DNA of 64,000 bases, taken from Lachnospiraceae bacterium. GTDB taxonomy: Bacteria; Bacillota; Clostridia; Lachnospirales; Lachnospiraceae. A program made the position numbers and the translations under genes. Each line of letters opens with the position of its first letter. Position 1 is the stretch's first letter. The DNA is taken from NCBI GenBank assembly GCA_029054245.1, contig JAIDFQ010000043.1, positions 434,001 through 498,000 of the forward strand. The letters are read 5' to 3'. The notes below the pieces were generated by a model. That model worked only from the letters and a program-made list of their open reading frames with translations, searched no databases and had not been told where the DNA came from. Of this stretch, positions 1 through 64,000 are shown in pieces.

Positions 1-18
1 AATTAGCGCGATGTTCAT
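1..18 (-). CDS. mgsA: Methylglyoxal synthase, first six codons only (partial)
   Basis: Only the first six codons lie in the window, reading MNIALI, and the gene runs off the left edge. A strong ribosome binding site (GGAGGGG) sits about 7 bases upstream of the ATG. The short N-terminus resembles the opening beta strand of Clostridia methylglyoxal synthases, and mgsA commonly follows minD-minE-rodA in these bacteria. The enzyme converts dihydroxyacetone phosphate to methylglyoxal and phosphate. The call rests on gene order plus six residues, so it is an inference; the start codon itself is well supported. Confidence 0.5.
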
Positions 19-70
19 TAAATACCCCTCCTGTTATGTCTGATTCCATAATGTATTATTTCATTATACA

Positions 71-1192
71 TCATTTTTGCCGGCATTGTAACCCCACATT
101 TAAAACAAATCCCATTCCTATAAAGGAACTCACCAAAGAGGTCAGACCATAGCTGACGAAAGGAAGCGGCAGACCAGTATTTGGCAGCAGATACGTGACA
201 ACGCCGATATTGATAAATGCCTGCAGCCCTATCATGGCGCCTGTTCCCGCCGCAATGATCGTCCCTGCAATATCTTTTGCCCGCCTGGCGATCAGCAGAC
301 ATTCCACACTGATTAAAACCACTAAGATAATGACGATACAAGCGCCTACAAATCCAAATTCTTCTCCGATTACCGCAAATATAAAGTCTGTCTCCTGTTC
401 TGCTATAAAATCTGCATTTTTTACGGAACTGATCTCATTGTTTTTGTACCCCTTTCCAGTAAGCTGGCCGGAACCAATCGCCATGACCGAATATTCCTGC
501 TGATAGCCAATGGAATTGGCAAATTCCTCTTTATTAAAAAAAGAAATGATTCTATTGAGCTGATACATATGCTTTTCAGGAATGATCTTTTGATCCGGCT
601 GCAGAATCAAATACATAAAAATCATAAAGACGGGAATCGCTACTGCCAAAATCCCCCCAATAACCTTCCAGCTTAAGCCCCCCACAAACATGATTACACA
701 AAAAATCAGACAAATGACAATGGTGGTTGACAAATCAGGCTGATAACCTACCAAAAGTGCAGGGATCGCAAACAAAATGACGCACAATGAAATATACTTA
801 AACGTGTTGAGCTCATTTTTATGTTTACAAATAAATTGAGCAAAAAACAAAATAAGTAAGATCTTGGCAACCTCCGAAGGCTGAAACTGGATTCCGGCAA
901 GTTTGAGCCATCTTTGAGAGCCATTGGCATCTTTTCCCATGATAATGACCAAAACAAGCAGAACTAGGTTGAACAGATACATCAGCCAGTAAAGATTCAG
1001 AAGCACCGAATAATCAAATAAAGAAATAACCAGCATCAGAAACAGACCGAAGGCAAAACCTGCGATCTGTCTGTTCTGAAGTGCCGGTTCGGCACTGCCC
1101 AAGGCGATGATTCCAATGACTGCCAGCGTAGTCACCAGTATCACCAGTTTAAAATCATAGTAACGTATTTTATACTGTCTGAGCATTTCCAT
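71..1192 (-). CDS. rodA: RodA, SEDS-family peptidoglycan glycosyltransferase of the elongasome
   Basis: A 373-residue polytopic membrane protein with about ten hydrophobic segments. SEDS landmarks are present: QPSEVAK near residue 105, the PDLST segment near 150, IGEEFGFVG near 275 and LPLPFVSYG near 340. SEDS proteins polymerise lipid II into glycan strands; RodA works with a class B PBP (here the PBP2 at 3103-5985) and MreBCD in side-wall growth. The gene lies directly downstream of minE and upstream of mgsA. FtsW and SpoVE are relatives, but the mre-pbp2-min context favours RodA. Confidence 0.93.
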   Translation of the reverse strand: MEMLRQYKIRYYDFKLVILVTTLAVIGIIALGSAEPALQNRQIAGFAFGLFLMLVISLFDYSVLLNLYWLMYLFNLVLLVLVIIMGKDANGSQRWLKLAGIQFQPSEVAKILLILFFAQFICKHKNELNTFKYISLCVILFAIPALLVGYQPDLSTTIVICLIFCVIMFVGGLSWKVIGGILAVAIPVFMIFMYLILQPDQKIIPEKHMYQLNRIISFFNKEEFANSIGYQQEYSVMAIGSGQLTGKGYKNNEISSVKNADFIAEQETDFIFAVIGEEFGFVGACIVIILVVLISVECLLIARRAKDIAGTIIAAGTGAMIGLQAFINIGVVTYLLPNTGLPLPFVSYGLTSLVSSFIGMGFVLNVGLQCRQK

Positions 1193-1244
1193 TCACCTTT
1201 CATAAAGCATAAACACCCTCTTTTAAAACTGTCTGCATAGGTGT

Positions 1245-1517
1245 TTAATTGACATTCTTATGTAAATCCAAGATAGGAATGTTAGCATATAAAGTGGGCG
1301 TCTTATCCCGTCCTTTGCTGTCTGTCTTGCTGATTTGGATTTCCATGCTTTGCGCATCTATCTTCATGTATTTTGATATCACCTTGGCGATATCGGTCTT
1401 AATCATTTCCATCATTTCTGGCGAACAATTGACTCTGTCAGAAATAAGAAGTATCTTTAAACGGTCTTTTGCTATTTCCCTGGATTTTCTTCTGTTAAAA
1501 AAGTTTCTGATTCCCAT
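1245..1517 (-). CDS. minE: MinE, cell-division topological specificity factor
   Basis: About 90 residues. The N-terminal stretch FFNRRKSREIAKDRLKILL matches the MinE anti-MinCD helix, followed by the C-terminal dimerisation domain. MinE stimulates the MinD ATPase and drives MinCD away from midcell. I place the start at the ATG at 1517, which has GGAGGTG 7 to 8 bases upstream; an in-frame GTG at 1526 overlaps that binding site and is less likely. It follows minD with a 12-base gap, in the usual minC-minD-minE order. Having MinE rather than relying on DivIVA/MinJ is common in Clostridia. Confidence 0.93.
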   Translation of the reverse strand: MGIRNFFNRRKSREIAKDRLKILLISDRVNCSPEMMEMIKTDIAKVISKYMKIDAQSMEIQISKTDSKGRDKTPTLYANIPILDLHKNVN

Positions 1518-1529
1518 ATAGCCCACCTC

Positions 1530-2321
1530 CTAATTTTTATGGAAAATACCTGACACTTTGGTCCAGAAAGAAACGCCTTTTTCAAATTCAAGAAACGGAA
1601 TTTCTTTGCCGGTTACCCTGTAGCATATATTCTGATATGCTTTTCCTGCCAGTGTACTGTTTCCCACAAGAGGCTCGCCCTGATTGGTCGCTATGACTAC
1701 ATTTTCATCATCAGGCACAATGCCGATTAAACTGATAGCAAGAATATCGACCACATCTGCAGCACTCATCATATCCCCGCGCTTTACCATATCCACTTTC
1801 AAGCGGTTGATAATCAAATCGATTTTACTGAAATCATTAGCTTCAAGCAGACCTATGATCCGGTCTGCGTCCCGAATCGCTGATACTTCGGGAGTAGTTA
1901 CCACCAACGCCCTGTCAGCGCCAGCTATGGCATTTTTAAACCCCTGTTCAATTCCGGCTGGACAATCCAGAATAATATAGTCGAACTGCTCCCTGAGCTG
2001 ATTGATCATTTTTACCATCTGCTCGGGGTTTACCGCAGTCTTGTCCTTGGTCTGGGCAGATGGCATAAGATAAAGGCTGGGATGACGCTTGTCCTTGATT
2101 AATGCCTGCTTGACCCTGCATTTTCCCTCTACCACGTCCACAAGATTATAGACGATCCTGTTTTCCAGTCCCATCACTACATCAAGATTGCGAAGTCCGA
2201 TATCGGTGTCGATCAGCACAACACGCTTCCCCATCGCTGCAAGACCTGTCCCTACGTTTGCGGATGTGGTGGTCTTTCCCACACCGCCTTTCCCTGATGT
2301 GACGACAATTACTTCACTCAT
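1530..2321 (-). CDS. minD: MinD, septum site-determining ParA-type ATPase
   Basis: 263 residues. It opens with the deviant Walker A motif GKGGVGKTTTS (residues about 10-20), then the switch I region with DTDIGLRNLD and the Walker B-like ILDCPAGIEQG. The C-terminal segment FWTKVSGIFHKN is a short amphipathic helix of the type that anchors ATP-bound MinD dimers to the membrane. MinD recruits MinC, the FtsZ inhibitor, and is released by MinE. The gene lies between minC and minE in an apparent operon. Confidence 0.96.
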   Translation of the reverse strand: MSEVIVVTSGKGGVGKTTTSANVGTGLAAMGKRVVLIDTDIGLRNLDVVMGLENRIVYNLVDVVEGKCRVKQALIKDKRHPSLYLMPSAQTKDKTAVNPEQMVKMINQLREQFDYIILDCPAGIEQGFKNAIAGADRALVVTTPEVSAIRDADRIIGLLEANDFSKIDLIINRLKVDMVKRGDMMSAADVVDILAISLIGIVPDDENVVIATNQGEPLVGNSTLAGKAYQNICYRVTGKEIPFLEFEKGVSFWTKVSGIFHKN

Positions 2322-2392
2322 ACTTACCTCCGTTTCACCGCCTGGCGGCTATTCCTTATAATGAATTAATCGTCCCCTGAGAAAATCCTGAT

Positions 2393-3076
2393 TTAAACGG
2401 GCAATTCACTCAGTAATTCTTTCGTGAGAGAATCAATTATGACCTTTTCATCTTTAATGTATGCTATTTTCGGCTGTACCTTAGGTCTGATAGACCATTT
2501 AGAGATTTTTTCTTTGGATCTATATTTGAAATCACCGATTTTAAGTCTTTCCGGTGACATTTCAAGCGCTACGACATAATGCTGCCTGCTTCCGTTTCCC
2601 CCTGCATAGGCTTCTCCATATAGACCGCCTAAAACAATGATGTCTCTTGCGGAAATAATTGCCGAACCGGGATACACATCTCCAAGAATCACGATACTTG
2701 ATTCCGTTTCAAGAATCTGACCGTTTTTCAGGGTTCCACGATAGAATTGTCCCTCGTTTCCTACCCCCTGCCCTCCAGAGAAATCTGCCTGCTGTAAAGC
2801 TCTGACAAAATTTTGATTGGTTGCTTCATCTTCTCCAACAAGACAGATGATCCGAAGATCTGAATTGGCCGCAACTGCATCCAAGATCTGTTTTTCTTCC
2901 TGCTGCGTGAGATTTCTTCCTTTAATGGAAAGCGCCATCTTTGCATCCTTAAAAAAGCTGCTGGATTCCCTGAATTTATCCTCCACATCAATAATTAAAT
3001 CGGCAAAAGGAATGTCTGGATCCAGATGCAGCACGATTCCACTTTGAAAACTTTTGATTATGACTGAATTTTTCAA
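2393..3076 (-). CDS. minC: MinC, FtsZ polymerisation inhibitor
   Basis: 227 residues, normal for the family. The N-terminal half (about 1-100) fits the FtsZ-binding domain. The C-terminal half (about 105-210) is a beta-helix with the conserved run VILGDVYPGSAIISARDIIVLG, which dimerises and binds MinD. MinC blocks Z-ring assembly near the poles. It sits 26 bases downstream of the PBP2 gene and 71 bases upstream of minD, so the division-site genes are probably transcribed with the elongasome genes. Confidence 0.93.
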   Translation of the reverse strand: MKNSVIIKSFQSGIVLHLDPDIPFADLIIDVEDKFRESSSFFKDAKMALSIKGRNLTQQEEKQILDAVAANSDLRIICLVGEDEATNQNFVRALQQADFSGGQGVGNEGQFYRGTLKNGQILETESSIVILGDVYPGSAIISARDIIVLGGLYGEAYAGGNGSRQHYVVALEMSPERLKIGDFKYRSKEKISKWSIRPKVQPKIAYIKDEKVIIDSLTKELLSELPV

Positions 3077-3102
3077 AATAGCAATACTCCTTTGACTTTT
3101 GA

Positions 3103-5985
3103 TTAATCGGTAACGGCAGTACTTCCGCTCATTTGTGACGCTGTTCCTGAAAGGAGTTTCTCTTCCTCTTCAAGATCAAAATAATACTTAATAACATCTT
3201 TTGTCGTCTGCGCAGCATAGCTCGAAGTATACCCATACGCAATTCTGGTTGCAATCGCAATCTCAGGATTTTCATAAGGCGCAAAACATACAAACAATGC
3301 ATGATTCGCACGATTCGCGTTTTCTTCTGCTGTACCAGTTTTTCCTGCTACATTAATCGTAAGATCTCTGTAATAGTTTTTATCTTCAATCACCTGCCGC
3401 ATTCCCTGATGAATGGCAGTCCAGTATGCAGGCTCCATGTCGATAGTATTTCTTACTTCCGCGCTGCGATCATCAAGCAAAATTCCGCTGTGATCGGTAA
3501 TTTTATCCACTAACGTGAGATTATAGCAGGTACCGCTGTTTGCAACAACCGTTACATATCTGGCAAGTCCTGCAGTGGAAAAGTTATTGTTGCCCTGTCC
3601 GATAGCAGAACGCACCGCATCTTCTGTAGATACCTGGGGAGATGATTCTTCAATCTCAATTCCTGAGGTTTCTGTAAGTCCATACATATCTGCATAATGT
3701 TCAAGCTTTTGGAGCCCCGCATCGGAAGAATACGAATCTCCCACCGTTCCCAAACGATATGCCAGTTCATAAAAAAACGGATTACATGAATTTCTAATAG
3801 CGCCTGTAAGATTAAGCAATCCGTGGCGCCCTCTTGGATAGATCCAGCATTTAGGCGGAGGGCTGATCTTATCAAATTCCCCAGTGCAGGAAAAAGTTGT
3901 GTGCAGATTTATGATATTCTCCATTAATCCTGCGGTAGAGGAAACCATTTTAAAGGTAGAACCAGGCGCCGTCATCTGCATAGTTGCATAATTAATGAGC
4001 GGCTTTGACTGGTCATTCAAAAGCTGTGAATAATACGCCGCATTTACACCATTTGCCATTTTATTGTTATCATATCCCGGATAGGAAACAAGGGCAAGGA
4101 CATCGCCCGTCTCCACATCCGTAATGACCATGGATGCAGAATAAGGATCCAGCGCCAGCTGTGCCGGCGTTATATCTAGATTCTGAATACGATTCATCAT
4201 AAAAGTGTACGCAGAAACAGAACCTCTGTCGAACTGTTCCTGCTCTTCATCAGGAATTTCGACCAACTCCTGTTCCAGAAGAATTTTGCAGATCTGCGTT
4301 CCGGAAATAATATCCTTTTTTATCATGAAACGATAGATTCTTTTATTAAAATCCACATCATCCTTCAGCTGTTCAAAAATGTAATCGACTATCTGCTCAT
4401 ATATTTCTTCTGAGTCGGAATATTGACTGCTAAGTTCCAGTCTGGTGACATCGATCCAATTCACAGCAATGCAATAATTTAAAAATTCGTTTAAGCTGAT
4501 TACTTCATCTGTTGTCCATGCAATATAAGTTTCATCATTGGTATCCACCCTGTCTCTGACGATAATACTATTGTCATACAACATTTCTGCAATATAGCTT
4601 TCATAGACCTGATATTCCATGTCAAGTGATTCGTAAGGTGTCTTCGTCTGCAAAAGTTCCATGCGCAAGTCATCAAAAACCACTGACTTTCGGTCAAGGT
4701 AAGCTGCATAAACCGCTTTTTCATTTTCCCCGGCATCTTTTGCCTTGAAATGATCTGTATCGATCACATTATTGTTGATCAGCGCATAATAAACATCATA
4801 AATTGGAATTTTGATATTACTGCTGCTTACATTAGAAGTATTAAATTCTTTTGCATTAACAATATTGGTATAAAGGATACTGGCAAGTTTTTGTTCCAGG
4901 ATTTTATAGGCAGCAATCTGCAGGTCTTTGTCAATTGTCAGATAAACATCGTTTCCGGCAACTGGTTCCACATAGTTTGTGATGTCCGTCACTTTTCCGA
5001 CGCTGTTGACAAAAATCGTCCGGCTTCCTTTGATTCCCTGTAGTTGGTCTTCCATTGATTTTTCAATGCCAAGTTTGCCTACCGTATCATTCAAATCATA
5101 CGCGCTTTTGTCATTTTCTGTCTGAAGCGCAGTGAGCTCTTCCTGGGAGATTTTTCCTGTATATCCCAGAATATGTGCGAAATAGATACTATCTACATAT
5201 TTGCGGATCGTGTCCTCCACGATAGTGACTCCTTCCAATTCCGCATTGTTTTCCATAACTACAGCAACCGTCTCCTCGCTGACATCGGTCGCAACCGTAG
5301 TTGGAATAAACTTCTGGAAACTGTTATTATTCATGTCATAACGGATGGTAAGAATTTTAAGCGCTTCTTCTTTGCTGTATCCATTCCCGGGAATAAAGGT
5401 ATCCTTGCTGTCATCTGCTGTATATTCCCCAATCCGGAACCTGTCCCATCCGCAAAGATAATCCACTACTTCCTGGGCGGTCGCAGTGCGTTCTTTTTCT
5501 TCCAGATCATCAATCGTAAGCCGCCCATATACATCCGCCAGGAACCGATAGAGCTGCGTGCCCTCGACCGTATAAGAATAGCGACCGTTTTTATCCAGAA
5601 TGATTTTAAAGTCACTGACAACAGAATCGCCGTTTGACTCGATAATATTAATTAGTTTATAAATCGTGGTATTAAGATTATAATTCTTTAATTTGCCGCT
5701 TTCATAAACATCTTCGATCATTACAGAATGCGCAAGTTCATTATAGGCTAAAAGATTTCCATTCCTGTCATAAATACACCCTCTGCTTCCCTTAATGGAT
5801 TGTTCCCTCATGATCTTCATCTGGAAAGAATCAACATATTCCTCTCCGTGTACAATCTGCAAATCAAAGAGCCTGTTAATCATGATGCCGCCGATACCTA
5901 TAATCACCAGAATCAGCACAAACACCCTGGAGGTTATCATATTTAAAAAATTTTCTTTAAAATTCTCAAACAAACTTTCGTGCAC
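3103..5985 (-). CDS. mrdA: Penicillin-binding protein 2, class B transpeptidase with a large insertion
   Basis: 960 residues, against about 630 in E. coli PBP2. One transmembrane segment (about 19-40) is followed by the PBP dimerisation domain and the transpeptidase domain. Catalytic motifs are intact: STFK with Ser676 and Lys679, SCN with Ser733, and KTG with Lys882. The extra length is largely an acidic, helix-rich stretch of about 245 residues (about 365-610) inserted between the TIDKDLQ segment and the beta strand SASMVITDVETGDVLAL. The enzyme cross-links peptidoglycan during elongation together with RodA. The start overlaps the end of mreD by 20 bases. Long PBP2 forms are known in Clostridia, so the insertion is probably a lineage trait. 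Confidence 0.93.
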   Translation of the reverse strand: MHESLFENFKENFLNMITSRVFVLILVIIGIGGIMINRLFDLQIVHGEEYVDSFQMKIMREQSIKGSRGCIYDRNGNLLAYNELAHSVMIEDVYESGKLKNYNLNTTIYKLINIIESNGDSVVSDFKIILDKNGRYSYTVEGTQLYRFLADVYGRLTIDDLEEKERTATAQEVVDYLCGWDRFRIGEYTADDSKDTFIPGNGYSKEEALKILTIRYDMNNNSFQKFIPTTVATDVSEETVAVVMENNAELEGVTIVEDTIRKYVDSIYFAHILGYTGKISQEELTALQTENDKSAYDLNDTVGKLGIEKSMEDQLQGIKGSRTIFVNSVGKVTDITNYVEPVAGNDVYLTIDKDLQIAAYKILEQKLASILYTNIVNAKEFNTSNVSSSNIKIPIYDVYYALINNNVIDTDHFKAKDAGENEKAVYAAYLDRKSVVFDDLRMELLQTKTPYESLDMEYQVYESYIAEMLYDNSIIVRDRVDTNDETYIAWTTDEVISLNEFLNYCIAVNWIDVTRLELSSQYSDSEEIYEQIVDYIFEQLKDDVDFNKRIYRFMIKKDIISGTQICKILLEQELVEIPDEEQEQFDRGSVSAYTFMMNRIQNLDITPAQLALDPYSASMVITDVETGDVLALVSYPGYDNNKMANGVNAAYYSQLLNDQSKPLINYATMQMTAPGSTFKMVSSTAGLMENIINLHTTFSCTGEFDKISPPPKCWIYPRGRHGLLNLTGAIRNSCNPFFYELAYRLGTVGDSYSSDAGLQKLEHYADMYGLTETSGIEIEESSPQVSTEDAVRSAIGQGNNNFSTAGLARYVTVVANSGTCYNLTLVDKITDHSGILLDDRSAEVRNTIDMEPAYWTAIHQGMRQVIEDKNYYRDLTINVAGKTGTAEENANRANHALFVCFAPYENPEIAIATRIAYGYTSSYAAQTTKDVIKYYFDLEEEEKLLSGTASQMSGSTAVTD

Positions 5986-6484
5986 TCCTTTTTTCAGAAT
6001 CCTCTAATTTTTTATTGAGCCACAAAACAAGAGGATACAAAAGCAAAGTTATCAATATGGTATAAACCATTTCCGGAAGTATAATATTCAGGAAATAGTA
6101 ACCAATGTGAAATCTCCCTCTCATCAGGAATAAAGTGATATAGTATAAAAGCCCGTAAGCTAAATCGCTGACAAAAATCAGACAGATTGGAAGCTTGATA
6201 TCCTCCGGGAAAAAAATCCGGTTGAATTTTCCGTTTGCATATCCTATATACATATAAATCATTGCATTTAATCCAAGTACATTTCCAAAAAAAATATCCG
6301 AAAAAAAACCGCAGAAAAATCCAATAATTAATCCTGTACGCTCGCCTCGCATAAAACCAAAGGATGCTGTCAGAACAATCAGCAAATTCGGAACAATGCC
6401 GCCGAAGCTAAGTCCCTTAAAGACCGTCGTTTGGAACAGGAAACATATGATGATCAAAAATGCAGATACAATAACTCGTTTCAC
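5966..6484 (-). CDS. mreD: MreD, rod-shape-determining membrane protein
   Basis: 172 residues, almost entirely hydrophobic with five or six membrane segments, typical of MreD. It begins one base after the mreC stop codon and overlaps the PBP2 start by 20 bases, so translation of mreC, mreD and PBP2 is likely coupled. MreD is part of the membrane scaffold linking MreB and MreC to the cell-wall synthases. Sequence alone is weakly conserved in this family; position between mreC and the PBP2 gene makes the call firm. Confidence 0.9.
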   Translation of the reverse strand: MKRVIVSAFLIIICFLFQTTVFKGLSFGGIVPNLLIVLTASFGFMRGERTGLIIGFFCGFFSDIFFGNVLGLNAMIYMYIGYANGKFNRIFFPEDIKLPICLIFVSDLAYGLLYYITLFLMRGRFHIGYYFLNIILPEMVYTILITLLLYPLVLWLNKKLEDSEKRSARKFV

Positions 6485-7369
6485 TTAAGAATCTCCTATG
6501 GAACTTCCGGTTGTCTGTTTCAACTGAGTAATGACCAGCACCTCTTCTAGGTGCTCGAAATCCACTGCTGGCGTAATCAGACCTGATTTTGTCAGATTAT
6601 TGGAATCCACATTGATGCTGGATATGTATCCAATCAAAATACCCGGAAGATATTTATCGCTAATATTTGAGGTGACAATCTTATCACCCTCCACCACCCG
6701 GTCCGCCTTGTCCGTCAGCTTTTCAAAACTAATCAGCCCGTCCGCGTAAAGCTCAAGATCGCCTCTGACCATCAGATTGTCTGAAGTAGAGAGCACCATT
6801 CCGCTGGTGTTGGAATTATCATCGATGATGGACATGACTTTTGCCCAATTCGGTCCCACATCCACGATGCGTCCCACCAGTCCACTGCCTGCCATGACAT
6901 TCATATCAATTTCCAGACCATCATTGGCGCCTTTGTTTATCACAAACGAGTGGAACCAGTTTCCAGAATCCTTTGCGATGATACGGGCGCCGATTTTTTC
7001 ATAATCATCATACTGCTCGTCAAGATCGTAAAGCTGCCTTAAATTGGTAAGTTCATACCGGTCCTGCTGAAGGCGGATATTTTCCATGGTCAGTTCATCG
7101 ATCTGTGCTTTTAACTCTTCATTTTCCCTAATCAGGGAGCGAATCTGCACCAGCTCTTCCGAGCGGGTGGCGATCCAGCTTCCCGCCTTGCTGATGCCTT
7201 CCTGTAAGGGCGCAATAAAAGAACCTCCCACTGCACTTATGGGCGCGCTAAGCAAATTGGTATTAAAAGTTATTACTATTAAACCCGTACATAACAATGT
7301 TAAAATAAAAAGGAGATATTTACCGGGTAATGTAAACTTCTCTCCTTTTTTCTTTACGATTGGACTCAT
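6485..7369 (-). CDS. mreC: MreC, rod-shape-determining scaffold protein
   Basis: 294 residues. A basic N-terminus is followed by one transmembrane helix (about 18-38), a coiled coil (about 70-110, rich in E, L and Q heptads) and the extracytoplasmic double beta-barrel region with the typical GLVGRIVDVGPNWAKVMSI segment and the SNISDKYLPGILIG segment. MreC bridges cytoplasmic MreB to PBP2. Its start codon overlaps the mreB stop by 4 bases, indicating coupled translation. Confidence 0.94.
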   Translation of the reverse strand: MSPIVKKKGEKFTLPGKYLLFILTLLCTGLIVITFNTNLLSAPISAVGGSFIAPLQEGISKAGSWIATRSEELVQIRSLIRENEELKAQIDELTMENIRLQQDRYELTNLRQLYDLDEQYDDYEKIGARIIAKDSGNWFHSFVINKGANDGLEIDMNVMAGSGLVGRIVDVGPNWAKVMSIIDDNSNTSGMVLSTSDNLMVRGDLELYADGLISFEKLTDKADRVVEGDKIVTSNISDKYLPGILIGYISSINVDSNNLTKSGLITPAVDFEHLEEVLVITQLKQTTGSSIGDS

Positions 7370-8376
7370 TTGCTCATTCCTTCAATTGCATAGGCAACCG
7401 ATTTGTAATTATCATCTTTAATAATCTTGGAAAGCCCCAGCGCCACACTAGTTACAGGATTTTCAGCCACATTAACTTTAAGCCCAGTCCCCTTCTGAAT
7501 CAGCGCCGGAAGATGATTCACCTGGGATGCGCCTCCGGTCAGATAAATGCCATGACGATAAATATCTGCTGCAAGTTCCGGCGGCGTCCTTTCAAGAATG
7601 ACCTTGATATTATCAATAATCGTATAAAAATGTTCTATCAGAGATTCATCGATTAATTGCGTAGGAAGCTCTCTCTCGACCGGAAGTCCCGTAACGATAT
7701 CCCTGCCGTACACCACTGCCCCTTTTCCTTCTTTTTCAAGATCCCTTAAATTCATTTTTACATTTTCTGCGGTCTTGCCTCCTATGATCAGACTGAATTC
7801 ACGTCTTACGGCCGCACGTATGGCGTCATCAAATTTCTGGCCGCCCACTTTAATAAGACGGCTAAGGACAATGCCGCCTAAGGAAAGGATAGAGATTTCT
7901 GTGGTATCAAAGCCCACATTGACAATCAGAACGCCCTGGGAATTCTTCACATCAATATCAAGTCCAAGTCCATCTGCCACTGCCTTTTCTACCACAAGTA
8001 TTCTTTTTGCCTTTACGCCCGCGTCTTTTACCAAGTCATAAAAAGCTCTTTTCTCGACCTCGGTAACATCAGTCGGAACTGCAATGTAGTAATCTCCCTG
8101 CTTCACATTGCTTCTGGTCAGATCGTTGATGAAATATTTGACAAGCAGTTCCATATTTTTGATATCTGCAATGACGCCATTGGAAAGCGGATAGGAAATG
8201 TGAATATTGGCAGGCGCCTTTTCATACATTTCAAATGCAGAATCACCATAAGCAAATAAGGTGTTCTTATTTTCGATGGCAATCATGTTCTTTTCCACAA
8301 GGATCGTATCATCTGAACGACTGTAGATTTTTATGTTGCTGGTTCCTAAATCAATACCAAATGCATTGTTTGACAA
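7366..8376 (-). CDS. mreB: MreB-family actin-like cytoskeletal ATPase with an unusual phosphate-2 loop
   Basis: 336 residues of actin/HSP70 fold. The phosphate-1 loop FGIDLGTSN (residues 6-14) and the connecting glutamate (E130 in VEKAVADG) are normal, as is the TGGAS segment near the C-terminus. The phosphate-2 loop reads VNVGFDTTE (residues 152-160), where MreB proteins usually have VDIGGGTTE, so the Asp position is Asn153. MreB forms membrane-associated filaments that orient wall synthesis. It is the first mre gene, 16 bases downstream of radC. It could be an MreB paralogue (Mbl or MreBH type), but mreC and mreD follow directly. Confidence 0.9.
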   Translation of the reverse strand: MSNNAFGIDLGTSNIKIYSRSDDTILVEKNMIAIENKNTLFAYGDSAFEMYEKAPANIHISYPLSNGVIADIKNMELLVKYFINDLTRSNVKQGDYYIAVPTDVTEVEKRAFYDLVKDAGVKAKRILVVEKAVADGLGLDIDVKNSQGVLIVNVGFDTTEISILSLGGIVLSRLIKVGGQKFDDAIRAAVRREFSLIIGGKTAENVKMNLRDLEKEGKGAVVYGRDIVTGLPVERELPTQLIDESLIEHFYTIIDNIKVILERTPPELAADIYRHGIYLTGGASQVNHLPALIQKGTGLKVNVAENPVTSVALGLSKIIKDDNYKSVAYAIEGMSK

Positions 8377-8392
8377 AGTTTGATACCCCTTT

Positions 8393-9076
8393 CTATAATA
8401 AGTCTTTTTCTTTCAAACTGATGTAACAACCATCACCTACGACGATATGATCGATAAGCGGTATATCCATCAGTTCTCCTGCTTCTTTTATCTTTTGTGT
8501 GATTACGATATCCTGCTGGCTGGGGCTTGGGTCTCCACTTGGATGATTGTGCAAAAGCATCAAATGACACGCCCGGCACTTAAGCGCTTTGATAAATATT
8601 TCCCGACTGGATAAAAGCGAAGCTCTCACCGTCCCCTGCGACAAGGTATATTCTTCGATCAACCGCAGTTTATTATCCAGCAAAAGCAGTAAAATAATTT
8701 CCATTTCCTTATGGCGCATCTTTTCCATGTAATAACCCGCCACCGTTTCAGGAGAATCATATTTAAGGGATGCAGATGCCTTTTCAAGCGCCATCCGTAC
8801 TGCCAGTTCTGACAGGCATTTGATCTTAACTGCTTTTACCTCTCCAATTCCGGGAATCTCCATAAGTTCATTTAAAGATAAATGGTGCAGGGAATTTAAT
8901 TTTAAGTCCTGCCCTCCTGCAAGGGTAAGTACTTTTTTTGCCATTTCGAGGGCGGAACAGTTTCTGGTTCCCGTTCTTAAAATAATGGCAAGAAGTTCAG
9001 CCTCGGTTAAAGATGCCGAACCGTGTTTCAAAAATTTTTCGTAAGGAAGTTCCGTATTTTGCTTCGCTGTCTGCAT
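8393..9076 (-). CDS. radC: RadC-family JAB/MPN+ metalloprotein
   Basis: 227 residues, the usual length. The N-terminal half carries a helix-hairpin-helix-like stretch (LMEIPGIGEVKAVKIK). The C-terminal half is a JAB1/MPN+ domain with the metal site HNHPSGDPSPSQQD and an upstream glutamate. The family was once linked to DNA repair, but its biochemical role is unsettled. A radC gene directly before mreB is a common arrangement in Firmicutes. Confidence 0.9.
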   Translation of the reverse strand: MQTAKQNTELPYEKFLKHGSASLTEAELLAIILRTGTRNCSALEMAKKVLTLAGGQDLKLNSLHHLSLNELMEIPGIGEVKAVKIKCLSELAVRMALEKASASLKYDSPETVAGYYMEKMRHKEMEIILLLLLDNKLRLIEEYTLSQGTVRASLLSSREIFIKALKCRACHLMLLHNHPSGDPSPSQQDIVITQKIKEAGELMDIPLIDHIVVGDGCYISLKEKDLL

Positions 9077-9130
9077 GACGCATATCCTTTCCGGTCCCTT
9101 CTCTCTGGTAGAACTAAAAGGAAAAAGCAG

Positions 9131-9367
9131 CTAGATAAACCGATATATAACCAGTGCGATTACAATGCCTATGATGCTGGCAACTGTAATTTTAATCGTA
9201 AGGCCAAAGGTGATACACATAATTCCTATATCAAAAATAATTGGCGCTGAAAGCCCGAATGTCTGTCCATAATTCAGCCAGGTGCTGGGGAACAGGTTCC
9301 CGATAAAGCCTCCTATCACAATGCCGGCTAAAATAAGCAGAAAACAGGCCCAGTTATTTTTACGCAT
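9131..9367 (-). CDS. Small two- or three-helix membrane protein, DUF4321-like
   Basis: 78 residues beginning MRKNNWACFLLILAG, with a GGFIGNLFP turn and two or three hydrophobic helices that fill most of the chain. A clear GGAGG ribosome binding site lies about 6 bases upstream. The pattern fits the DUF4321 family, whose function is unknown and which is often found beside radC and mreB in Clostridia. A role in envelope growth is only a guess from that context. Confidence 0.75.
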   Translation of the reverse strand: MRKNNWACFLLILAGIVIGGFIGNLFPSTWLNYGQTFGLSAPIIFDIGIMCITFGLTIKITVASIIGIVIALVIYRFI

Positions 9368-9469
9368 TCTGTACCTCCGGAATATCTTTTGTATAGCATG
9401 AGTTTAACCCATAACCATCATTTATATTAACACAGTTGGAAATTTATGTATACTAATTTCATTGATTTT

Positions 9470-10795
9470 TTATAAGTTTCGTCTGTCAAAATCCTTCATA
9501 ATAATTTCTTTTTCCACTAATTTCTGTAGGGTATTCATAATTCCAAACTTTCCATGCTGCCAGGTCAGACCGCCCTGAAAATACACCGCATAAGGAGGTT
9601 TGATGGGACCGTCAGCGCTAAGTTCTATGGAAGAACCTGACACGAAAGCGCCTGCCGCCATGATCACAGGGCTGTCATACCCCGGCATGTCCCATGGCTC
9701 GGGCGTCACATGTCCATCCACAGGCGCTGCCATTTGTATTCCCTGGCAAAAAGCTATCACACCTTCGGGAGAGCCGAAAGTCACCGCCTGAATAATGTCG
9801 TGTCTTGATTCCCTTCCGTCCGGTACCACCTTAAACCCAAGCCTCTCATACAGATTAGCGGCAAATATAGCGGACTTAAGTGCATTTGCCGTCACAGAAG
9901 GGGCAAGGAACAAGCCCTGATAAAAAGAAGAAAGCGCCTGCAGGGAAGCTCCCACTTCCTTGCCAAGCCCAGGAGAAGTCAGTCGGTATGCCGCATTTTC
10001 AATGCAGTCCTTTGTTCCTGCCAAATAACCGCCGATAGGTGCAAGACCGCCACCCGGATTCTTGATCAGGGATCCCACCACCAGATCCGCTCCCACGTCG
10101 GAAGGCTCCCTGGTCTCTGTAAACTCTCCATAGCAATTGTCCACCATGCAGATCACATCTGGCTTAATTTTCTTTATAAAAGCAATGAGCTCTCCGATTT
10201 GCTTTACGGACAAAGTCGGTCTTGTCTGATATCCCTTGGACCGCTGTATCGTCACCAATTTGGTTTTTTCGTTGATTGCCTTACGGATTCCATCATAATC
10301 GAAACCTCCATCCTCAAGAAGATCGACTTGCCTGTAACTGATTCCATACTCTTTTAAAGAACCTTTGGACGGGCGGATGCCAATGACCTCCTCCAAAGTG
10401 TCATAGGGTTTTCCAACAGGAGATAACAGTTCCTCTCCCGGCCGCAGATTACTCATAAGTGCAAGTGCCAGGGCATGGGTCCCGCAGGTGATTTGGGGAC
10501 GCACCAAAGCATCCTCTGTATGGAAAATATCCGCATAGACCTTCTCTAAAGTCTCCCTGCCGAGATCATTATATCCATATCCGGTAGTCCCAAGCAGGCA
10601 TGCCTCGCTGACCCGGTTTTTCTGCATGGCTTTAATAACCTTCAGCTGATTGTATTCCGAGCATGCATCAATTTCCTCCCACCTATCCTTTAAGGAATTC
10701 CATATCCTTTCGCCATATTGATAGACCTCCTGGCTGATTCCCATTTCCCGATACATACTTTCTATATCTAAATGTACCATTCTTAAATGTTCCAT
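9470..10795 (-). CDS. PLP-dependent methionine gamma-lyase/aluminium-resistance family protein
   Basis: 441 residues from the ATG at 10795, which has AGAAAGGA 8 bases upstream; a longer frame to 10831 would run into miaA. This is a fold-type I PLP enzyme of the cystathionine beta-lyase-like group annotated as aluminium resistance protein. Visible features are the GTTGYGYNDLGRETLE segment (about 70-85), the MVDNCYGEFTE segment with the PLP-ring aspartate, and VGSLIKNPGGG, whose lysine is the likely Schiff-base residue. Members are thought to act on sulfur amino acids, but substrate is unproven. It follows miaA with a 22-base gap. Confidence 0.85.
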   Translation of the reverse strand: MEHLRMVHLDIESMYREMGISQEVYQYGERIWNSLKDRWEEIDACSEYNQLKVIKAMQKNRVSEACLLGTTGYGYNDLGRETLEKVYADIFHTEDALVRPQITCGTHALALALMSNLRPGEELLSPVGKPYDTLEEVIGIRPSKGSLKEYGISYRQVDLLEDGGFDYDGIRKAINEKTKLVTIQRSKGYQTRPTLSVKQIGELIAFIKKIKPDVICMVDNCYGEFTETREPSDVGADLVVGSLIKNPGGGLAPIGGYLAGTKDCIENAAYRLTSPGLGKEVGASLQALSSFYQGLFLAPSVTANALKSAIFAANLYERLGFKVVPDGRESRHDIIQAVTFGSPEGVIAFCQGIQMAAPVDGHVTPEPWDMPGYDSPVIMAAGAFVSGSSIELSADGPIKPPYAVYFQGGLTWQHGKFGIMNTLQKLVEKEIIMKDFDRRNL

Positions 10796-10817
10796 TTTAA
10801 TATCCTTTCTATTTCTT

Positions 10818-11759
10818 CTACAGTTTAGCAAACTGTTCCATCATAAAAGATAAGATCTTATAATCGTCGTATGCAAATGCTTTTTTTTCAATCCAGATCA
10901 CATTTTTCTCTCGCCTGAACCAGGTCAGCTGTCTTTTTGCAAAATGCCGCGTGTCCCTTTTGATTAGATAAACCGCCTCTTCAAGCGTACATGCGCCGTC
11001 CAGATAAGAAAGAATTTCTTTGTAGCCAAGTCCCTGCATGGAAACCAGCTCCTTCGTAAACCCCTTTTCCTTTAAGCTTCTGACCTCTTCCACCAGCCCA
11101 TTTTCCAGCATCTCGTCCACTCGATGGTCAATTTTCCGGTAAAGCAGTTCTCTATCATCGTTCAGCACGAAATAGCAAAAATCATATGCTGCCTGCTTTT
11201 CACGTTCTTTTTTGTTATGATCGGAAATCGGAAAGCCATGCATCTCATAAAATTCCAATGCCCTGATAATACGCTTTTGATTATTGGGATGAATTGTCTG
11301 TGCCGAATCGGGATCCACTTTTTTAAGGCAATCATGGAGATACAGACTGCCTTTTTCCTGCGCCTCTTTTTCCAATCTTTCTCTGATTTCGCCGCTGTCA
11401 CCCTCTTCTCCAAAAGCGATATCGTATAAAAGCGCCTGGATGTAAAATCCTGTACCGCCCACGATAATCGGCAGATGCCCACGCGCATAGATTCCTTCCA
11501 GTGCTTCTTTTGCCATTTCCTGAAACCGGAACACATGAAATTCTTCATCCGGTTCAAGGATATCAATCAGGTGATGCGGCACCCCTTCCATCTGTGCCTT
11601 CGTTATCTTGGCAGACCCTATGTCCATGTGTTTATAAACCTGCATGGAATCTGCCGAAATAATTTCTCCGCCTATATGCTTTGCCAGCTGGATAGATAAT
11701 GCAGTTTTCCCCACAGCTGTGGGACCGGTTAGAACGATCAACTTCTTTTTCAGGCTCAT
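10818..11759 (-). CDS. miaA: tRNA dimethylallyltransferase MiaA
   Basis: 313 residues. The P-loop GPTAVGKTALS is at residues about 11-21, followed by ISADSMQVYKHMDIGSAK and the VGGTGFYIQALLY segment, all typical of MiaA. It transfers dimethylallyl to N6 of A37 in tRNAs reading UNN codons; MiaB (16397-17821) later methylthiolates the same base. I use the ATG at 11759, preceded by GAGGAAGGAA; an in-frame TTG at 11771 overlaps that binding site. The gene starts 17 bases after the mutL stop, so miaA, mutL, mutS and miaB form one directional cluster. Confidence 0.95.
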   Translation of the reverse strand: MSLKKKLIVLTGPTAVGKTALSIQLAKHIGGEIISADSMQVYKHMDIGSAKITKAQMEGVPHHLIDILEPDEEFHVFRFQEMAKEALEGIYARGHLPIIVGGTGFYIQALLYDIAFGEEGDSGEIRERLEKEAQEKGSLYLHDCLKKVDPDSAQTIHPNNQKRIIRALEFYEMHGFPISDHNKKEREKQAAYDFCYFVLNDDRELLYRKIDHRVDEMLENGLVEEVRSLKEKGFTKELVSMQGLGYKEILSYLDGACTLEEAVYLIKRDTRHFAKRQLTWFRREKNVIWIEKKAFAYDDYKILSFMMEQFAKL

Positions 11760-11776
11760 TTCCTTCCTCAATGTCT

Positions 11777-13681
11777 TCAGACAATACGTTTAAACTTCTT
11801 TTCAATCTCATATTTACTCATAGATATGATGGTTGGGCGTCCGTGGGGACAGTGATATGGATTCTTAAGCGTAAGCAGTTCATCAAAGAGCGCTTCCATT
11901 TCCTTCGTATCCAGCTTATTGTTTCCTTTTACTGCTGATTTACACGCCATGGATGCCAGTTTGTGCAAGATCACTTCCGGTGTTCCCTTAGCTTCATTTT
12001 CCGAAAGTTCATCCAGTATATTCGTGAAAAGCGCTTTTTCATCACAGCCATATAAATCAACCGGCATACTTCTAAGCGCTATGGAGCTGCCTCCAAATTC
12101 CTCCAGCTCAAAGCCAAGATCTTCAAAGTAGGAGCGATATTCTAATACCAGCAGTTCTTCCCTGCCCGAAAGCGTAAGAATGACGGGAGGGTTCAGCATC
12201 TGTGAAGAAACCTTTTTTTCTTCAAGTTCTTTTACAAGGCGTTCATACTTGACCTTTTCATGGGCGGCATGTTGATCCACAATGAATAATTTATCCTTAA
12301 AGGCAACCAGCCAGTACGTTTCAAAAATCTGTCCCAGGATCTGATATGCTTCTTTCGTCTCCTTGGTTAAAAATTTTTCTTCAAACAGATCCAGCTGCGT
12401 CGGTTTTTCAACCAGGATATGCTCCTTTGCCTTAATGATATTTGCATGTATTCCTTCATTTCCCGAAAAATTGGCGGCATTTTCATTGCCAATAACCTTA
12501 TTTTGTACTATTTTTTGCAGGAAATCCCCTACCTTAGGCTCTTTGGGCAATTCTTTCGCGGCAGCCATGGTCCGGTACTCTTTTTCTTCTTCCCGCAGCA
12601 TGGCAGTGCGTCTTACCTCAAATGGTTCGGGCGATTTAGGTTCAAACGCCTGCTCTTTTTTCTCTTCTGCCAGTTTTACATCTGGAATCAGTTCCCTTTC
12701 ATGAAGCTGTTCCCGTACAGCTCTTGCAACCTGCTCATAAAGCGCACTTCCATGAACCAGCCGGATTTCCATTTTTGCAGGATGCACATTGACATCGATC
12801 CGATCCGGTTCCATGGTAAAATGAAGTACAAAAAAGGGAAATTTATGCTGCATCAGATACGCTCTGTACCCCTCCTCCACTGCCTTTGTGATAATATCAT
12901 TCCTTACGTAACGTCCGTTTACAAAATAGGTCTCAAAGTTCCTGTTGGAGCGGTTAAGTTCCGGCTTTCCTAAAAAACCGCTGATGGATATCCCTTCTTC
13001 TGCAAAGGCAAAAGGAATCAATGCATCTGTAACATCTTTTCCATAGATCCGATAAATTACTTCCTTTAAACTGCCATTGCCTGACGTGTGGAATTTAACC
13101 TGACCATTCTGAATAAATTTTATGGCAATATCGGGACGGGACAGTGCCAGATGCTCCATCAAATCCGCTACATAGCTGCCTTCCGTCTGAGGCTGCTTCA
13201 AGAATTTTTTCCTTACCGGCGTATTAAAAAAAAGATTATGCACCAGAAAGGTAGTTCCGTCCGGTGCGCCCACCTCTTCCAGCTCCTCTTCGCACCCTCC
13301 AGCAATCTGGTATCGCACACCGGTCAGATCTTCTTTGATTTTTGTGATGACCTCCACTTGCGCCACTGCCGCAATGCTGGACAACGCTTCCCCGCGGAAT
13401 CCTAAGCTTTTTACATAATCAAGATCATCAATAGAAGTGATCTTACTGGTGGCATGCCTTAAAAATGCTTTTTTTACCTGCTCCTTTTCAATCCCGCATC
13501 CATTGTCGGTCACTCTGATCAAAGAAATCCCACCATCCTTGATTTCTACCGTGACAGCGGTTGCTCCCGCATCAATGGCATTTTCGGTGAGCTCCTTTAC
13601 CACGCTCAAAGGGCGTTCCACCACCTCGCCGGCGGCAATCTTATCGATTGTGTTCTGGCTTAATAAATGAATAATAGGCAT
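11777..13681 (-). CDS. mutL: DNA mismatch repair protein MutL
   Basis: About 634 residues. The GHKL ATPase motifs are present (TENAIDAG, DNGCGI, GFRGEAL). The C-terminal domain carries the endonuclease motif DQHAAHEKVKYE, as well as ACKSAVKG and CPHGRPT, so this is a nicking-competent MutL as in most bacteria without MutH. The start MPIIHLLSQNTIDKIAAGE at 13681 matches the family start and has AGGAAG close upstream; the longer frame from 13693 has no binding site. A short GC hairpin (13697-13710) precedes the start. Confidence 0.96.
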   Translation of the reverse strand: MPIIHLLSQNTIDKIAAGEVVERPLSVVKELTENAIDAGATAVTVEIKDGGISLIRVTDNGCGIEKEQVKKAFLRHATSKITSIDDLDYVKSLGFRGEALSSIAAVAQVEVITKIKEDLTGVRYQIAGGCEEELEEVGAPDGTTFLVHNLFFNTPVRKKFLKQPQTEGSYVADLMEHLALSRPDIAIKFIQNGQVKFHTSGNGSLKEVIYRIYGKDVTDALIPFAFAEEGISISGFLGKPELNRSNRNFETYFVNGRYVRNDIITKAVEEGYRAYLMQHKFPFFVLHFTMEPDRIDVNVHPAKMEIRLVHGSALYEQVARAVREQLHERELIPDVKLAEEKKEQAFEPKSPEPFEVRRTAMLREEEKEYRTMAAAKELPKEPKVGDFLQKIVQNKVIGNENAANFSGNEGIHANIIKAKEHILVEKPTQLDLFEEKFLTKETKEAYQILGQIFETYWLVAFKDKLFIVDQHAAHEKVKYERLVKELEEKKVSSQMLNPPVILTLSGREELLVLEYRSYFEDLGFELEEFGGSSIALRSMPVDLYGCDEKALFTNILDELSENEAKGTPEVILHKLASMACKSAVKGNNKLDTKEMEALFDELLTLKNPYHCPHGRPTIISMSKYEIEKKFKRIV

Positions 13682-13735
13682 ACTTCCTCGCATTCTGCCG
13701 CAAAGGCGGCGAAACCTATGGTTGTAACAAAAACA

Positions 13736-16381
13736 TTACCATCTGTTCTTTAACTTATTTTGAAGACGGTACAGCGTGTTCAGCGCATCTAAAGGCGTGA
13801 GATTGGACACATCGATCTCTTTTAACTCATTCACCACATCCGCATCTGTCACGGTGTCAAACAAAGACATTTGACTCAAATCCACCTCATCGTATTTTAC
13901 AGGCTTATGCTTCCCTTCCTTCTGATCTATCGCGATACTCTGCACCTTTTCAAGAATATCATTGTTACAAAGCTGTGCTACGATCTCCTTTGCCCTGTCA
14001 GTGACCATTTCCGGCACGCCTGCCAGTCTTGCCACTTGAATGCCGTAGCTTTTATCTGCTCCTCCTTTGATGATCTTGCGCAGAAAGACGATATCATCTC
14101 CTTTTTCTTTCACGGCAATACAGTAATTGTTTACATTGTTCATCTTTCCCTCTAACTCTGTAAGTTCATGGTAGTGGGTGGCGAACAAGGTTTTGGCGCC
14201 TAAAAGCTTTTTGTTGCTGATATGCTCAATCACTGCCCAGGCGATGCCAAGACCGTCAAAGGTAGATGTCCCCCGCCCAATCTCATCCAATATAAGAAGA
14301 CTGTCAGAAGTCGCATTTCTTAAAATATTGGCAACCTCATTCATTTCCACCATGAAGGTACTCTGCCCGCTGGCGAGGTCATCTGACGCCCCTACTCTGG
14401 TAAAAATACGATCCACAAGCCCAATATTGGCACTGGAAGCCGGGACAAAGGAACCAATCTGCGCCATCAGTACGATCAGCGCCACCTGACGCATATAGGT
14501 GGACTTGCCTGCCATATTCGGTCCGGTGATAACCGATACACAGTATTTATGATTATCCAGATAGGTGTCGTTGGAGATGAACATGTCATCCGAAAGCATC
14601 TGCTCAACCACCGGATGCCGTCCCGCTTTGATATCAATCATTCCTTTTTCATTAATCTGCGGGCGGACAAAATGATTCCTCTCTGCTACAAAAGCAAGAG
14701 AAGCTAACACATCCAGTCTGGCAACTGCCTTGGCTGTTTTCTGGATACGTTCCATCTCCCCTGCAATGGCATCCCTGATCTGACAGAACAGATCGTACTC
14801 AAGGGTAAAAAGCTTGTCCTCCGCGTTTAAAATCGTATCCTCCAGCTCTTTTAACCGATCGTTGGTGTAGCGTTCCGCATTGGCAAGGGTCTGTTTGCGG
14901 ATATAGTCATCGGGTACCAGATTCTTGTAGGAGTTGGTCACTTCATAGTAATAGCCGAATACCTTATTATAGCGAATCTTTAAGTTTTTGATTCCGGTCC
15001 GCTCCCGGTCTTCTTCCTCCAGCTTTGCCAGCCAGTTTTTTCCTTCTGTCTTGGCATTCCTTAAGTTATCAATAGTTTCATCAAAACCGCTTCGGATGAT
15101 ACCGCCCTCCTTAATGGCAATGGGCGGTTCGTCTTCTATGGCATTTTCAATCAGGACGCAGATGTCGGAAAGGTCATCCATCTCTTCCCGAAGCCCTGTC
15201 AGAATTTCCTCATCAAAATCTCCCAGCAGCGTTTTGATGTGAGGAATCATCTGCAGCGAATTCCGAAAGGCAATCAAATCCCTAGGATTTGCCGTTTTAT
15301 AACTGACTCTTCCCAAGAGTCGCTCAAGGTCATAAATGGGGTTTAAATATTCCCGGATTTCATCTCTTGCTATGGCAGCCTTAACCAAAGCCTCCACGCC
15401 GTCTAAGCGTTTCTGAATCTGTCCCTTGTCTATTAACGGCTGTTCCAGATACTGTCGCAGGCATCTTGCTCCCATTGCGGTTCTTGTCTTATCAAGTACC
15501 CACAAAAGGGAGCCTCTTTTTTGTTTTTCTCTTAAGGTCTCAGTAAGTTCTAAGTTTCTTCTCGTAGAACTGTCAAGGAGCATATATCTGCTGGTGAGGT
15601 AAGGGTACAAATGGGTAAAATGGGCAAGAGAAGTTTTCTGCGTGTCTGTCAGATACAGCATCAGACTTCCGGCGGCAATTAAGCCGGATGGGAAGTCTTC
15701 TATCCCCATCCCCTGTAAAGTCGTTACATGGAAGTGTTTCAGCAGACCCTTGCGGCACCTGTCTTCGTCAAAAAAATGAGGCTCGAGAGGATACACCGCA
15801 ATATGCAGCCTCCCCTTTAAATCTTCTATGTCAATACCGCTCACAAGAAAAGCGTCATTGCACACGATTTCGCTGGGACTGTATTTGTTGATTTCGTCTA
15901 ACAGCTTTTTATTGTCTTCTGTCTCTGTCAGATAATAATCCCCTGTCGTCACGTCGGCAATAGAAATACCAATTTTTCCCTGAAAATAAGCAATACTCAT
16001 GATAAAGTTATTGCGTCCTTCGTCAATTCCCTGCACATTCAGATTCGTACCGGGGGTGACAATTCTTGCCACATCCCTCTTCACAAGCCCCTTTGCCTGT
16101 TTGGGGTCTTCCATCTGTTCACAGATTGCAACTTTATAGCCTTTTGAAACTAGTTTATTCAGATACCCTTCTACCGCGTGATAAGGAATGCCGCACATAG
16201 GCGCCCGCTCTTCTAATCCGCAATTTTTGCCAGTGAGCGTGATTTCAAGTTCTTTAGATGCGGTGAGCGCATCTTCAAAGAACATTTCGTAAAAATCACC
16301 CAGTCTGTAAAAAAGGATGCAGTCAGGATATGCCTTTTTGGTCTCCAGATACTGCTTCATCATTGGTGTAAGTTCCGCCAT
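13736..16381 (-). CDS. mutS: DNA mismatch recognition ATPase MutS
   Basis: 881 residues, typical of MutS1. The mismatch-reading motif GDFYEMFFEDA lies near residue 28 and contains the F-x-E wedge. The ATPase domain has Walker A GPNMAGKST (about 620), the Walker B region ILDEIGRGTSTFDG and the signature FATHYHELTE. It detects mispairs and recruits MutL, whose gene follows. It is 15 bases downstream of miaB and 54 bases upstream of mutL. Confidence 0.97.
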   Translation of the reverse strand: MAELTPMMKQYLETKKAYPDCILFYRLGDFYEMFFEDALTASKELEITLTGKNCGLEERAPMCGIPYHAVEGYLNKLVSKGYKVAICEQMEDPKQAKGLVKRDVARIVTPGTNLNVQGIDEGRNNFIMSIAYFQGKIGISIADVTTGDYYLTETEDNKKLLDEINKYSPSEIVCNDAFLVSGIDIEDLKGRLHIAVYPLEPHFFDEDRCRKGLLKHFHVTTLQGMGIEDFPSGLIAAGSLMLYLTDTQKTSLAHFTHLYPYLTSRYMLLDSSTRRNLELTETLREKQKRGSLLWVLDKTRTAMGARCLRQYLEQPLIDKGQIQKRLDGVEALVKAAIARDEIREYLNPIYDLERLLGRVSYKTANPRDLIAFRNSLQMIPHIKTLLGDFDEEILTGLREEMDDLSDICVLIENAIEDEPPIAIKEGGIIRSGFDETIDNLRNAKTEGKNWLAKLEEEDRERTGIKNLKIRYNKVFGYYYEVTNSYKNLVPDDYIRKQTLANAERYTNDRLKELEDTILNAEDKLFTLEYDLFCQIRDAIAGEMERIQKTAKAVARLDVLASLAFVAERNHFVRPQINEKGMIDIKAGRHPVVEQMLSDDMFISNDTYLDNHKYCVSVITGPNMAGKSTYMRQVALIVLMAQIGSFVPASSANIGLVDRIFTRVGASDDLASGQSTFMVEMNEVANILRNATSDSLLILDEIGRGTSTFDGLGIAWAVIEHISNKKLLGAKTLFATHYHELTELEGKMNNVNNYCIAVKEKGDDIVFLRKIIKGGADKSYGIQVARLAGVPEMVTDRAKEIVAQLCNNDILEKVQSIAIDQKEGKHKPVKYDEVDLSQMSLFDTVTDADVVNELKEIDVSNLTPLDALNTLYRLQNKLKNRW

Positions 16382-16396
16382 TTTTTCACCGTCCGT

Positions 16397-17821
16397 TTAT
16401 TCTTGTATTTCACCCAGATAATAAAAGCCATGGCATTCCTTTAAATGCACCGGCACGATCTGTCCGATCAGGCTCTCATCTCCCTTAAAATGTACAATCG
16501 TATTATTAGACAGCCTGCCTGTCATAAGACTGTCGTCCTGCTCATTGACCTCTTCCACAAGCGCATCTAACACTTGTCCTTCAAGCCGACTTACCCTTTC
16601 TCTTGCGGTGTCCTGAACCACCTTTAAAACTCTGTCAAATCCTTCTTTGACAACTGCTTCTGGAACCTGATTTTCCATGGCTGCAGCCGGCGTTCCTGTC
16701 CGCTTGGAATAAATAAAAGTAAACGCATTGTCGTACTGTACTTTTTGAATCACATCTATGGTCTCATCAACATCCTGCGCCTCTTCTCCGGGAAATCCCA
16801 CAATAATATCGGTGGTAATCGCGATATCCGGTATCTCTTTTCTGATCTTCGCCGCAAGCGCCAGATATTGTTCCTTGGTGTAACGTCGGTTCATGGCGTT
16901 TAAGATCCGTGTAGAACCTGACTGAAGCGGCAGATGCAGATGCCTGCATATCTTTTTTGATTCCTTCATCACCTGAATCAGCTCGTCAGAGAGATCCTTC
17001 GGATGTGAAGTCATAAAGCGGATCCGCTTTAGTCCTTCAATTTTTTCCACCTCCCGAAGGAGCTGGGCAAATGTAATGGGATGCTCAAGATTTTTCCCAT
17101 AGGAATTTACATTCTGCCCTAAAAGCATGACCTCCACCACGCCGTCCGATACCAACGATTCTATTTCATGAAGAATATCCTCCAGGCTGCGGCTCCGCTC
17201 CCGCCCCCTTACGTAAGGCACGATACAGTAACTGCAGAAATTATTGCAGCCAAACATAATATTGATTCCCGATTTGAAAGGATATTTCCTCTCAACCGGA
17301 AGATCCTCCACAATCTGATCCGTGTCTTCCCATATATCCACTACCATTTTGTCATCTTCAAACATTTTTACCAAAAGTTCGGCAAATTTGTAAATGTTGT
17401 GCGTGCCAAATATAAGATCCACAAACCGGTAGCTCTGGCATATCTTTTCTATCACGGATGGCTCCTGCATCATACACCCGCAAAGAGCGATCTTCATATA
17501 GGGATTTTTCTTTTTCAGGCTGTTCAGATGCCCAAGCCGTCCATAGACTCTCTGATTGGCATTATCCCTGACCGTACAGGTGTTGTAAATGACAAAATCC
17601 GCATTTTCATCTTCTGTAAGCTCGTATCCCACCTCCTGTAGTATACCCACAAGTTTTTCAGAATCCCTGGCGTTCATCTGACAACCAAAGGTGGTCACAC
17701 AACAAGAAGGCTTACGTCCCAGTTTGCGGGACAGTTCCTCCACATATACACCTGCTTTTTCCATGTATGTAATCTGACGGATCGTTTCCTTAGATCCTTC
17801 ATACTTTTCGGTAATTCTCAT
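16397..17821 (-). CDS. miaB: tRNA methylthiotransferase MiaB (radical SAM)
   Basis: 474 residues in three parts. The N-terminal UPF0004 domain has TTFGCQMN and further cysteines for the auxiliary 4Fe-4S cluster. The radical SAM core has CNNFCSYC (the CxxxCxxC motif) followed by VPYVRGRERSR, and a TRAM domain forms the C-terminus. The enzyme adds a methylthio group to C2 of i6A37 in tRNA, using the product of MiaA. MiaB is favoured over MtaB or RimO by the start region and by the miaA and mutSL neighbours. Confidence 0.95.
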   Translation of the reverse strand: MRITEKYEGSKETIRQITYMEKAGVYVEELSRKLGRKPSCCVTTFGCQMNARDSEKLVGILQEVGYELTEDENADFVIYNTCTVRDNANQRVYGRLGHLNSLKKKNPYMKIALCGCMMQEPSVIEKICQSYRFVDLIFGTHNIYKFAELLVKMFEDDKMVVDIWEDTDQIVEDLPVERKYPFKSGINIMFGCNNFCSYCIVPYVRGRERSRSLEDILHEIESLVSDGVVEVMLLGQNVNSYGKNLEHPITFAQLLREVEKIEGLKRIRFMTSHPKDLSDELIQVMKESKKICRHLHLPLQSGSTRILNAMNRRYTKEQYLALAAKIRKEIPDIAITTDIIVGFPGEEAQDVDETIDVIQKVQYDNAFTFIYSKRTGTPAAAMENQVPEAVVKEGFDRVLKVVQDTARERVSRLEGQVLDALVEEVNEQDDSLMTGRLSNNTIVHFKGDESLIGQIVPVHLKECHGFYYLGEIQE

Positions 17822-17828
17822 AAAATAA

Positions 17829-18572
17829 TCACCCTTTCTTTACTGTTCGATATGTATAAGCTCTTCCCCTGTTCTCACACCGCTCAATCACATGAAGATA
17901 ATGCAGAACATGTATCACCTTTGCGACAATTTTTCTCTGTTGTCCAACCGCCTTTCCAAATTCCTGTACAGTGAACGGTTCCTCAATTCCCTCCGGAATC
18001 AGCTGCGCATAATCGCTTATATCATCAATCCTCACCTCACCTAACAGCGCCGCAGGAATCCTGTCAAAACGCTGGGAACCCCGCTTTCTGTCACGGCTCC
18101 ATCCATTAAGGAGCCTATATTCTTCCAATTCCAAAAGGGGAAAACACAGATGGAGATTTTCATCAGACAGATATGGTTTTATCTTGTACAACTCATAAAA
18201 AGCCCTGTAAACAGAGCCCTTTGCATTGCTTTTTCTTGGCTTGGAGCATTTCCCGGTTTCCTCATCCATCCAGATCAGATATTTAATCTTGGGAATCGGA
18301 TACACAAGGGTTACCGGATAATTTGGCAGGAATGCGTCCAGTTTACCTCGCAGTGTATGAAAATTGGAGGTCTGTATCTCAATGATTTCTCCACCCGTAT
18401 AAATATCTGCAACATATCCACTCACCCGGATTTCCTGCATATCCTTATCCGGCGCATAATAATCTTTCAATACGGCATGAACTGTCTTTTCCTGCAAGGT
18501 TCCAATTCCCTGGCGGACTCTTTTCGCACCTACAATATTATTTCTAATCTCCTCAAAACGCTTTGCATCCAT
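17829..18572 (-). CDS. Uncharacterised protein: possible PD-(D/E)XK-like N-terminus plus winged-helix-like C-terminus
   Basis: 247 residues that I do not recognise. Residues about 20-110 show strand-helix alternation with Glu in a helix (GTLQEKTVHAVLKDYY), then GYVADIYTGGEIIEIQTSNF. The spacing Asp, then Glu-x-Gln in a hydrophobic strand, recalls the D...ExK/ExQ core of PD-(D/E)XK nucleases; this is a visual impression only. A basic middle (KPRKSNAK, SRDRKRGS) and a C-terminal unit (about 195-245, FTVQEFGKAVGQQRKIVAKVI) look like a winged helix. It starts 2 bases after gtrA ends and ends 7 bases before miaB, so it is co-transcribed with tRNA-modification and mismatch-repair genes. No signal peptide or membrane segment is seen. 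Confidence 0.6.
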   Translation of the reverse strand: MDAKRFEEIRNNIVGAKRVRQGIGTLQEKTVHAVLKDYYAPDKDMQEIRVSGYVADIYTGGEIIEIQTSNFHTLRGKLDAFLPNYPVTLVYPIPKIKYLIWMDEETGKCSKPRKSNAKGSVYRAFYELYKIKPYLSDENLHLCFPLLELEEYRLLNGWSRDRKRGSQRFDRIPAALLGEVRIDDISDYAQLIPEGIEEPFTVQEFGKAVGQQRKIVAKVIHVLHYLHVIERCENRGRAYTYRTVKKG

Positions 18573-18574
18573 GC

Positions 18575-19012
18575 TTACTTTCTTTCCAGGAAAAGCTTTC
18601 TTGAAATAAAATTATATACCATAACAACGCCAGTCGCCACAATGGCGCCCACAGATACCATCAGAGAGTCCGACACAACCCCTTTGAGGGCGACGCTGTT
18701 TTTATATACAACGTCAATGCAAAGGAACATGACGGCTTCATTAATAGCAAGTCCAAATGCCGAGAGAATAAGGAATATGGTAAATTCCTTTTTCTGATCC
18801 ATTTCTTTCTTCTTAGTAAATACGAACTTAATACTCAAAAGATAATTCACCACAGATGAAATGACGAAACCAAGGAATTTTGAAAACAGGTAATGAACTC
18901 CAAGGAAATTGGCAAAACCCGTAGTGATTCCAAAATCAATAAAAAAACAAAAAAGACCTACAATGCCAAATTTAATTATCTGGTTCAGCAAATTTTTCAT
19001 AACGTTCTCCAT
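18575..19012 (-). CDS. GtrA-family membrane protein
   Basis: 145 residues with four predicted membrane helices. The opening (IIKFGIVGLFCFFIDFGITTGFA) and the second-helix motif FVISSVVNYLLSIKFVF are typical of GtrA-like proteins, which are proposed to help move polyprenyl-linked sugars across the membrane in wall or teichoic acid glycosylation. The exact substrate cannot be read from sequence. It is the first gene of the unit leading through the unknown 247-residue protein to miaB; its upstream region holds four 15-bp repeats. Confidence 0.85.
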   Translation of the reverse strand: MENVMKNLLNQIIKFGIVGLFCFFIDFGITTGFANFLGVHYLFSKFLGFVISSVVNYLLSIKFVFTKKKEMDQKKEFTIFLILSAFGLAINEAVMFLCIDVVYKNSVALKGVVSDSLMVSVGAIVATGVVMVYNFISRKLFLERK

Positions 19013-19071
19013 TCATAAGGATGATGCGGAAAGTGCATCATACACTGCCTTCTTATCATATTGTTTTGTCT

Positions 19072-19131
19072 GTATACATATGTTCTACATACAAATAATT
19101 TGTATACAAACAATTTACATGCATACAATTT
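19072..19131. repeat. Four imperfect 15-bp tandem repeats upstream of gtrA
   Basis: Four head-to-tail units of exactly 15 bases lie at 19072-19086, 19087-19101, 19102-19116 and 19117-19131. On the minus strand the three best read AAATTGTATGCATGT, AAATTGTTTGTATAC and AAATTATTTGTATGT. They are AT-rich and include promoter-like hexamers (TTGTAT, then TATACA 16 bases later), so the gtrA promoter probably lies inside the array. A chance open frame through the array is not a gene. Confidence 0.7.
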
Positions 19132-19143
19132 GCACGCAAAAAC

Positions 19144-19186
19144 AAGAATGTCATGCATACATAGGCTATTATAACATGACATTCTT
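19144..19186 (-). terminator. Stem-loop, probable terminator of the Cys/Gly-repeat gene
   Basis: A perfect 12-bp inverted repeat (AAGAATGTCATG at 19144-19155 and its complement at 19175-19186) encloses a 19-base loop. On the minus strand the second arm is followed by TTGTTTTTG, a short U-tract, and the hairpin lies 60 bases past the stop of the gene at 19246-19578. On the plus strand it is followed by ATTTTTAAA, so it could act in both directions. The stem is AT-rich. Confidence 0.6.
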
Positions 19187-19245
19187 ATTTTTAAATATTA
19201 AATTTTAATAATTTCTAATTTTAACTTTAGGTCGAATTGTTGCTT

Positions 19246-19578
19246 TTATGATTCGTCACATCCGCAGCCTGCGTTCTGATTGAATACAAAAGGTCTCTGC
19301 TCAAAACGGGGTTCTGAACGGAATTCTGTTCTGCATCCGCAGTCATTATCATTCTGGCGTTCACTTCCGCAGCCATCGTTCATGCTGCCACAGCCGCATC
19401 CATCATTCCCTCTGCCACAGCCGCAGCCATCATTCCCTCTGCCACAGCCGCAGCCATCATTTCCTCTGCCGCGCTCTCTGCATTCATTTCTTTCACGACC
19501 ACAGCCGCATCCGCTGTCAAAACAACTTCCGTTATTTCTGCAGCTTAATAGTAATAATACCCAAATCAGACAATTCAT
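19246..19578 (-). CDS. Small cysteine/glycine-repeat protein with hydrophobic N-terminus
   Basis: 110 residues. A short hydrophobic lead (MNCLIWVLLLLSC) is followed by a run rich in Cys, Gly, Asn, Asp and Arg, in which a nine-residue unit close to GNDGCGCGR occurs three times (19391-19471 in DNA). Cysteines come mostly as CGC pairs. The start has GGAGTG about 9 bases upstream. The lead could be an uncleaved anchor or a lipoprotein-like signal, since LLLLSC resembles a weak lipobox. Similar Cys-rich repeat proteins occur in Clostridia, sometimes labelled chorion-like, without known function; metal binding or a spore-surface role are guesses. It sits 67 bases after the DUF5662 gene. Confidence 0.65.
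   Translation of the reverse strand: MNCLIWVLLLLSCRNNGSCFDSGCGCGRERNECRERGRGNDGCGCGRGNDGCGCGRGNDGCGCGSMNDGCGSERQNDNDCGCRTEFRSEPRFEQRPFVFNQNAGCGCDES
19391..19471 (-). repeat. Three 27-bp tandem repeats inside the Cys/Gly-repeat gene
   Basis: Three consecutive 27-base units start at 19391, 19418 and 19445. They differ at only a few bases and encode the nine-residue Gly-Asn-Asp-Gly-Cys-Gly-Cys-Gly unit. The period is a multiple of three, so changes in copy number would keep the reading frame. Confidence 0.85.
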
Positions 19579-19645
19579 GTTTTTATCACTCCTTTTTCAT
19601 ATGCTTTATCATATGCAGCAATGATAAAAATGGTGAAATCAACGC

Positions 19646-20182
19646 TTAAGCATTGTGCAGAAGCTTTTTTCTGATATAGGCAAAAGTATAATCTTCTCCC
19701 CTCTCGGAGAGCATGTGCAGAAGCTTTTCTAATAGTTTTTTGGTTTTGGGATGAAGCGGCACTCTTTCCCTTCCCTTTGCATAATACTCCCATGGTGAAG
19801 AATCCGTGTACCGTTCCTTATTGTAAACCTTTGACGCCGCAATTCGATCCATCAACATTTCCACCACATATTTTACAGGCATAGGCGCCGGCGCCATCCC
19901 GCCCGCAATATCTCTGGCGCTGTAATCAATCCAGTATTCATAATGATGCTTATTGCGTCCTTTGTGGTGAAGCCATGCGGAAGAATAACCGATGGCCTCC
20001 CGTTCTGCATTGTTCGGGCTCCTGTTGCCTTGATAATACCTTGCGCCCACCAAAAACTCACTGGGACTGTATTTTGATAAGTCGTGAAGAAGCCCCTGCT
20101 TATAAAGCCCCACTTTAAAGCAGCCCTTCATCACCAGGTATTTATGATAAGTTATGGTCTTAAAATGATTCCATGCTTTCAT
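19646..20182 (-). CDS. DUF5662-family protein
   Basis: 178 residues. The N-terminal region has the pattern TYHKYLVMKGCFKVGLYKQG, then HDLSKYSPSEF, and later WLHHKGRNKHHYEYW. Paired His and His-Asp residues like these are characteristic of DUF5662 and suggest a metal-binding helical fold related to HD-type proteins. No function is established. Its start overlaps the stop of the upstream GH13-like gene by 4 bases, so the two are translationally coupled. Confidence 0.75.
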   Translation of the reverse strand: MKAWNHFKTITYHKYLVMKGCFKVGLYKQGLLHDLSKYSPSEFLVGARYYQGNRSPNNAEREAIGYSSAWLHHKGRNKHHYEYWIDYSARDIAGGMAPAPMPVKYVVEMLMDRIAASKVYNKERYTDSSPWEYYAKGRERVPLHPKTKKLLEKLLHMLSERGEDYTFAYIRKKLLHNA

Positions 20183-22143
20183 GCTTTCGATTGTCTTTCT
20201 TTTCTTTTTTCAGTTACTTTTCTCTTTTTATTTTTGGCGGGTGTAGATGCACATTTTTTAGTCATAAACACGGAAATGCTTCTGCTGCTTACCGTAACAG
20301 AAAAATCTTCAATTTGGGAACTGCTCTGGTCCATTGAGACTTCAGTTGAAAGGGAAGTATCCGACAGCTTCATCCATTTTTCTCCGTTAGACAGCGTTGG
20401 CAGCGCCAGTTTGTGGGGCTCCCAATGCATATTATAGGCAATATAAAAGGATGCATCCTCTTTTCCAGGTGCATATTGTCCGTTAAGAACAATACCAATC
20501 ATCCTGCCGATATAGCTTAAATCCGGCCGCCACGCCTCCGCTCCGTGATAAGAAACATCCGGATAGCCAAGCCCCTTATAATCCATCACCCTCATTTCTT
20601 CCTTCATATGGAGGATAGCATGTGATTTGCGAAGCTTGATTAAAAATCTGGTATACGCCAGTACTTCTCTCGAAAAAAGAGTGTTTTTCCAATTGACCCA
20701 TCCAGTCTCATTATCCTGACAATAACAATTGTTGTTGCCTCCACGAGAAGATGCAAATTCATCACCGCCAAAAAGAAATGGAATTCCCTGAGACAGGAAA
20801 ATAAACGACAATGCATTTTTCATCTGTTTAAGACGAAGATCCAGCACTGATTTCCTGCGGGTATCGCCCTCAATGCCGCAGTTCCAAGTTAAATTCACAT
20901 CGATTCCATCACGGTTATTTTCTCCGTTTTCTTCATTATGCTTTCTTTCATAGGAAACACAGTCGTACAGCGAAAAACCATCATAGTCTGCCAGATAATT
21001 GACAACACTGTACTCTGGCGGATTGCGGCGCTGATAATAAATCGCCTGGTTCAGCAGCCCTTCATCCCCCTTTAAAAAACGCCTAATATCATATCTGAAA
21101 TTATTATTGTCGGAAATGAAATTTTTAAAGACCGGATTGGCGATTACCGAAATATCTTCTTCCGGGAGATAACTACACCAGATTTTCGTGTTTTTTAAAA
21201 TAGGTTCTTCCGCAAGAAGTCTGAACGGAATATGAAATCCGCTGATCCTCGCCCCATCAATATGGTATTCCATGACCCAATATTTTATTACATCCAACAT
21301 GTAAAGCTGTCTTATTTCAGGCGGAAAATAAAAATGCATCATGACTTCAATTCCGTTTTTGTGGAATTCACGCACAAGCTCTTTAAATGAAACGGAAGGT
21401 GACTTGGCAGCGCTATATGCAGCTTTCGGAGCAAAATAAAATCCATTCTGGAACCCCCAACAGTTTAAGCGTACCATATCCGTCTCTAAGCCAGAATTCA
21501 GAACCATTCCCCCTGCCGCCAAAGCAGCCGCAGGCGGTTGTACCTCCTTCTCAAATGGCTTATAGCAATGATCTTCCTGCAAAATACACTCATCATACTC
21601 ATAGCAGGGCATCAGCTCCACTGCCGTAATTCCAAGTTCTTTCAAATAAGGAATTTTCTCAACAACCCCTTCAAAAGTCCCTCTGTTTTTGACGCCAGAA
21701 CTTTTGTGCATGGTAAAAGCACGAACATTGATCCCATATATAATACTGTCTTCTGGTGGTATCATAAGGGGCATGTCCCCCTGCCAGTCAAATGGCTGAA
21801 GTGACAGCGTTCCATACGTCATTCGCTTTTTTGTTTTACCAGCTCCCCATTTTTCCAGCCCGCGCACTTCCTGCGCATAGGGATCCGTTATGATCTTCTC
21901 ATCTATGTAATAATTATATGTATAAGACCCTAGATCCTCTCCATCTATCTGAAGTCCATAAAGGGTCCCTCGCTTTCCCTCATCCTTAAACGGAATATGC
22001 CGTGCAGAACCTCGTTTATCATATAAAACGACCCCACACTCTTTATTTGTGAGTAAATACGCCGCAAATTTCACGCTGTTTTCTGCGAGAAATACACCCT
22101 GTCTATCCGGTTTAAAATATGTTATGTTCAAATCTGATTTCAT
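20179..22143 (-). CDS. Isoamylase/GlgX-like GH13-family protein lacking the catalytic residues
   Basis: 654 residues with the architecture of a glycogen debranching enzyme or isoamylase: an N-terminal CBM48-like beta domain (about 10-110), a GH13 barrel (about 130-560) and a C-terminal beta domain. Family landmarks remain, such as LKELGITAVELMPCYEYDE, NGENNRDG and FRYDIRRFLKGDEG. However, all four catalytic regions are altered. Region I (normally DVVYNH) reads HFYFPP from His270; the nucleophile Asp of region II is Ser301; the acid/base Glu of region III is Ser324; in region IV His is Tyr387, though Asp388 remains. It is therefore probably not a hydrolase and may bind alpha-glucan or act as a regulatory partner. 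The start has GGAGGGC upstream. The reading frame is intact over its full length. Confidence 0.8.
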   Translation of the reverse strand: MKSDLNITYFKPDRQGVFLAENSVKFAAYLLTNKECGVVLYDKRGSARHIPFKDEGKRGTLYGLQIDGEDLGSYTYNYYIDEKIITDPYAQEVRGLEKWGAGKTKKRMTYGTLSLQPFDWQGDMPLMIPPEDSIIYGINVRAFTMHKSSGVKNRGTFEGVVEKIPYLKELGITAVELMPCYEYDECILQEDHCYKPFEKEVQPPAAALAAGGMVLNSGLETDMVRLNCWGFQNGFYFAPKAAYSAAKSPSVSFKELVREFHKNGIEVMMHFYFPPEIRQLYMLDVIKYWVMEYHIDGARISGFHIPFRLLAEEPILKNTKIWCSYLPEEDISVIANPVFKNFISDNNNFRYDIRRFLKGDEGLLNQAIYYQRRNPPEYSVVNYLADYDGFSLYDCVSYERKHNEENGENNRDGIDVNLTWNCGIEGDTRRKSVLDLRLKQMKNALSFIFLSQGIPFLFGGDEFASSRGGNNNCYCQDNETGWVNWKNTLFSREVLAYTRFLIKLRKSHAILHMKEEMRVMDYKGLGYPDVSYHGAEAWRPDLSYIGRMIGIVLNGQYAPGKEDASFYIAYNMHWEPHKLALPTLSNGEKWMKLSDTSLSTEVSMDQSSSQIEDFSVTVSSRSISVFMTKKCASTPAKNKKRKVTEKRKERQSKA

Positions 22144-22310
22144 GCGCCCTCCGCCGTTAGTATAGTAAAGACTAATTACTCACAATATATGATACCACAA
22201 ATCCGGCTGAATGTACAAAAAATATTTACGCTTCTCTTGCACAGAAGCTTTATGGCTAGTAAAATAAAATTATACCATATAAACTTTGATCACAGGATAA
22301 AGGAGAACTT

Positions 22311-22670
22311 ATGAATAGCAATCAGAAAGAAGACAATTTGAGCAATTCCGAGCAGGACCAGATGATAGATGCAGGCGAAGAGATGACCGTAACCTTAGAC
22401 CTTACGGACGGAACCTCCGTCACCTGCGCTATCGTTACCATCCTCGCAGTAAAAGAACAGGATTACATTGTTCTGCTCCCCCTTGACGAAAACGGAAGAA
22501 ATGACGACGGTGAAGTGTGGTTTTACCGCTACCGCGAAAATGAGGCGGATCCGAACGAGGAACCCGAACTGGAATACATTGACGATGATGAGGAATACGA
22601 AATCGTAGCAGATGCTTTCGATGAATACCTTGACAGCGTAGAATTTGACGAGGTCATGGGGGAGGAATGA
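22311..22670 (+). CDS. DUF1292-family acidic protein (YrzB-like)
   Basis: 119 residues, strongly acidic, with the DUF1292 core (EEMTVTLDLTDGTSVTCAIV, then YIVLLPLD and EVWFYRY, then a run of acidic residues ending in the FDEYLD motif). The family is widespread in Firmicutes and its function is unknown. The ribosome binding site AAAGGAG lies 6 bases upstream. It is a lone plus-strand gene; its 3' end overlaps the convergent helicase gene by 17 bases, with no terminator between them. Confidence 0.88.
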   Translation: MNSNQKEDNLSNSEQDQMIDAGEEMTVTLDLTDGTSVTCAIVTILAVKEQDYIVLLPLDENGRNDDGEVWFYRYRENEADPNEEPELEYIDDDEEYEIVADAFDEYLDSVEFDEVMGEE

Positions 22671-24492
22671 TCCCTTTCAAAAATCTAGATGGTTTTCTGC
22701 CTCGTTCTTTTGTGTAATAAATCGCTAATACATTTTTGGCTCTTGTGACGGCAACGTACAGGAGCCTTCTTTCTTCTTCAAGCGCTTCAGGCTCCAGGCA
22801 GTCTTTCCCGGGGATAATCCCTTCATTGACATCCGGTAAGAAGACCCTGTCAAATTCCAATCCTTTTGCACTGTGCATCGTTAATATACTGATTCCTTCA
22901 TCTTCTATCATTTTAGGATGTGCCTCCCCTGCCTGCGCCGCCTTTCGCTCTGCAAAGCTTCTAACCGATTCCATACCAGAATATTCTTTAAAGCAGCGCT
23001 GAATCTGGTCAGCCTGCACTAAAAGTCTTTGGTATTCCCTGTCATCCTCTGCTCTTTCCTTCAGGTACCGTTCATATCCAATTCCTTTTCTAAAAAGAGA
23101 TATGGCAAGATACGGCTGTAGAGCGGCAGCTATACGCAATTGTCCAAAAAAGGTTTTAATTTCAGCAAGCATAGGAAGGTTGCTGTGATAATATTGCTTT
23201 ATCTGCTCTTCATTGACTACTTCACTCAAAAATGCTGACCGAGTCAGAAAGCGATTTGGTTTATTCATAAACCGGATAAAGTTCTCCCGGCGATTCCCTT
23301 CGTAAATAAAAGAAAGAAACGCCAACATATCTTCCATCATAAATCCGTGAAAAAGGTCCGTATTTGAAATTCGTTTTCCCTTCACCGCAATGCCCTCGCT
23401 TTTTAAAAATTCACTAAATTGCATTACCTCTCGATTCGTTCTTAAAATAACAGCACAGCCTGACAGATCTTCCTTGTTCAAAGAACCAATTTCTGCTGCA
23501 AGGCGGCATTCCTCCTCCCTGTGAGTATCGAAGCAGCTAATCTGTATCGTTCCGCCCTCCTTCATTGGAAAAAACGTCTTTATAAAACGCTCCTTATTAC
23601 CTCCTATCATGCGCTCCGCCAATTTGACGATTTTCTTCCCACTGCGGTAATTCTCTGTCAGCAGAATCTGTTTCCCACATGCGAAGTCGTTTAAAAATTG
23701 TTTCATGATTCCAGGTGTCGCTCCCCTGAAGCCATAGATTGCCTGATCATCATCTCCTACCACGAAAAGATGATTTCCAGGCTGTGCCAGCAGTTTTAAA
23801 AGCTGGTACTGTGGCATATTGATATCCTGAAATTCATCCACCAGAATATATTGAAACAAATCCTGATACTTTCTGCATAGCTCCTGCTTCTTTGAAAGAA
23901 GCTCATAACATTGCAGAATCATATCATCAAAATCAAGTAATTCCTGTTCCCGAAGATATCGGTCATATTCCTCTTTTATACGCAAAAACTCCTCGAAAGG
24001 AACATCCACATTGCTTTTAAAGCCGCCTGGCGCACTTTCAGATATATTCTTCATATGGCTGATGGAATTGAGCAGATTTGTGATACTGTCGTAGGTACAT
24101 TCGGAAGATAATCCATGATTGTTCAAAATGATTTGCAAAAGCTTACGCTTATCGCTCTCTTTGATCAGAGAATCATATCTGGCAAAGCCGCACTGTCTTA
24201 AAATATGATAGCAGATACTGTGGAAGGTTCCAAAATGAACATTTCCAATATACTTTTGGTCATTGGCACTTTCCTTTTCATATCTTTCTTTCATTTCGGC
24301 TGCCGCCGCTTTTGTATAGGTGATAACTAAAATTCGATCTGGTCTGATTTGATGGTGTCTGATAAGATATAAGATACGCTGAATAATGGTGTAGGTCTTG
24401 CCGCTGCCGGGACCGGCGATTATCTGTGCCGGTCCCGACAAATGGGTGATTGCCTGTTTCTGTGCTTTACTTGGTTTTTTCAAGCAGTTCAA
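22654..24492 (-). CDS. UvrD/Rep-family superfamily 1A DNA helicase
   Basis: 612 residues. All SF1A motifs are readable: Walker [11 protein letters not shown] (about 27-36), Walker [10 protein letters not shown], motif [18 protein letters not shown], motif [10 protein letters not shown], motif [18 protein letters not shown] and motif [15 protein letters not shown]. It is a 3'-5' ATP-dependent translocase for repair or replication restart. At 612 residues it is shorter than PcrA (about 730) and lacks the PcrA tail, so I do not call it pcrA. The start overlaps the end of gltX by 26 bases. Confidence 0.9.
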
Positions 24493-25930
24493 TCCCTTTC
24501 TTTATTCTGATAATAGATTCTTCCTTGCCGAGAAGCTCCATAATCTCTGTTGCACCCGCAGGTGTCATCTGTTTTCCCGACACTGCTGTCCTTACCGGCC
24601 AGAGCACATAGCCATTTTTACATCCCTTTTCCTCCACATAAGAGATCAGCAGCTGATAAAGCGCATCATTTGAATAATCCTCTTGTTTTTCTAAAAGCGG
24701 AAGCAGCTCTCTTAAAACCTCCAATGAAGAGTCCTTGCTGGTCTTCATTTTCTTGTGCTCATACATGGACGGATCATATTCTGGCAATTCCTGTAAGAAA
24801 TCAATCAGCGCTGGAATATCTGGGAAGGTCTCTATTCTAGTCTTAACCATGGACGCCACCTTTTTTAGGTCAATTTCCCTGGAAACCGCTTGCTTTAAGA
24901 ATGGTTCTGCCTTCTCATAGAAAGCCTCTTGCTCCATCGCCTTGATATATTCTCCGTTCATCCATTTTAACTTCGTGTAATCAAAGACTGCCGGAGATTT
25001 CGACATATGATGATAATCAAATACTTTCGCAAGTTCCTCAAGGGAAAAAATTTCTTCATTGCTCTCGGAAGGGCTCCATCCAAGCAGTGCTACAAAGTTG
25101 ACAACCGCCTCTGTCAAGAATCCCTGTTCAATCAGATCTTCGTAAGAAGAATGACCGCACCTCTTGCTCAGTTTATGATGTTCCTCATCCGTTATAAGCG
25201 GACAATGTACATACACCGGAACATCCCAGCCAAATGCCTCATAGAGCCGGTTGTACTTGGGAGATGAGGAAAGATATTCATTTCCCCTTACTACATGGGT
25301 GATGCCCATCAGGTGGTCGTCCACCACATTGGCAAAATTGTAGGTCGGATAGCCGTCCGATTTAATCAGGATCATGTCATCCAGTTCTGAATTATCTACC
25401 GTGATATCTCCATAGATTTCATCATGAAAAGAGGTGGTTCCTTCTGTGGGATTATTTTGCCTGATGACATAGGGAATTCCTGCCTTTAATTTCTCTTCCA
25501 CCTCTTCGGGCGATAGAGAAAGGCAGTGCTTGTCGTATACTGTAATTTCTTTTCCCTCAACAATCTGGGATTTTAAGCCCGACAGTCGTTCCTTGTCGCA
25601 GAAGCAGTAATAAGCCTCTCCTTTTTCAATTAGTTTTTTCGCATATTCAAGGTAAATACCAGCCTTCTGCCGCTCGGATTGTACATAAGGACCTACGCCG
25701 CCATCCTTATCCGGTCCCTCATCATGAATCAGTCCTGTTTTCTGGAGGGTGCGGTAAATAATGTCAACAGCGCCATCCACATAGCGCTCCTGATCCGTGT
25801 CCTCAATCCTTAAGATAAAATCTCCTCCTTCATGCTTTGCAATCAGATAAGCATAAAGCGCTGTCCTCAAATTGCCTACATGCATCCTGCCTGTTGGACT
25901 GGGTGCAAATCTTGTTCTTATCTTTGTCAT
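24467..25930 (-). CDS. gltX: Glutamyl-tRNA synthetase
   Basis: 487 residues from the ATG at 25930; the longer frame to 26011 would overlap the hydrogenase gene and has no family support. The class I signature is [20 protein letters not shown] (the HIGH motif as HVGN), and the KMSKS-like loop is HHKLSKRCG. It charges tRNA-Glu, and probably also tRNA-Gln before amidotransfer in this lineage. AAAGGAA lies upstream. It follows the hydrogenase gene by 22 bases and overlaps the helicase start. Confidence 0.95.
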
Positions 25931-25952
25931 GTTAATGACCGTTCCTTTCTTT

Positions 25953-27440
25953 TTACAAATTCTCTTCCTTTTCAGGAATTTTTCTTTCGGCCTGTGCCTT
26001 AAACCCGGCAACCTCCTTCATCGCCTGGGGAATCGCTATGTTGGTACCAGCTCCTGCAATACATCCTCCGGGACATGCCATCCCTTCAATCAGACAGCCG
26101 TTCTTTTTACCTGCCTTTGCAAGCATCAGCATTTTCTTACATTCTGTAAGGCTCTCTGCATGTTCAATATTGACATCCACATCTGGGTAATACTCCCGGA
26201 TACATTCTTCGATGGCACTGGCAACGCCGCCTGCAACACCGTATCCCCTTCCTGCACCGGTGGCATCGTTCATCTGATCGATTGCCAAAACCGCCTCAGG
26301 CAAAAGCCCCCTTGCCTCAAACATTCCTGCCAGTTCCTCAAAGGTAATGACGAAATCCACATCGGAACGAACCGTCCTGCGGGAAGCCTCTAATTTTTTG
26401 GAAGCACAAGGACCTATGAACACGACACTGGCATCAGGGTGATCTTCTTTGATTTTGCGCGCCGTTGCTACCATGGGTGTCAATGCATTAGAAATTTTAT
26501 CAATGGTTTCAGGGAAAAACTTTTTGGCAAGCATGGACCACGAAGGACAGCATGACGTTAGAAGGAACGGAAGTTCCCCTGTTGATACTTCTTTTACATA
26601 ATGCTCTGCTTCTGCCATGGCGCCCATATCCGCACCGATAGCCGTCTCATACACATCATAAAATCCCAGTTCTTTTAGCGCAGCTTTGATTTTATCCGGT
26701 GTAGCTTCTTTTCCGAACTGTCCAACAAAGGCAGGTGCCACCTGGGCTATGATTTTCCTGCCTGTCTGCATTGCGCGGATTAGTTGGAAAATCTGGGATT
26801 TATCGGCAATAGCTCCGAATGGGCAGCTGACCATGCATTGCCCACAGGAAACACAAAGCTCCGTATCAATATAGGCACGCCCTTTTTTGTCGCTTTTGAT
26901 TGCATTCACGCCACAATGGTCCAGACAAGGACGGATCTGATGAGAAATCGCATCATAAGGGCAGACAGATTTACATTTGCCGCATTTGATGCACTTTTCC
27001 TGGTCAATCACTGATTTTCCATTAGCCATGGTAATCGCGCCTTTAGGACATACCTCTCGGCAGGGATGTGCCACACAACCCATACATTTATTGGTAACCT
27101 CATATTTATTTTCAGGGCATGCATTGCAGGCAGACGGAATGACCTGCATTAGGGGCGGTTCATAATATTTTTCATCAATATTGCTCTCTTCAAGCCCCTG
27201 TGTAACATGGACCGGTGCATTTTCCGGGCGCAGGGACAATCCCATCGCCAAGCGGATCCGTTCTCTTACGATTGCGCGTTCCCTGTAGATACTTTCGTAC
27301 TCCGATTCATCATAATCCACGATTTTATATGGCAGTGCCTCAACGTCATCTTTTAAATTTGTGGACGTATAAGCTAAGTCTGCCACTTCTTTAAAAATCC
27401 GTCTTCTATTCTTGCGGACCTGGGTATCTATTCCTCTCAT
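25953..27440 (-). CDS. [FeFe]-hydrogenase, monomeric ferredoxin-type, group B-like
   Basis: 495 residues. An N-terminal helical region (1-100) is followed by ferredoxin-type clusters with many cysteines ([52 protein letters not shown]). The H-cluster domain then has the three signatures [17 protein letters not shown] and [12 protein letters not shown]. There is no C-terminal PAS domain, unlike sensory group C forms. The GPC form of the second signature, the cysteine-rich front and the length suggest the group B enzymes widespread in gut Firmicutes. Ferredoxin-linked H2 evolution is the likely role. The maturases HydEFG are not in this window. Confidence 0.88.
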
Positions 27441-27644
27441 ATGTCTGCCTTTCTTCCAAAATATTGATCACATTGATAATAAACCTGTCTCAAGAAGGTT
27501 TCACTGTCTATTTTTGCATAAACCCACAAGGAAGTCAATAACCCCGTAGCAGTTCTGCCCCTGCAGGGAAGTTGTTCCATTACTGGTCACGGAGTAATCA
27601 GTAACGCTGCTCATCCTTGCGTCGGAACTGTCATGAATCTCTTA

Positions 27645-29645
27645 CTACAAAATTAGGCTTCCAATCTGAAAAACTATGGTAGATGCAAGCCAGGCAAACA
27701 GAATCTGAAAAATTGCAAGTTTGGCCGTAAATGCAGTAGATCCGCTCTCCTTTCGTATAGTCGCCATTGCCGCCGCACAGGGCACATACAAAAGGACGAA
27801 CAACATCATGCAATAAGCATTTAAAGGACCGAAGGACGGATCGATATTCTTTAAATTCTCTGCCACCATACTAAGTCCTGCCGCTGTCTGTGCATTTCCC
27901 ACGCCGAACAACACCGTAAAGCTTGAGACCACCACTTCCTTTGCCGAAATTCCCGCAATCAGGGAAACAATGATCTGCCACATGCCAAGTCCCGCCGGAC
28001 GCATAACTGGCTCAAGCCATCTTCCAATCACAGCCCCAAAGCTGTCCGCCGGATCTGTAACCATCCCTGCAAAGCCAAAATTCAACACTGCCCATATGAT
28101 GATGGAGGCAATAAATATAGTAGTCCCTGCCTTTGAAAGATAATCTTTCAGCTTATTCCACACATAAATCCGAATGGTTCTTCCATTGGGTCTTTTATAT
28201 TCTGGAAGTTCTATCAAAAGGCTGTCGTTTACCTTCTCTTTCTCATAAAGGTGAAGCACTCTTGCAACAAGTATCGCACACAGCATACCGATCACATACA
28301 TTGAAAATGCAGCAATATGCGCATATTTCCCAAAGAACATCCCAGAAAAGAGCACATACACCGGAAGTCTCGCCGAACATGACATAAACGGTGTAATGAT
28401 CATAGTCCGCCGGCGGTCCTTTTCTGTTTCAAGTGCCCGGGAAGCCATGATTGCCGGCACCGTACAGCCAAATCCCAATATCATGGGAAGAAATGCTTTC
28501 CCCGAAAGTCCTGCCTTTCCCATGATTCCATCCATGACATAGGCAACGCGCGCCATATACCCGCTGTCCTCCAAAATAGCAAGCGCTAAAAACAAGATTG
28601 CTATGTTGGGGATAAAGGTGAGAATTCCGCCCACACCGGCAATAATGCCGTCCACAATCAGGGAGATCATCCAGTCTGCCACATGAATCCCAGAAAGGAA
28701 ACTGCCTACACTTTCAGAAAAGAAATCCACGAAAGCCTCAAAATATCCCTTCAGCCAGTCTCCTATGGTAAAGGTAAGGAAAAACACAAAAGCCATGATG
28801 CACAGAAAGACTGGCACCCCCCAGAGAGGATGCGTCAATACCTTATCGGCCCTGTCCGTACTGTCCTTTTTCTTTTTCCGATAAAATAATACTTCCTTTA
28901 TAATCTGCTCAATATATGCATACTTTGTCTGTATGATTTCCTTCTCATAACTGCGGTCCACGATATTGGCAACCTGAATGGGATGTTCATTCTTCACATC
29001 CTCATCATCCTCAAGCAGCTTGATTGCATGCCATCTCACGGAAGAATGGGTTGGGTAATGAGCCTGCATCATCACCGAAAGCTTATCCAGCTTATCTTCA
29101 ATTATCTCACTGTAATGTAGAATGTCTCCTTTAGACCCCTCCTCATAATGATGAATCACAGCATGGAGCAGGATATCCAGTCCTTTTCTCTTTGCCGCAG
29201 AGACCGGAACCACCGGAATGTCGCCAAGAAGCTCTGGAAGTCTGTGCAAATCGATTTCCATCCCCCGCTCTTCCACGATATCCATCATATTTAAGGCAAG
29301 TACCACCGGCTTGCCCAGCTCCAAAAGCTGCAGCGTAAGGTACAAGTTTCTTTCCAGGGAAGATGCATCCACTACATTTACGATTACCTCGATATCATCA
29401 TCCATCACACAGCTTCTTGTGACCTTTTCTTCCATCGTATAGCAGGTAAGTGAGTAGATTCCCGGCGTATCCACCAGTGTCATATGAATGTCCTCATACT
29501 CAGCCTCTCCTTCAATCTTTTCTACTGTGACCCCCGGCCAGTTTGCTACTTTAAGCTTAGAACCTGTAATTGCATTAAATAAAGTAGTCTTTCCGCAGTT
29601 GGGGTTTCCTACAAACGCCACATGGACAGTCTCATCATATTTCAT
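27645..29645 (-). CDS. feoB: Ferrous iron transporter FeoB
   Basis: 666 residues. The N-terminal G domain has G1 GNPNCGKTTLF, G3 DTPGIYSL and G4 NMMD, followed by the GDI helical region and a core of about eight membrane helices. The two Gate motifs are visible (GFGCTVPAIMASRALE and a later symmetric gate). FeoB imports Fe2+ across the cytoplasmic membrane. Its start overlaps the feoA stop by 4 bases. The 204-base gap downstream to the hydrogenase gene holds only short inverted repeats. Confidence 0.97.
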   Translation of the reverse strand: MKYDETVHVAFVGNPNCGKTTLFNAITGSKLKVANWPGVTVEKIEGEAEYEDIHMTLVDTPGIYSLTCYTMEEKVTRSCVMDDDIEVIVNVVDASSLERNLYLTLQLLELGKPVVLALNMMDIVEERGMEIDLHRLPELLGDIPVVPVSAAKRKGLDILLHAVIHHYEEGSKGDILHYSEIIEDKLDKLSVMMQAHYPTHSSVRWHAIKLLEDDEDVKNEHPIQVANIVDRSYEKEIIQTKYAYIEQIIKEVLFYRKKKKDSTDRADKVLTHPLWGVPVFLCIMAFVFFLTFTIGDWLKGYFEAFVDFFSESVGSFLSGIHVADWMISLIVDGIIAGVGGILTFIPNIAILFLALAILEDSGYMARVAYVMDGIMGKAGLSGKAFLPMILGFGCTVPAIMASRALETEKDRRRTMIITPFMSCSARLPVYVLFSGMFFGKYAHIAAFSMYVIGMLCAILVARVLHLYEKEKVNDSLLIELPEYKRPNGRTIRIYVWNKLKDYLSKAGTTIFIASIIIWAVLNFGFAGMVTDPADSFGAVIGRWLEPVMRPAGLGMWQIIVSLIAGISAKEVVVSSFTVLFGVGNAQTAAGLSMVAENLKNIDPSFGPLNAYCMMLFVLLYVPCAAAMATIRKESGSTAFTAKLAIFQILFAWLASTIVFQIGSLIL

Positions 29646-29869
29646 ATTTCGCTCTCCTCCACTTCAATTCCCTGACTGATGTGTCTGCCTATGGCAAGTC
29701 TTGTCCCCCTCACGCGTATGATCAACGCCCCATTCTTTTTCCTATTGAGGACTGTAATAATTGTTCCGTCATTCAAACCAAGAGCCTGCAGCCGACGAGT
29801 AATCCCCTCCTCGACATACAGACCCTTGATTTCATAATTTGCTCCTTTTATGCCTTCAAACAATGACAT
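29642..29869 (-). CDS. feoA: FeoA, SH3-like accessory protein of ferrous iron transport
   Basis: 75 residues, all of the FeoA domain: GANYEIKGL, ITRRLQALGLNDGTIITVL, and the closing RGTRLAIGRHISQGIEV. FeoA is a small cytoplasmic protein that works with FeoB. The genes overlap by 4 bases. A promoter with consensus spacing lies just upstream (29911-29939). Confidence 0.95.
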   Translation of the reverse strand: MSLFEGIKGANYEIKGLYVEEGITRRLQALGLNDGTIITVLNRKKNGALIIRVRGTRLAIGRHISQGIEVEESEI

Positions 29870-29910
29870 TGCTTTTCCCTCTTTTGTTATCCATAACGAT
29901 TTTCAATAAC

Positions 29911-29939
29911 ATTAAAGCACATTGCATCATTGTTTTCAA
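29911..29939 (-). promoter_or_regulatory. Probable vegetative promoter of feoAB
   Basis: On the minus strand TTGAAA (29934-29939) is followed after exactly 17 bases by TTTAAT (29911-29916). Transcription would start near 29904, about 35 bases before the feoA ATG. The start region contains two GTTAT half-sites (29890-29910) that could bind an iron or manganese regulator, but they do not make a convincing Fur box. Confidence 0.55.
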
Positions 29940-29942
29940 GTG

Positions 29943-30506
29943 CTATTCCAAAGCCTCCGCCCCTTCTACATTTATTTGTTTAAAATCATCCAGCGTCTTA
30001 TTCAAGGCATTATACAATGCGTTTTCAGCCGTATATACCATTTTTTCATCATTCAGGCTGATATAGAAACGGCTTATGACGGAATTGAAATCCCCCACTT
30101 TGAGCGTATACATATTGTCCTCCCACTGAAAGGTTACATTCAGTCTTGGTTGTTCAAGACCATACTGTGCCATATCTTCTACCTGTTCAATCCTGATATC
30201 TGAAGTAATATTCGATGCCTGTTCAAGAAAACGTGCAACAGCCTCGCTGTCAATCACCACATTTTCATCTTCAAGACATTTCCATTCCTCCCCTGTCCTT
30301 AAAAGATTGATGGATTCCGTGCCGTTTATGATGCCGATTTCTTTCACCTGTGCCGGATCAATCTGCATAACGGGATAGCTTTCCTCGTCCGTTTTTTCAC
30401 TTTCCTGCGCACCTGCCTTATACATCTTAAGCGCCGCAAATGATGCAAGCAACATGCAGAAGAAAACTCCCAAAAAGAGTAATTGCGTTTTTCTTTTTCG
30501 ATTCAT
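29943..30506 (-). CDS. DUF4340-like membrane-anchored protein of the ABC export module
   Basis: 187 residues. A basic start and one membrane helix (about 7-26) precede an extracytoplasmic domain with the DUF4340-style layout (VKEIGIINGTESINLLRTGEEWKC, then a second copy around YTLKVGDFNSVISRFYISL). It is shorter than most DUF4340 proteins (300 or more residues) and probably holds one repeat unit. It follows the GldG-fusion permease gene by 12 bases and completes a three-gene unit with the ATPase at 32611-33588. Function is unknown. Confidence 0.7.
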   Translation of the reverse strand: MNRKRKTQLLFLGVFFCMLLASFAALKMYKAGAQESEKTDEESYPVMQIDPAQVKEIGIINGTESINLLRTGEEWKCLEDENVVIDSEAVARFLEQASNITSDIRIEQVEDMAQYGLEQPRLNVTFQWEDNMYTLKVGDFNSVISRFYISLNDEKMVYTAENALYNALNKTLDDFKQINVEGAEALE

Positions 30507-30518
30507 AATGAATACCTC

Positions 30519-32627
30519 TTAACGTTTTCTTCTTCCCAGCCAGATCATAAATCCGCCAATCAAAAATAGAAGCGGTATGACGATTGTCGTAAACAAGGCA
30601 AGAAGAAGAATGATATTTTGCGATATGGTAAGTGTACTGATTTCATAACTCTTAACCGGAATGGAAACACTGACGCTATGATCGACAAAGCTTCCTACAG
30701 TGCTTGTAAAAAGCCTTAAATTCGTTCCCGCAACCATTGCATCCGCATCACTTGTAAATAACTCTTTACAGGAATAAATAACTGCTTTCGATAACGTATC
30801 GCCAGTCGTTTTTTCGCACTCTACCCCAACTGCAAATGGTCCCGACTGATCGGTATCCTGTTTTTCATAGTCGGAGCTGCTTTCCATGTCATTCCTGGCA
30901 TAGCTGTCATCCGAGGTAAGTAAAAGCATGGTTGTATTTACTTCTTCATTTTCATTCACCGTAAGTCCCAAAGCGCCAGGAACGAAAACGTAATTTCCAC
31001 TGTTATAAGCGCTTTCCGTTATCTCTCCATAGACAATCTGGGGAAGCAGGAAATATGGATTCTGATAATAGCAGTTTCTGTCTCCTTCAATGACATATCC
31101 TTTCGTTACCTCCACGTCGTAAAAGGCAAGCAACTTCTGGAAGTTCGTCATTTCGTTTTCTGTATAACCGGTAATCAGGAACACATCCCCTCCATTTTCC
31201 ATATAATACAACATTTTTTCTGTATCATCCTCTGAAAAATCTGACGATGGTGCATAGATAATCACACATGATGCATCTTCCGGCACAGTATCATAATTCA
31301 TCAAGTTGATGGTTTCATATTCTATATTTTCTTTTTCAATTGCCGCCGTAAAATTTGCGTCAAAAACCGCCTCACCGTGTCCCTCAAGAAGGTATATTTT
31401 CGGCATATCATCCGACGTCACATAGGCAATCGCGCTGGTAAGCTGTCCCTCTCCGTCATACCCCGTAACAACGGAGGAATAAGTCGTATAATCCACCTGT
31501 GTCTGATAAATATTGCTGTAATCTATGACTTTATACCTCTTACTGCTTTCTGCAATAATACTATTGAAGGACAAGTCAGAATCCGTATATTTTGTAAAAA
31601 ATTTGGGGTTTACCGCAGGATCCACATAAGAAACCTTTACATGCGAATTTAAATCTGCATATTTTTTCAGCGTGGCATCCAAAGTCGAATCTGCCTGCTT
31701 TTCATTTGCCAGCACATACAGCTGAATGTCTTCCTCCAGCGTGGAAATGATTTCCTTCGTTTCGTCTGTCAGGGAATATAGTCTGTTAGATGTAACATCA
31801 AATGATGTAAACCGCAAAGGTAGTTCCATAGCCAGCACATTGAGTAATATAACAGATGCCGTGCTGATTATCACCGCCGCCACGCTATAAGCGCTCATGC
31901 TGAAATTTCTGCCTGAAATCTGGTAACGCCTCTTTTGAATAGACTGTACCGTAAAAATAAGAAATAGCGAAGCAGCCGATACATAATAAATAACACTGGT
32001 CATCTGCAGGGAACCATTAAGAAATGTATCAAATCTCCCCACCATATCAAAAGCGCTTAAGATTTTAGTAAGGAAATTTCCTGTAGCAGAAATCATATTG
32101 CAGATGCCCGACATAACGTATCCCAGAAACAATACACCAAACGTGATGACCGCAGCAATCACCTGGCTTTCTGTAAGTGATGAAACAAAAACACCAATTG
32201 CAATACAAGCAATCCCATAAAGGAAAAATCCAAGTACTGCAACATATGTCTCCCCAAATGCAATCGTCCCAAAAAGACTTAGAATCAGCGGATAGATACT
32301 GATGATTCCTACCGGAATAGCAAATATCGTTGCCAGTGCCAGAAATTTCCCCAACACAATGCTGCTTACGCTGACCGGCGCAGTGAGGATTAACTGATCC
32401 GTTTTCTGATGGCGCTCTTCCGCCAGTATACGCATTGTCAGAATCGGGATCCCAATTAAGAATAAAAATACAATAGAAGACAAAGCATAACCAATATAAG
32501 GATATCCCATAAAAAGATTATAAACAGAAAAATAAATTCCCATTAAAAACAACATTACGCCAATAAACAAACTGCCCAAAAAAGAACAGAAATAAGACTT
32601 CAATTCTCTTTTATAAATCGCTATCAT
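30519..32627 (-). CDS. ABC-2 permease fused to a GldG-like extracytoplasmic domain
   Basis: About 702 residues from the ATG at 32627, which has GAGGGGG 9 bases upstream; the longer frame to 32684 lies well inside the ATPase gene. Residues about 1-240 form a six-helix ABC-2 permease. After another helix comes a GldG/ABC-auxiliary domain (about 290-660: TSNRLYSLTDETKEI, YVDPAVNPKFF, LLEGHGEAVFD, IIYAPSSDFSEDD). A last membrane helix and a basic tail (GRRKR) close it. In Bacteroidetes GldF and GldG are separate; in Firmicutes the fused form is common with no known gliding role. The start overlaps the ATPase gene by 17 bases. Confidence 0.85.
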   Translation of the reverse strand: MIAIYKRELKSYFCSFLGSLFIGVMLFLMGIYFSVYNLFMGYPYIGYALSSIVFLFLIGIPILTMRILAEERHQKTDQLILTAPVSVSSIVLGKFLALATIFAIPVGIISIYPLILSLFGTIAFGETYVAVLGFFLYGIACIAIGVFVSSLTESQVIAAVITFGVLFLGYVMSGICNMISATGNFLTKILSAFDMVGRFDTFLNGSLQMTSVIYYVSAASLFLIFTVQSIQKRRYQISGRNFSMSAYSVAAVIISTASVILLNVLAMELPLRFTSFDVTSNRLYSLTDETKEIISTLEEDIQLYVLANEKQADSTLDATLKKYADLNSHVKVSYVDPAVNPKFFTKYTDSDLSFNSIIAESSKRYKVIDYSNIYQTQVDYTTYSSVVTGYDGEGQLTSAIAYVTSDDMPKIYLLEGHGEAVFDANFTAAIEKENIEYETINLMNYDTVPEDASCVIIYAPSSDFSEDDTEKMLYYMENGGDVFLITGYTENEMTNFQKLLAFYDVEVTKGYVIEGDRNCYYQNPYFLLPQIVYGEITESAYNSGNYVFVPGALGLTVNENEEVNTTMLLLTSDDSYARNDMESSSDYEKQDTDQSGPFAVGVECEKTTGDTLSKAVIYSCKELFTSDADAMVAGTNLRLFTSTVGSFVDHSVSVSIPVKSYEISTLTISQNIILLLALFTTIVIPLLFLIGGFMIWLGRRKR

Positions 32628-33588
32628 GATTCTGATCCCCCTCTTTCCTATCGCTATCTTCCCCGGTAAGTTCCAGGAATACATCTTCCAGAGACTTTTC
32701 CGCCCGGTTCAATGACATAATTGGAAGTTCTTCTTTTGCAAGGGCATAAAAGAGCGATGGACGGATATCTTCTTTTAAGTCTGTTTGTATAGTTGCTTTA
32801 ACACAATTCTTTTCACCACTGTTTTCAAAATGAACAGCTTGTATGCCCTTTAAGCTTTTTATAGCGCGCTCCGCCTTTTCCTCGTTTCCAAGAATCGTCA
32901 GTTCCAACTGGGCACTTTTTGCCATCCATCCGGTAAGACCTTCCGGTGTATCACATGCCACAAGCCTTCCTTTGGAAATAATCATGATTTCATCACAGAT
33001 TGCCTGCACCTCCGACAAAATATGGGAGCTTAATATGACTGTATGCTTTTCCCCCAGCTTTTTTATCAAATCCCTGATTTCAATAATCTGTTTAGGGTCA
33101 AGCCCCACGGTAGGCTCATCCAAAATAATCACATCCGGATAGCCAAGCACCGCCTGTGCCAGCCCCACACGCTGCTTATATCCTTTGGATAGATTTCTGA
33201 TCAGCCGATTTTGAATGCCTGAGATCATGGTAAGATCCATAATTTCATCAATTTGTTCCTTAAACTTTGTTTTGGAAATCTTCTTAAGTGCAGCGGCAAA
33301 AACCAGATATTCTCTGACAGTCATGTCCTGATACAAGGGCGGTATTTCGGGCAGATAGCCGATACATTTTTTGGCTTCCTCTGCATCCTTTAAAATATCA
33401 TAGCCGTTGATTTTCACACTTCCTTCCGTTGCCGCTATATATCCCGTAAGAATATTCATCGTGGTGCTTTTTCCGGCTCCATTCGGTCCTAAAAATCCAT
33501 ATATTTTCCCCGGCTCTACTTGAAAGGTAAGATGATCGACAGCTAAATGGCTTCCATATCTTTTTACAAGATTCTCAACTTCTATCAA
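32611..33588 (-). CDS. ABC transporter ATP-binding protein (GldA/CcmA type)
   Basis: 325 residues. Walker A is GPNGAGKSTT (about 34-43), the signature is LSKGYKQRVGLAQA, Walker B is VIILDEPTVGLD and the H-loop is SSHIL. A C-terminal extension of about 90 residues is typical of exporters of the GldA/NatA group. The start is TTG at 33588, supported by GGAGGA 9 bases upstream and no usable ATG. It pairs with the fused permease that it overlaps. Substrate unknown. Confidence 0.9.
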   Translation of the reverse strand: MIEVENLVKRYGSHLAVDHLTFQVEPGKIYGFLGPNGAGKSTTMNILTGYIAATEGSVKINGYDILKDAEEAKKCIGYLPEIPPLYQDMTVREYLVFAAALKKISKTKFKEQIDEIMDLTMISGIQNRLIRNLSKGYKQRVGLAQAVLGYPDVIILDEPTVGLDPKQIIEIRDLIKKLGEKHTVILSSHILSEVQAICDEIMIISKGRLVACDTPEGLTGWMAKSAQLELTILGNEEKAERAIKSLKGIQAVHFENSGEKNCVKATIQTDLKEDIRPSLFYALAKEELPIMSLNRAEKSLEDVFLELTGEDSDRKEGDQNHDSDL

Positions 33589-33705
33589 GATTGCATTCCT
33601 CCTTTTTCATAAATCTGCTTAGAAATGTAATAAAATTTCTTTTTAATTTAATTCCAAATTGTGTAAAAAATAAAAAGAAAGTGTGAAAAGTTTGTGTTTA
33701 ATCGG

Positions 33706-33733
33706 AACCCGGATTTTTTCCTATCATACTATA
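33706..33733 (+). promoter_or_regulatory. Probable mother-cell (sigma-K or sigma-E) promoter of cotJABC
   Basis: CATACTATA (33725-33733) fits the sigma-K -10 pattern CATAnnnTA exactly and the sigma-E -10 pattern CATACAnT with one difference. AACC (33706-33709) sits 15 bases upstream, matching the sigma-K -35 pattern mACm. A start near 33740 would leave about 30 bases before cotJA. The cotJ operon of B. subtilis is sigma-E dependent, so either mother-cell factor is possible. Confidence 0.5.
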
Positions 33734-33769
33734 TTATTAAATTACTTTCTGATTTATGAGAGGAGAATT

Positions 33770-33940
33770 ATGCAGGATTACAGTTTTAACGAATATTTTG
33801 ATCGTTTTCCCATTGCAATGGCATATGTTCCCTGGCAGCATCTTACAAATGTCTTTGAAAATCTGGATGAGGCATATAAAACAGGTACAATATTCCCTGA
33901 ACTGGAAAAACCTTTTACAGGAAGGAGATGCGTAAAATGA
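33770..33940 (+). CDS. cotJA: Spore coat-associated protein CotJA
   Basis: 56 residues from the ATG at 33770, which has GAGAGGAG 4 to 8 bases upstream; an in-frame ATG at 33683 lies before the likely promoter. The sequence has the CotJA pattern FPIAMAYVPWQHLTNVFENL and a basic tail. CotJA is a small inner spore-coat component. Its stop codon overlaps the cotJB start (ATGA). Confidence 0.9.
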   Translation: MQDYSFNEYFDRFPIAMAYVPWQHLTNVFENLDEAYKTGTIFPELEKPFTGRRCVK

Positions 33941-34209
33941 CGAACTCAAATAACAGTGAGCAGCGCAGACTGTTCCACGACATCGGCGTAATCGATTTTG
34001 TTATTGTGGAGATGAACGAATACCTGGACACTCATCCAACCGACAAAGAAGCTATCGAATATTTAAGTCACTATGTCCGTATGAAAAATCAGGCTATGAG
34101 AGAATATGCGGTGAAATACGGTCCTCTTAGAATATCTGATGCAGACGGCTGTAACCAAGATGAGTGGAAATGGGCAACCCAGCCCTGGCCTTGGGAAGGA
34201 GGATGTTAG
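33937..34209 (+). CDS. cotJB: Spore coat protein CotJB
   Basis: 90 residues. The segment VIVEMNEYLDTHPTDKEAIE and the closing WKWATQPWPWEGGC are characteristic of CotJB. I start it at 33937, since GGAAGGAG lies 9 bases upstream; the in-frame ATG at 33928 directly abuts that site. It overlaps cotJA by 4 bases and is 3 bases from cotJC. Confidence 0.92.
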   Translation: MTNSNNSEQRRLFHDIGVIDFVIVEMNEYLDTHPTDKEAIEYLSHYVRMKNQAMREYAVKYGPLRISDADGCNQDEWKWATQPWPWEGGC

Positions 34210-34212
34210 TTT

Positions 34213-34818
34213 ATGTGGAGTTATGAGAAAAGATTACAGTTTCCGGTTAATATCAAGGAGCCCAATGCCAAGATTGCCCAAGTAATCATGTCGCAGTATG
34301 GCGGTCCTGACGGGGAGTTAGGAGCCTCCATGCGGTACATTTCACAGCGATATTCTATGCCGTATAATGAGGTGGCTGCTATATTGACAGATATTGGAAC
34401 GGAGGAATTAGCACACCTTGAAATGGTATCTACCATTGTCCATCAGCTTACAAAAAATTTATCCATGGAAGAAATTGAAGAATCTGGTTTTGCCAACTAC
34501 TACGTTGACCATACTGTTGGTATCTGGCCTATGGCGGCAGGAGGAATTCCTTTTAACAGCTGCGAATTCCAGTCGAAGGGGGATGCGATTACAGATTTGT
34601 TTGAGGATATGGCAGCAGAACAAAAAGCTCGCACTACTTATGACAATATCTTACGCTTGGTGCATGACAGTGATGTCTGCGAACCTATCCGTTTCCTGCG
34701 CGCCCGTGAAATCGTTCACTTCCAAAGGTTCGGTGAAGCATTGCGCATTGTTCAGGATAAACTTGATTCCAAGAACTTTTATGCATTTAACCCTGAATTT
34801 GATAGGTGTAAGTCATAA
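34213..34818 (+). CDS. cotJC: CotJC, manganese catalase-like spore coat protein
   Basis: 201 residues, the standard size. The fold is a ferritin-like four-helix bundle with metal ligands in the expected segments (QYGGPDGELGASMRYISQRY, DIGTEELAHLEMV, FEDMAAEQKARTTYDNIL, RAREIVHFQRFGEAL). Mn-catalases disproportionate hydrogen peroxide; CotJC is a coat protein deposited with CotJA and CotJB. GGAGG lies upstream within the cotJB end. A terminator follows at 34841-34876. Confidence 0.94.
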   Translation: MWSYEKRLQFPVNIKEPNAKIAQVIMSQYGGPDGELGASMRYISQRYSMPYNEVAAILTDIGTEELAHLEMVSTIVHQLTKNLSMEEIEESGFANYYVDHTVGIWPMAAGGIPFNSCEFQSKGDAITDLFEDMAAEQKARTTYDNILRLVHDSDVCEPIRFLRAREIVHFQRFGEALRIVQDKLDSKNFYAFNPEFDRCKS

Positions 34819-34840
34819 TCATCTATTTTCATTATTATTT

Positions 34841-34876
34841 AAAAGAGCGAAAGTATCAACATGCTTTCGCTCTTTT
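34841..34876 (+). terminator. Rho-independent terminator of cotJABC
   Basis: A 13-bp stem (AAAAGAGCGAAAG at 34841-34853 and its complement at 34864-34876) with a 10-base loop lies 22 bases past the cotJC stop. The right arm itself ends in CTCTTTT, giving the U-tract. Confidence 0.85.
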
Positions 34877-34992
34877 AAACGTAACCTGGGTTTGTAATAA
34901 ACGGAATTTATTCCTATCATCCTATAAAAACATAAAAAATAGCAACATTATTTGTAAAATATTTGAAAAATTAAAAATGTATCTTAAAATGG

Positions 34993-35021
34993 TTGCAAAT
35001 ATGTCTATTTTTTTTTATTAT
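34993..35021 (+). promoter_or_regulatory. Probable vegetative promoter of the CZB chemoreceptor gene
   Basis: TTGCAA (34993-34998) and TATTAT (35016-35021) are separated by exactly 17 bases in a very AT-rich 293-base gap. The transcript would begin near 35028, giving an untranslated leader of about 84 bases before the ATG at 35112. No sigma-D (flagellar) type promoter was evident. Confidence 0.5.
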
Positions 35022-35111
35022 AATCTTATATAAATGGTCATTTTAACATGACATAAAATATATGTTCTAAAGTATTATAAAATATATACATATCTAAGGA
35101 AGAGGTGCTAA

Positions 35112-36479
35112 ATGGCAGGAAATAAGAAATCAACAGTGCTTATGAAAGCAGTTTCTCAGTTGAAAGCTGAGGATTATTCCCGGGAGCCCGAACTAAATAA
35201 CATTTATCAGCGGCTATTCCGTGCAAGAAAACAGTTTGCAGAGATCTTTGAAATGAACCTCAAAGCAGTTATGCAGATTAGTTCCCTTGATCTCACAATG
35301 CAGTATGAAACACAGAAAATCGTTGATATATCCCATAATGTCGCAAAAGCTGCAGAAACCATCTTTGGATCTTCATCTGAAAATTCATACATGACAGGAA
35401 ATGCAGATAACCAGCATGAGGAACTTACCAACACGATTGTCAAAGTTGCCTCTGAAGCCGAGGAAGTTTACAACAAGATCGATACATGTCAGAACGAACT
35501 TACCTCCATTAAGAATCTCTCCTCCCAGACCATCGACAGCTCCCATCAGCTGCAGAGAGATATGGATAACCTGCTTGAAGTGATTAACTCCATGAATGAA
35601 GTTATCTCCGGCATCGATACAATATCAATGCAGACCAATCTTCTGGCATTAAATGCTTCCATCGAAGCATCCCGGGCCGGCGAGGCAGGACGCGGTTTTG
35701 CCGTAGTAGCAGCAGAAATCAGAAAATTGGCAGAAGAAACACAGAAACTGACCGGTAACATGAGCGAGTTTGTAGAGGAAATAAAAATGGCATCCAAACA
35801 AAGTGTTGAAAGTGCTGCCGGAACCATAAATGCTCTTGGATCCATGACCGAAAAGATTGGAAATGTCTGGAAATTGAACAGCGAAAATCAGGCGCACGTT
35901 TCCATGGTAAGTGAATCCATCAGTTCTATTGCAGCTGTCAGCGAGGAACTTAGCAGTTCCATGAACGAAATGGAAAATCAGCTAAGAGACAGCACAGAAT
36001 TCATGATGAATGTCAGCCAAGAACTCAAAAAAGCAACGGAACCTGTTGTCGATATCGAAAAGACTCTGGACAATACCGTAAAGCAAATGGGAGCTATGAC
36101 AGAGGATGCATTTTTCCATTTAGAAAATACTGAATTTTCCAAGCAGGTAAGCAACGCAGTTACAGCACACCAATCCTGGCTTAAGAATCTGGAAAAAATG
36201 GTAACTGAACGCAATATCATACCTTTACAGTTAGATTCCTCCAAATGTGGGTTTGGTCATTTTTATTATTCCATGACGCCGCAGATACCTGCTGTCCGTC
36301 CCATATGGGATGCTCTTGGAAGCAAGCACCAGCGATTCCACAAATTTGGCGGAGAAGTAATTTCTGCATTAAGGGAAGGAAATTACACAAAGGCGGAACA
36401 AATTTATTACAGTGCAGAGGTATTTTCCAGAGAACTGATTGCAGATCTGGAAAAGATTCTGCAATTTTCTACAAATTAG
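35112..36479 (+). CDS. Soluble methyl-accepting chemotaxis protein with C-terminal CZB zinc-binding domain
   Basis: 455 residues with no membrane segment. A long coiled-coil signalling region (about 60-330) contains the hairpin tip [42 protein letters not shown], given here in parts: [16 protein letters not shown] and [15 protein letters not shown]. The last 100 residues form a CZB domain with His in TAHQSW, Cys in KCGFGHFYY and the HxxxH pair in KHQRFH. CZB domains bind zinc and can sense hypochlorous acid or zinc. It is transcribed away from cotJ by its own promoter and ends at a terminator (36496-36524). Confidence 0.9.
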
Positions 36480-36495
36480 TGAGATTAACGATTTA

Positions 36496-36524
36496 CAGGA
36501 GACAGCATTCCAGTCTGTCTCCTG
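36496..36524. terminator. Terminator between the CZB chemoreceptor and degV
   Basis: A perfect 10-bp stem (CAGGAGACAG at 36496-36505 and its complement at 36515-36524) with a 9-base loop is followed by TTTTATATTT on the plus strand. It lies between convergent genes and mainly ends the plus-strand chemoreceptor transcript. Confidence 0.85.
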
Positions 36525-36556
36525 TTTTATATTTAGAATATTTTTGATTCTCCAAA

Positions 36557-37432
36557 TCATCTGTTGATGCCTTCAAAAAACAAAGCAATCGTTCCCGGAC
36601 CCGAATGTGCACCGATTGTAGGACCGATATGATTGATTTGAAACTCTGTAATTCCAAAACGTTTTTCGATTTCTGCCTTTACATACTCTGCATCCGCCAA
36701 GGCATCGCCATGACTGATAAACACGATATCATTCTTTTCAAGATATCCGTCTTTCACCTTTTCCTCCATATAATCCACCAATGCATTTAACGATTTTTTG
36801 CGCCCTCTCACTTTGCTAAGTGGAATCAGGTGTCCTTCATCGTCCACGTGAAGAACCGGTTTGATGCCTGCAATCGTTCCAACAATAGCCGCCGCTTTGC
36901 TGACACGTCCTCCTCTATATAGATGATTTAAATCATCTACTGTAAAAATATGCGTAAGGTGAGGCACCAGCTCATTCAGATAATCTGCCGTCTCCTTCAT
37001 AGTTTTACCCTGTTCTTTCATTCTGACCGCCTTATGGACAAACAATCCCTCACCCATCGAAGCACACTTAGAATCCACCACGATGATATGACAATCCTCC
37101 CTTTCTTCCATCAGTTCTTCTGCCGCCAGCATTGCATTGCCGCAGGAGCCACTTAAACCAGAGGAAAAAGAAATATAAAGCAAATTCTTATTCTCCTCAA
37201 GAAATGCTTCAAAATATTCCCTATATTGCTGAGGATTTACCTGCGAAGTGGTAGGCATCTTTCCTTCCTCACGCATCAGGCGGTAAAACTCCTTCCAGTA
37301 AAGTTCCTTATCTTTCCCGTAAGAGATTCCATCCATAATATAATTAAAATAAATCAGTCCAAGCTGATTTTCTTTTATGTAATCCATCGGAAGATCTGCT
37401 GTCGTGTTTGTAATAATCTTAAATGCTTCCAT
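36557..37432 (-). CDS. DegV-family fatty-acid-binding protein
   Basis: 291 residues, standard for DegV. It shows the N-terminal ITNTTADLPMDY segment, the TTSQVNPQQY segment, FSSGLSGSCGNAM and the C-terminal HIGPTIGAHSGPGTIALFF, which together bind a fatty acyl chain. In Firmicutes these proteins (FakB type) present fatty acids to the kinase FakA; no FakA is encoded here. It has its own promoter (37473-37501) and converges on the chemoreceptor gene. Confidence 0.93.
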   Translation of the reverse strand: MEAFKIITNTTADLPMDYIKENQLGLIYFNYIMDGISYGKDKELYWKEFYRLMREEGKMPTTSQVNPQQYREYFEAFLEENKNLLYISFSSGLSGSCGNAMLAAEELMEEREDCHIIVVDSKCASMGEGLFVHKAVRMKEQGKTMKETADYLNELVPHLTHIFTVDDLNHLYRGGRVSKAAAIVGTIAGIKPVLHVDDEGHLIPLSKVRGRKKSLNALVDYMEEKVKDGYLEKNDIVFISHGDALADAEYVKAEIEKRFGITEFQINHIGPTIGAHSGPGTIALFFEGINR

Positions 37433-37472
37433 CCTGCTCTCACTCCTTATGTTGATTATTCATAATGTTAGT

Positions 37473-37501
37473 ATTTTAACATTTTTACCAGGATTTTACA
37501 A
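37473..37501 (-). promoter_or_regulatory. Probable vegetative promoter of degV
   Basis: On the minus strand TTGTAA (37496-37501) and TAAAAT (37473-37478) are spaced by exactly 17 bases, and a start near 37466 leaves about 34 bases to the degV ATG. The -10 element lies inside the dyad GTTA...TAAC (37470-37480), which may be coincidental. Confidence 0.5.
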
Positions 37502-37521
37502 ACAATATCCGCAAAGTTTTT

Positions 37522-37552
37522 GTTCAGCCCGCAATGCGCTTGCGGGCTGAAC
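37522..37552 (-). terminator. Strong stem-loop after the SpoVAF-like gene
   Basis: A perfect 12-bp GC-rich stem (GTTCAGCCCGCA at 37522-37533 and its complement at 37541-37552) lies 10 bases past the stop of the gene ending at 37563. No U-tract follows on the minus strand, so termination is likely but not textbook; it may instead stabilise the 3' end. Confidence 0.6.
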
Positions 37553-37562
37553 TACTTCTTCT

Positions 37563-38981
37563 CTATTCGCGTGACCCAGGCAGTCTGTATCTGAACAGTC
37601 TCTTTGAAAGCTGTTTCAAATTAAAGGGAATCAACGGATAAACGTAACTCTTTCCTGATACCGTTCTGTTTGTCCCGATTGCAAGAACAAGCAGAATGAC
37701 TGCCGCAATATACCCCCATATACCGAAAAGCGCGGTCAAAATCAAATTAATGATACGCATAAATTTAATTGCATAACTGAGCTCATAGCTTGCCTGGGTA
37801 TAATTAGCAATTGCAACAAACGCCATATATAGCATTACCTCTGAATTGAACCATCCGCTGTTCACAGAAAACTCTCCCAACACCAGCGCCGCCATGACAC
37901 TAAGTGGTGTGCTCAGCATATTGGGCGTATTCACCGCGGCAAGGCGAAGCCCGTCAATGGCAAGCTCCAAGATTAAAAACTGCCAAATTAACGGAATATT
38001 GGTCGTATCCTTGACCATGATAAATTCAAATCCAGTAGGAATCCACTCCGGTCTTTGCATAAGAAGCAGAAAAGTTGGCGTCATGAAATATGTCAAAATC
38101 GCAATAAGAAACCTGGACAGCCGAAGATAGGTTCCTGTAATCGGCGGGAAATAATAGTCGTCTGCCTCTTCCACCACATCAAAGATAGAGGTAGGCGTAA
38201 TCATAGCAGAAGGGGAATTGTCCACCAAAATGACAATATCTCCCTCGAGAATCTGAGCGGAAGCAGTATCCGGTCTTTCTGTAAATTTGAATTTAGGAAA
38301 AGGATTGTACCACTTCTTCTTATAAAGGCATTCTGCCAGGCTTTCCTGATTCATAGTCAGCGCATCCACCTGTATGTGATTGATACGCTCCTTGATCTGA
38401 TTTAAAAAAGCATGATCCACCCGGTCATTCATATAGCAAAGCACAATATCTGTCTGCGAGCTGTTTCCTGCATGGAGCATTTCCATATGAAGCTGTGCGC
38501 TTCTGATTCTTCGCCTAATCAACGCCGTATTAAATACGATGGTTTCCACAAATCCATCCTTGGAACCGCGCAGCACCTTATCCTTTTCCGGTTCTCCCAC
38601 GCTCCTTGCTGGATAGGTCCTTGAATCAATCAAAAGACACTGGTCATATCCGTCAATAAAAAGTGCAAATACGCCTGACATGATAAAATAAGTGATCTGA
38701 TCCCATTGATCCTGCAGATCCACTTCCACGTAGGGCAGGTTGGTTTTCGACATTCCATGGACATCTTCCGGCATCTCATCTGCTTTGATATCCATAAAGT
38801 ACTGAAGCATCTTCTGCATCAGCTCGTCCTTGCAGAAGCCGTCTATAAAATACATACATGCTTCTCTCCCGCCGATCTTTATGACACGGTATATAATGTC
38901 AAAATTTGCATCTACAGCAAGATAATTATTTAAATACTCCATATTTTCAGAAAGTGAAGAACTCATCTTATTCGTATCCAT
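37563..38981 (-). CDS. GerA-family spore germination membrane protein, SpoVAF-like
   Basis: 472 residues from the ATG at 38981, which has GGAAGGAG 6 bases upstream; an extension to 39020 would run into the promoter. The N-terminal soluble part has the SpoVAF-style ACMYFIDGFCKDELMQKML, and the middle has GDIVILVDNSPSAMITPTSIFDVVEEADDYYFPP, quoted here only as its core IVILVDNSPSAM. The C-terminal third has five to six membrane helices. GerA A-type subunits and SpoVAF act at the spore inner membrane in germination. No B or C subunit is nearby, which fits SpoVAF better than a GerA operon. A sigma-G-like promoter precedes it. Confidence 0.85.
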   Translation of the reverse strand: MDTNKMSSSLSENMEYLNNYLAVDANFDIIYRVIKIGGREACMYFIDGFCKDELMQKMLQYFMDIKADEMPEDVHGMSKTNLPYVEVDLQDQWDQITYFIMSGVFALFIDGYDQCLLIDSRTYPARSVGEPEKDKVLRGSKDGFVETIVFNTALIRRRIRSAQLHMEMLHAGNSSQTDIVLCYMNDRVDHAFLNQIKERINHIQVDALTMNQESLAECLYKKKWYNPFPKFKFTERPDTASAQILEGDIVILVDNSPSAMITPTSIFDVVEEADDYYFPPITGTYLRLSRFLIAILTYFMTPTFLLLMQRPEWIPTGFEFIMVKDTTNIPLIWQFLILELAIDGLRLAAVNTPNMLSTPLSVMAALVLGEFSVNSGWFNSEVMLYMAFVAIANYTQASYELSYAIKFMRIINLILTALFGIWGYIAAVILLVLAIGTNRTVSGKSYVYPLIPFNLKQLSKRLFRYRLPGSRE

Positions 38982-39017
38982 AAAAAACTCCTTCCGCACA
39001 CTTATGCATTCTCTTAG

Positions 39018-39048
39018 CATTATGTGGCAAAAGGAGTTATTTTATACA
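39018..39048 (-). promoter_or_regulatory. Possible sigma-G (forespore) promoter of the SpoVAF-like gene
   Basis: On the minus strand TGTATA (39043-39048) is followed after 18 bases by CATAATG (39018-39024). This resembles the sigma-G pattern (TGnATA, 18 bases, CATnnTA), with one mismatch in the -10. A start near 39011 gives about 30 bases of leader. Genes of the spoVA and gerA families are sigma-G dependent in Bacillus. Confidence 0.45.
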
Positions 39049-39067
39049 AAAATAAAATTTTTTACAA

Positions 39068-39502
39068 TTACTGCTTTCCCGTACTTCCAAAACCGCCTCT
39101 GTCCGCCCCGGTTAAAATGTTCACTTCCTGAAAATTGATTTTCGGTTGATTTTCTACAATTCTGAATTGGCAGATTCTGTCATTGCAGGATATATGCGTA
39201 TCCCGCATGGCATATACCGGCATGAACCATTGATCGTTATCACCACAGTAAGAACAATCCACTACCCCTTGGTGATTCGTCTGAATAATACCAAAATTTT
39301 TGAATGTAGAACTTCTAGGTACAATATGCGCTTCATACCCTTTGGGGAGTTCCATTGCCACGCCTAATGGAACTAAGGCATATTCCCCTTGTTTTAAATC
39401 TATATCCTGCGCAGCGCGAAGATCGATCCAGTCTGACTTACCATCTATATAAGTCAACTTTTCAATCTTGTCTGTAAAATATTTAATCCTGATTGTCTCC
39501 AT
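39068..39502 (-). CDS. dut: dUTP diphosphatase
   Basis: 144 residues. The trimeric dUTPase motifs are recognisable: DLRAAQD (I), [10 protein letters not shown] (II), [12 protein letters not shown] (III), [14 protein letters not shown] (IV) and [10 protein letters not shown] (V). It hydrolyses dUTP to dUMP, keeping uracil out of DNA and supplying the thymidylate pathway. It follows nrdG with an 18-base gap, forming nrdD-nrdG-dut. Confidence 0.9.
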
Positions 39503-39520
39503 GGTTCAGAAAAATCCTTT

Positions 39521-40030
39521 CTATGCATAATCTGCACAATGCAGGACAGGAACGGAAGGATCCGTCTGCTTGAGCGTTTTTTTGACATCGATCACTCTCT
39601 GGTTGCTGCTTCCTTTCCAGAGGAGCTTAATGTCCTTTTTGTCAACCTGGAATTCACCATCCACCAGTACATCAATATACGGCATAATGGAATAGTGCAT
39701 GATATTCTCCCAGCTATCCCCTGTATAAAGCCAAATCGTCTTATCGGGATATTTTTCCTTGATTTCTGTTATAAAGCTCCTGACGTCCAAACGGTTCGCT
39801 GCATGAAGCGGATCACCGCCTGAAAACGTAATGCCGGAAATATAAGACTTATCAAGCTGATCAAAAATCTCCTGCTTTGCACTTTCATCGAACAAAATCC
39901 CACCAGCAGGATCCCATGTGACAGGATTATGACATTCCTTACAGCAGTGAGAGCATCCCGAAACCCATAACACTACACGCAATCCATCGCCGTTTAACAT
40001 ATCGTCCTTTGTAATATTGTGATATCTCAT
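39521..40030 (-). CDS. nrdG: Anaerobic ribonucleotide reductase activating protein NrdG (radical SAM)
   Basis: 169 residues. The N-terminal CSHCCKEC is the radical SAM CxxxCxxC motif, followed by HNPVTWD and the SAM-binding FSGGDPLHA. NrdG installs the glycyl radical on NrdD. The gene starts 4 bases after the nrdD stop, so the partners are co-translated. Confidence 0.96.
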   Translation of the reverse strand: MRYHNITKDDMLNGDGLRVVLWVSGCSHCCKECHNPVTWDPAGGILFDESAKQEIFDQLDKSYISGITFSGGDPLHAANRLDVRSFITEIKEKYPDKTIWLYTGDSWENIMHYSIMPYIDVLVDGEFQVDKKDIKLLWKGSSNQRVIDVKKTLKQTDPSVPVLHCADYA

Positions 40031-40034
40031 TTAC

Positions 40035-42212
40035 TCACATGCTCTTCCTTTCTGCAATTTCCGCCATCTTCGCTTCATTCAATCTGGTATCTCCATGTAC
40101 TCTGGAATATGACAGATAGCCGTTCATCCGCTCAATCTTTGTCAGATTCTTGCTTCCGCATATCGGACATACATCCATCTCCAGCTCCTGATGACCACAG
40201 TCATCGCAGTAAGCAAGGGATAAGTTAACGCCTTCATAAAATCCCATATCCATCGCCCTGCGGATCAAAGTCTTGATTGCTTCTAGGTTATAATCAATAG
40301 GATATTTTACATACTGTATCTTTCCGCCGTTTGACAGTTCCCAGAAGCGATACTCAAGATCCTGCTTCTGGATTGGTGTAATATCCTCAGAAACATGACA
40401 GTGGAAACTGTTAGATACATATTCCCTGTCTGATACACCTTCTACGATTCCATATTTTGCACGAAACTGTTTTACCTGAAGACCGCAGAGACTTTCCGCA
40501 GGCGTTCCATAGATAGCATACAGATTGCCGTCTGCCTCTTTAAATTCGTTTACCTTCTGATTGATATGCTCCAGCACTTCCAGTGCAAATTCTCCATCCT
40601 CCACCAGAGATTTTCCATTATACAATTCCTGCAGTTCATTAAATGCAGTAATGCCAAAGCTTGCAGTAGCTGATTTCAGAATCGGCTTGATTTTGTCTGT
40701 CAGTTTTAAATGACCGCCTAAAAAGCCCCCCTCACAATAAGCAAGAGGATTTGTGGACGCACGCATTTCTCCCAAATACGCATAAGTTCTTATGTGAAGC
40801 TGACGGATCAGATTCAGATAATAATCCAGCACTTCAAAGAAATCCCTGTTCTCCTGTCTTGATTTTGCAAGAATCATCGGCAGATGGAGCGATACTGCCC
40901 CAATATTAAACCGCCCAACAAAGATAGGCTTATCATTCTCATCCGCCGGATGCATACCACCTTTTTCATACCAAGGTGAAAGAAAAGCGCGGCAGCCCAT
41001 GGGTGAAATTACTTTTCCATACTGTTTATACATGCTTGCAATATAGCCCTTGCCTGTCAGGGAAAGCCAATCAGGATACATGGTCTTTGCAGAACATTTC
41101 ACACCGGCTTCAAATACATTCTCAAGTTCCTTACCTTGACCGTGGAGATTTTCGTCGTATAAAAATACGATTTTAGGGAAAAGTACCGGCTTTTTGCAAT
41201 CCTTCTTTCCCTGTCCTTTTCTTCTCACATTCAAAAGAGAAATCGTAGCAAGCTGGGCAAAACGCCCAGTGCCAATGCCGGCTGTCACGGTGATAAAAGG
41301 ATAATCACCGCGGCTGGACGCAACCGTGTTGAATTTGTATTCCCATCCCTGGAACCCCTGCTCAAATTCACGCTTTACATCCGCATAAGCCTCCGCTTGC
41401 GCCGTTTCTTCATCAATCCCTAAGTTTAAATATCTATTGAGACTTCTCTGATACGTTTTTTCTGCATAAGGCTCTAAGATCTTGTCCACTTCAGGAACTG
41501 TAAATCCACCGTATTGCTGGCTTGCGGCGCTTAAGACGATATCTCCAATCACGTCAAACGCTACATCCAGCGTTTTAGGCTCATTATACCAAATATTCCC
41601 CATCTCAAAGCCGCCGGTCAGCACATTGGACACGTCAAAAAGACAACAGTTCATGGTATCCCGCCTTGCAGACATATCATGAACATAAATATAACCGTCC
41701 CGGCACGCCTGTATTTCTTCCGTCGTCATAAAAAACTTCTGATACAGCTCTTTATTAAACTGATTGAAAATCAGACTTCTCTTCGTGGACACAAGGGCAC
41801 TATCCGTATTGGCGTTTTCCTTATCCCCCACATACATAATTGACTGACTCTTTTTGTATACATCATCCATCATGCGAACAAAGTCCTGCTTATAATTGCG
41901 GTAATCGCGGTAACTCTTCGCCACAATCGGCTTAACATCTTCAAGCGCGCTTTCCACAATATTATGCATGATTGGAATCGGTATCTGGTCCTGCTCCAGT
42001 TCATTTACTTTATCGACAACATATTGACAGATATGTTTCTTTTCTTCGTCGGTAAATTTCGTCAAAGCTCTGTAAGCGCTTTTCCCCACAGCATCAATTA
42101 CCTTCTGTACATTAAAGGCTTCCAGGCTGCCATCCTTTTTGATCACTTTAACTACTCTCTCCGGCTTAAATAATGTGCCGTATTCTGCAGTATATTCCTG
42201 CATATCACTCAT
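40035..42212 (-). CDS. nrdD: Anaerobic (class III) ribonucleoside-triphosphate reductase NrdD
   Basis: About 725 residues from the ATG at 42212 (GGAGG 7 bases upstream). An N-terminal ATP-cone (about 20-110, KVIKKDGSLEAFNVQKV) is followed by the ten-stranded barrel, then a zinc-binding knot (CDDCG and CPICG) and the glycyl-radical segment RMNGYL near the C-terminus. The enzyme makes deoxyribonucleotides only in the absence of oxygen. Upstream lie a consensus promoter and tandem NrdR-like boxes. Confidence 0.96.
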   Translation of the reverse strand: MSDMQEYTAEYGTLFKPERVVKVIKKDGSLEAFNVQKVIDAVGKSAYRALTKFTDEEKKHICQYVVDKVNELEQDQIPIPIMHNIVESALEDVKPIVAKSYRDYRNYKQDFVRMMDDVYKKSQSIMYVGDKENANTDSALVSTKRSLIFNQFNKELYQKFFMTTEEIQACRDGYIYVHDMSARRDTMNCCLFDVSNVLTGGFEMGNIWYNEPKTLDVAFDVIGDIVLSAASQQYGGFTVPEVDKILEPYAEKTYQRSLNRYLNLGIDEETAQAEAYADVKREFEQGFQGWEYKFNTVASSRGDYPFITVTAGIGTGRFAQLATISLLNVRRKGQGKKDCKKPVLFPKIVFLYDENLHGQGKELENVFEAGVKCSAKTMYPDWLSLTGKGYIASMYKQYGKVISPMGCRAFLSPWYEKGGMHPADENDKPIFVGRFNIGAVSLHLPMILAKSRQENRDFFEVLDYYLNLIRQLHIRTYAYLGEMRASTNPLAYCEGGFLGGHLKLTDKIKPILKSATASFGITAFNELQELYNGKSLVEDGEFALEVLEHINQKVNEFKEADGNLYAIYGTPAESLCGLQVKQFRAKYGIVEGVSDREYVSNSFHCHVSEDITPIQKQDLEYRFWELSNGGKIQYVKYPIDYNLEAIKTLIRRAMDMGFYEGVNLSLAYCDDCGHQELEMDVCPICGSKNLTKIERMNGYLSYSRVHGDTRLNEAKMAEIAERKSM

Positions 42213-42254
42213 TTTGTTTCCTCCGCTTTCCTCTCGTCCGCAATGTGCAAAACA

Positions 42255-42297
42255 CAAAATCTAGTAGTTTTGTCCTAAATTAGTCAAGATATTGTAC
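42255..42297 (-). promoter_or_regulatory. Tandem NrdR-box-like operators of nrdD
   Basis: Two related 13-base sites, CAAAATCTAGTAG (42255-42267) and CAAGATATTGTAC (42285-42297), are spaced by exactly 30 bases start to start. Both fit the core CwAnATnTwGT of the published NrdR box. Paired boxes about three helical turns apart are the usual NrdR arrangement. They lie downstream of the promoter, over the start region and leader, where NrdR bound with dATP could block transcription. Confidence 0.6.
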
Positions 42298-42305
42298 TAG
42301 TAACT

Positions 42306-42334
42306 AGTATAATGAACCCACCTACAGATGTCAA
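42306..42334 (-). promoter_or_regulatory. Consensus vegetative promoter of nrdD-nrdG-dut
   Basis: On the minus strand TTGACA (42329-42334) and TATACT (42306-42311) are spaced by 17 bases, the best promoter match in the window. The start would fall near 42299, about 87 bases before the nrdD ATG. A perfect palindrome TACTAGTAACTAGTA (42295-42309) overlaps the -10. A second weaker pair (TTGACT, 18 bases, TAGATT; 42258-42287) lies within the NrdR-like boxes. Confidence 0.7.
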
Positions 42335-42407
42335 CTTGATAATCCTCATAAAAAATGCCAAAAAAACTGATATCGTATTGTCTATTATTTTGTGTTCTAT
42401 TTCAGTC

Positions 42408-43580
42408 CTACTTATGTATCATACCAGAAGCCTCTATTGCAGCTACCGCAAGGTTTATTTCCTCCACCGGCAGGGTGAGGGCGAAGCGCACATGTCCTCT
42501 TCCGCCTTTTCCAAAGCTGCTCCCCGGCGTACAGAGCACGCCTGATTTTTGAACCAGTTCCATCACGAACGCCACATCATCCGAATATCCTTCCGGAATC
42601 CTGCCCCATGCAAACATCGTTCCCTGGCTGTCAGGAATATTCCAACCAATCCTGCGAAGTCCGCCACAGAGTGCATCTCGCCTTAACTGGTACTGTGCAC
42701 AACGCCTGCTGATAGCCTCATCTGGTCCCTTAAGGGCGGCTATCGCACCGTACTGAACCGGAAGAAAGGTTCCATAATCAATCTGCGAGCGTAATTTTTT
42801 AAGATTCTGCACCAGGTATTGATTTCCTACCAGAAATCCTGCCCGGGCTCCCGTATAATTGTAACTCTTGGACAAGGAATAAAACTCTATGCAGTTTTCC
42901 TTTGCACCCTCAAACTGCAAAATGGATTTTCCCACCCGTCCATCATAAATGATATCAGAATACGCATTATCATGAACGATAATGATCTCATGTGCCTGTG
43001 CCCATGGAATCAGCTTTTCATAAAAAGAATCCGGCGCAATTTTACAGATTGGATTAAGAGGATAAGAAACAATCATGAACTTTGCCTTACGGCAGGTCTC
43101 TTCATCAATACCATCTAAATCTGGAAGATAATCATTTTCTGGTCTTAATTCGTAAGTCCTTACATCTGCCATAGCCAAAGACGGACCAATCGAAAAGATC
43201 GGATACCCTGGGTCCGGCACGAGCACCACATCTCCCGGATTACAAAGCGATAAGCCAATGTGGGCAATTCCCTCCTGCGATCCATAGACATCTGTCACTT
43301 CTTCTTCCGTAAGTGTTACATGGTAGCGCTCCTTAAAACGTTCGATCACTGCATGCGTAAGCTCCGGCAGTATCTTAAGCGCATATTTATAGTTAGCTGA
43401 ATCCTTTGCCGCCTCCACGACCGCTTCCATAATATGTGGGTCAGTGGGAAAATCGGGTGTACCGACAGATAAGTTGTATACCTTCTTTCCTGTCTTTTCT
43501 ACTTCTTCCTTTTTTTCATTTAAAAGCTGAAAAACGCCTTCTTCATAGTCTTTCATTCTGTCTGCAACTTGTAGTTTCAT
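42408..43580 (-). CDS. Class I/II PLP-dependent aminotransferase
   Basis: 390 residues from the ATG at 43580 (GGAGGAAC 5 bases upstream). It is a fold-type I aminotransferase with VGTPDFPTDPH near the start, the substrate-loop YPLNPICKIA, VHDNAYSDIIYDG with the PLP aspartate, SLSKSYNYTGARAGF with the Schiff-base lysine, and HVRFAL near the end. The layout is close to LL-diaminopimelate and alanine/aspartate aminotransferase groups; substrate cannot be fixed. It lies 11 bases downstream of a WYL regulator gene, which may control it. Confidence 0.87.
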   Translation of the reverse strand: MKLQVADRMKDYEEGVFQLLNEKKEEVEKTGKKVYNLSVGTPDFPTDPHIMEAVVEAAKDSANYKYALKILPELTHAVIERFKERYHVTLTEEEVTDVYGSQEGIAHIGLSLCNPGDVVLVPDPGYPIFSIGPSLAMADVRTYELRPENDYLPDLDGIDEETCRKAKFMIVSYPLNPICKIAPDSFYEKLIPWAQAHEIIIVHDNAYSDIIYDGRVGKSILQFEGAKENCIEFYSLSKSYNYTGARAGFLVGNQYLVQNLKKLRSQIDYGTFLPVQYGAIAALKGPDEAISRRCAQYQLRRDALCGGLRRIGWNIPDSQGTMFAWGRIPEGYSDDVAFVMELVQKSGVLCTPGSSFGKGGRGHVRFALTLPVEEINLAVAAIEASGMIHK

Positions 43581-43591
43581 TGTTCCTCCAT

Positions 43592-44596
43592 TCAAAAGCA
43601 CTTACTGCCATACTGATTCATTATATTTTTCATAAAGTCTATATACCCATTTCTGACATGCTCAGGTCCTAAAATAAGCACTTCCTTTCCAAGACCAGTA
43701 AGCCATCCATAGAATTGTCCGCTCACTGCTGCTTTAATCCTTACACACACATTTCCATCCGCCAGGTTCCGTATATCGATTTCCTTTCCAAAACGGTCAA
43801 AAATAATTCCAATCATGTTCTCCGGCAGCTGCAGCGTCACCGTCTCCGACTCACCACCAAACATGCCAAAAGTTCTATTCGTGTACTGTGCAATGTCAAA
43901 TTCCTTAAAAGCTTCCACCCCTTTGCGGCTTTCTTTGGAAAGCTGCGTAATATGGCTCATCTTATCGACTCGAAAGTGTTTGATACGCTCTTCCTCATCA
44001 TCATAGGCTATCAGATAATAATTTTCATCCTGCCAGGTAAGCGCCCATGGACTGATGCGGTACTTCTTTCCTTCATGCCTTGGAATCAATTCTTTTTTGA
44101 TATTCCATGCAAGATAAAGAAATGTTACAGGCGCATTATCCTGTATTGCTTTATGTATACGGTCCACATTGTAATAAATACTCTCATTTTCAGTCTTTAC
44201 CCTGCCAGCAACAAATACCTGCCTTTGCAGCTGTTTTCCTTCAAAGGGACCCGCCAATTTCTCAATTTTTGAAATCAATTCTCTGGACTTTTTCTGTGTA
44301 ATAAAACGGGATGCCTGCACAGCATCGACCAGAAGCTTTAATTCTGGCAGTTCAAATTCCCTGCTCGCCAGATAATAGCCGCCTCCCTTTCGTGCTTTTA
44401 CATTGACAATGTCATATCCAAAGCAATTCAGACATTCGATATCGTCATAAATGCTTTTTCTTTCAGCCGTAATACCATATTCGACAAGCAACAAGATAAG
44501 ATCCTGCGCTGAAAGACAATGCTCCTCATCTGTCTTTTCTGTCAGAATCTTAAGTATATATAATAGTTTCATTTTCTGGTTGGCAGATTTGGGCAT
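43592..44596 (-). CDS. HTH and WYL-domain transcriptional regulator
   Basis: 334 residues from the ATG at 44596 (GGAGG 7 bases upstream). The N-terminal winged helix-turn-helix (about 5-70, with LSAQDLILLLVEYGI and RKSIYDDIECL) is followed by a WYL domain (about 150-220; ISPWALTWQDENYYLIAYDD) and a WCX-like C-terminal region. WYL regulators sense small ligands or nucleic acids and can repress or activate. Its start overlaps the HAD gene by 28 bases. Confidence 0.88.
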   Translation of the reverse strand: MPKSANQKMKLLYILKILTEKTDEEHCLSAQDLILLLVEYGITAERKSIYDDIECLNCFGYDIVNVKARKGGGYYLASREFELPELKLLVDAVQASRFITQKKSRELISKIEKLAGPFEGKQLQRQVFVAGRVKTENESIYYNVDRIHKAIQDNAPVTFLYLAWNIKKELIPRHEGKKYRISPWALTWQDENYYLIAYDDEEERIKHFRVDKMSHITQLSKESRKGVEAFKEFDIAQYTNRTFGMFGGESETVTLQLPENMIGIIFDRFGKEIDIRNLADGNVCVRIKAAVSGQFYGWLTGLGKEVLILGPEHVRNGYIDFMKNIMNQYGSKCF

Positions 44597-45279
44597 AATA
44601 TTTCCTCCACTTCCCACAGATTATGTATCTCATAATCAATCTTAAGTCCGGTATCGTTTTCTATTTTCTCTGGATTATACCAGCAGCACGCAATCCCCGC
44701 ATTATTTCCGCCCTTCATATCACTAGTCAACGAATCCCCCACGATTAAGGTTTCGTCCTTTTGAAAGCCTGCAATCTCCTGAAAGCATTTCTCAAAGTAC
44801 GAAAGCTGCGGTTTAGGCGCTCCAATTTCCTCTGAAACAAAAATGCCATCAAAAATCTGATCAAGCCCTGACAGATGCAGTTTCCTTCGCTGTGTAGAAG
44901 ACACCCCGTTCGTCACGGCATACTGACGCACCTTCCCCTTCCATTTACTACAAAGTTTATAGGAATCGTCCCTGAAATAATAAACCGATCCAAGCGCCTC
45001 CTGATAAATTTCCCTAAAATCCTTTACAGAAATATCTGTGATACCAAGCTGTGAAAAAAGCGTATCAAATCTCCCTGTGAGCAATTCATTTTTGGTGATT
45101 TCACCGCGCTCATAACCCTTCCAGTACGCATGATTGATTTCATCATACTGCGTCTTAACAGCATCATCGATTTTCCTGCCAAACTGCTTAAAACCATAGT
45201 CTAGCGCATATTCCTGAGACTTTTTAAAATCCAGCAGCGTCTGGTCCACATCCCAGAGAATAATACTAAATCTGCTCAT
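44569..45279 (-). CDS. HAD-superfamily phosphatase, YjjG-type nucleotidase
   Basis: 236 residues from the ATG at 45279 (GAGAGGAA about 8 bases upstream). The HAD motifs are DVDQTLLDF (nucleophile Asp and general acid), VTNGV for motif II, a lysine in GAPKPQLSYFEKCF, and VGDSLTSDMKGGNNAG for the metal aspartates. The cap type and overall sequence fit YjjG-like noncanonical pyrimidine nucleotidases, which dephosphorylate house-cleaning nucleotides. It is the first gene of the HAD-WYL-aminotransferase unit; a 23-bp repeat array begins 41 bases upstream. Confidence 0.85.
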   Translation of the reverse strand: MSRFSIILWDVDQTLLDFKKSQEYALDYGFKQFGRKIDDAVKTQYDEINHAYWKGYERGEITKNELLTGRFDTLFSQLGITDISVKDFREIYQEALGSVYYFRDDSYKLCSKWKGKVRQYAVTNGVSSTQRRKLHLSGLDQIFDGIFVSEEIGAPKPQLSYFEKCFQEIAGFQKDETLIVGDSLTSDMKGGNNAGIACCWYNPEKIENDTGLKIDYEIHNLWEVEEILCPNLPTRK

Positions 45280-45320
45280 ACGTACATTCCTCTCCTGCAT
45301 TTCTTAAGTTTTGATACCAA

Positions 45321-45451
45321 ACGCCCCGGCTTATTGCACCAAACGCCTTCGGCTTATTGCACCAGACGCCTCCGGCTTATTGTATCAAACGCCTCCGGCT
45401 TATTGTATCAAACGCCTCCGGCTTATTGCGCCAAACGCCTCCGGCTTATTG
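45321..45451. repeat. Six 23-bp tandem repeats upstream of the HAD gene
   Basis: Six head-to-tail copies with a strict 23-base period: the shared GGCTTATTG begins at 45328, 45351, 45374, 45397, 45420 and 45443. The full unit is close to ACGCCTCCGGCTTATTG plus TATCAA. The first unit lacks one base and the last is cut short. Each contains the near-palindrome GCCTCCGGC. The period is not a multiple of three and the open frames through it look meaningless, so it is non-coding. Confidence 0.92.
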
Positions 45452-45459
45452 GAATCAAA

Positions 45460-45483
45460 AAGCGCAAAGCAGGCTTTGCGCTT
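45460..45483 (-). terminator. Rho-independent terminator of the punA-to-52-residue-protein unit
   Basis: A perfect 11-bp stem (AAGCGCAAAGC at 45460-45470 and its complement at 45473-45483) with a 2-base apparent loop (in practice a 4-base loop) is followed on the minus strand by a T-tract (CTTTTTGATT). It lies about 80 bases past the small membrane protein gene and next to the 23-bp repeats. Confidence 0.75.
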
Positions 45484-45565
45484 CTTCATCCAAACGTCAG
45501 TCTGTAAAGTTGTCGGCGTCTGGTGTTATGAAATTATTTCTATATTCTTTAAACAGATTCTGCCC

Positions 45566-45724
45566 TTAAGCCTTTGCAGTATTACTTTCTTTTTCAAGCT
45601 GCTCATTTTTACGCTTGCGCATTTTAATACCTATAAAAATTGCGATTCCAGCCAATACCACAATTACTGCCATTACCAGCAGATAAGATAAAAAAGAATT
45701 AAAAAATAAAATCAGCTTTTCCAT
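45566..45724 (-). CDS. 52-residue single-span membrane protein
   Basis: A short frame from ATG 45724 to a TAA at 45566-45568. The sequence begins MEKLILFFNS, has one long hydrophobic helix (about residues 11-34, including VMAVIVVLAGIAIFIGI) and a charged tail (KMRKRKNEQLEKES). GAAAGGG lies about 12 bases upstream with GAAGAG closer. It sits between the MutS-like ATPase gene (41 bases away) and the terminator, so it is likely a real last gene of that unit. It could be a small accessory membrane subunit; no family was recognised. Confidence 0.6.
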   Translation of the reverse strand: MEKLILFFNSFLSYLLVMAVIVVLAGIAIFIGIKMRKRKNEQLEKESNTAKA

Positions 45725-45765
45725 ATTCTCTTCAAACCCTTTCTTTTTTTCATTAAATTATCATA

Positions 45766-47472
45766 TCATTGTGCTTGCCGATAGTCAAGCCTGTGCCATA
45801 CACCTGTCTCCAAAAAATCAGCTGCCATTTTCTCCGCTTCCGCTATAATCTCAGATTCATATCCCATAATACCAAGAAGCCTTATTGCATTCCGCGAAGA
45901 TGCTCTCCCTTCCATGATCTTGTATGTGAAAGAAATATCATTTTCTTGTATCTTCTCTGAAAAGTGGTAATTGCAGTAAATCTCATCCAAAAGATGTGTC
46001 AGCTCAATATCATGGGTAGCGGCAAAGCATATACAGTTATTCCTGCACAGGCTTTTGAGAATCTGGGTAGATGCCGCAATCCTCTCTACTGTATTTGTTC
46101 CCCTAAGCACTTCATCCACAAAGCATAATACCGGTATTCCACCTGACGAAGTCATATCCAGTATGCGTTTGATTGATTTGATTTCCACCATATAGTAACT
46201 GTCCCCACTCTGTACATCATCCTTTAGGCTCATAGACGATACCATGCGGAATAATGCCGTTTCATACCGCTTCGCAAGACAGGTATGAATGGTCTGTGCA
46301 AAAAGACTGTTGATTGCAACCGTTTTTAAAAAAGTTGACTTTCCTGATGCATTAGATCCCGTTATCAAAACGCTGGAAGAAGTGTGAATTGTATTTTTGA
46401 CCGGTTCATTGATTAACGGATGATACACTTCATCTGCATTTAAAGCAGTCTCTTTTAAGAACGCAGGCGTGCAATATTCTTCTAGGGACGCCCTGTATTC
46501 CCCAATTGCAATCATAGCTTCGATTTTGCCCAAGATCGTGATCATACTGTCAATGTCAGAAATATGCTTTCTAATTTCCGAAAGCATCTGATTAAACTTG
46601 ATTAAATCCAGGTGAAGCCCCATCCTTACAAAATCAAGCAGCATATCCAACGGATTACCTGATCCAGACATCCGTCCTCCTGACATGATAATAAAAGCGC
46701 CTCTTTTAAATCCGTCCATTGAAGCGCTGCTCTTTTTCAAACTTTCAAATTCCTCCTTAAGAATCTTTGTATTCCGGGTTTTTGCCTTTAAGGTTTTAAC
46801 CGCATCGAGAAGCCGGAACACATATGCAAAGCTGACAATATACGGATCGATTTCACCTTTCACCTTAAAATAACTTACATTATTATAAGCCAGCACACCA
46901 ACCAGCACCAAAAGTCCAAAAGCTACATTCGTAAATAAAACTCCGATGCTTATTATAAGCAGGATGAGGGCAAGATAATGTGGCATATTGCTGCGTTCCC
47001 CTAATCCGTCCAGATAATCCAGGTAATCGTATATAGAAAACTTTCCAGTCCTCCCCAATTTATGATACATAAACTGGTGCGCTACCCTCTCATCTTCATG
47101 TTCTTGAAAAAAACGGATGATTTCCTCCCTGTGCAAGAGCTCTTCTTCCTCCATGCAGGGGCTTCTTAAAAGATAATAAAGATACTCTTCACCGGCAGCA
47201 GAATAGGTATAATTCATTTTTTTGAAAATTTCATCCATATTCAGATCATTCCATGTGATATCATCAATGCCGAAACCATCCGCATGCTTTAAATAATAAT
47301 GTGATATGTTTTCAAATTGCTCAGGCTTATATTCTCTTTGCGGCAAAACACCGTAGTCACTATAGAGCCTTCGGATAAATTTCTTTTCCGATTGTTTATA
47401 ATCATATAGTCCCTTTGCCATAAAGAGCACAATAATGCCAGCCATTACTGCCGCAAAAATAATATATTCCAT
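45766..47472 (-). CDS. Membrane-anchored MutS-like ATPase
   Basis: 568 residues. The C-terminal third is a MutS-type ATPase: Walker A GSNASGKSTFLKT (about 370), SYYMVEIKSIKRIL, Walker B LCFVDEVLRGTNTVERI and FAATHDIELTHLLD. There is no mismatch-binding N-terminal domain. Instead there is a membrane helix at residues about 3-20 and a pair near 168-205 (LALILLIISIGVLFTNVAF, LLVLVGVLAY). It resembles uncharacterised MutS-related proteins of Firmicutes. It begins 7 bases after the chemoreceptor stop codon. A role at the membrane, rather than in canonical repair, is inferred. Confidence 0.82.
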   Translation of the reverse strand: MEYIIFAAVMAGIIVLFMAKGLYDYKQSEKKFIRRLYSDYGVLPQREYKPEQFENISHYYLKHADGFGIDDITWNDLNMDEIFKKMNYTYSAAGEEYLYYLLRSPCMEEEELLHREEIIRFFQEHEDERVAHQFMYHKLGRTGKFSIYDYLDYLDGLGERSNMPHYLALILLIISIGVLFTNVAFGLLVLVGVLAYNNVSYFKVKGEIDPYIVSFAYVFRLLDAVKTLKAKTRNTKILKEEFESLKKSSASMDGFKRGAFIIMSGGRMSGSGNPLDMLLDFVRMGLHLDLIKFNQMLSEIRKHISDIDSMITILGKIEAMIAIGEYRASLEEYCTPAFLKETALNADEVYHPLINEPVKNTIHTSSSVLITGSNASGKSTFLKTVAINSLFAQTIHTCLAKRYETALFRMVSSMSLKDDVQSGDSYYMVEIKSIKRILDMTSSGGIPVLCFVDEVLRGTNTVERIAASTQILKSLCRNNCICFAATHDIELTHLLDEIYCNYHFSEKIQENDISFTYKIMEGRASSRNAIRLLGIMGYESEIIAEAEKMAADFLETGVWHRLDYRQAQ

Positions 47473-47479
47473 CTAACGT

Positions 47480-49186
47480 TTACTCCACAACAAACAATTT
47501 AATATTTTCTTCCATTTCATTTGCGATCTTATTAAGCTGCTTTGCGTTTTCGGCAATGCTGCTTATAATCGATCCGACTTCGGCAGCAGATGCAGAAGTT
47601 TCCTCTGTACTTGCAGCATTTTCTTCAGCAATCGCAGTCAGGTTCTGAACAACATCCACCACTTTTACCCTTGCTTCATCCAGCTTCTTCGTCCTTGCAG
47701 CTATCGCACGGATTCCATCAATGGATTTATCGATACCATCCTTCACTTCATGGAAAGCGCCCTCTGTGTTCATAACGTTTTCATTCTGCTTCTCTATGAC
47801 TTCTTTTACCTCTTCCATTGTCTCAACAGATTTCTCTGAATCAGCAATCAGAGAGTTGATGATTCCGTCAATCTGTCTTGCCGATTCATTGGACTGCTCA
47901 GCAAGCTTCTGTATCTGAGACGCAACCACTGCGAACCCTCTTCCCTGTTCGCCAGCCCTTGCTGCCTCAATAGACGCATTTAAGGACAAAAGATTGGTTT
48001 CCTCTGCGATATCGCTGATCATATCCGTAGCTTCTCTAATCTTCATGGCTGAAACATTGGTGGTATTGGTCTGATCATAAATAACCTGAATCGCCTCTTT
48101 GGTCTTCTGGTTGATACTGTTCAAATCACCGATGATTTCAATTGCCTTGTTGCCGGCATCACGCATTTTTCTTGCATTATCCCGTAAGATTTCCACTTCT
48201 TCCGTTGTCTCTTCAATCATATTGCCCATAAGAATGACATTTTCTGTCGCTGCCTGTGTCTCCTGCGCCTGCGAAGTTGCCCCCTGCGCAATCTCGGCGA
48301 TTGCCTTTTCTACCTGCTCAATGGCAAGCGCTGTCTCTTCCGCGCTGTTATTCATAGCCGTAGATGCATCATACAGATCATTGCTGTGTGTGGCAATGGA
48401 CGTAACCGTAGCTGTCAGCTTGTCCCTAAGTACATGCATCGACCGCCCCATAACACCTGTTTCATCCTTCCTTTTATCCACATAATCCTGATGACTGCTT
48501 CTGGTAAAGTCCAATTCCGATAAGGTTTCAGTCATCTCTGTCATCCTTTCAATCGGTTTGACAATCCTTACTGCTACCAGAAGACCCACAACAGACCACA
48601 GCACAAGCGTAATCAGCGAAACCAGCACACTGTCTTTCAGAATTACATTGATGCTTTCAAACGCTTCTTCCTCATCCGCCGTAACGACCACGATATAATC
48701 CATATTTTTGCCAATGTAGAAGGATGCATACTTCATGACCCCTTTAAATTCGTAAGTGATCACATCTGCTTGCGGTCTGTTTCCCTTACCGATTTCTGTA
48801 AGGAGCTGTTTTACCGCATCATTCTCAACGGGCTGTCCAATCTTATCTGCCGTAGGATGGTAAAGCATCGTTCCGTCATCCGATACGACATATGCATAGC
48901 TTGAATCCATTCCTTCCACACGAAGACTTCCTATGATATTCCCAAGTTCTTCTGCCGTCAGAACAGTTGCAGCGTCAGCAAATCCCAGTTCTCTGTCTAT
49001 CCCCTCTCCTGCTATCAATGCAATGTCTTTCATGTAATTTTTGACCAATGCAGTCTGGTTTTCTTTTACTACTGAAATAACCCTTGATATACATAAAGTG
49101 GTTGTAGCAAGAACCGATAATACGATCAATAAGATAATTTTTGTTTTGATAGAACTTAAAACTGATACTTTGCTTTTCTTTTCCAT
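47480..49186 (-). CDS. Transmembrane methyl-accepting chemotaxis protein with Cache sensor
   Basis: 568 residues. TM1 (about 16-36) and TM2 (about 190-212) flank a periplasm-equivalent Cache-type sensor (about 40-180; [23 protein letters not shown] given in part as [15 protein letters not shown]). A HAMP domain (about 207-262) and a full signalling hairpin with [20 protein letters not shown] (tip) follow. Its gene lies 15 bases after a nucleoside-related amidohydrolase gene and 7 bases before the MutS-like gene, so it may sense a purine or pyrimidine-related compound; that is inference. Confidence 0.93.
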
Positions 49187-49201
49187 GGTTGTTCTCCTTT
49201 A

Positions 49202-50506
49202 CTATTTGCGCATGATCCTTTCAACAATGTCATCCGCTTTCTGATAGATTTCTTCTGGTCTATCCTTTGTATGAAATTCTCCTTTTTCATAAAGAATCTT
49301 TCCGCCAACCATGGTCATGATTACATTCTGTTTACTTCCGCTGTATACCAGATTTTTGGGAATATTATGAAGGGGTCTCATATTGGGTTGATTCAAATCA
49401 ATCATAATGATATCTGCCAGTTTCCCAGCCTTCAATACATCTGCGTCCTTAAGCCCCATCGCATGGGCGCCGTTAACAGTAGCCATTTTCAATACTTCCA
49501 TAGCATCTACGGCAGACGCATCCTTTTCTTTTAATTTGGCAAGTCCCGTTACAAGAAACATCTCACGGAACATGTCAAGACAATTGTTGCTGGCAGGTCC
49601 GTCTGTACCAACCGCAACCTTAACGCCTGCCGCAAGGAACTGCGTTATGGGTGCCGTCCCGCTGGCAAGCTTTACATTAGAGCCGGGATTAGTCACTGCA
49701 TACAATCCCTTATTTTTCATGATTTCGATGTCCTCTGGCGTCATGTGCACACAATGATATCCCCCGCCGCCATAATCGAATATTCTAAGAGAATCCAGGA
49801 ATGCCAATGGCGTTTTTCCATAACGCTCCCTGCACTGTGCAACTTCCTTTTCGGTCTCTGCAAGATGCGTAAATACCGGTGCTTTATATTTATGCGCTAT
49901 TTGGGCAATTTCTTCCAGCAGTTCCTTTGAGCAGGTATACTCTGCGTGAAAACCGATCACATAAGATTGGAGAGGACCTGCATGGTTCAGCTTCTGATAC
50001 ATCTCCTCCACCATTGCAGGCGACTGGCTAAAATTGTTCACCGCCCCCACCTGTACACATCTCATTTCCATATCGTCAAAAGCTGCGGCAATCGCTTCCG
50101 GCGTCAGGTACATATCAAATACTGCTGTAACTCCGCTGGTTAAATATTCCAGAATTGCCAGCTTGGACAATTCCCGGATATCCTCCGCTGTCATTTTTGC
50201 CTCTACTGGAAAAATCTTGTGGTTCAGCCATTCATCCAAGGGGAGGTCATCCGCATAGGATCTTAAAAGCGTCATCCCTGAATGGGTGTGTGCATTTTTA
50301 AATCCCGGCATCAACAGATTTCCCATACAGTCTAATTCCCTGTCCCATATGATGCATCCCCCGGGCAGGTCATCATAAACCTCATCCGGACCAGAACCAT
50401 TTCCTGCATAAATAATCCTGTCATCCTGAATCCAGATTTCTCCTTCAAATAAATCCTGTCCTTCTTCCATGGTCAGGATTCTTGCATTATATAATCTTAT
50501 ATTCAT
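49202..50506 (-). CDS. Amidohydrolase, MTA/SAH deaminase-like
   Basis: 434 residues. The metal-dependent hydrolase core shows GFKNAHTHSGMTLLR (the HxH motif), GFHAEYTCS, THLAETEKEV, HCVHMTPEDI and GTDGPASNN with the catalytic aspartate. The length and motifs match 5-methylthioadenosine/S-adenosylhomocysteine deaminases and related aminohydrolases, which release ammonia from the purine ring. Guanine or chlorohydrolase relatives cannot be excluded. AAAGGA lies about 8 bases upstream. It follows cdd by 25 bases. Confidence 0.85.
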   Translation of the reverse strand: MNIRLYNARILTMEEGQDLFEGEIWIQDDRIIYAGNGSGPDEVYDDLPGGCIIWDRELDCMGNLLMPGFKNAHTHSGMTLLRSYADDLPLDEWLNHKIFPVEAKMTAEDIRELSKLAILEYLTSGVTAVFDMYLTPEAIAAAFDDMEMRCVQVGAVNNFSQSPAMVEEMYQKLNHAGPLQSYVIGFHAEYTCSKELLEEIAQIAHKYKAPVFTHLAETEKEVAQCRERYGKTPLAFLDSLRIFDYGGGGYHCVHMTPEDIEIMKNKGLYAVTNPGSNVKLASGTAPITQFLAAGVKVAVGTDGPASNNCLDMFREMFLVTGLAKLKEKDASAVDAMEVLKMATVNGAHAMGLKDADVLKAGKLADIIMIDLNQPNMRPLHNIPKNLVYSGSKQNVIMTMVGGKILYEKGEFHTKDRPEEIYQKADDIVERIMRK

Positions 50507-50531
50507 ATATTAAGTCCTTTCAGGTCCGCGG

Positions 50532-50969
50532 CTATTTACCATTCAGATTTTCCGGTCCAAAGCTTTCTGGAAGCAGTTCCTTTAAGCGATACAGCTTATA
50601 ATCCTCCTCACTCTTTGCCACAATCACCACGAACTGCTCAGGGTCGGCAAATTCACGGATAACCTGTCTGCACACCCCACAAGGGTACGCATACTGAGTG
50701 ATTTCATTCCCTTTAGGACTTCCTACAACAGCAATCGCCAGAAACCTTCGCCTGCCTTCACTGACTGCCTTGCAGATTGCCGTCCTCTCCGCACAGATTG
50801 TCGGTGTATAGGATGCGTTTTCAATGTTACATCCAGTATAAATACGCAGTTCGTTGGTAAGAACCGCCGCCCCAACCATATATTCTGAATAAGGGACATA
50901 TGCCTTCTTTCTTGCTTCTATCGCTGAACGAATCAGCTCCTTTACTGGTATTTCTTCCATTCCGACCAT
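50532..50969 (-). CDS. cdd: Cytidine deaminase
   Basis: 145 residues. The zinc and catalytic motifs are CAERTAICKA (Cys, Glu) and PCGVCRQVIREF (two Cys), with GCNIENASYTPT for substrate binding. It deaminates cytidine and deoxycytidine to uridine forms in pyrimidine salvage. The start ATG has AAGGAGAG upstream. It lies 29 bases downstream of punA. Confidence 0.95.
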   Translation of the reverse strand: MVGMEEIPVKELIRSAIEARKKAYVPYSEYMVGAAVLTNELRIYTGCNIENASYTPTICAERTAICKAVSEGRRRFLAIAVVGSPKGNEITQYAYPCGVCRQVIREFADPEQFVVIVAKSEEDYKLYRLKELLPESFGPENLNGK

Positions 50970-50998
50970 GTTTCTCTCCTTCCAGTAATATACCTTTA

Positions 50999-51820
50999 TC
51001 AGAATGATGCAATCGACTCTGTGACCAGCTGGCGGAACAATGGCGCTGCTTTGTTGGAAGCCTCCTGCACCTCTTCATGCGTGAGCGGCTGATCTGTCAT
51101 TCCCGCCGCCAGATTCGCCACGCAGGAAATACCGCAAATCTTCATTCCCATATGATTTGCTGCAATTGCCTCAACCACCGTACTCATTCCTACTGCGTCT
51201 GCGCCGAGAATGCGAAGCATCTTTATTTCTGCCGGGGATTCAAAGGAAGGACCTGTAAGCTGGGCATAGATACCTTCTGCAAGCGGTATATCGCATTCTT
51301 TCGCTGTTTTTCTGATAACAGACTGTAATTCTCTGTCATAAACCGTACTCATATCAGGAAAACGGCATCCAAATTCTTCTATATTTTCTCCAATCAAAGG
51401 GTTTGGTGCGAAACATGAAATGTGGTCTCTGATCAGCATAAAGCTTCCTGCACCATAAGACGGGTTGATTCCCCCTGAAGCATTTGTGAGAAATAAGATT
51501 TCAGCCCCCATCATCTTCATCAGACGGGTAGGCAGCACCACATCTGAAATGGGATATCCTTCATAATAGTGTACCCTCCCCTTCATACAGACAACCGGTA
51601 CATCCTTAACATATCCGAATATGAACTTTCCAGCATGTCCTGGGACTGTGGAAACTGGGAACTGTTCAATCGCACTGTAATCGATTTCGGCTTTTACATC
51701 CATGGTATCCGCATAATTTCCAAGTCCTGATCCCAAAACTAACGCAACTTTAGGCTTAAATGGAATCCTATCCTTGATACTTTCATAACACTTTACTACC
51801 TTTTCGTACACTTGATTCAT
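50999..51820 (-). CDS. punA: Purine nucleoside phosphorylase, trimeric type
   Basis: 273 residues. Family landmarks are VLGSGLGNYAD with the phosphate-binding Ser, VPGHAGKFIFG, KGRVHYYEGY, LTNASGGINPSY, LTGPSFESPAE and VGMSTVVEAIAANHMGM. It cleaves purine nucleosides with phosphate to base and ribose-1-phosphate. It leads the salvage unit punA-cdd-amidohydrolase-chemoreceptor-MutS-like-small membrane protein, from the promoter at 51850-51878. Confidence 0.95.
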   Translation of the reverse strand: MNQVYEKVVKCYESIKDRIPFKPKVALVLGSGLGNYADTMDVKAEIDYSAIEQFPVSTVPGHAGKFIFGYVKDVPVVCMKGRVHYYEGYPISDVVLPTRLMKMMGAEILFLTNASGGINPSYGAGSFMLIRDHISCFAPNPLIGENIEEFGCRFPDMSTVYDRELQSVIRKTAKECDIPLAEGIYAQLTGPSFESPAEIKMLRILGADAVGMSTVVEAIAANHMGMKICGISCVANLAAGMTDQPLTHEEVQEASNKAAPLFRQLVTESIASF

Positions 51821-51849
51821 GTAAATCCCTCCCTTTCGTTTTATTTATA

Positions 51850-51878
51850 ATAGTAACACAGAATTCATCCTCCTGCAA
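51850..51878 (-). promoter_or_regulatory. Probable vegetative promoter of the punA unit
   Basis: On the minus strand TTGCAG (51873-51878) and TACTAT (51850-51855) are spaced by exactly 17 bases. A start near 51843 leaves a leader of about 23 bases containing GGGAGGG before the punA ATG. All following genes to 45566 are spaced by 41 bases or less. Confidence 0.6.
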
Positions 51879-51900
51879 TGAATTTGGCATGGAAGAAGCA

Positions 51901-51930
51901 GAACCTCCTTGCAAAAAAGCAAAGAGGTTC
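51901..51930 (-). terminator. Stem-loop after spoIVA, probable terminator
   Basis: A 12-bp stem with one mismatch (GAACCTCCTTGC at 51901-51912 against 51919-51930) and a 6-base A/T loop lies 27 bases past the spoIVA stop. The sequence after it on the minus strand is only moderately T-rich (TGCTTCTTCC), so efficiency is uncertain. Confidence 0.5.
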
Positions 51931-51957
51931 CTTGTATAAATCCATATCAGTCATTCA

Positions 51958-53445
51958 TCAGATAATGATGCAGACCATGCCTCCATTTGAATCATTGACG
52001 ATTTTCTGCATGGTTTCCTGAAGCTTTAACTGGCTTTCATCGCCAATCATAGTCAGTTTGCTTGTAATTCCGTCATTAACAAGCTGTTCCACCGACTTCC
52101 CGAAAATATTGGTTTCCCAAATGCCCGCTTCGCTCTGGCTGGAATCTGAGATAAAACGGATCAGATCCTGCGCCTGCTCTTCCGAACCGACAATGGGGGA
52201 GATTTCTGTCTCGATATTGGCGCGTATCATGTGAATACTGGGACTTTCTGCCCTAATCTTCACGCCAAACTTGTTGCCGTGCCTGATTACTTCGGGTTTA
52301 TCAAGCTTTATCTCGCTCCGCTCCGGCGTCACAACGCCGTATCCTTTTTGTCTGACCGAGTCAACCGCATGAAGAACCTTTACATATTCCCGCTTCATCT
52401 TTGCCATTTCCTTCAGCACAGACAAAAGGTGGTACTCATTGTCTATGTTCTCACCCACCATATCACTTAACATCTCGTAGTAGTAGGCATCATCCACCTC
52501 AAGCCACACTCTGACACATCCATCCGCCATATCAATGCTGTCCATTTTACATTTTTTGATGAATGGTCCCTCCATATCAACAGGATTATTCTTTACGTCC
52601 CGAATACAGTTGTACTGATTCATAAGCTCTTTTACGCGCTCGATCAGATCCACCTTCATCTTATGATTAGCAGGCAGCATTTCCACCCATTTGGGCATAT
52701 AAAATTCAATCATGGTAAGCGGGAACTCATATAGGATGTTTTCAAGAATCTGGTTGATATCATCCTTCTTCAACTGTTCACAGTTAACTGGCATCACCGA
52801 TACTTCGTACTTGCTTCCAATCTCTTCCGCCAACCTTGCTGCCTCTTCCCCATAAGGTTTTGCCGTATTTAGAAGCACCACAAATGGTTTTCTTAGTCTT
52901 TTCAGCTCCCTTATGGTACGCTCTTCCGCCGCCACATAATTCTCTCTTTTAATATCCCCAAAGCTTCCATCGCATGTGACCACGATACCGATTGTGGAAT
53001 GATCATTGATGACCTTTCTTGTTCCAATTTCCGCTGCCTGGGTAAAGGGAATTTCTTCCGTTGACCACGGGGTCTTTACCATGCGCTCCGTCTCATTTTC
53101 CATGTGACCGCTGGCGCCGTCCACCATGTAGCCTACACAATCTATGAGTCTTACCCTTGCCTCAACGCCATCCCCTAAGGTTAGCTTTGCCGCCTCCTTG
53201 GGAATAAACTTTGGTTCGGTCGTCGTGATGGTTTTTCCCCCTGCACTTTGCGGAAGCTCATCCACCACGCGCTCCTTTTCATAGGATTCTGTCATATTAG
53301 GCAGGACCATCAGATCCATAAATCGCTTAATGAAAGTGGATTTACCGGTCCTTACCGGTCCCACGACCCCTATGTAAATTTCTCCGCCGCATCTTAACTG
53401 AATATCTTTGTATAAATCATATTCTTTCTTTACATTCAAATCCAT
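51958..53445 (-). CDS. spoIVA: Stage IV sporulation protein A (SpoIVA), coat-basement ATPase
   Basis: About 495 residues, the usual length. Walker A is GPVRTGKSTF (about 30-39) and the TRAFAC-like domain continues with DCVGYMVDGA and TCDGSFGDI; the C-terminal half carries the polymerisation and SpoVM-contact regions and ends GGMVCIII. SpoIVA polymerises on the outer forespore membrane and anchors the coat. I choose the ATG at 53445 (GAAGGGG 8 bases upstream) because the longer ATG at 53463 coincides with the predicted transcription start of the sigma-E-type promoter. Confidence 0.97.
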   Translation of the reverse strand: MDLNVKKEYDLYKDIQLRCGGEIYIGVVGPVRTGKSTFIKRFMDLMVLPNMTESYEKERVVDELPQSAGGKTITTTEPKFIPKEAAKLTLGDGVEARVRLIDCVGYMVDGASGHMENETERMVKTPWSTEEIPFTQAAEIGTRKVINDHSTIGIVVTCDGSFGDIKRENYVAAEERTIRELKRLRKPFVVLLNTAKPYGEEAARLAEEIGSKYEVSVMPVNCEQLKKDDINQILENILYEFPLTMIEFYMPKWVEMLPANHKMKVDLIERVKELMNQYNCIRDVKNNPVDMEGPFIKKCKMDSIDMADGCVRVWLEVDDAYYYEMLSDMVGENIDNEYHLLSVLKEMAKMKREYVKVLHAVDSVRQKGYGVVTPERSEIKLDKPEVIRHGNKFGVKIRAESPSIHMIRANIETEISPIVGSEEQAQDLIRFISDSSQSEAGIWETNIFGKSVEQLVNDGITSKLTMIGDESQLKLQETMQKIVNDSNGGMVCIII

Positions 53446-53472
53446 GCAATCAGCCCCTTCCATACTTAGTTA

Positions 53473-53502
53473 AATGTATGACAAGAGGCTGTTATTTATT
53501 AC
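53473..53502 (-). promoter_or_regulatory. Sigma-E (mother cell) promoter of spoIVA
   Basis: On the minus strand CATACATT (53473-53480) matches the sigma-E -10 consensus fully. It is preceded after 14 bases by GTAATAAA (53495-53502), a fair -35. spoIVA is sigma-E dependent in Bacillus and Clostridia. The start near 53465 gives a leader of about 20 bases. Confidence 0.7.
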
Positions 53503-53573
53503 AAATTGAAGTTAATTCCCTCAGCTAACGGTCCAAAGCTATGCTTGCATGACCTTGACAGCCGCTGCAGTAG

Positions 53574-54098
53574 TTAGAATAAGTAAAGAAGTTCCGTATA
53601 TTCTTTAAGCCATTTTTTATGCTTTCTATAATCTGGGCAAAACCGTTCCACCAAATCCCAGAATGCAGGAGAATGATCCATATGTACAAGATGACACACT
53701 TCATGAATAATCACATAATCACAGACCGGTTCCGGCGCCATAAGGATGCGCCAGTTAAAATTTAAATTTTTCTTACTGCTGCAGCTTCCCCAGCAGCTTC
53801 TCTGATCTTTGATATGGACCTCATTAAAGGTGACATCCAGCACTTTAGCATATTCAGAAGCTTTCTGAGTAAAAACGGCAAGCGCTTCCTTCCGGTACCA
53901 CCTTCCCAGTTGTTCCCGTTTCATTTCGTAGTCTGCTTCATAAGGAACCCACAAAAGAAGTCTATCCGCAATACATTTCGCCTTTGCAAATCTCCGCTCT
54001 TCCCTGATTACCGTCAATATCCTCTTTTGTCCAAGATAACACAGTTCATCACCACTTTCCAATTTTAGCTGGTCAAAGGGATTTCCATCAAAACTCAT
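53574..54098 (-). CDS. YgjP-like/DUF45 zinc metallopeptidase-domain protein
   Basis: 174 residues. The zinc motif [16 protein letters not shown] (HExxH plus a distal His) and the preceding [20 protein letters not shown]-like segment, seen here as [17 protein letters not shown], identify the YgjP/DUF45 family. Most members are 220-240 residues, so the N-terminal part is somewhat short here. The start overlaps tyrS by 4 bases (ATGA). It is the last gene of the long unit from the radical SAM gene; function in the cell is unknown. Confidence 0.85.
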
Positions 54099-55318
54099 TT
54101 AAGCACCACCTTGCGGAAATTCTTTTTCCCTCTCTTTACGACTGCACCTTCCCCGGCAAAGGTATCCTTCCCAAAAACTGCCTTGATGTCTGTCACCTTC
54201 TCGTTTTCAAGGGTTACGCCGCCCTGCTCAATGGCACGCCTTCCCTCCGAACGGCTTTGTACCAGACCAGACTTACACAGTACAGAAATCATATCTATCG
54301 TTCCGTCTGTAAAGTCTTCCTCCGTAAGCTCTAAAGTAGGCATATCAGCAGCAACCCCTTTGCTGAACAAAGCCCTTGCGCTTTCCTGCGCCTTTTGTGC
54401 CTCCTGCTGTCCATGCACCAGGCTTGTAAGCTCAAAGGCAAGAATCTCCTTTGCCTGATTGAGCTGGCTGCCTTCCCAATGATCCATCTCCTCGATCTGG
54501 CTAAGCGGCAGGAAGGTCAGCATGCGGAGACATTTGAGCACATCTGCGTCCGCTACATTTCTCCAGTATTGATAAAATTCAAAAGGAGTGGTCTTGTCAG
54601 GATCAAGCCATACCGCACCTTTCTGCGTCTTGCCCATCTTCTTTCCCTCTGAGTTGAGAAGAAGGGTAATCGTCATTGCATAGGCATCCTTTCCAAGCTT
54701 TCTTCTAATCAGTTCTGTTCCACCTAACATATTGCTCCACTGATCATCTCCGCCGAACTGCATATTACATCCATATCTCTGGAATAACTCGTAAAAGTCG
54801 TAACTCTGCATCAGCATATAGTTAAACTCAAGGAAACTCAGTCCCTTTTCCATCCTCTGCTTGTAGCATTCAGCCGTCAACATACGGTTCACAGAAAAAT
54901 GCGGTCCGATGTCACGTAAGAATTCAATATAGTTTAAATCAAGAAGCCACTCTGCATTATTCACCATGAGGGCTTTTCCCTCTGAAAAATCAATGAAGCG
55001 ACTCATCTGCTTTTTGAAGCATTCACAGTTATGGTCGATTGTTTCCTTGGTCATCATGGAACGCATATCGCTTCTTCCAGACGGATCGCCTACCATGGCA
55101 GTTCCGCCCCCAATCAGGGCAATCGGTTTATTTCCAGCCATCTGCAGACGCTTCATCAGGCAAAGCGCCATAAAATGTCCTACATGCAGAGAATCTGCAG
55201 TTGGATCAAATCCGATATAAAAAGTTGCTTTTCCATTATTGATTAGTTCCTTTATCTCTTCCTCATCTGTCAACTGTGCTAAAAGTCCCCTCGCCTTTAG
55301 TTCATCAAAAATCGTCAT
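54095..55318 (-). CDS. tyrS: Tyrosyl-tRNA synthetase
   Basis: 407 residues from the ATG at 55318 (GGAGG 5 bases upstream, itself inside a longer frame from 55330). The class I motifs are [11 protein letters not shown] (HIGH as HVGH) and [11 protein letters not shown] (KMSKS-like). A C-terminal S4-like RNA-binding domain (about 340-407) is present. It lies 41 bases after the VWA gene, so there is no room for a T-box leader. Confidence 0.95.
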
Positions 55319-55359
55319 TTTTTCCTCCATGCCTTTCCCTCTATCCTTAAGCTTCCTGC

Positions 55360-56565
55360 TTATTTGTTCAACATCAGCTTGATCATCGCCTGATTCAAAC
55401 CGTCCACGGTAAGTTTATACATTGGGAATAATCCCTTGATTGCCGTCTCAGCCTCTCTCCATGGCGCATGTCCCGGCGCCATCTTGGGATTCATCCAAAC
55501 CACCTTTTTATAATGCCGCTTTAAGAGCTGCAGCCATTCCCAGCCGGACAACCCGCCGTTTGGACCTCTGTAATTTCCGCTGGTGGAATAAAGCTCCTCT
55601 GGCGCCATTGCCGCATCTCCCACCACGATTACCTTGTAATCGCTGTCCAGATTGCGGAACATCCATTCCGTGTCAATCCAGTCTCCGTTTTCACATTCCG
55701 GCGTTTTGTAAAGCTTGGAATAGATACAGTTATGAAAATAATAAGTTTTTACATCTTTATAGTGATTGGATTTGTGCACTGCCTGAAATAATTCATTCAG
55801 CAGTGAACTGAATGGAATCATAGTTCCCCCTGAATCCATGAGAAGCAAAAGCTTCACCGCATTTTTACGAGGCTTATCCATGACAATCTGAAGACATCCG
55901 CCGTTATTGCAGGTCTTGTCTATAGTTCCGTCTATATCAAGCTCTGTCTTTGGAATATCCAGTTTCGTGGAAAACTGGCGTAATTTACGGAACGCCAACT
56001 GAAACTGACGGTTATCCAGCATCCTGTCGTCACGAAAGTCCCGGTATTTGCGGGCGCCAATCACTTGAAACGCGCTCTGATAACCAGTCGTGCCTCCCAC
56101 TCTGATGCCGCCCATAAATCCGCCCATATTCCCAAAAGCAGTCTTTCCCATACTGCCGATCCAAAAGCTTCCTCCATTGTGTTCGCTGTCCTGATCCCGC
56201 AGCCTTTCCTTGAACTTAGCTTCCACTTCATCCTTATCGATAAACTGAATACCATCCTGTTCATTCATACGGTAGCGCTCTTCCTCGTCCACCATATCAA
56301 TCAGTTCCGATTTGTCCAGCCACTTCATCATGTTTTTAGAGATTTCATTCTCTGACTGGATTCCCTTGAAGGTCTCCTCAAAAGCCATATCAAATTTATC
56401 AAAATCCGTTTCACTTTTGACCAGTATCATTCTTGCCAGATAATAAAATTCCGTCAGGCTGCTGTTGCAAAGCCCTTTATCCAATGCTTCCTGCAGGGTA
56501 AGCCATTCACTTAATGTGACATTCAGCCCCTTCGCCTTGCAGGTGTAAAAGAATGTTGAAAACAT
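55360..56565 (-). CDS. VWA-domain protein (CoxE/YehP-like) partner of a MoxR ATPase
   Basis: 401 residues. The C-terminal half is a von Willebrand A fold opening with [16 protein letters not shown], a MIDAS-like DxGGT variant (classical DxSxS is not met), then [12 protein letters not shown]. The N-terminal half is helical and includes a Gly-rich stretch ([21 protein letters not shown]). It follows the MoxR gene by 26 bases. MoxR-VWA pairs act as chaperone-like remodelling systems; the client is unknown. Confidence 0.85.
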
Positions 56566-56591
56566 GCATTTCCCTCTTTCTTAAGGCTTCC

Positions 56592-57407
56592 TTAATCCAG
56601 TTTCGTCCTTACGGTTTCGAGATCCTCATCCTTTTTCACCACAACTCCGATAAAAGGAAGCTTTGCCCTTATTTCATCTGCGGAGATTCCGCCGATCTGC
56701 ATGGCATTAATCCAATCAATCAGTTCCGAGGTGCTGGGCTTTTTGCGAATATCGCGCAGCGTTCTTATGCTGTAAAATACGTCCATGGCATTTTTCAGAA
56801 GATGTTCTTCCACATCAGGATAATGGGTCCTGACGATCTCCTCCATCAATGCTTCATCTGGGAAATCAATGTAATGGAAAATGCATCTTCTAAGGAAAGC
56901 ATCTGGAAGCTCCTTCTCCGCATTTGACGTAATAATGACGATTGGTCTGTGTTTTGCCTTTACGGTCCGTTTGGTCTCATGGATATAAAACTCCATCTGA
57001 TCCAGTTCCCACAAGAGATCGTTGGGAAATTCCAAATCTGCCTTGTCAATCTCATCAATAAGCAGAATCACCTGTTCGTCCGCCTCAAAAGCCTCTCCCA
57101 GCTTTCCAAGCTTGATATAATGGGCAATGTCATCCACCCCTTCTTCGCCGAACTGTCCATCATAAAGCCTCTGGATCGTGTCATACATATAAAGACCGTC
57201 CTGGGCTTTCGTGGTAGATTTAATATTCCAGATAATCAGCTTTTTTCCTAAAGACTTGGCAACGGCTTCCGCCAGCATGGTCTTGCCTGTTCCCGGTTCC
57301 CCCTTAATCAGCAGCGGTTTCTGCAGCGCGATTGCTACATTGACGCTCGCCATAAGCTGCTCTGATGCCACATATTCACTGGTACTGCTAAATTGCTGTC
57401 CGTTCAT
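56592..57407 (-). CDS. MoxR-family AAA+ ATPase
   Basis: 271 residues. Walker A is GEPGTGKTML (about 37-46), Walker B is ILLIDEIDKAD, sensor 1 is IITSNAEKELPDAFLRRC with the arginine finger region, and sensor 2 follows near RDIRKKPSTSEL. MoxR proteins partner with VWA proteins such as the gene just downstream. It lies 42 bases after gpsA. Confidence 0.92.
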   Translation of the reverse strand: MNGQQFSSTSEYVASEQLMASVNVAIALQKPLLIKGEPGTGKTMLAEAVAKSLGKKLIIWNIKSTTKAQDGLYMYDTIQRLYDGQFGEEGVDDIAHYIKLGKLGEAFEADEQVILLIDEIDKADLEFPNDLLWELDQMEFYIHETKRTVKAKHRPIVIITSNAEKELPDAFLRRCIFHYIDFPDEALMEEIVRTHYPDVEEHLLKNAMDVFYSIRTLRDIRKKPSTSELIDWINAMQIGGISADEIRAKLPFIGVVVKKDEDLETVRTKLD

Positions 57408-57449
57408 GATAACCTCATTTCTGCACCCTAAGTGCCTTTCATTTTGACC

Positions 57450-58487
57450 CTACCATGGTATTTCCACACTGTTTTGATATAATTGCCTTAAATCGATATT
57501 TTCAACCTTTTTGTCCCTGAGCATCAGTTCGTTCACGGCATCCCTTGCAGATCTGCCTTCAAATAAGATTTTATTTACCTGCTCGATAATCGGAACTGGC
57601 ACATTATATTTTTGCGCCAGCGCATATCCTGCTTTTGCAGAATAAACACCTTCCACCACCATTTTCACTTCTGCCATCGCTTCTTCCATAGATGCGCCTT
57701 TTCCAATCAGAATGCCGGCACGCCGGTTTCTGGAATGCATGGATGCACAAGTCACAATCAAATCTCCGATTCCGGTAAGACCATAAAAGGTTTCAATCCT
57801 GCCTCCCATGCTGATACCTAATCTGGCGATTTCCGCAATTCCCCTTGTAATAAGAGCTGCCTTGGTATTGTCTCCATATCCCAGACCGTCCGCCATTCCG
57901 GCGGCAAGGGCAACCACATTTTTAAGCGCTGCCCCAAGCTCGATTCCCATAACGTCCGAACTTGTGTATACCCTAAACACCTTGCTCATAAACAAGTTCT
58001 GCAGATACTCCGCAGTCTCCTTATCCTTCGCGCCCACGACGATGGTAGTGGGGATTCCCTTGCCCACCTCTTCTGCATGGGATGGACCAGAAAGCACCGC
58101 CACCTCCCCGCTAGGGATTTCCTGCTCAATAATCTCCGAAAGCGTCATAAGGGTGGTCTCTTCAATTCCCTTTGCAACGTTAATGATTTTCTGACCATTT
58201 TTAATAAATGGCGCCATTTTAGCGGATGTACTTCTGGTAAAAGGAGACGGAACCGCCATAACAAGCACGTCCCTGCCCGTAACAGCCTTCTCAAGGTCCG
58301 TTGTAAACTCCATGTCACCAGGAAGAATGACCCCAGGAAGCTTGTCCTTATGCTCATGCTCCTCATTTAACATTTTGATTTCATCTTCCATAATAGACCA
58401 TACCGTAACCTGATGCCCATTATTGTGAAGAAGAAGGGCAAGTGCGCATCCCCAGCTGCCCGCCCCTATGATTCCTACATTTGCCAT
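57450..58487 (-). CDS. gpsA: Glycerol-3-phosphate dehydrogenase (NAD(P)+)
   Basis: 345 residues from the ATG at 58487 (MANVGIIGAGSWGCALA), which matches the family start and has GGAGAT upstream; an ATG at 58508 directly abuts the plsY stop. The Rossmann motif GAGSWG, SGPSHAEEVGKG, and ALKNVVALAAGMADGLGYGDN with the catalytic lysine are present. It makes sn-glycerol-3-phosphate for membrane lipids, used by PlsY encoded just upstream. Confidence 0.95.
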   Translation of the reverse strand: MANVGIIGAGSWGCALALLLHNNGHQVTVWSIMEDEIKMLNEEHEHKDKLPGVILPGDMEFTTDLEKAVTGRDVLVMAVPSPFTRSTSAKMAPFIKNGQKIINVAKGIEETTLMTLSEIIEQEIPSGEVAVLSGPSHAEEVGKGIPTTIVVGAKDKETAEYLQNLFMSKVFRVYTSSDVMGIELGAALKNVVALAAGMADGLGYGDNTKAALITRGIAEIARLGISMGGRIETFYGLTGIGDLIVTCASMHSRNRRAGILIGKGASMEEAMAEVKMVVEGVYSAKAGYALAQKYNVPVPIIEQVNKILFEGRSARDAVNELMLRDKKVENIDLRQLYQNSVEIPW

Positions 58488-58508
58488 AGTTTGCTTATCT
58501 CCAATCAT

Positions 58509-59156
58509 CTATTCTTTATTTTTTTTGGTGAGATAGGTCTTCCGCTCTTCGCCCTTAAGCAGACGGACAATGTTTTCACGGTGCTTATAGTAAGCAAGAA
58601 TCGTAAGCACTGCCGTAAGAATGTACATTTCTATCAGAACCTCCCTAGGCGCGCCAAACATCCCAAGCTGTCCTACAACCACCATCTCAATCAGCAATCC
58701 CGCATAGACAAGAAGAGACCCCAGTGACACATAATGTGTTAAAAAAAAGGCTCCAAAGAATATAATGACGCCCATCGGTACAAAAGCAGGATGGAATGAC
58801 AAAATAAGACCAGCTGTGGCGGCAATTCCTTTCCCTCCCTTAAATTTTAGGTAAAAAGGAAAATTGTGCCCTAATATGGCGCCGGCGGCAGCATACAACT
58901 TAAGCAAATACAATTCTTCCGGATGCGACTTGCCAAACAGCACACCGCAGATAACAATGGCAAGAATACATTTTATGATGTCTCCCGCTAATACGATAAG
59001 CCCAGCCTTCGTCCCAAGTACGCGGAGCGTGTTCGTGGTTCCTGCATTTCCGCTTCCATGCTCCCTTATATCTATTCCGTGAAGCTTCCCATAAATGAAA
59101 GCTGTCTGAAACATTCCAAAAACATATCCAATGACAATACAAATGATTCGTTCCAA
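58509..59156 (-). CDS. plsY: Acyl-phosphate:glycerol-3-phosphate acyltransferase PlsY
   Basis: 215 residues using the TTG at 59156. The longest frame would start 84 bases earlier inside der and add a basic non-family lead; the family start matches LERIICIVIGYVFG here, and AAAGGA lies 11 bases upstream. Five or more membrane helices surround the conserved GSGNAGTTNTLR, GHNFPFYLKFKGGKGIA and the later glycine-rich loops. PlsY makes lysophosphatidate from acyl-phosphate. It begins one base after the der stop and precedes gpsA. Confidence 0.92.
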   Translation of the reverse strand: MERIICIVIGYVFGMFQTAFIYGKLHGIDIREHGSGNAGTTNTLRVLGTKAGLIVLAGDIIKCILAIVICGVLFGKSHPEELYLLKLYAAAGAILGHNFPFYLKFKGGKGIAATAGLILSFHPAFVPMGVIIFFGAFFLTHYVSLGSLLVYAGLLIEMVVVGQLGMFGAPREVLIEMYILTAVLTILAYYKHRENIVRLLKGEERKTYLTKKNKE

Positions 59157-59157
59157 T

Positions 59158-60492
59158 TTATTTGTTTTCCTTTCTTTCCCTGATGATGAACTTAAGCGGT
59201 GTGCCTTTGAACCCAAAAGCTTCCCGTATCTTATTCTCAATGTACCTTGTATAGGAAAAATGCATCAATTCTTTATCATTTACAAAAATAACAAAGGTAG
59301 GCGGCTTGACCGAAGCCTGGGTAATATAGTAGAGCCTTAACCGTTTCCCTTTATCGGAAGGCGGCTGCTGAAGCGCTACAGCCTCGCTCATGATTTCATT
59401 GAGCACGCCTGTTGAGACCCGCATGGCATGATTCTCGCTCACCGTGTCAATCAATTCATATAGTTTTGTAATCCGCTGACCAGTCACTGCCGAGATAAAA
59501 GTAATCTCTGCATAGGGCATATAAGACAGCACTTCCCTGATTTTAGAAGTATACTGGTTGACCGTCTTATTGTCCTTTTCAATGGCATCCCATTTATTCA
59601 CGGCAATAATCACTGCCTTGCCTCTTTCATGGGCAATCCCTGCGATTTTTGCATCCTGCTGGGTCACACCCTCCTGTGCATCAATCATTAATATTACAAC
59701 GTCTGCCCGCTCCACGGCGCTCACCGTACGCACGATCATATAGCGTTCTAATTCTTCTTTTATTTTATTTTTACGCCTAAGTCCTGCCGTGTCAATAAAA
59801 ACATATTCTTTGCCGTTATATGTGACCGGCGTGTCCACTGCATCCCTAGTGGTACCTGCAATATCTGAAACGATAAGCCGGTTTTCTCCGATCATCTTAT
59901 TAATCAGCGAAGATTTCCCCACATTGGGTTTCCCCACAATGGCAACTTTAATCCGCTCATCTTCCTCATCTGCATTTCCCGCATCTTTAAAGTACCCGAC
60001 CACTTCATCCAGCATATCCCCGATTCCCAGCTGATTCGCTGCTGAAATCGGATGTGGCTCTCCAATCCCCAAATTATAGAACTCATAAGTATCAGCCATA
60101 TATTTTTCAAAATTATCTACTTTATTGACGGCAAGAATGACTGGCTTGTGAGAGCGGCGGAGCATGTCAGCCACCTTCCCATCCGCATCCACCAGCCCCT
60201 GCCTTACATCCACCATAAAGATAATCACATCTGCCGTGTCCATGGCAATCTGCGCCTGCTCACGCATCTGAGATAAAATCACATCCTGACTGTCCGGCTC
60301 AATGCCGCCGGTGTCAATCAAAGTAAATGCCTTGTCCAGCCACGTCACATCTGCATATATTCTGTCTCTGGTGATTCCCGGAGTATCTTTTACAATTGAA
60401 ATCCTCTGTCCCGCCAATGCATTAAACAGCGTGGATTTTCCCACATTCGGTCTTCCCACAACTGCCACGATTGGCTTTCTTTTTTTGCTCAT
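59158..60492 (-). CDS. der: Der (EngA), double-domain GTPase of 50S ribosome assembly
   Basis: 444 residues with two consecutive G domains (G1 GRPNVGKSTLF near residue 11 and GKPNVGKSSLI near 185) and a KH-like C-terminal domain ending RERKENK. G3 and G4 motifs are visible in both (DTGG, NKVD; DTAG, NKWD). It follows the radical SAM gene by one base and is directly followed by plsY. Confidence 0.97.
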   Translation of the reverse strand: MSKKRKPIVAVVGRPNVGKSTLFNALAGQRISIVKDTPGITRDRIYADVTWLDKAFTLIDTGGIEPDSQDVILSQMREQAQIAMDTADVIIFMVDVRQGLVDADGKVADMLRRSHKPVILAVNKVDNFEKYMADTYEFYNLGIGEPHPISAANQLGIGDMLDEVVGYFKDAGNADEEDERIKVAIVGKPNVGKSSLINKMIGENRLIVSDIAGTTRDAVDTPVTYNGKEYVFIDTAGLRRKNKIKEELERYMIVRTVSAVERADVVILMIDAQEGVTQQDAKIAGIAHERGKAVIIAVNKWDAIEKDNKTVNQYTSKIREVLSYMPYAEITFISAVTGQRITKLYELIDTVSENHAMRVSTGVLNEIMSEAVALQQPPSDKGKRLRLYYITQASVKPPTFVIFVNDKELMHFSYTRYIENKIREAFGFKGTPLKFIIRERKENK

Positions 60493-60493
60493 G

Positions 60494-61870
60494 TCAGTTC
60501 ATGTCCTTTCCACATACCGTTTTTCCTAAAACAGCATCAATAAAGTCATATCCGCTTGATTTTACAATATCTATTTTTACTTGTAAAGCATTTTTCATCT
60601 CCGTCACCGTCATATCGTCCAGAAAAACTTCCTCTCCGCTCCTTAACGTATTCTGAGGCAGCAAAAGCCGGCCGCCCAGTTTCTGCCCTTTAAGCTGAGA
60701 TACAATATCCTGCCCTGTAAGAAGCCCTGTAACTGTGATCTGCTCCCCGAAAAAATGATTGACAATCGGGTATACATGGATGATAAGCCCCGGTAACAAA
60801 TCCATCATTTTCTCCGCCATTTTCAGAATATAGGGATAGGAAATCTGCCCTGTGACCGCAGATATTTCCATAGAAGCTTCCCTGTCTTCTTTTGGCTTTT
60901 CCTGGTGCAGCTTTGTTTCCAATATCCTTAATCCCTCTTCAAATTCATCCATCAAAAGCCGCAGCATGCCAACCCCGTTTTCCAGTTGAAGGTAGCCGTC
61001 ATAGGTTTCCCTATGCGGCAGCTGCCGCTTTGCTGTAATATACCATTCATCACTGGCGTGGACAAAATGAATGCCATGCGCTGCGTAGATTTCTTTCTGG
61101 AACCCATGGATCATATCAAGTACGTTTTCCGCATCTTCCTTCGTAAACGGTTCCAGCGGGTACAGCCCTTCCCTGAATTTTGACAGCCCCACTGGCACTA
61201 CCGAAACGCTTTCAAGAACTGGAATATACTCCATCAGCCTGCGGATGCTGTACGCTAACTCATTTCCATCATTCACGCCCTTGCAAAGGACAATCTGCCC
61301 ATTCATGGTAATGCCTGCCTCATAAAACCGGTCTGCCTTTTTAAGCGCTTCCCCTGCAAAACGGTTATTCAGCATCTTGCACCTAAGATCTGGATTCATA
61401 GTCTGAAAAGAAATATTGATAGGCGAAAGATGATACTGGATGATCCTGTCCACATCATGATCTGACATGTTAGTCAGCGTCACATAATTGCCTTGCAAGA
61501 AGGAGAGCCTTGAATCGTCATCCTTAAAATATAGGGTCTTCCTCATTCCCTTGGGCATCTGGTCTATAAAGCAGAAAATGCACTTATTTTGACAGGAGCG
61601 GTAATCATCCATAAGCCCGCTATCAAACACGATCCCCAAATCCTCGTCTTCCTCCTTGTCTACCTCCAAAAGCCACTGCTCCTTATTCGGTTTTTCAATG
61701 AGGATTTCAATATATTCATTTTCAACATAATACTGATAATCAAAAATATCTTCTATTTCCTTCTGATTGATGGAAAGAAGCCTGTCCCCCGGCTCGATTT
61801 CCAGTTCCATAGCAATGCTGCCGTTAAGTATCTCTTTGATCACATGACCCTTCTGCTCTTTTCTTTTCAT
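60494..61870 (-). CDS. PDZ-radical SAM-DUF512 family protein
   Basis: 458 residues from the ATG at 61870. An N-terminal PDZ-like domain (about 10-70; GSIAMELEIEPGDRLLSIN) is followed by a radical SAM core with CQNKCIFCFIDQMP (CxxxCxxC) and a C-terminal DUF512 region ending in DFIDAVLG. The longer ATG at 61903 is at the predicted transcription start of the promoter at 61907-61935, so the shorter form is used. Such proteins often sit directly upstream of der; their reaction is unknown. Confidence 0.88.
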   Translation of the reverse strand: MKRKEQKGHVIKEILNGSIAMELEIEPGDRLLSINQKEIEDIFDYQYYVENEYIEILIEKPNKEQWLLEVDKEEDEDLGIVFDSGLMDDYRSCQNKCIFCFIDQMPKGMRKTLYFKDDDSRLSFLQGNYVTLTNMSDHDVDRIIQYHLSPINISFQTMNPDLRCKMLNNRFAGEALKKADRFYEAGITMNGQIVLCKGVNDGNELAYSIRRLMEYIPVLESVSVVPVGLSKFREGLYPLEPFTKEDAENVLDMIHGFQKEIYAAHGIHFVHASDEWYITAKRQLPHRETYDGYLQLENGVGMLRLLMDEFEEGLRILETKLHQEKPKEDREASMEISAVTGQISYPYILKMAEKMMDLLPGLIIHVYPIVNHFFGEQITVTGLLTGQDIVSQLKGQKLGGRLLLPQNTLRSGEEVFLDDMTVTEMKNALQVKIDIVKSSGYDFIDAVLGKTVCGKDMN

Positions 61871-61906
61871 AAAATACCTGCTTATATCCTTCCTTAATTC
61901 CATTCT

Positions 61907-61935
61907 ATTTTACTAGAATTTTCTTGACGTGTCAC
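61907..61935 (-). promoter_or_regulatory. Probable promoter of the radical SAM-der-plsY-gpsA unit
   Basis: On the minus strand GTGACA (61930-61935) and TAAAAT (61907-61912) are spaced by 17 bases. The start near 61900 leaves about 30 bases to the ATG at 61870. It overlaps the divergent prs promoter, so the two may compete for polymerase. Confidence 0.5.
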
Positions 61936-61952
61936 TACCATAATGATATAAA
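61924..61952 (+). promoter_or_regulatory. Consensus promoter of prs
   Basis: TTGACG (61924-61929) and TATAAA (61947-61952) are spaced by exactly 17 bases, giving a start near 61959 and a leader of about 34 bases that contains the GGAGG binding site before the ATG at 61993. It overlaps the oppositely oriented promoter at 61907-61935. Confidence 0.7.
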
Positions 61953-61992
61953 ATAAAGTGATATATAATCTATTTACATTCTGGAGGTCATT

Positions 61993-63189
61993 ATGCCTAA
62001 TCTACTCGAACTGGAAGCAGCCATTCCGGTTGCCCCTTTAAAGCTGGTGGTCATGGATTCAGCTGCCATGCTAGGAAACAAAGTCAACAATCATCTTGTC
62101 AATTTCAGAAGAGATGTAAAAAATATAGCCAAAAACGATCCTGCTTTTGAGGGCTACGTCGCTGATAACTACATTCTGGATGCTGCCTGCTACCGCTTTG
62201 GTACCGGGGAAGGAAAAGCCGTCCTCTATGAATCTATACGCGGGAAAGACTTGTTCATCCTTGTAGATGTCTGCAATCATAGCATCGCATACAGAATGAA
62301 CGGCTATACCAACTACAAATCTCCTGATGACCATTATCAGGATTTAAAAAGAATCATCGCGGCAGTCAACGGAAAAGCACACCGCATCAACGTCATTATG
62401 CCTTTTCTCTATGAAGGACGCCAACATAAAAGGTCTGGACGGGAATCTCTTGACTGCGCCTATGCAATCGAAGAATTAAGCAAGATGGGCGTCAACAATT
62501 TCATTACCTTTGACGCTCATGATCCCAGAGTGCAGAATGCAGAGCCTTTAAGGGGGTTTGACAATTTCACGCCTCCTTATCAGTTTATCCGCGCGCTCCT
62601 TGCCGCAGACGACAGTCTCCTGATTGATAAAGATCATTTAATCGTAATCAGCCCTGATGAAGGCGCTTTAGACCGTGCAGTCTATTTTGCCAATGTCCTT
62701 GGTGTAGATACAGGCATGTTCTATAAACGCCGTGATTATTCCACCATTGTAAATGGCAAAAACCCCATCGTCGCCCACGAATTTTTAGGGGACAATATTG
62801 ATGGAAAGGATGTTATCATCATTGATGATATGATTTCCTCCGGCGGAAGCATGATCGACACGGCAAGGCAGTTAAAAGCAATGAACGCCAAACGTGTTTA
62901 CATATGCTGTACCTTCGGACTCTTTACAGATGGGCTCGCCCGTTTCGACGAGGCATATGAGAAATGTTATTTTGACAAGGTGGTAACCACGAACCTGACC
63001 TACCAGATTCCCGAACTCAAATCCCGCCCCTACTATCTGGAAGCGGATATGAGCAAATTCATGGCTTCTATCATTGATTTCATGAACCATGATTCCTCCA
63101 TGGCAAACGTTTATACACCTACCGAAAAGATCCGTGAGTTCCTGGCAAGCTATAACAACCGTGAAATCACGTATTCCTTAAATGAATAA
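61993..63189 (+). CDS. prs: Ribose-phosphate pyrophosphokinase, long variant
   Basis: 398 residues, about 80 longer than the common PRPP synthetase. The family layout is kept: two phosphoribosyltransferase-type domains with MPFLYEGRQHKRSGRESLDC (given here as PFLYEGRQHKRSGRES) for ATP, FDAHDPRVQNAEPL, and the PRPP loop DVIIIDDMISSGGSM. The loop differs from the usual DDxxDTGGT by having Ser-Ser-Gly-Gly-Ser. The extra length lies at both ends and in the flag region. It makes PRPP for nucleotides, His and Trp. GGAGG lies 7 bases upstream. Confidence 0.87.
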   Translation: MPNLLELEAAIPVAPLKLVVMDSAAMLGNKVNNHLVNFRRDVKNIAKNDPAFEGYVADNYILDAACYRFGTGEGKAVLYESIRGKDLFILVDVCNHSIAYRMNGYTNYKSPDDHYQDLKRIIAAVNGKAHRINVIMPFLYEGRQHKRSGRESLDCAYAIEELSKMGVNNFITFDAHDPRVQNAEPLRGFDNFTPPYQFIRALLAADDSLLIDKDHLIVISPDEGALDRAVYFANVLGVDTGMFYKRRDYSTIVNGKNPIVAHEFLGDNIDGKDVIIIDDMISSGGSMIDTARQLKAMNAKRVYICCTFGLFTDGLARFDEAYEKCYFDKVVTTNLTYQIPELKSRPYYLEADMSKFMASIIDFMNHDSSMANVYTPTEKIREFLASYNNREITYSLNE

Positions 63190-63227
63190 CCATTACAAAA
63201 ACAGCCCTATAAATAATGAGAGCAAAA

Positions 63228-63260
63228 AGCAGGGACCGTCATTCTTATCGGTACCCTGCT
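63228..63260. terminator. Bidirectional terminator between prs and the sensor kinase
   Basis: An outer 7-bp stem (AGCAGGG at 63228-63234 and CCCTGCT at 63254-63260) is extended by an inner CCG/CGG pairing. It is followed by CTTTTTC on the plus strand and by TTTTTGCT on the minus strand, so it can end both convergent transcripts. Confidence 0.85.
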
Positions 63261-63266
63261 CTTTTT

Positions 63267-64000
63267 CTATCCTTCTTCCAAAAGCGGAAACGTCAGATTC
63301 ACTTTAAACAAATCCCCATCCATAAAGATCTCAAATTTTCCTTTCATCGCTTGTGTCAGATTTTTGGCTATAGACAATCCCAGACCGCTCCCTTCCGTCG
63401 TCCTTGATTCATCGCCCCTGATAAACCGCTCTGCCAATTCCTCTGGGTTTACCTTTAAGGGCTGGGCGGATATATTTTTGATGGAAAGCCGGATTTGAGA
63501 TACAGTCCCTTCCGCCTGTATCTTTTCAAGATCAATATAGACCCTCGTCCCTGACAGTGCATATTTATATATATTATTAAATAGATTCTCTATCACACGC
63601 CAGATCCTTCTGCTGTCCGCCTCTATATACACGCTTCCTTTGGGTGCGTTCCATACCGGATACAAAGCCTTTTCTTCAAATTTTTCTGAAAATTCTCCTA
63701 TGGTCTGATTCAGAAGTTCCACCAAATTGATTTTTTCCCATTGAAGCACGATATTCCCGGAAGAAATCTTGGAAGCCTCCACTAAATCATCTGTAAGCTG
63801 TTTTAGTCTCTGGGACTTTGCATCCAGAATCTCGATATATTCTCTGACTTTAGGCTCCTGCACATTTTCCCGTTTGATCAGATCCACATAGTTGATGATG
63901 GATGTAAGCGGTGTCTTAATATCATGGGACACATTTGTGATCAGGTCTGCCTTTAAGCGTTCATCCTTCATGCTGGTCTCCACCGCCGTCCGCACGCTCT
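63267..64000 (-). CDS. Sensor histidine kinase, C-terminal part (cut by window edge)
   Basis: About 244 codons lie in the window; the frame stays open to the right edge, so the sensor region is outside. A HisKA dimerisation helix with NVSHDIKTPLTSI holds the phosphorylated His, followed by the HATPase domain with NLFNNIYKYAL (N box), a D-loop-like RFIRGDESR and GSGLGLSIAKNL (G2 box). It would autophosphorylate and pass the phosphate to a response regulator that is not visible. Gene order suggests a VanS/PhoR-like two-component pair. Confidence 0.9.
   Translation of the reverse strand, partial: SVRTAVETSMKDERLKADLITNVSHDIKTPLTSIINYVDLIKRENVQEPKVREYIEILDAKSQRLKQLTDDLVEASKISSGNIVLQWEKINLVELLNQTIGEFSEKFEEKALYPVWNAPKGSVYIEADSRRIWRVIENLFNNIYKYALSGTRVYIDLEKIQAEGTVSQIRLSIKNISAQPLKVNPEELAERFIRGDESRTTEGSGLGLSIAKNLTQAMKGKFEIFMDGDLFKVNLTFPLLEEG

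Follow-up and report, generated by a model that had tools for sequence, protein, structure and literature searches.

What is the work of a protein that has the fold of a glycogen debranching enzyme and has lost the machinery for cutting? The question is posed by one gene of the window, the whole stretch of 64,000 nucleotides from a Lachnospiraceae bacterium that was analysed here, in which it occupies:

20179..22143, minus strand: pseudo-isoamylase with the GH13_11 fold, catalytically dead, 654 aa (open reading frame, profile searches, alignment, AF2 model, Foldseek)

The reading frame starts at 22143, ends at 20179 and contains zero internal stops, so the intact frame of 654 residues seen in a preliminary description of this DNA stands. 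Its product, P0001, belongs to the GH13_11 (isoamylase/GlgX) fold family by sequence and by fold, with a barrel and a C-terminal domain. The GlgX profile TIGR02100 gives it 285.8 bits against an equivalog cut-off of 640.9, the best stretch spanning profile positions 316-686, and at the positions of the Asp/Glu/Asp triad it has Ser301, Ser324 and Asp388; on both counts it falls outside the GlgX equivalog. The comparison with PF00128 and PF02922 suggested in the preliminary description gave 40 bits for the former (residues 149-183, Pfam) and 16.6 bits for the latter, CBM48, below its gathering cut-off of 22.4, and the isoamylase C-terminal domains also score under their Pfam cut-offs. By sequence, ISA1 of plants and algae is nearest among the solved structures, followed by Streptomyces venezuelae GlgX and TreX, with ISA2 also matched. 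An AlphaFold2 model built from 42 alignment rows, P0001 being present twice among them, has a mean pLDDT of 81.8 and a pTM of 0.84, and its overlay with known debranching enzymes, run at the level of the fold with Foldseek, puts rice ISA1 at the top of the matches (TM 0.77 by query length, E 1e-48), then GlgX and TreX, with ISA2 further down. The isoamylase-like GH13 fold first proposed is borne out by the profile score, the model and the structural matches alike.

Inspection of the catalytic columns against the 30 best-scoring Lachnospiraceae GlgX proteins located what we take to be regions I to IV, these labels being applied to the P0001 alignment:

21319..21336, minus strand: region I remains, residues 270-275, HFYFPP replacing DVVFNH (alignment with GlgX)
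21241..21258, minus strand: region II, residues 296-301, nucleophile changed to Ser301, Arg299 retained (alignment)
21172..21186, minus strand: region III, residues 320-324, acid/base Glu changed to Ser324 (alignment)
20974..20994, minus strand: region IV, residues 384-390, His changed to Tyr387, Asp388 retained (alignment)

Throughout the GlgX reference set (30/30) region I has its Asp, Asn and His, region II Arg and Asp, region III Glu and region IV His and Asp, and at these columns P0001 reads H270, P274, P275, R299, S301, S324, Y387 and D388. HFYFPP, Ser301, Ser324 and Tyr387 had therefore been placed correctly, at the columns D/N/H, D, E and H respectively. That all four catalytic regions are lost, as was then said, holds for region I, the nucleophile, the acid/base and the region IV His, but not for R299 and D388, and so P0001 lacks two of the three catalytic acids. 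Although P0001 has the region II Arg, 24 of 32 dead-family representatives have His there. Beyond substitution, regions I and II have been shortened: measured between anchors on either side, the median length of the region I loop is 59 residues in GlgX versus 15 in the 32 representatives, some 44 residues after region I being deleted, and the stretch after region II has 23 residues versus 9 (about 14 deleted, same representatives). In a clade of 16 proteins with open frames of 564-614 aa, about 22 further residues are gone at region III.

The losses extend over a whole family. Among 102 unique sequences, derived from 109 loci (29 together with the best 80 of the closest relatives) and P0001, none has the complete acid triad, P0001 included, and two of the three acids are the most that any possesses, which is so in just two. 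The nucleophile column has Asp in a single sequence of the 102 and holds 14 residue types, while Glu is found at the acid/base column in 31 and the third Asp, that of region IV, in 31. Asp is also missing from the nucleophile column of 30 more distant members, reduced or divergent and some of them fragments (0/30). An entropy ranking over the 102 sequences places the nucleophile and acid/base columns 533rd and 565th of 654, among the more variable, and four border-lobe columns described below between 17th and 53rd. Certain columns, N227, K240, H294, D521, D529 and R547 among them, are near-fixed in the dead family, each in at least 90% of the 32 representatives, and are not so in GlgX.

Seven pairs of relatives have dN/dS values of 0.069, 0.071, 0.076, 0.084, 0.113, 0.120 and 0.163, with dS at 0.95-2.1 and so near saturation. 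By segment, three pairs that include P0001 give 0.03-0.13 along the greater part of the protein; residues 126-225 have 0.12-0.17, and the final 54 have 0.16-0.44. In a quick tree of 70 rows (22 of the 32 pseudo-isoamylase representatives, 27 of the 30 reduced or divergent members, the three shorter than 550 aa being left out, 15 of the 30 GlgX proteins and 6 from other families), a long-stemmed branch of SH-aLRT 100 sets all 49 dead proteins apart; when the tree is rooted on the single row chosen, and with long branches flagged, this branch sits among the GlgX rows. The dead family has a single origin, placed within GlgX in this quick tree. The original view of P0001 as a maintained pseudoenzyme, not one in decay, now has strong support from dN/dS, from the one clade, from the presence of the family in 195 of 250 genera, and from catalytic columns that are free while others are fixed across the 102 sequences.

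Most Lachnospiraceae sampled carry this non-cutting relative of the glycogen debranching enzyme. In a survey of 250 genomes, one per genus, 196 match the dead-family profile at E <= 1e-100; one of these, G243, is a GlgX cross-match with two GlgX-type genes alone, leaving carriers in 195 of 250 genera, contig-edge fragments such as those of G074, G147 and G189 included, in large searches that scored four to six candidates per genome, with all candidates scored in 50 genomes, nine of them among the 55 counted as without pseudo-isoamylase. A class-wide draw of 291 genomes has the dead form in 8 of 10 Lachnospiraceae and in none of 281 genomes of other families. Six of the 281 do reach E <= 1e-40; their frames measure 676-752 aa, their matches are split like those of GlgX, and these six proteins fall among GlgX in the tree.

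GlgX, counted from matches of at least 335 bits, the two fragmentary genomes G042 and G048 included, is present in 78 of the 250 genera, 49 being over the curated cut-off. The dead form occurs together with GlgX in 72 genera and with no GlgX found in 123, GlgX occurs alone in 6, and neither is present in 49, the sets having been compiled by hand from per-genome search results. The dead form is thus in 72 of 78 GlgX genomes versus 123 of 172 without (odds ratio 4.8, p ~1e-4, kinship uncorrected), and among the part of the genomes with listed gene places, G126 and G133 have GlgX about 2 kb from pseudo-isoamylase. As glgA is found in 242 of 250 genera it is nearly uninformative as a phylogenetic profile and was rejected for that use; its presence in 192 of 195 carriers versus 50 of 55 non-carriers (p 0.014) leans on incomplete genomes. 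The window's own genome, 98% complete, encodes GlgA (566 bits, cut-off 328), the branching enzyme GlgB (NF003811, 923 bits, cut-off 741) and a separate type I pullulanase (793 bits, cut-off 504.5); GlgX was looked for there and not found. The preliminary description had also recommended looking there for an active paralogue; comparison with P0001 returned no match above 25 bits, the best paralogous one having 24.9.

What has been kept is concentrated elsewhere in the protein, with the following landmarks:

21082..21084, minus strand: Arg354, counterpart of border-lobe residue R504 of maize ISA1, in 101/102 sequences (alignment and PMC12510319)
20866..20952, minus strand: lobe motif 1, residues 398-426, KHNExNGExNRDG..NxSWNCGxEG, in which N403 and W420 correspond to N561 and W578 (SBS2) of maize ISA1 (alignment)
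20710..20766, minus strand: lobe motif 2, residues 460-478, GDEF...GNNNxYCQDN, in which N470 corresponds to N628 of maize ISA1 (alignment)

When columns with the same residue in at least 28 of the 30 GlgX rows are counted as GlgX-conserved, the dead family retains 7 of the 88 on the catalytic side, between the region I loop and b6, versus 36 of 46 in the b7-b8 lobe (Fisher p ~1e-16, columns treated as independent); retention is 20 of 26 in the surroundings of b1-b2, 10 of 11 in the C-terminal part and 10 of 34 in the N-terminal domain. R354, N403, W420 and N470 are present in 101, 102, 102 and 102 of the 102 family sequences, and they are the residues reached by maize-to-rice ISA1 numbering, for which 1 of 161 offsets fits all four maize residues. 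In the 30 reduced or divergent members, some being fragments, W420 is found in 21 and the other three in 30, 29 and 28. The model of P0001 leaves the border-lobe loops, 399-426 and 468-486, unplaced (pLDDT <50).

The portion of the maize ISA1 study drawn on here (PMC12510319) describes missense alleles at R504, N561, W578 and N628 in the border lobe, with W578 touching glucan at the secondary site SBS2. Catalysis by these variants was undetectable, and the N628 variant plants had far more starch than plants without ISA1 protein. The same portion argues that the CBM48 of ISA1 is without a glucan site; it has N561 in Table 1 and section 15 and N562S in section 9, N561 being the one that fits the mapping. 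Since the four residues are equally fixed in active-type GlgX (30/30), their retention may be structural. The unplaced loops, the reduced or divergent members that have no W420, the low CBM48 score and the many carriers in which no GlgX was found also weigh against a glucan-binding accessory role. Binding of alpha-glucan by the lobe of pseudo-isoamylase is nevertheless plausible, given the border-lobe and SBS2 residues kept.

The neighbourhood in the window comprises:

19646..20182, minus strand: DUF5662 (PF18907) gene, 178 aa, its start overlapping the pseudo-isoamylase stop (ATGA) (Pfam, conserved gene order)
22311..22670, plus strand: DUF1292 gene, divergent and upstream, conserved neighbourhood (Pfam)

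Upstream beyond DUF1292 are, by Pfam, a UvrD-type helicase and then a class I tRNA synthetase of the E/Q kind. Next to pseudo-isoamylase the window has no recognisable glycogen gene, a point against a role in glycogen metabolism. Promoter and terminator scans gave no clear excess over shuffles. Neighbours elsewhere resemble housekeeping genes, mostly named by eye; ABC-F, LuxS and TrmH are presumptive labels in this analysis.

The commonest downstream partner of pseudo-isoamylase is DUF5662. It is present at 48 of 80 loci with flanks of up to 6 kb, and at 47 of the 80 it is on the same strand within 400 nt; the corresponding figures are 17 and 14 for 29 further short-flank loci, and 20 and 11 for the 30 reduced or divergent loci. 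Of 44 adjacent same-strand pairs, 43 are separated by -50 to +46 nt when the first start codon is taken. Upstream of the pairs stand ten different gene clusters, two of these being in one neighbourhood. At 30 GlgX loci, covered with some 1.5 kb of flanking DNA, no DUF5662 gene was found. The coupling to DUF5662 asserted at the outset stands as gene order, but is weak as function: DUF5662 is in 208 of 250 genera and is retained in 41 of the 55 genomes without pseudo-isoamylase (association p 0.066). The operon is real and the functional link weak. Being so common without pseudo-isoamylase, DUF5662 was rejected as proof of a role in glycogen metabolism. DUF5662 regions from 12 of those 41 non-carriers have no GH13-like gene nearby, and in six of the 12 DUF5662 adjoins a large polymerase-like gene, which we take by eye to be DnaE. 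The DUF5662 model is all-helical (pLDDT 82.7), the invariant residues are H13, H33-D34 and D112, and comparison with HD hydrolase folds gave nothing significant (best Foldseek E 0.27); among the weak matches are a putative phosphohydrolase, a small alarmone hydrolase and YpgQ, several of which are presumably hydrolases of the HD class. That DUF5662 might be an HD-type phosphohydrolase is a guess. A search of the literature on DUF5662 found no paper.

Other readings of the protein have to be kept in mind. The scaffold could have been recruited for a role apart from glucan, as a protein-protein or small-molecule (e.g. nucleotide) regulator with or beside DUF5662, for which the recurrent pairing under varied upstream clusters, its absence near GlgX, and the residues that set the dead family apart from GlgX by being fixed (such as N227 and R547, above) can be adduced. 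Against such recruitment, which we consider unlikely though well short of negligible, are the weak association, the many non-carriers that retain DUF5662 with the gene lying elsewhere in the 12 covered of the 41, and the standing of the isoamylase glucan lobe among the best-kept parts. A protein that is still, or again, an enzyme, with a shifted or new active site assembled from D296, E408, D461, E462, D521 and D529, would account for several acidic residues being invariant across the dead family and for the strong selection seen among close relatives on the remodelled b3-b6 face (two pairs gave a computable dN/dS there, 0.03 and 0.04). D296, D461 and E462, however, are conserved in active-type GlgX alongside its triad and so are not replacement acids, region I has lost its Asn and His together with the loop that follows, and no sequence exceeds two of the three acids, a number reached in 2 of 102. 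The idea is improbable.

A regulatory subunit of active GlgX, in a heteromer of the ISA1/ISA2 type, is brought to mind by rice ISA2, which according to the available part of one report (PMC12892837) binds ISA1 and increases its activity, as well as by the 72 of 78 GlgX genomes with the dead form and the two genomes with GlgX about 2 kb away. But no GlgX was found in 123 of 195 carriers, the window's genome among them, so being a GlgX subunit cannot be the general role; obligate partnership was rejected on this ground and the heteromer is very improbable. Least of all, with a probability near zero, is a decaying pseudogene or assembly artefact credible, even with the catalytic residues lost and with some relatives showing in-frame stops within the matched stretch or where it ends: the frame here is intact, long open frames for pseudo-isoamylase exist in many independent genomes, and dN/dS of 0.07-0.16 in the seven pairs led to decay being rejected.

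The reading that we prefer, with a probability of roughly 0.55, is that pseudo-isoamylase is a non-catalytic alpha-glucan-binding accessory protein, derived from a GlgX-type enzyme and a bacterial counterpart of plant ISA2. The cutting machinery has been lost but the residues of a surface patch that contacts the sugar in a plant relative have been kept, and so the protein probably works without cutting. It would have arisen once from a GlgX-type debranching enzyme in Lachnospiraceae ancestry and been kept since, having shed the nucleophile, the acid/base and region I with the loops while holding on to the b7-b8 lobe and the C-terminal domain. The lobe, with its counterparts of border-lobe and SBS2-contact residues, may still bind branched alpha-glucan (glycogen), on which pseudo-isoamylase would act by occupying branches, by presenting them or as a scaffold. 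The working enzymes so served might be GlgA, GlgB, pullulanase and, where present, GlgX, which would not be required as an obligate partner.

Should the family have evolved such a protein independently of plant ISA2, a reading taken up last below, isoamylases would have a second, non-cutting job that is heritable on its own. According to the portion of PMC12510319 used here, it is not understood why selection has maintained a non-catalytic isoamylase in plants, and the Lachnospiraceae family looks like a second case, this time in bacteria. As 123 of 250 genera have the dead form and no GlgX found, a non-cutting function is directly testable. Any members annotated through similarity as glycogen debranching enzyme would have been wrongly read, and this in a major gut lineage. 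A literature search for a bacterial pseudo-isoamylase found none among the papers listed; a review of prokaryotic alpha-glucan enzymes (PMC11046441), in the text accessible, does not have the word 'pseudoenzyme' and marks 'one inactive isoform' in its archaea table.

Compared with GlgX and TreX (TIGR02100, GH13_11), the parent family in the tree, pseudo-isoamylase has the same domain order, barrel, b7-b8 motifs and C-terminal domain, but it scores 286 bits against 641 and is without the triad, the region I loop and the region II loop. The type I pullulanase of the window's genome differs in looking active, with DVVYNH and GFRFD, matches P0001 at 24.9 bits in protein comparison, and most likely supplies debranching in that cell. 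S. venezuelae GlgX (7u3a) is regulated by c-di-GMP, from the portion of PMC9530166 available, and is of relevance as a GlgX scaffold able to carry an allosteric ligand site, but it is an active enzyme whereas pseudo-isoamylase has lost the triad.

The closest likeness in kind is to plant ISA2, which in the accessible part of PMC12510319 is an ancient, selection-maintained, non-catalytic GH13_11 paralogue with the nucleophile and other catalytic residues replaced; in the dead family also, catalytic residues have been lost clade-wide under purifying selection. The fold is the same (9j6x_C, Foldseek E 8e-39, TMq 0.72). A difference is that in 123 of 195 carrier genomes no GlgX was found. The dead family is placed within bacterial GlgX, in a tree that contained no ISA2. 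Plant ISA2 is described in that same accessible part of PMC12510319 as keeping SBS1 and being without the SBS2 sequence, and as the dead family retains the border-lobe residues, the SBS2 Trp included, it looks like the reverse case. Tentatively, and at somewhat short of even odds, it may be an independent, bacterial, non-catalytic isoamylase that organises or gates access to glycogen, and one which made the opposite choice of secondary site to that of ISA2, with the border lobe and SBS2 kept and the catalytic face dismantled.

In genomes counted as being without the dead isoamylase, DUF5662 adjoins a large polymerase-like gene in six of 12 regions (L259-L270), and a methyltransferase-like gene lies close by in the same six; by eye we take the former to be DnaE and the latter to be TrmH-like. 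The six do not include L261, a seventh region with the large polymerase-like gene, where DUF5662 was missed by ORF picking. These neighbours suggest that DUF5662 has a role outside glycogen. In the window a short frame lies downstream of DUF5662:

19246-19578, minus strand, Gly/Cys-rich ORF of 110 aa

A 27-bp tandem repeat of 3.9 copies underlies this ORF, for which Pfam gave no match. Elsewhere in the window the local GC skew reverses around two plus-strand genes, with Mn-catalase-like and chemoreceptor-like products, the latter having a zinc-binding CZB domain:

34213-36479, plus strand, local GC-skew reversal

Among the dead isoamylases themselves the region III segment is entirely gone in one sub-clade:

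L205, L207, L209 and L213-L225, reduced dead isoamylases (n = 16), frames of 564-614 aa

In five loci (L089 and four others) the dead isoamylase has as its immediate upstream neighbour a nucleotidyltransferase-like gene, by eye of the sugar-nucleotide kind (cluster 25). A GlgX-type gene is separated from the dead isoamylase by about 2 kb in L254 (G126) and L255 (G133), and in L254 a gene that by eye is ABC-F-like stands between them.
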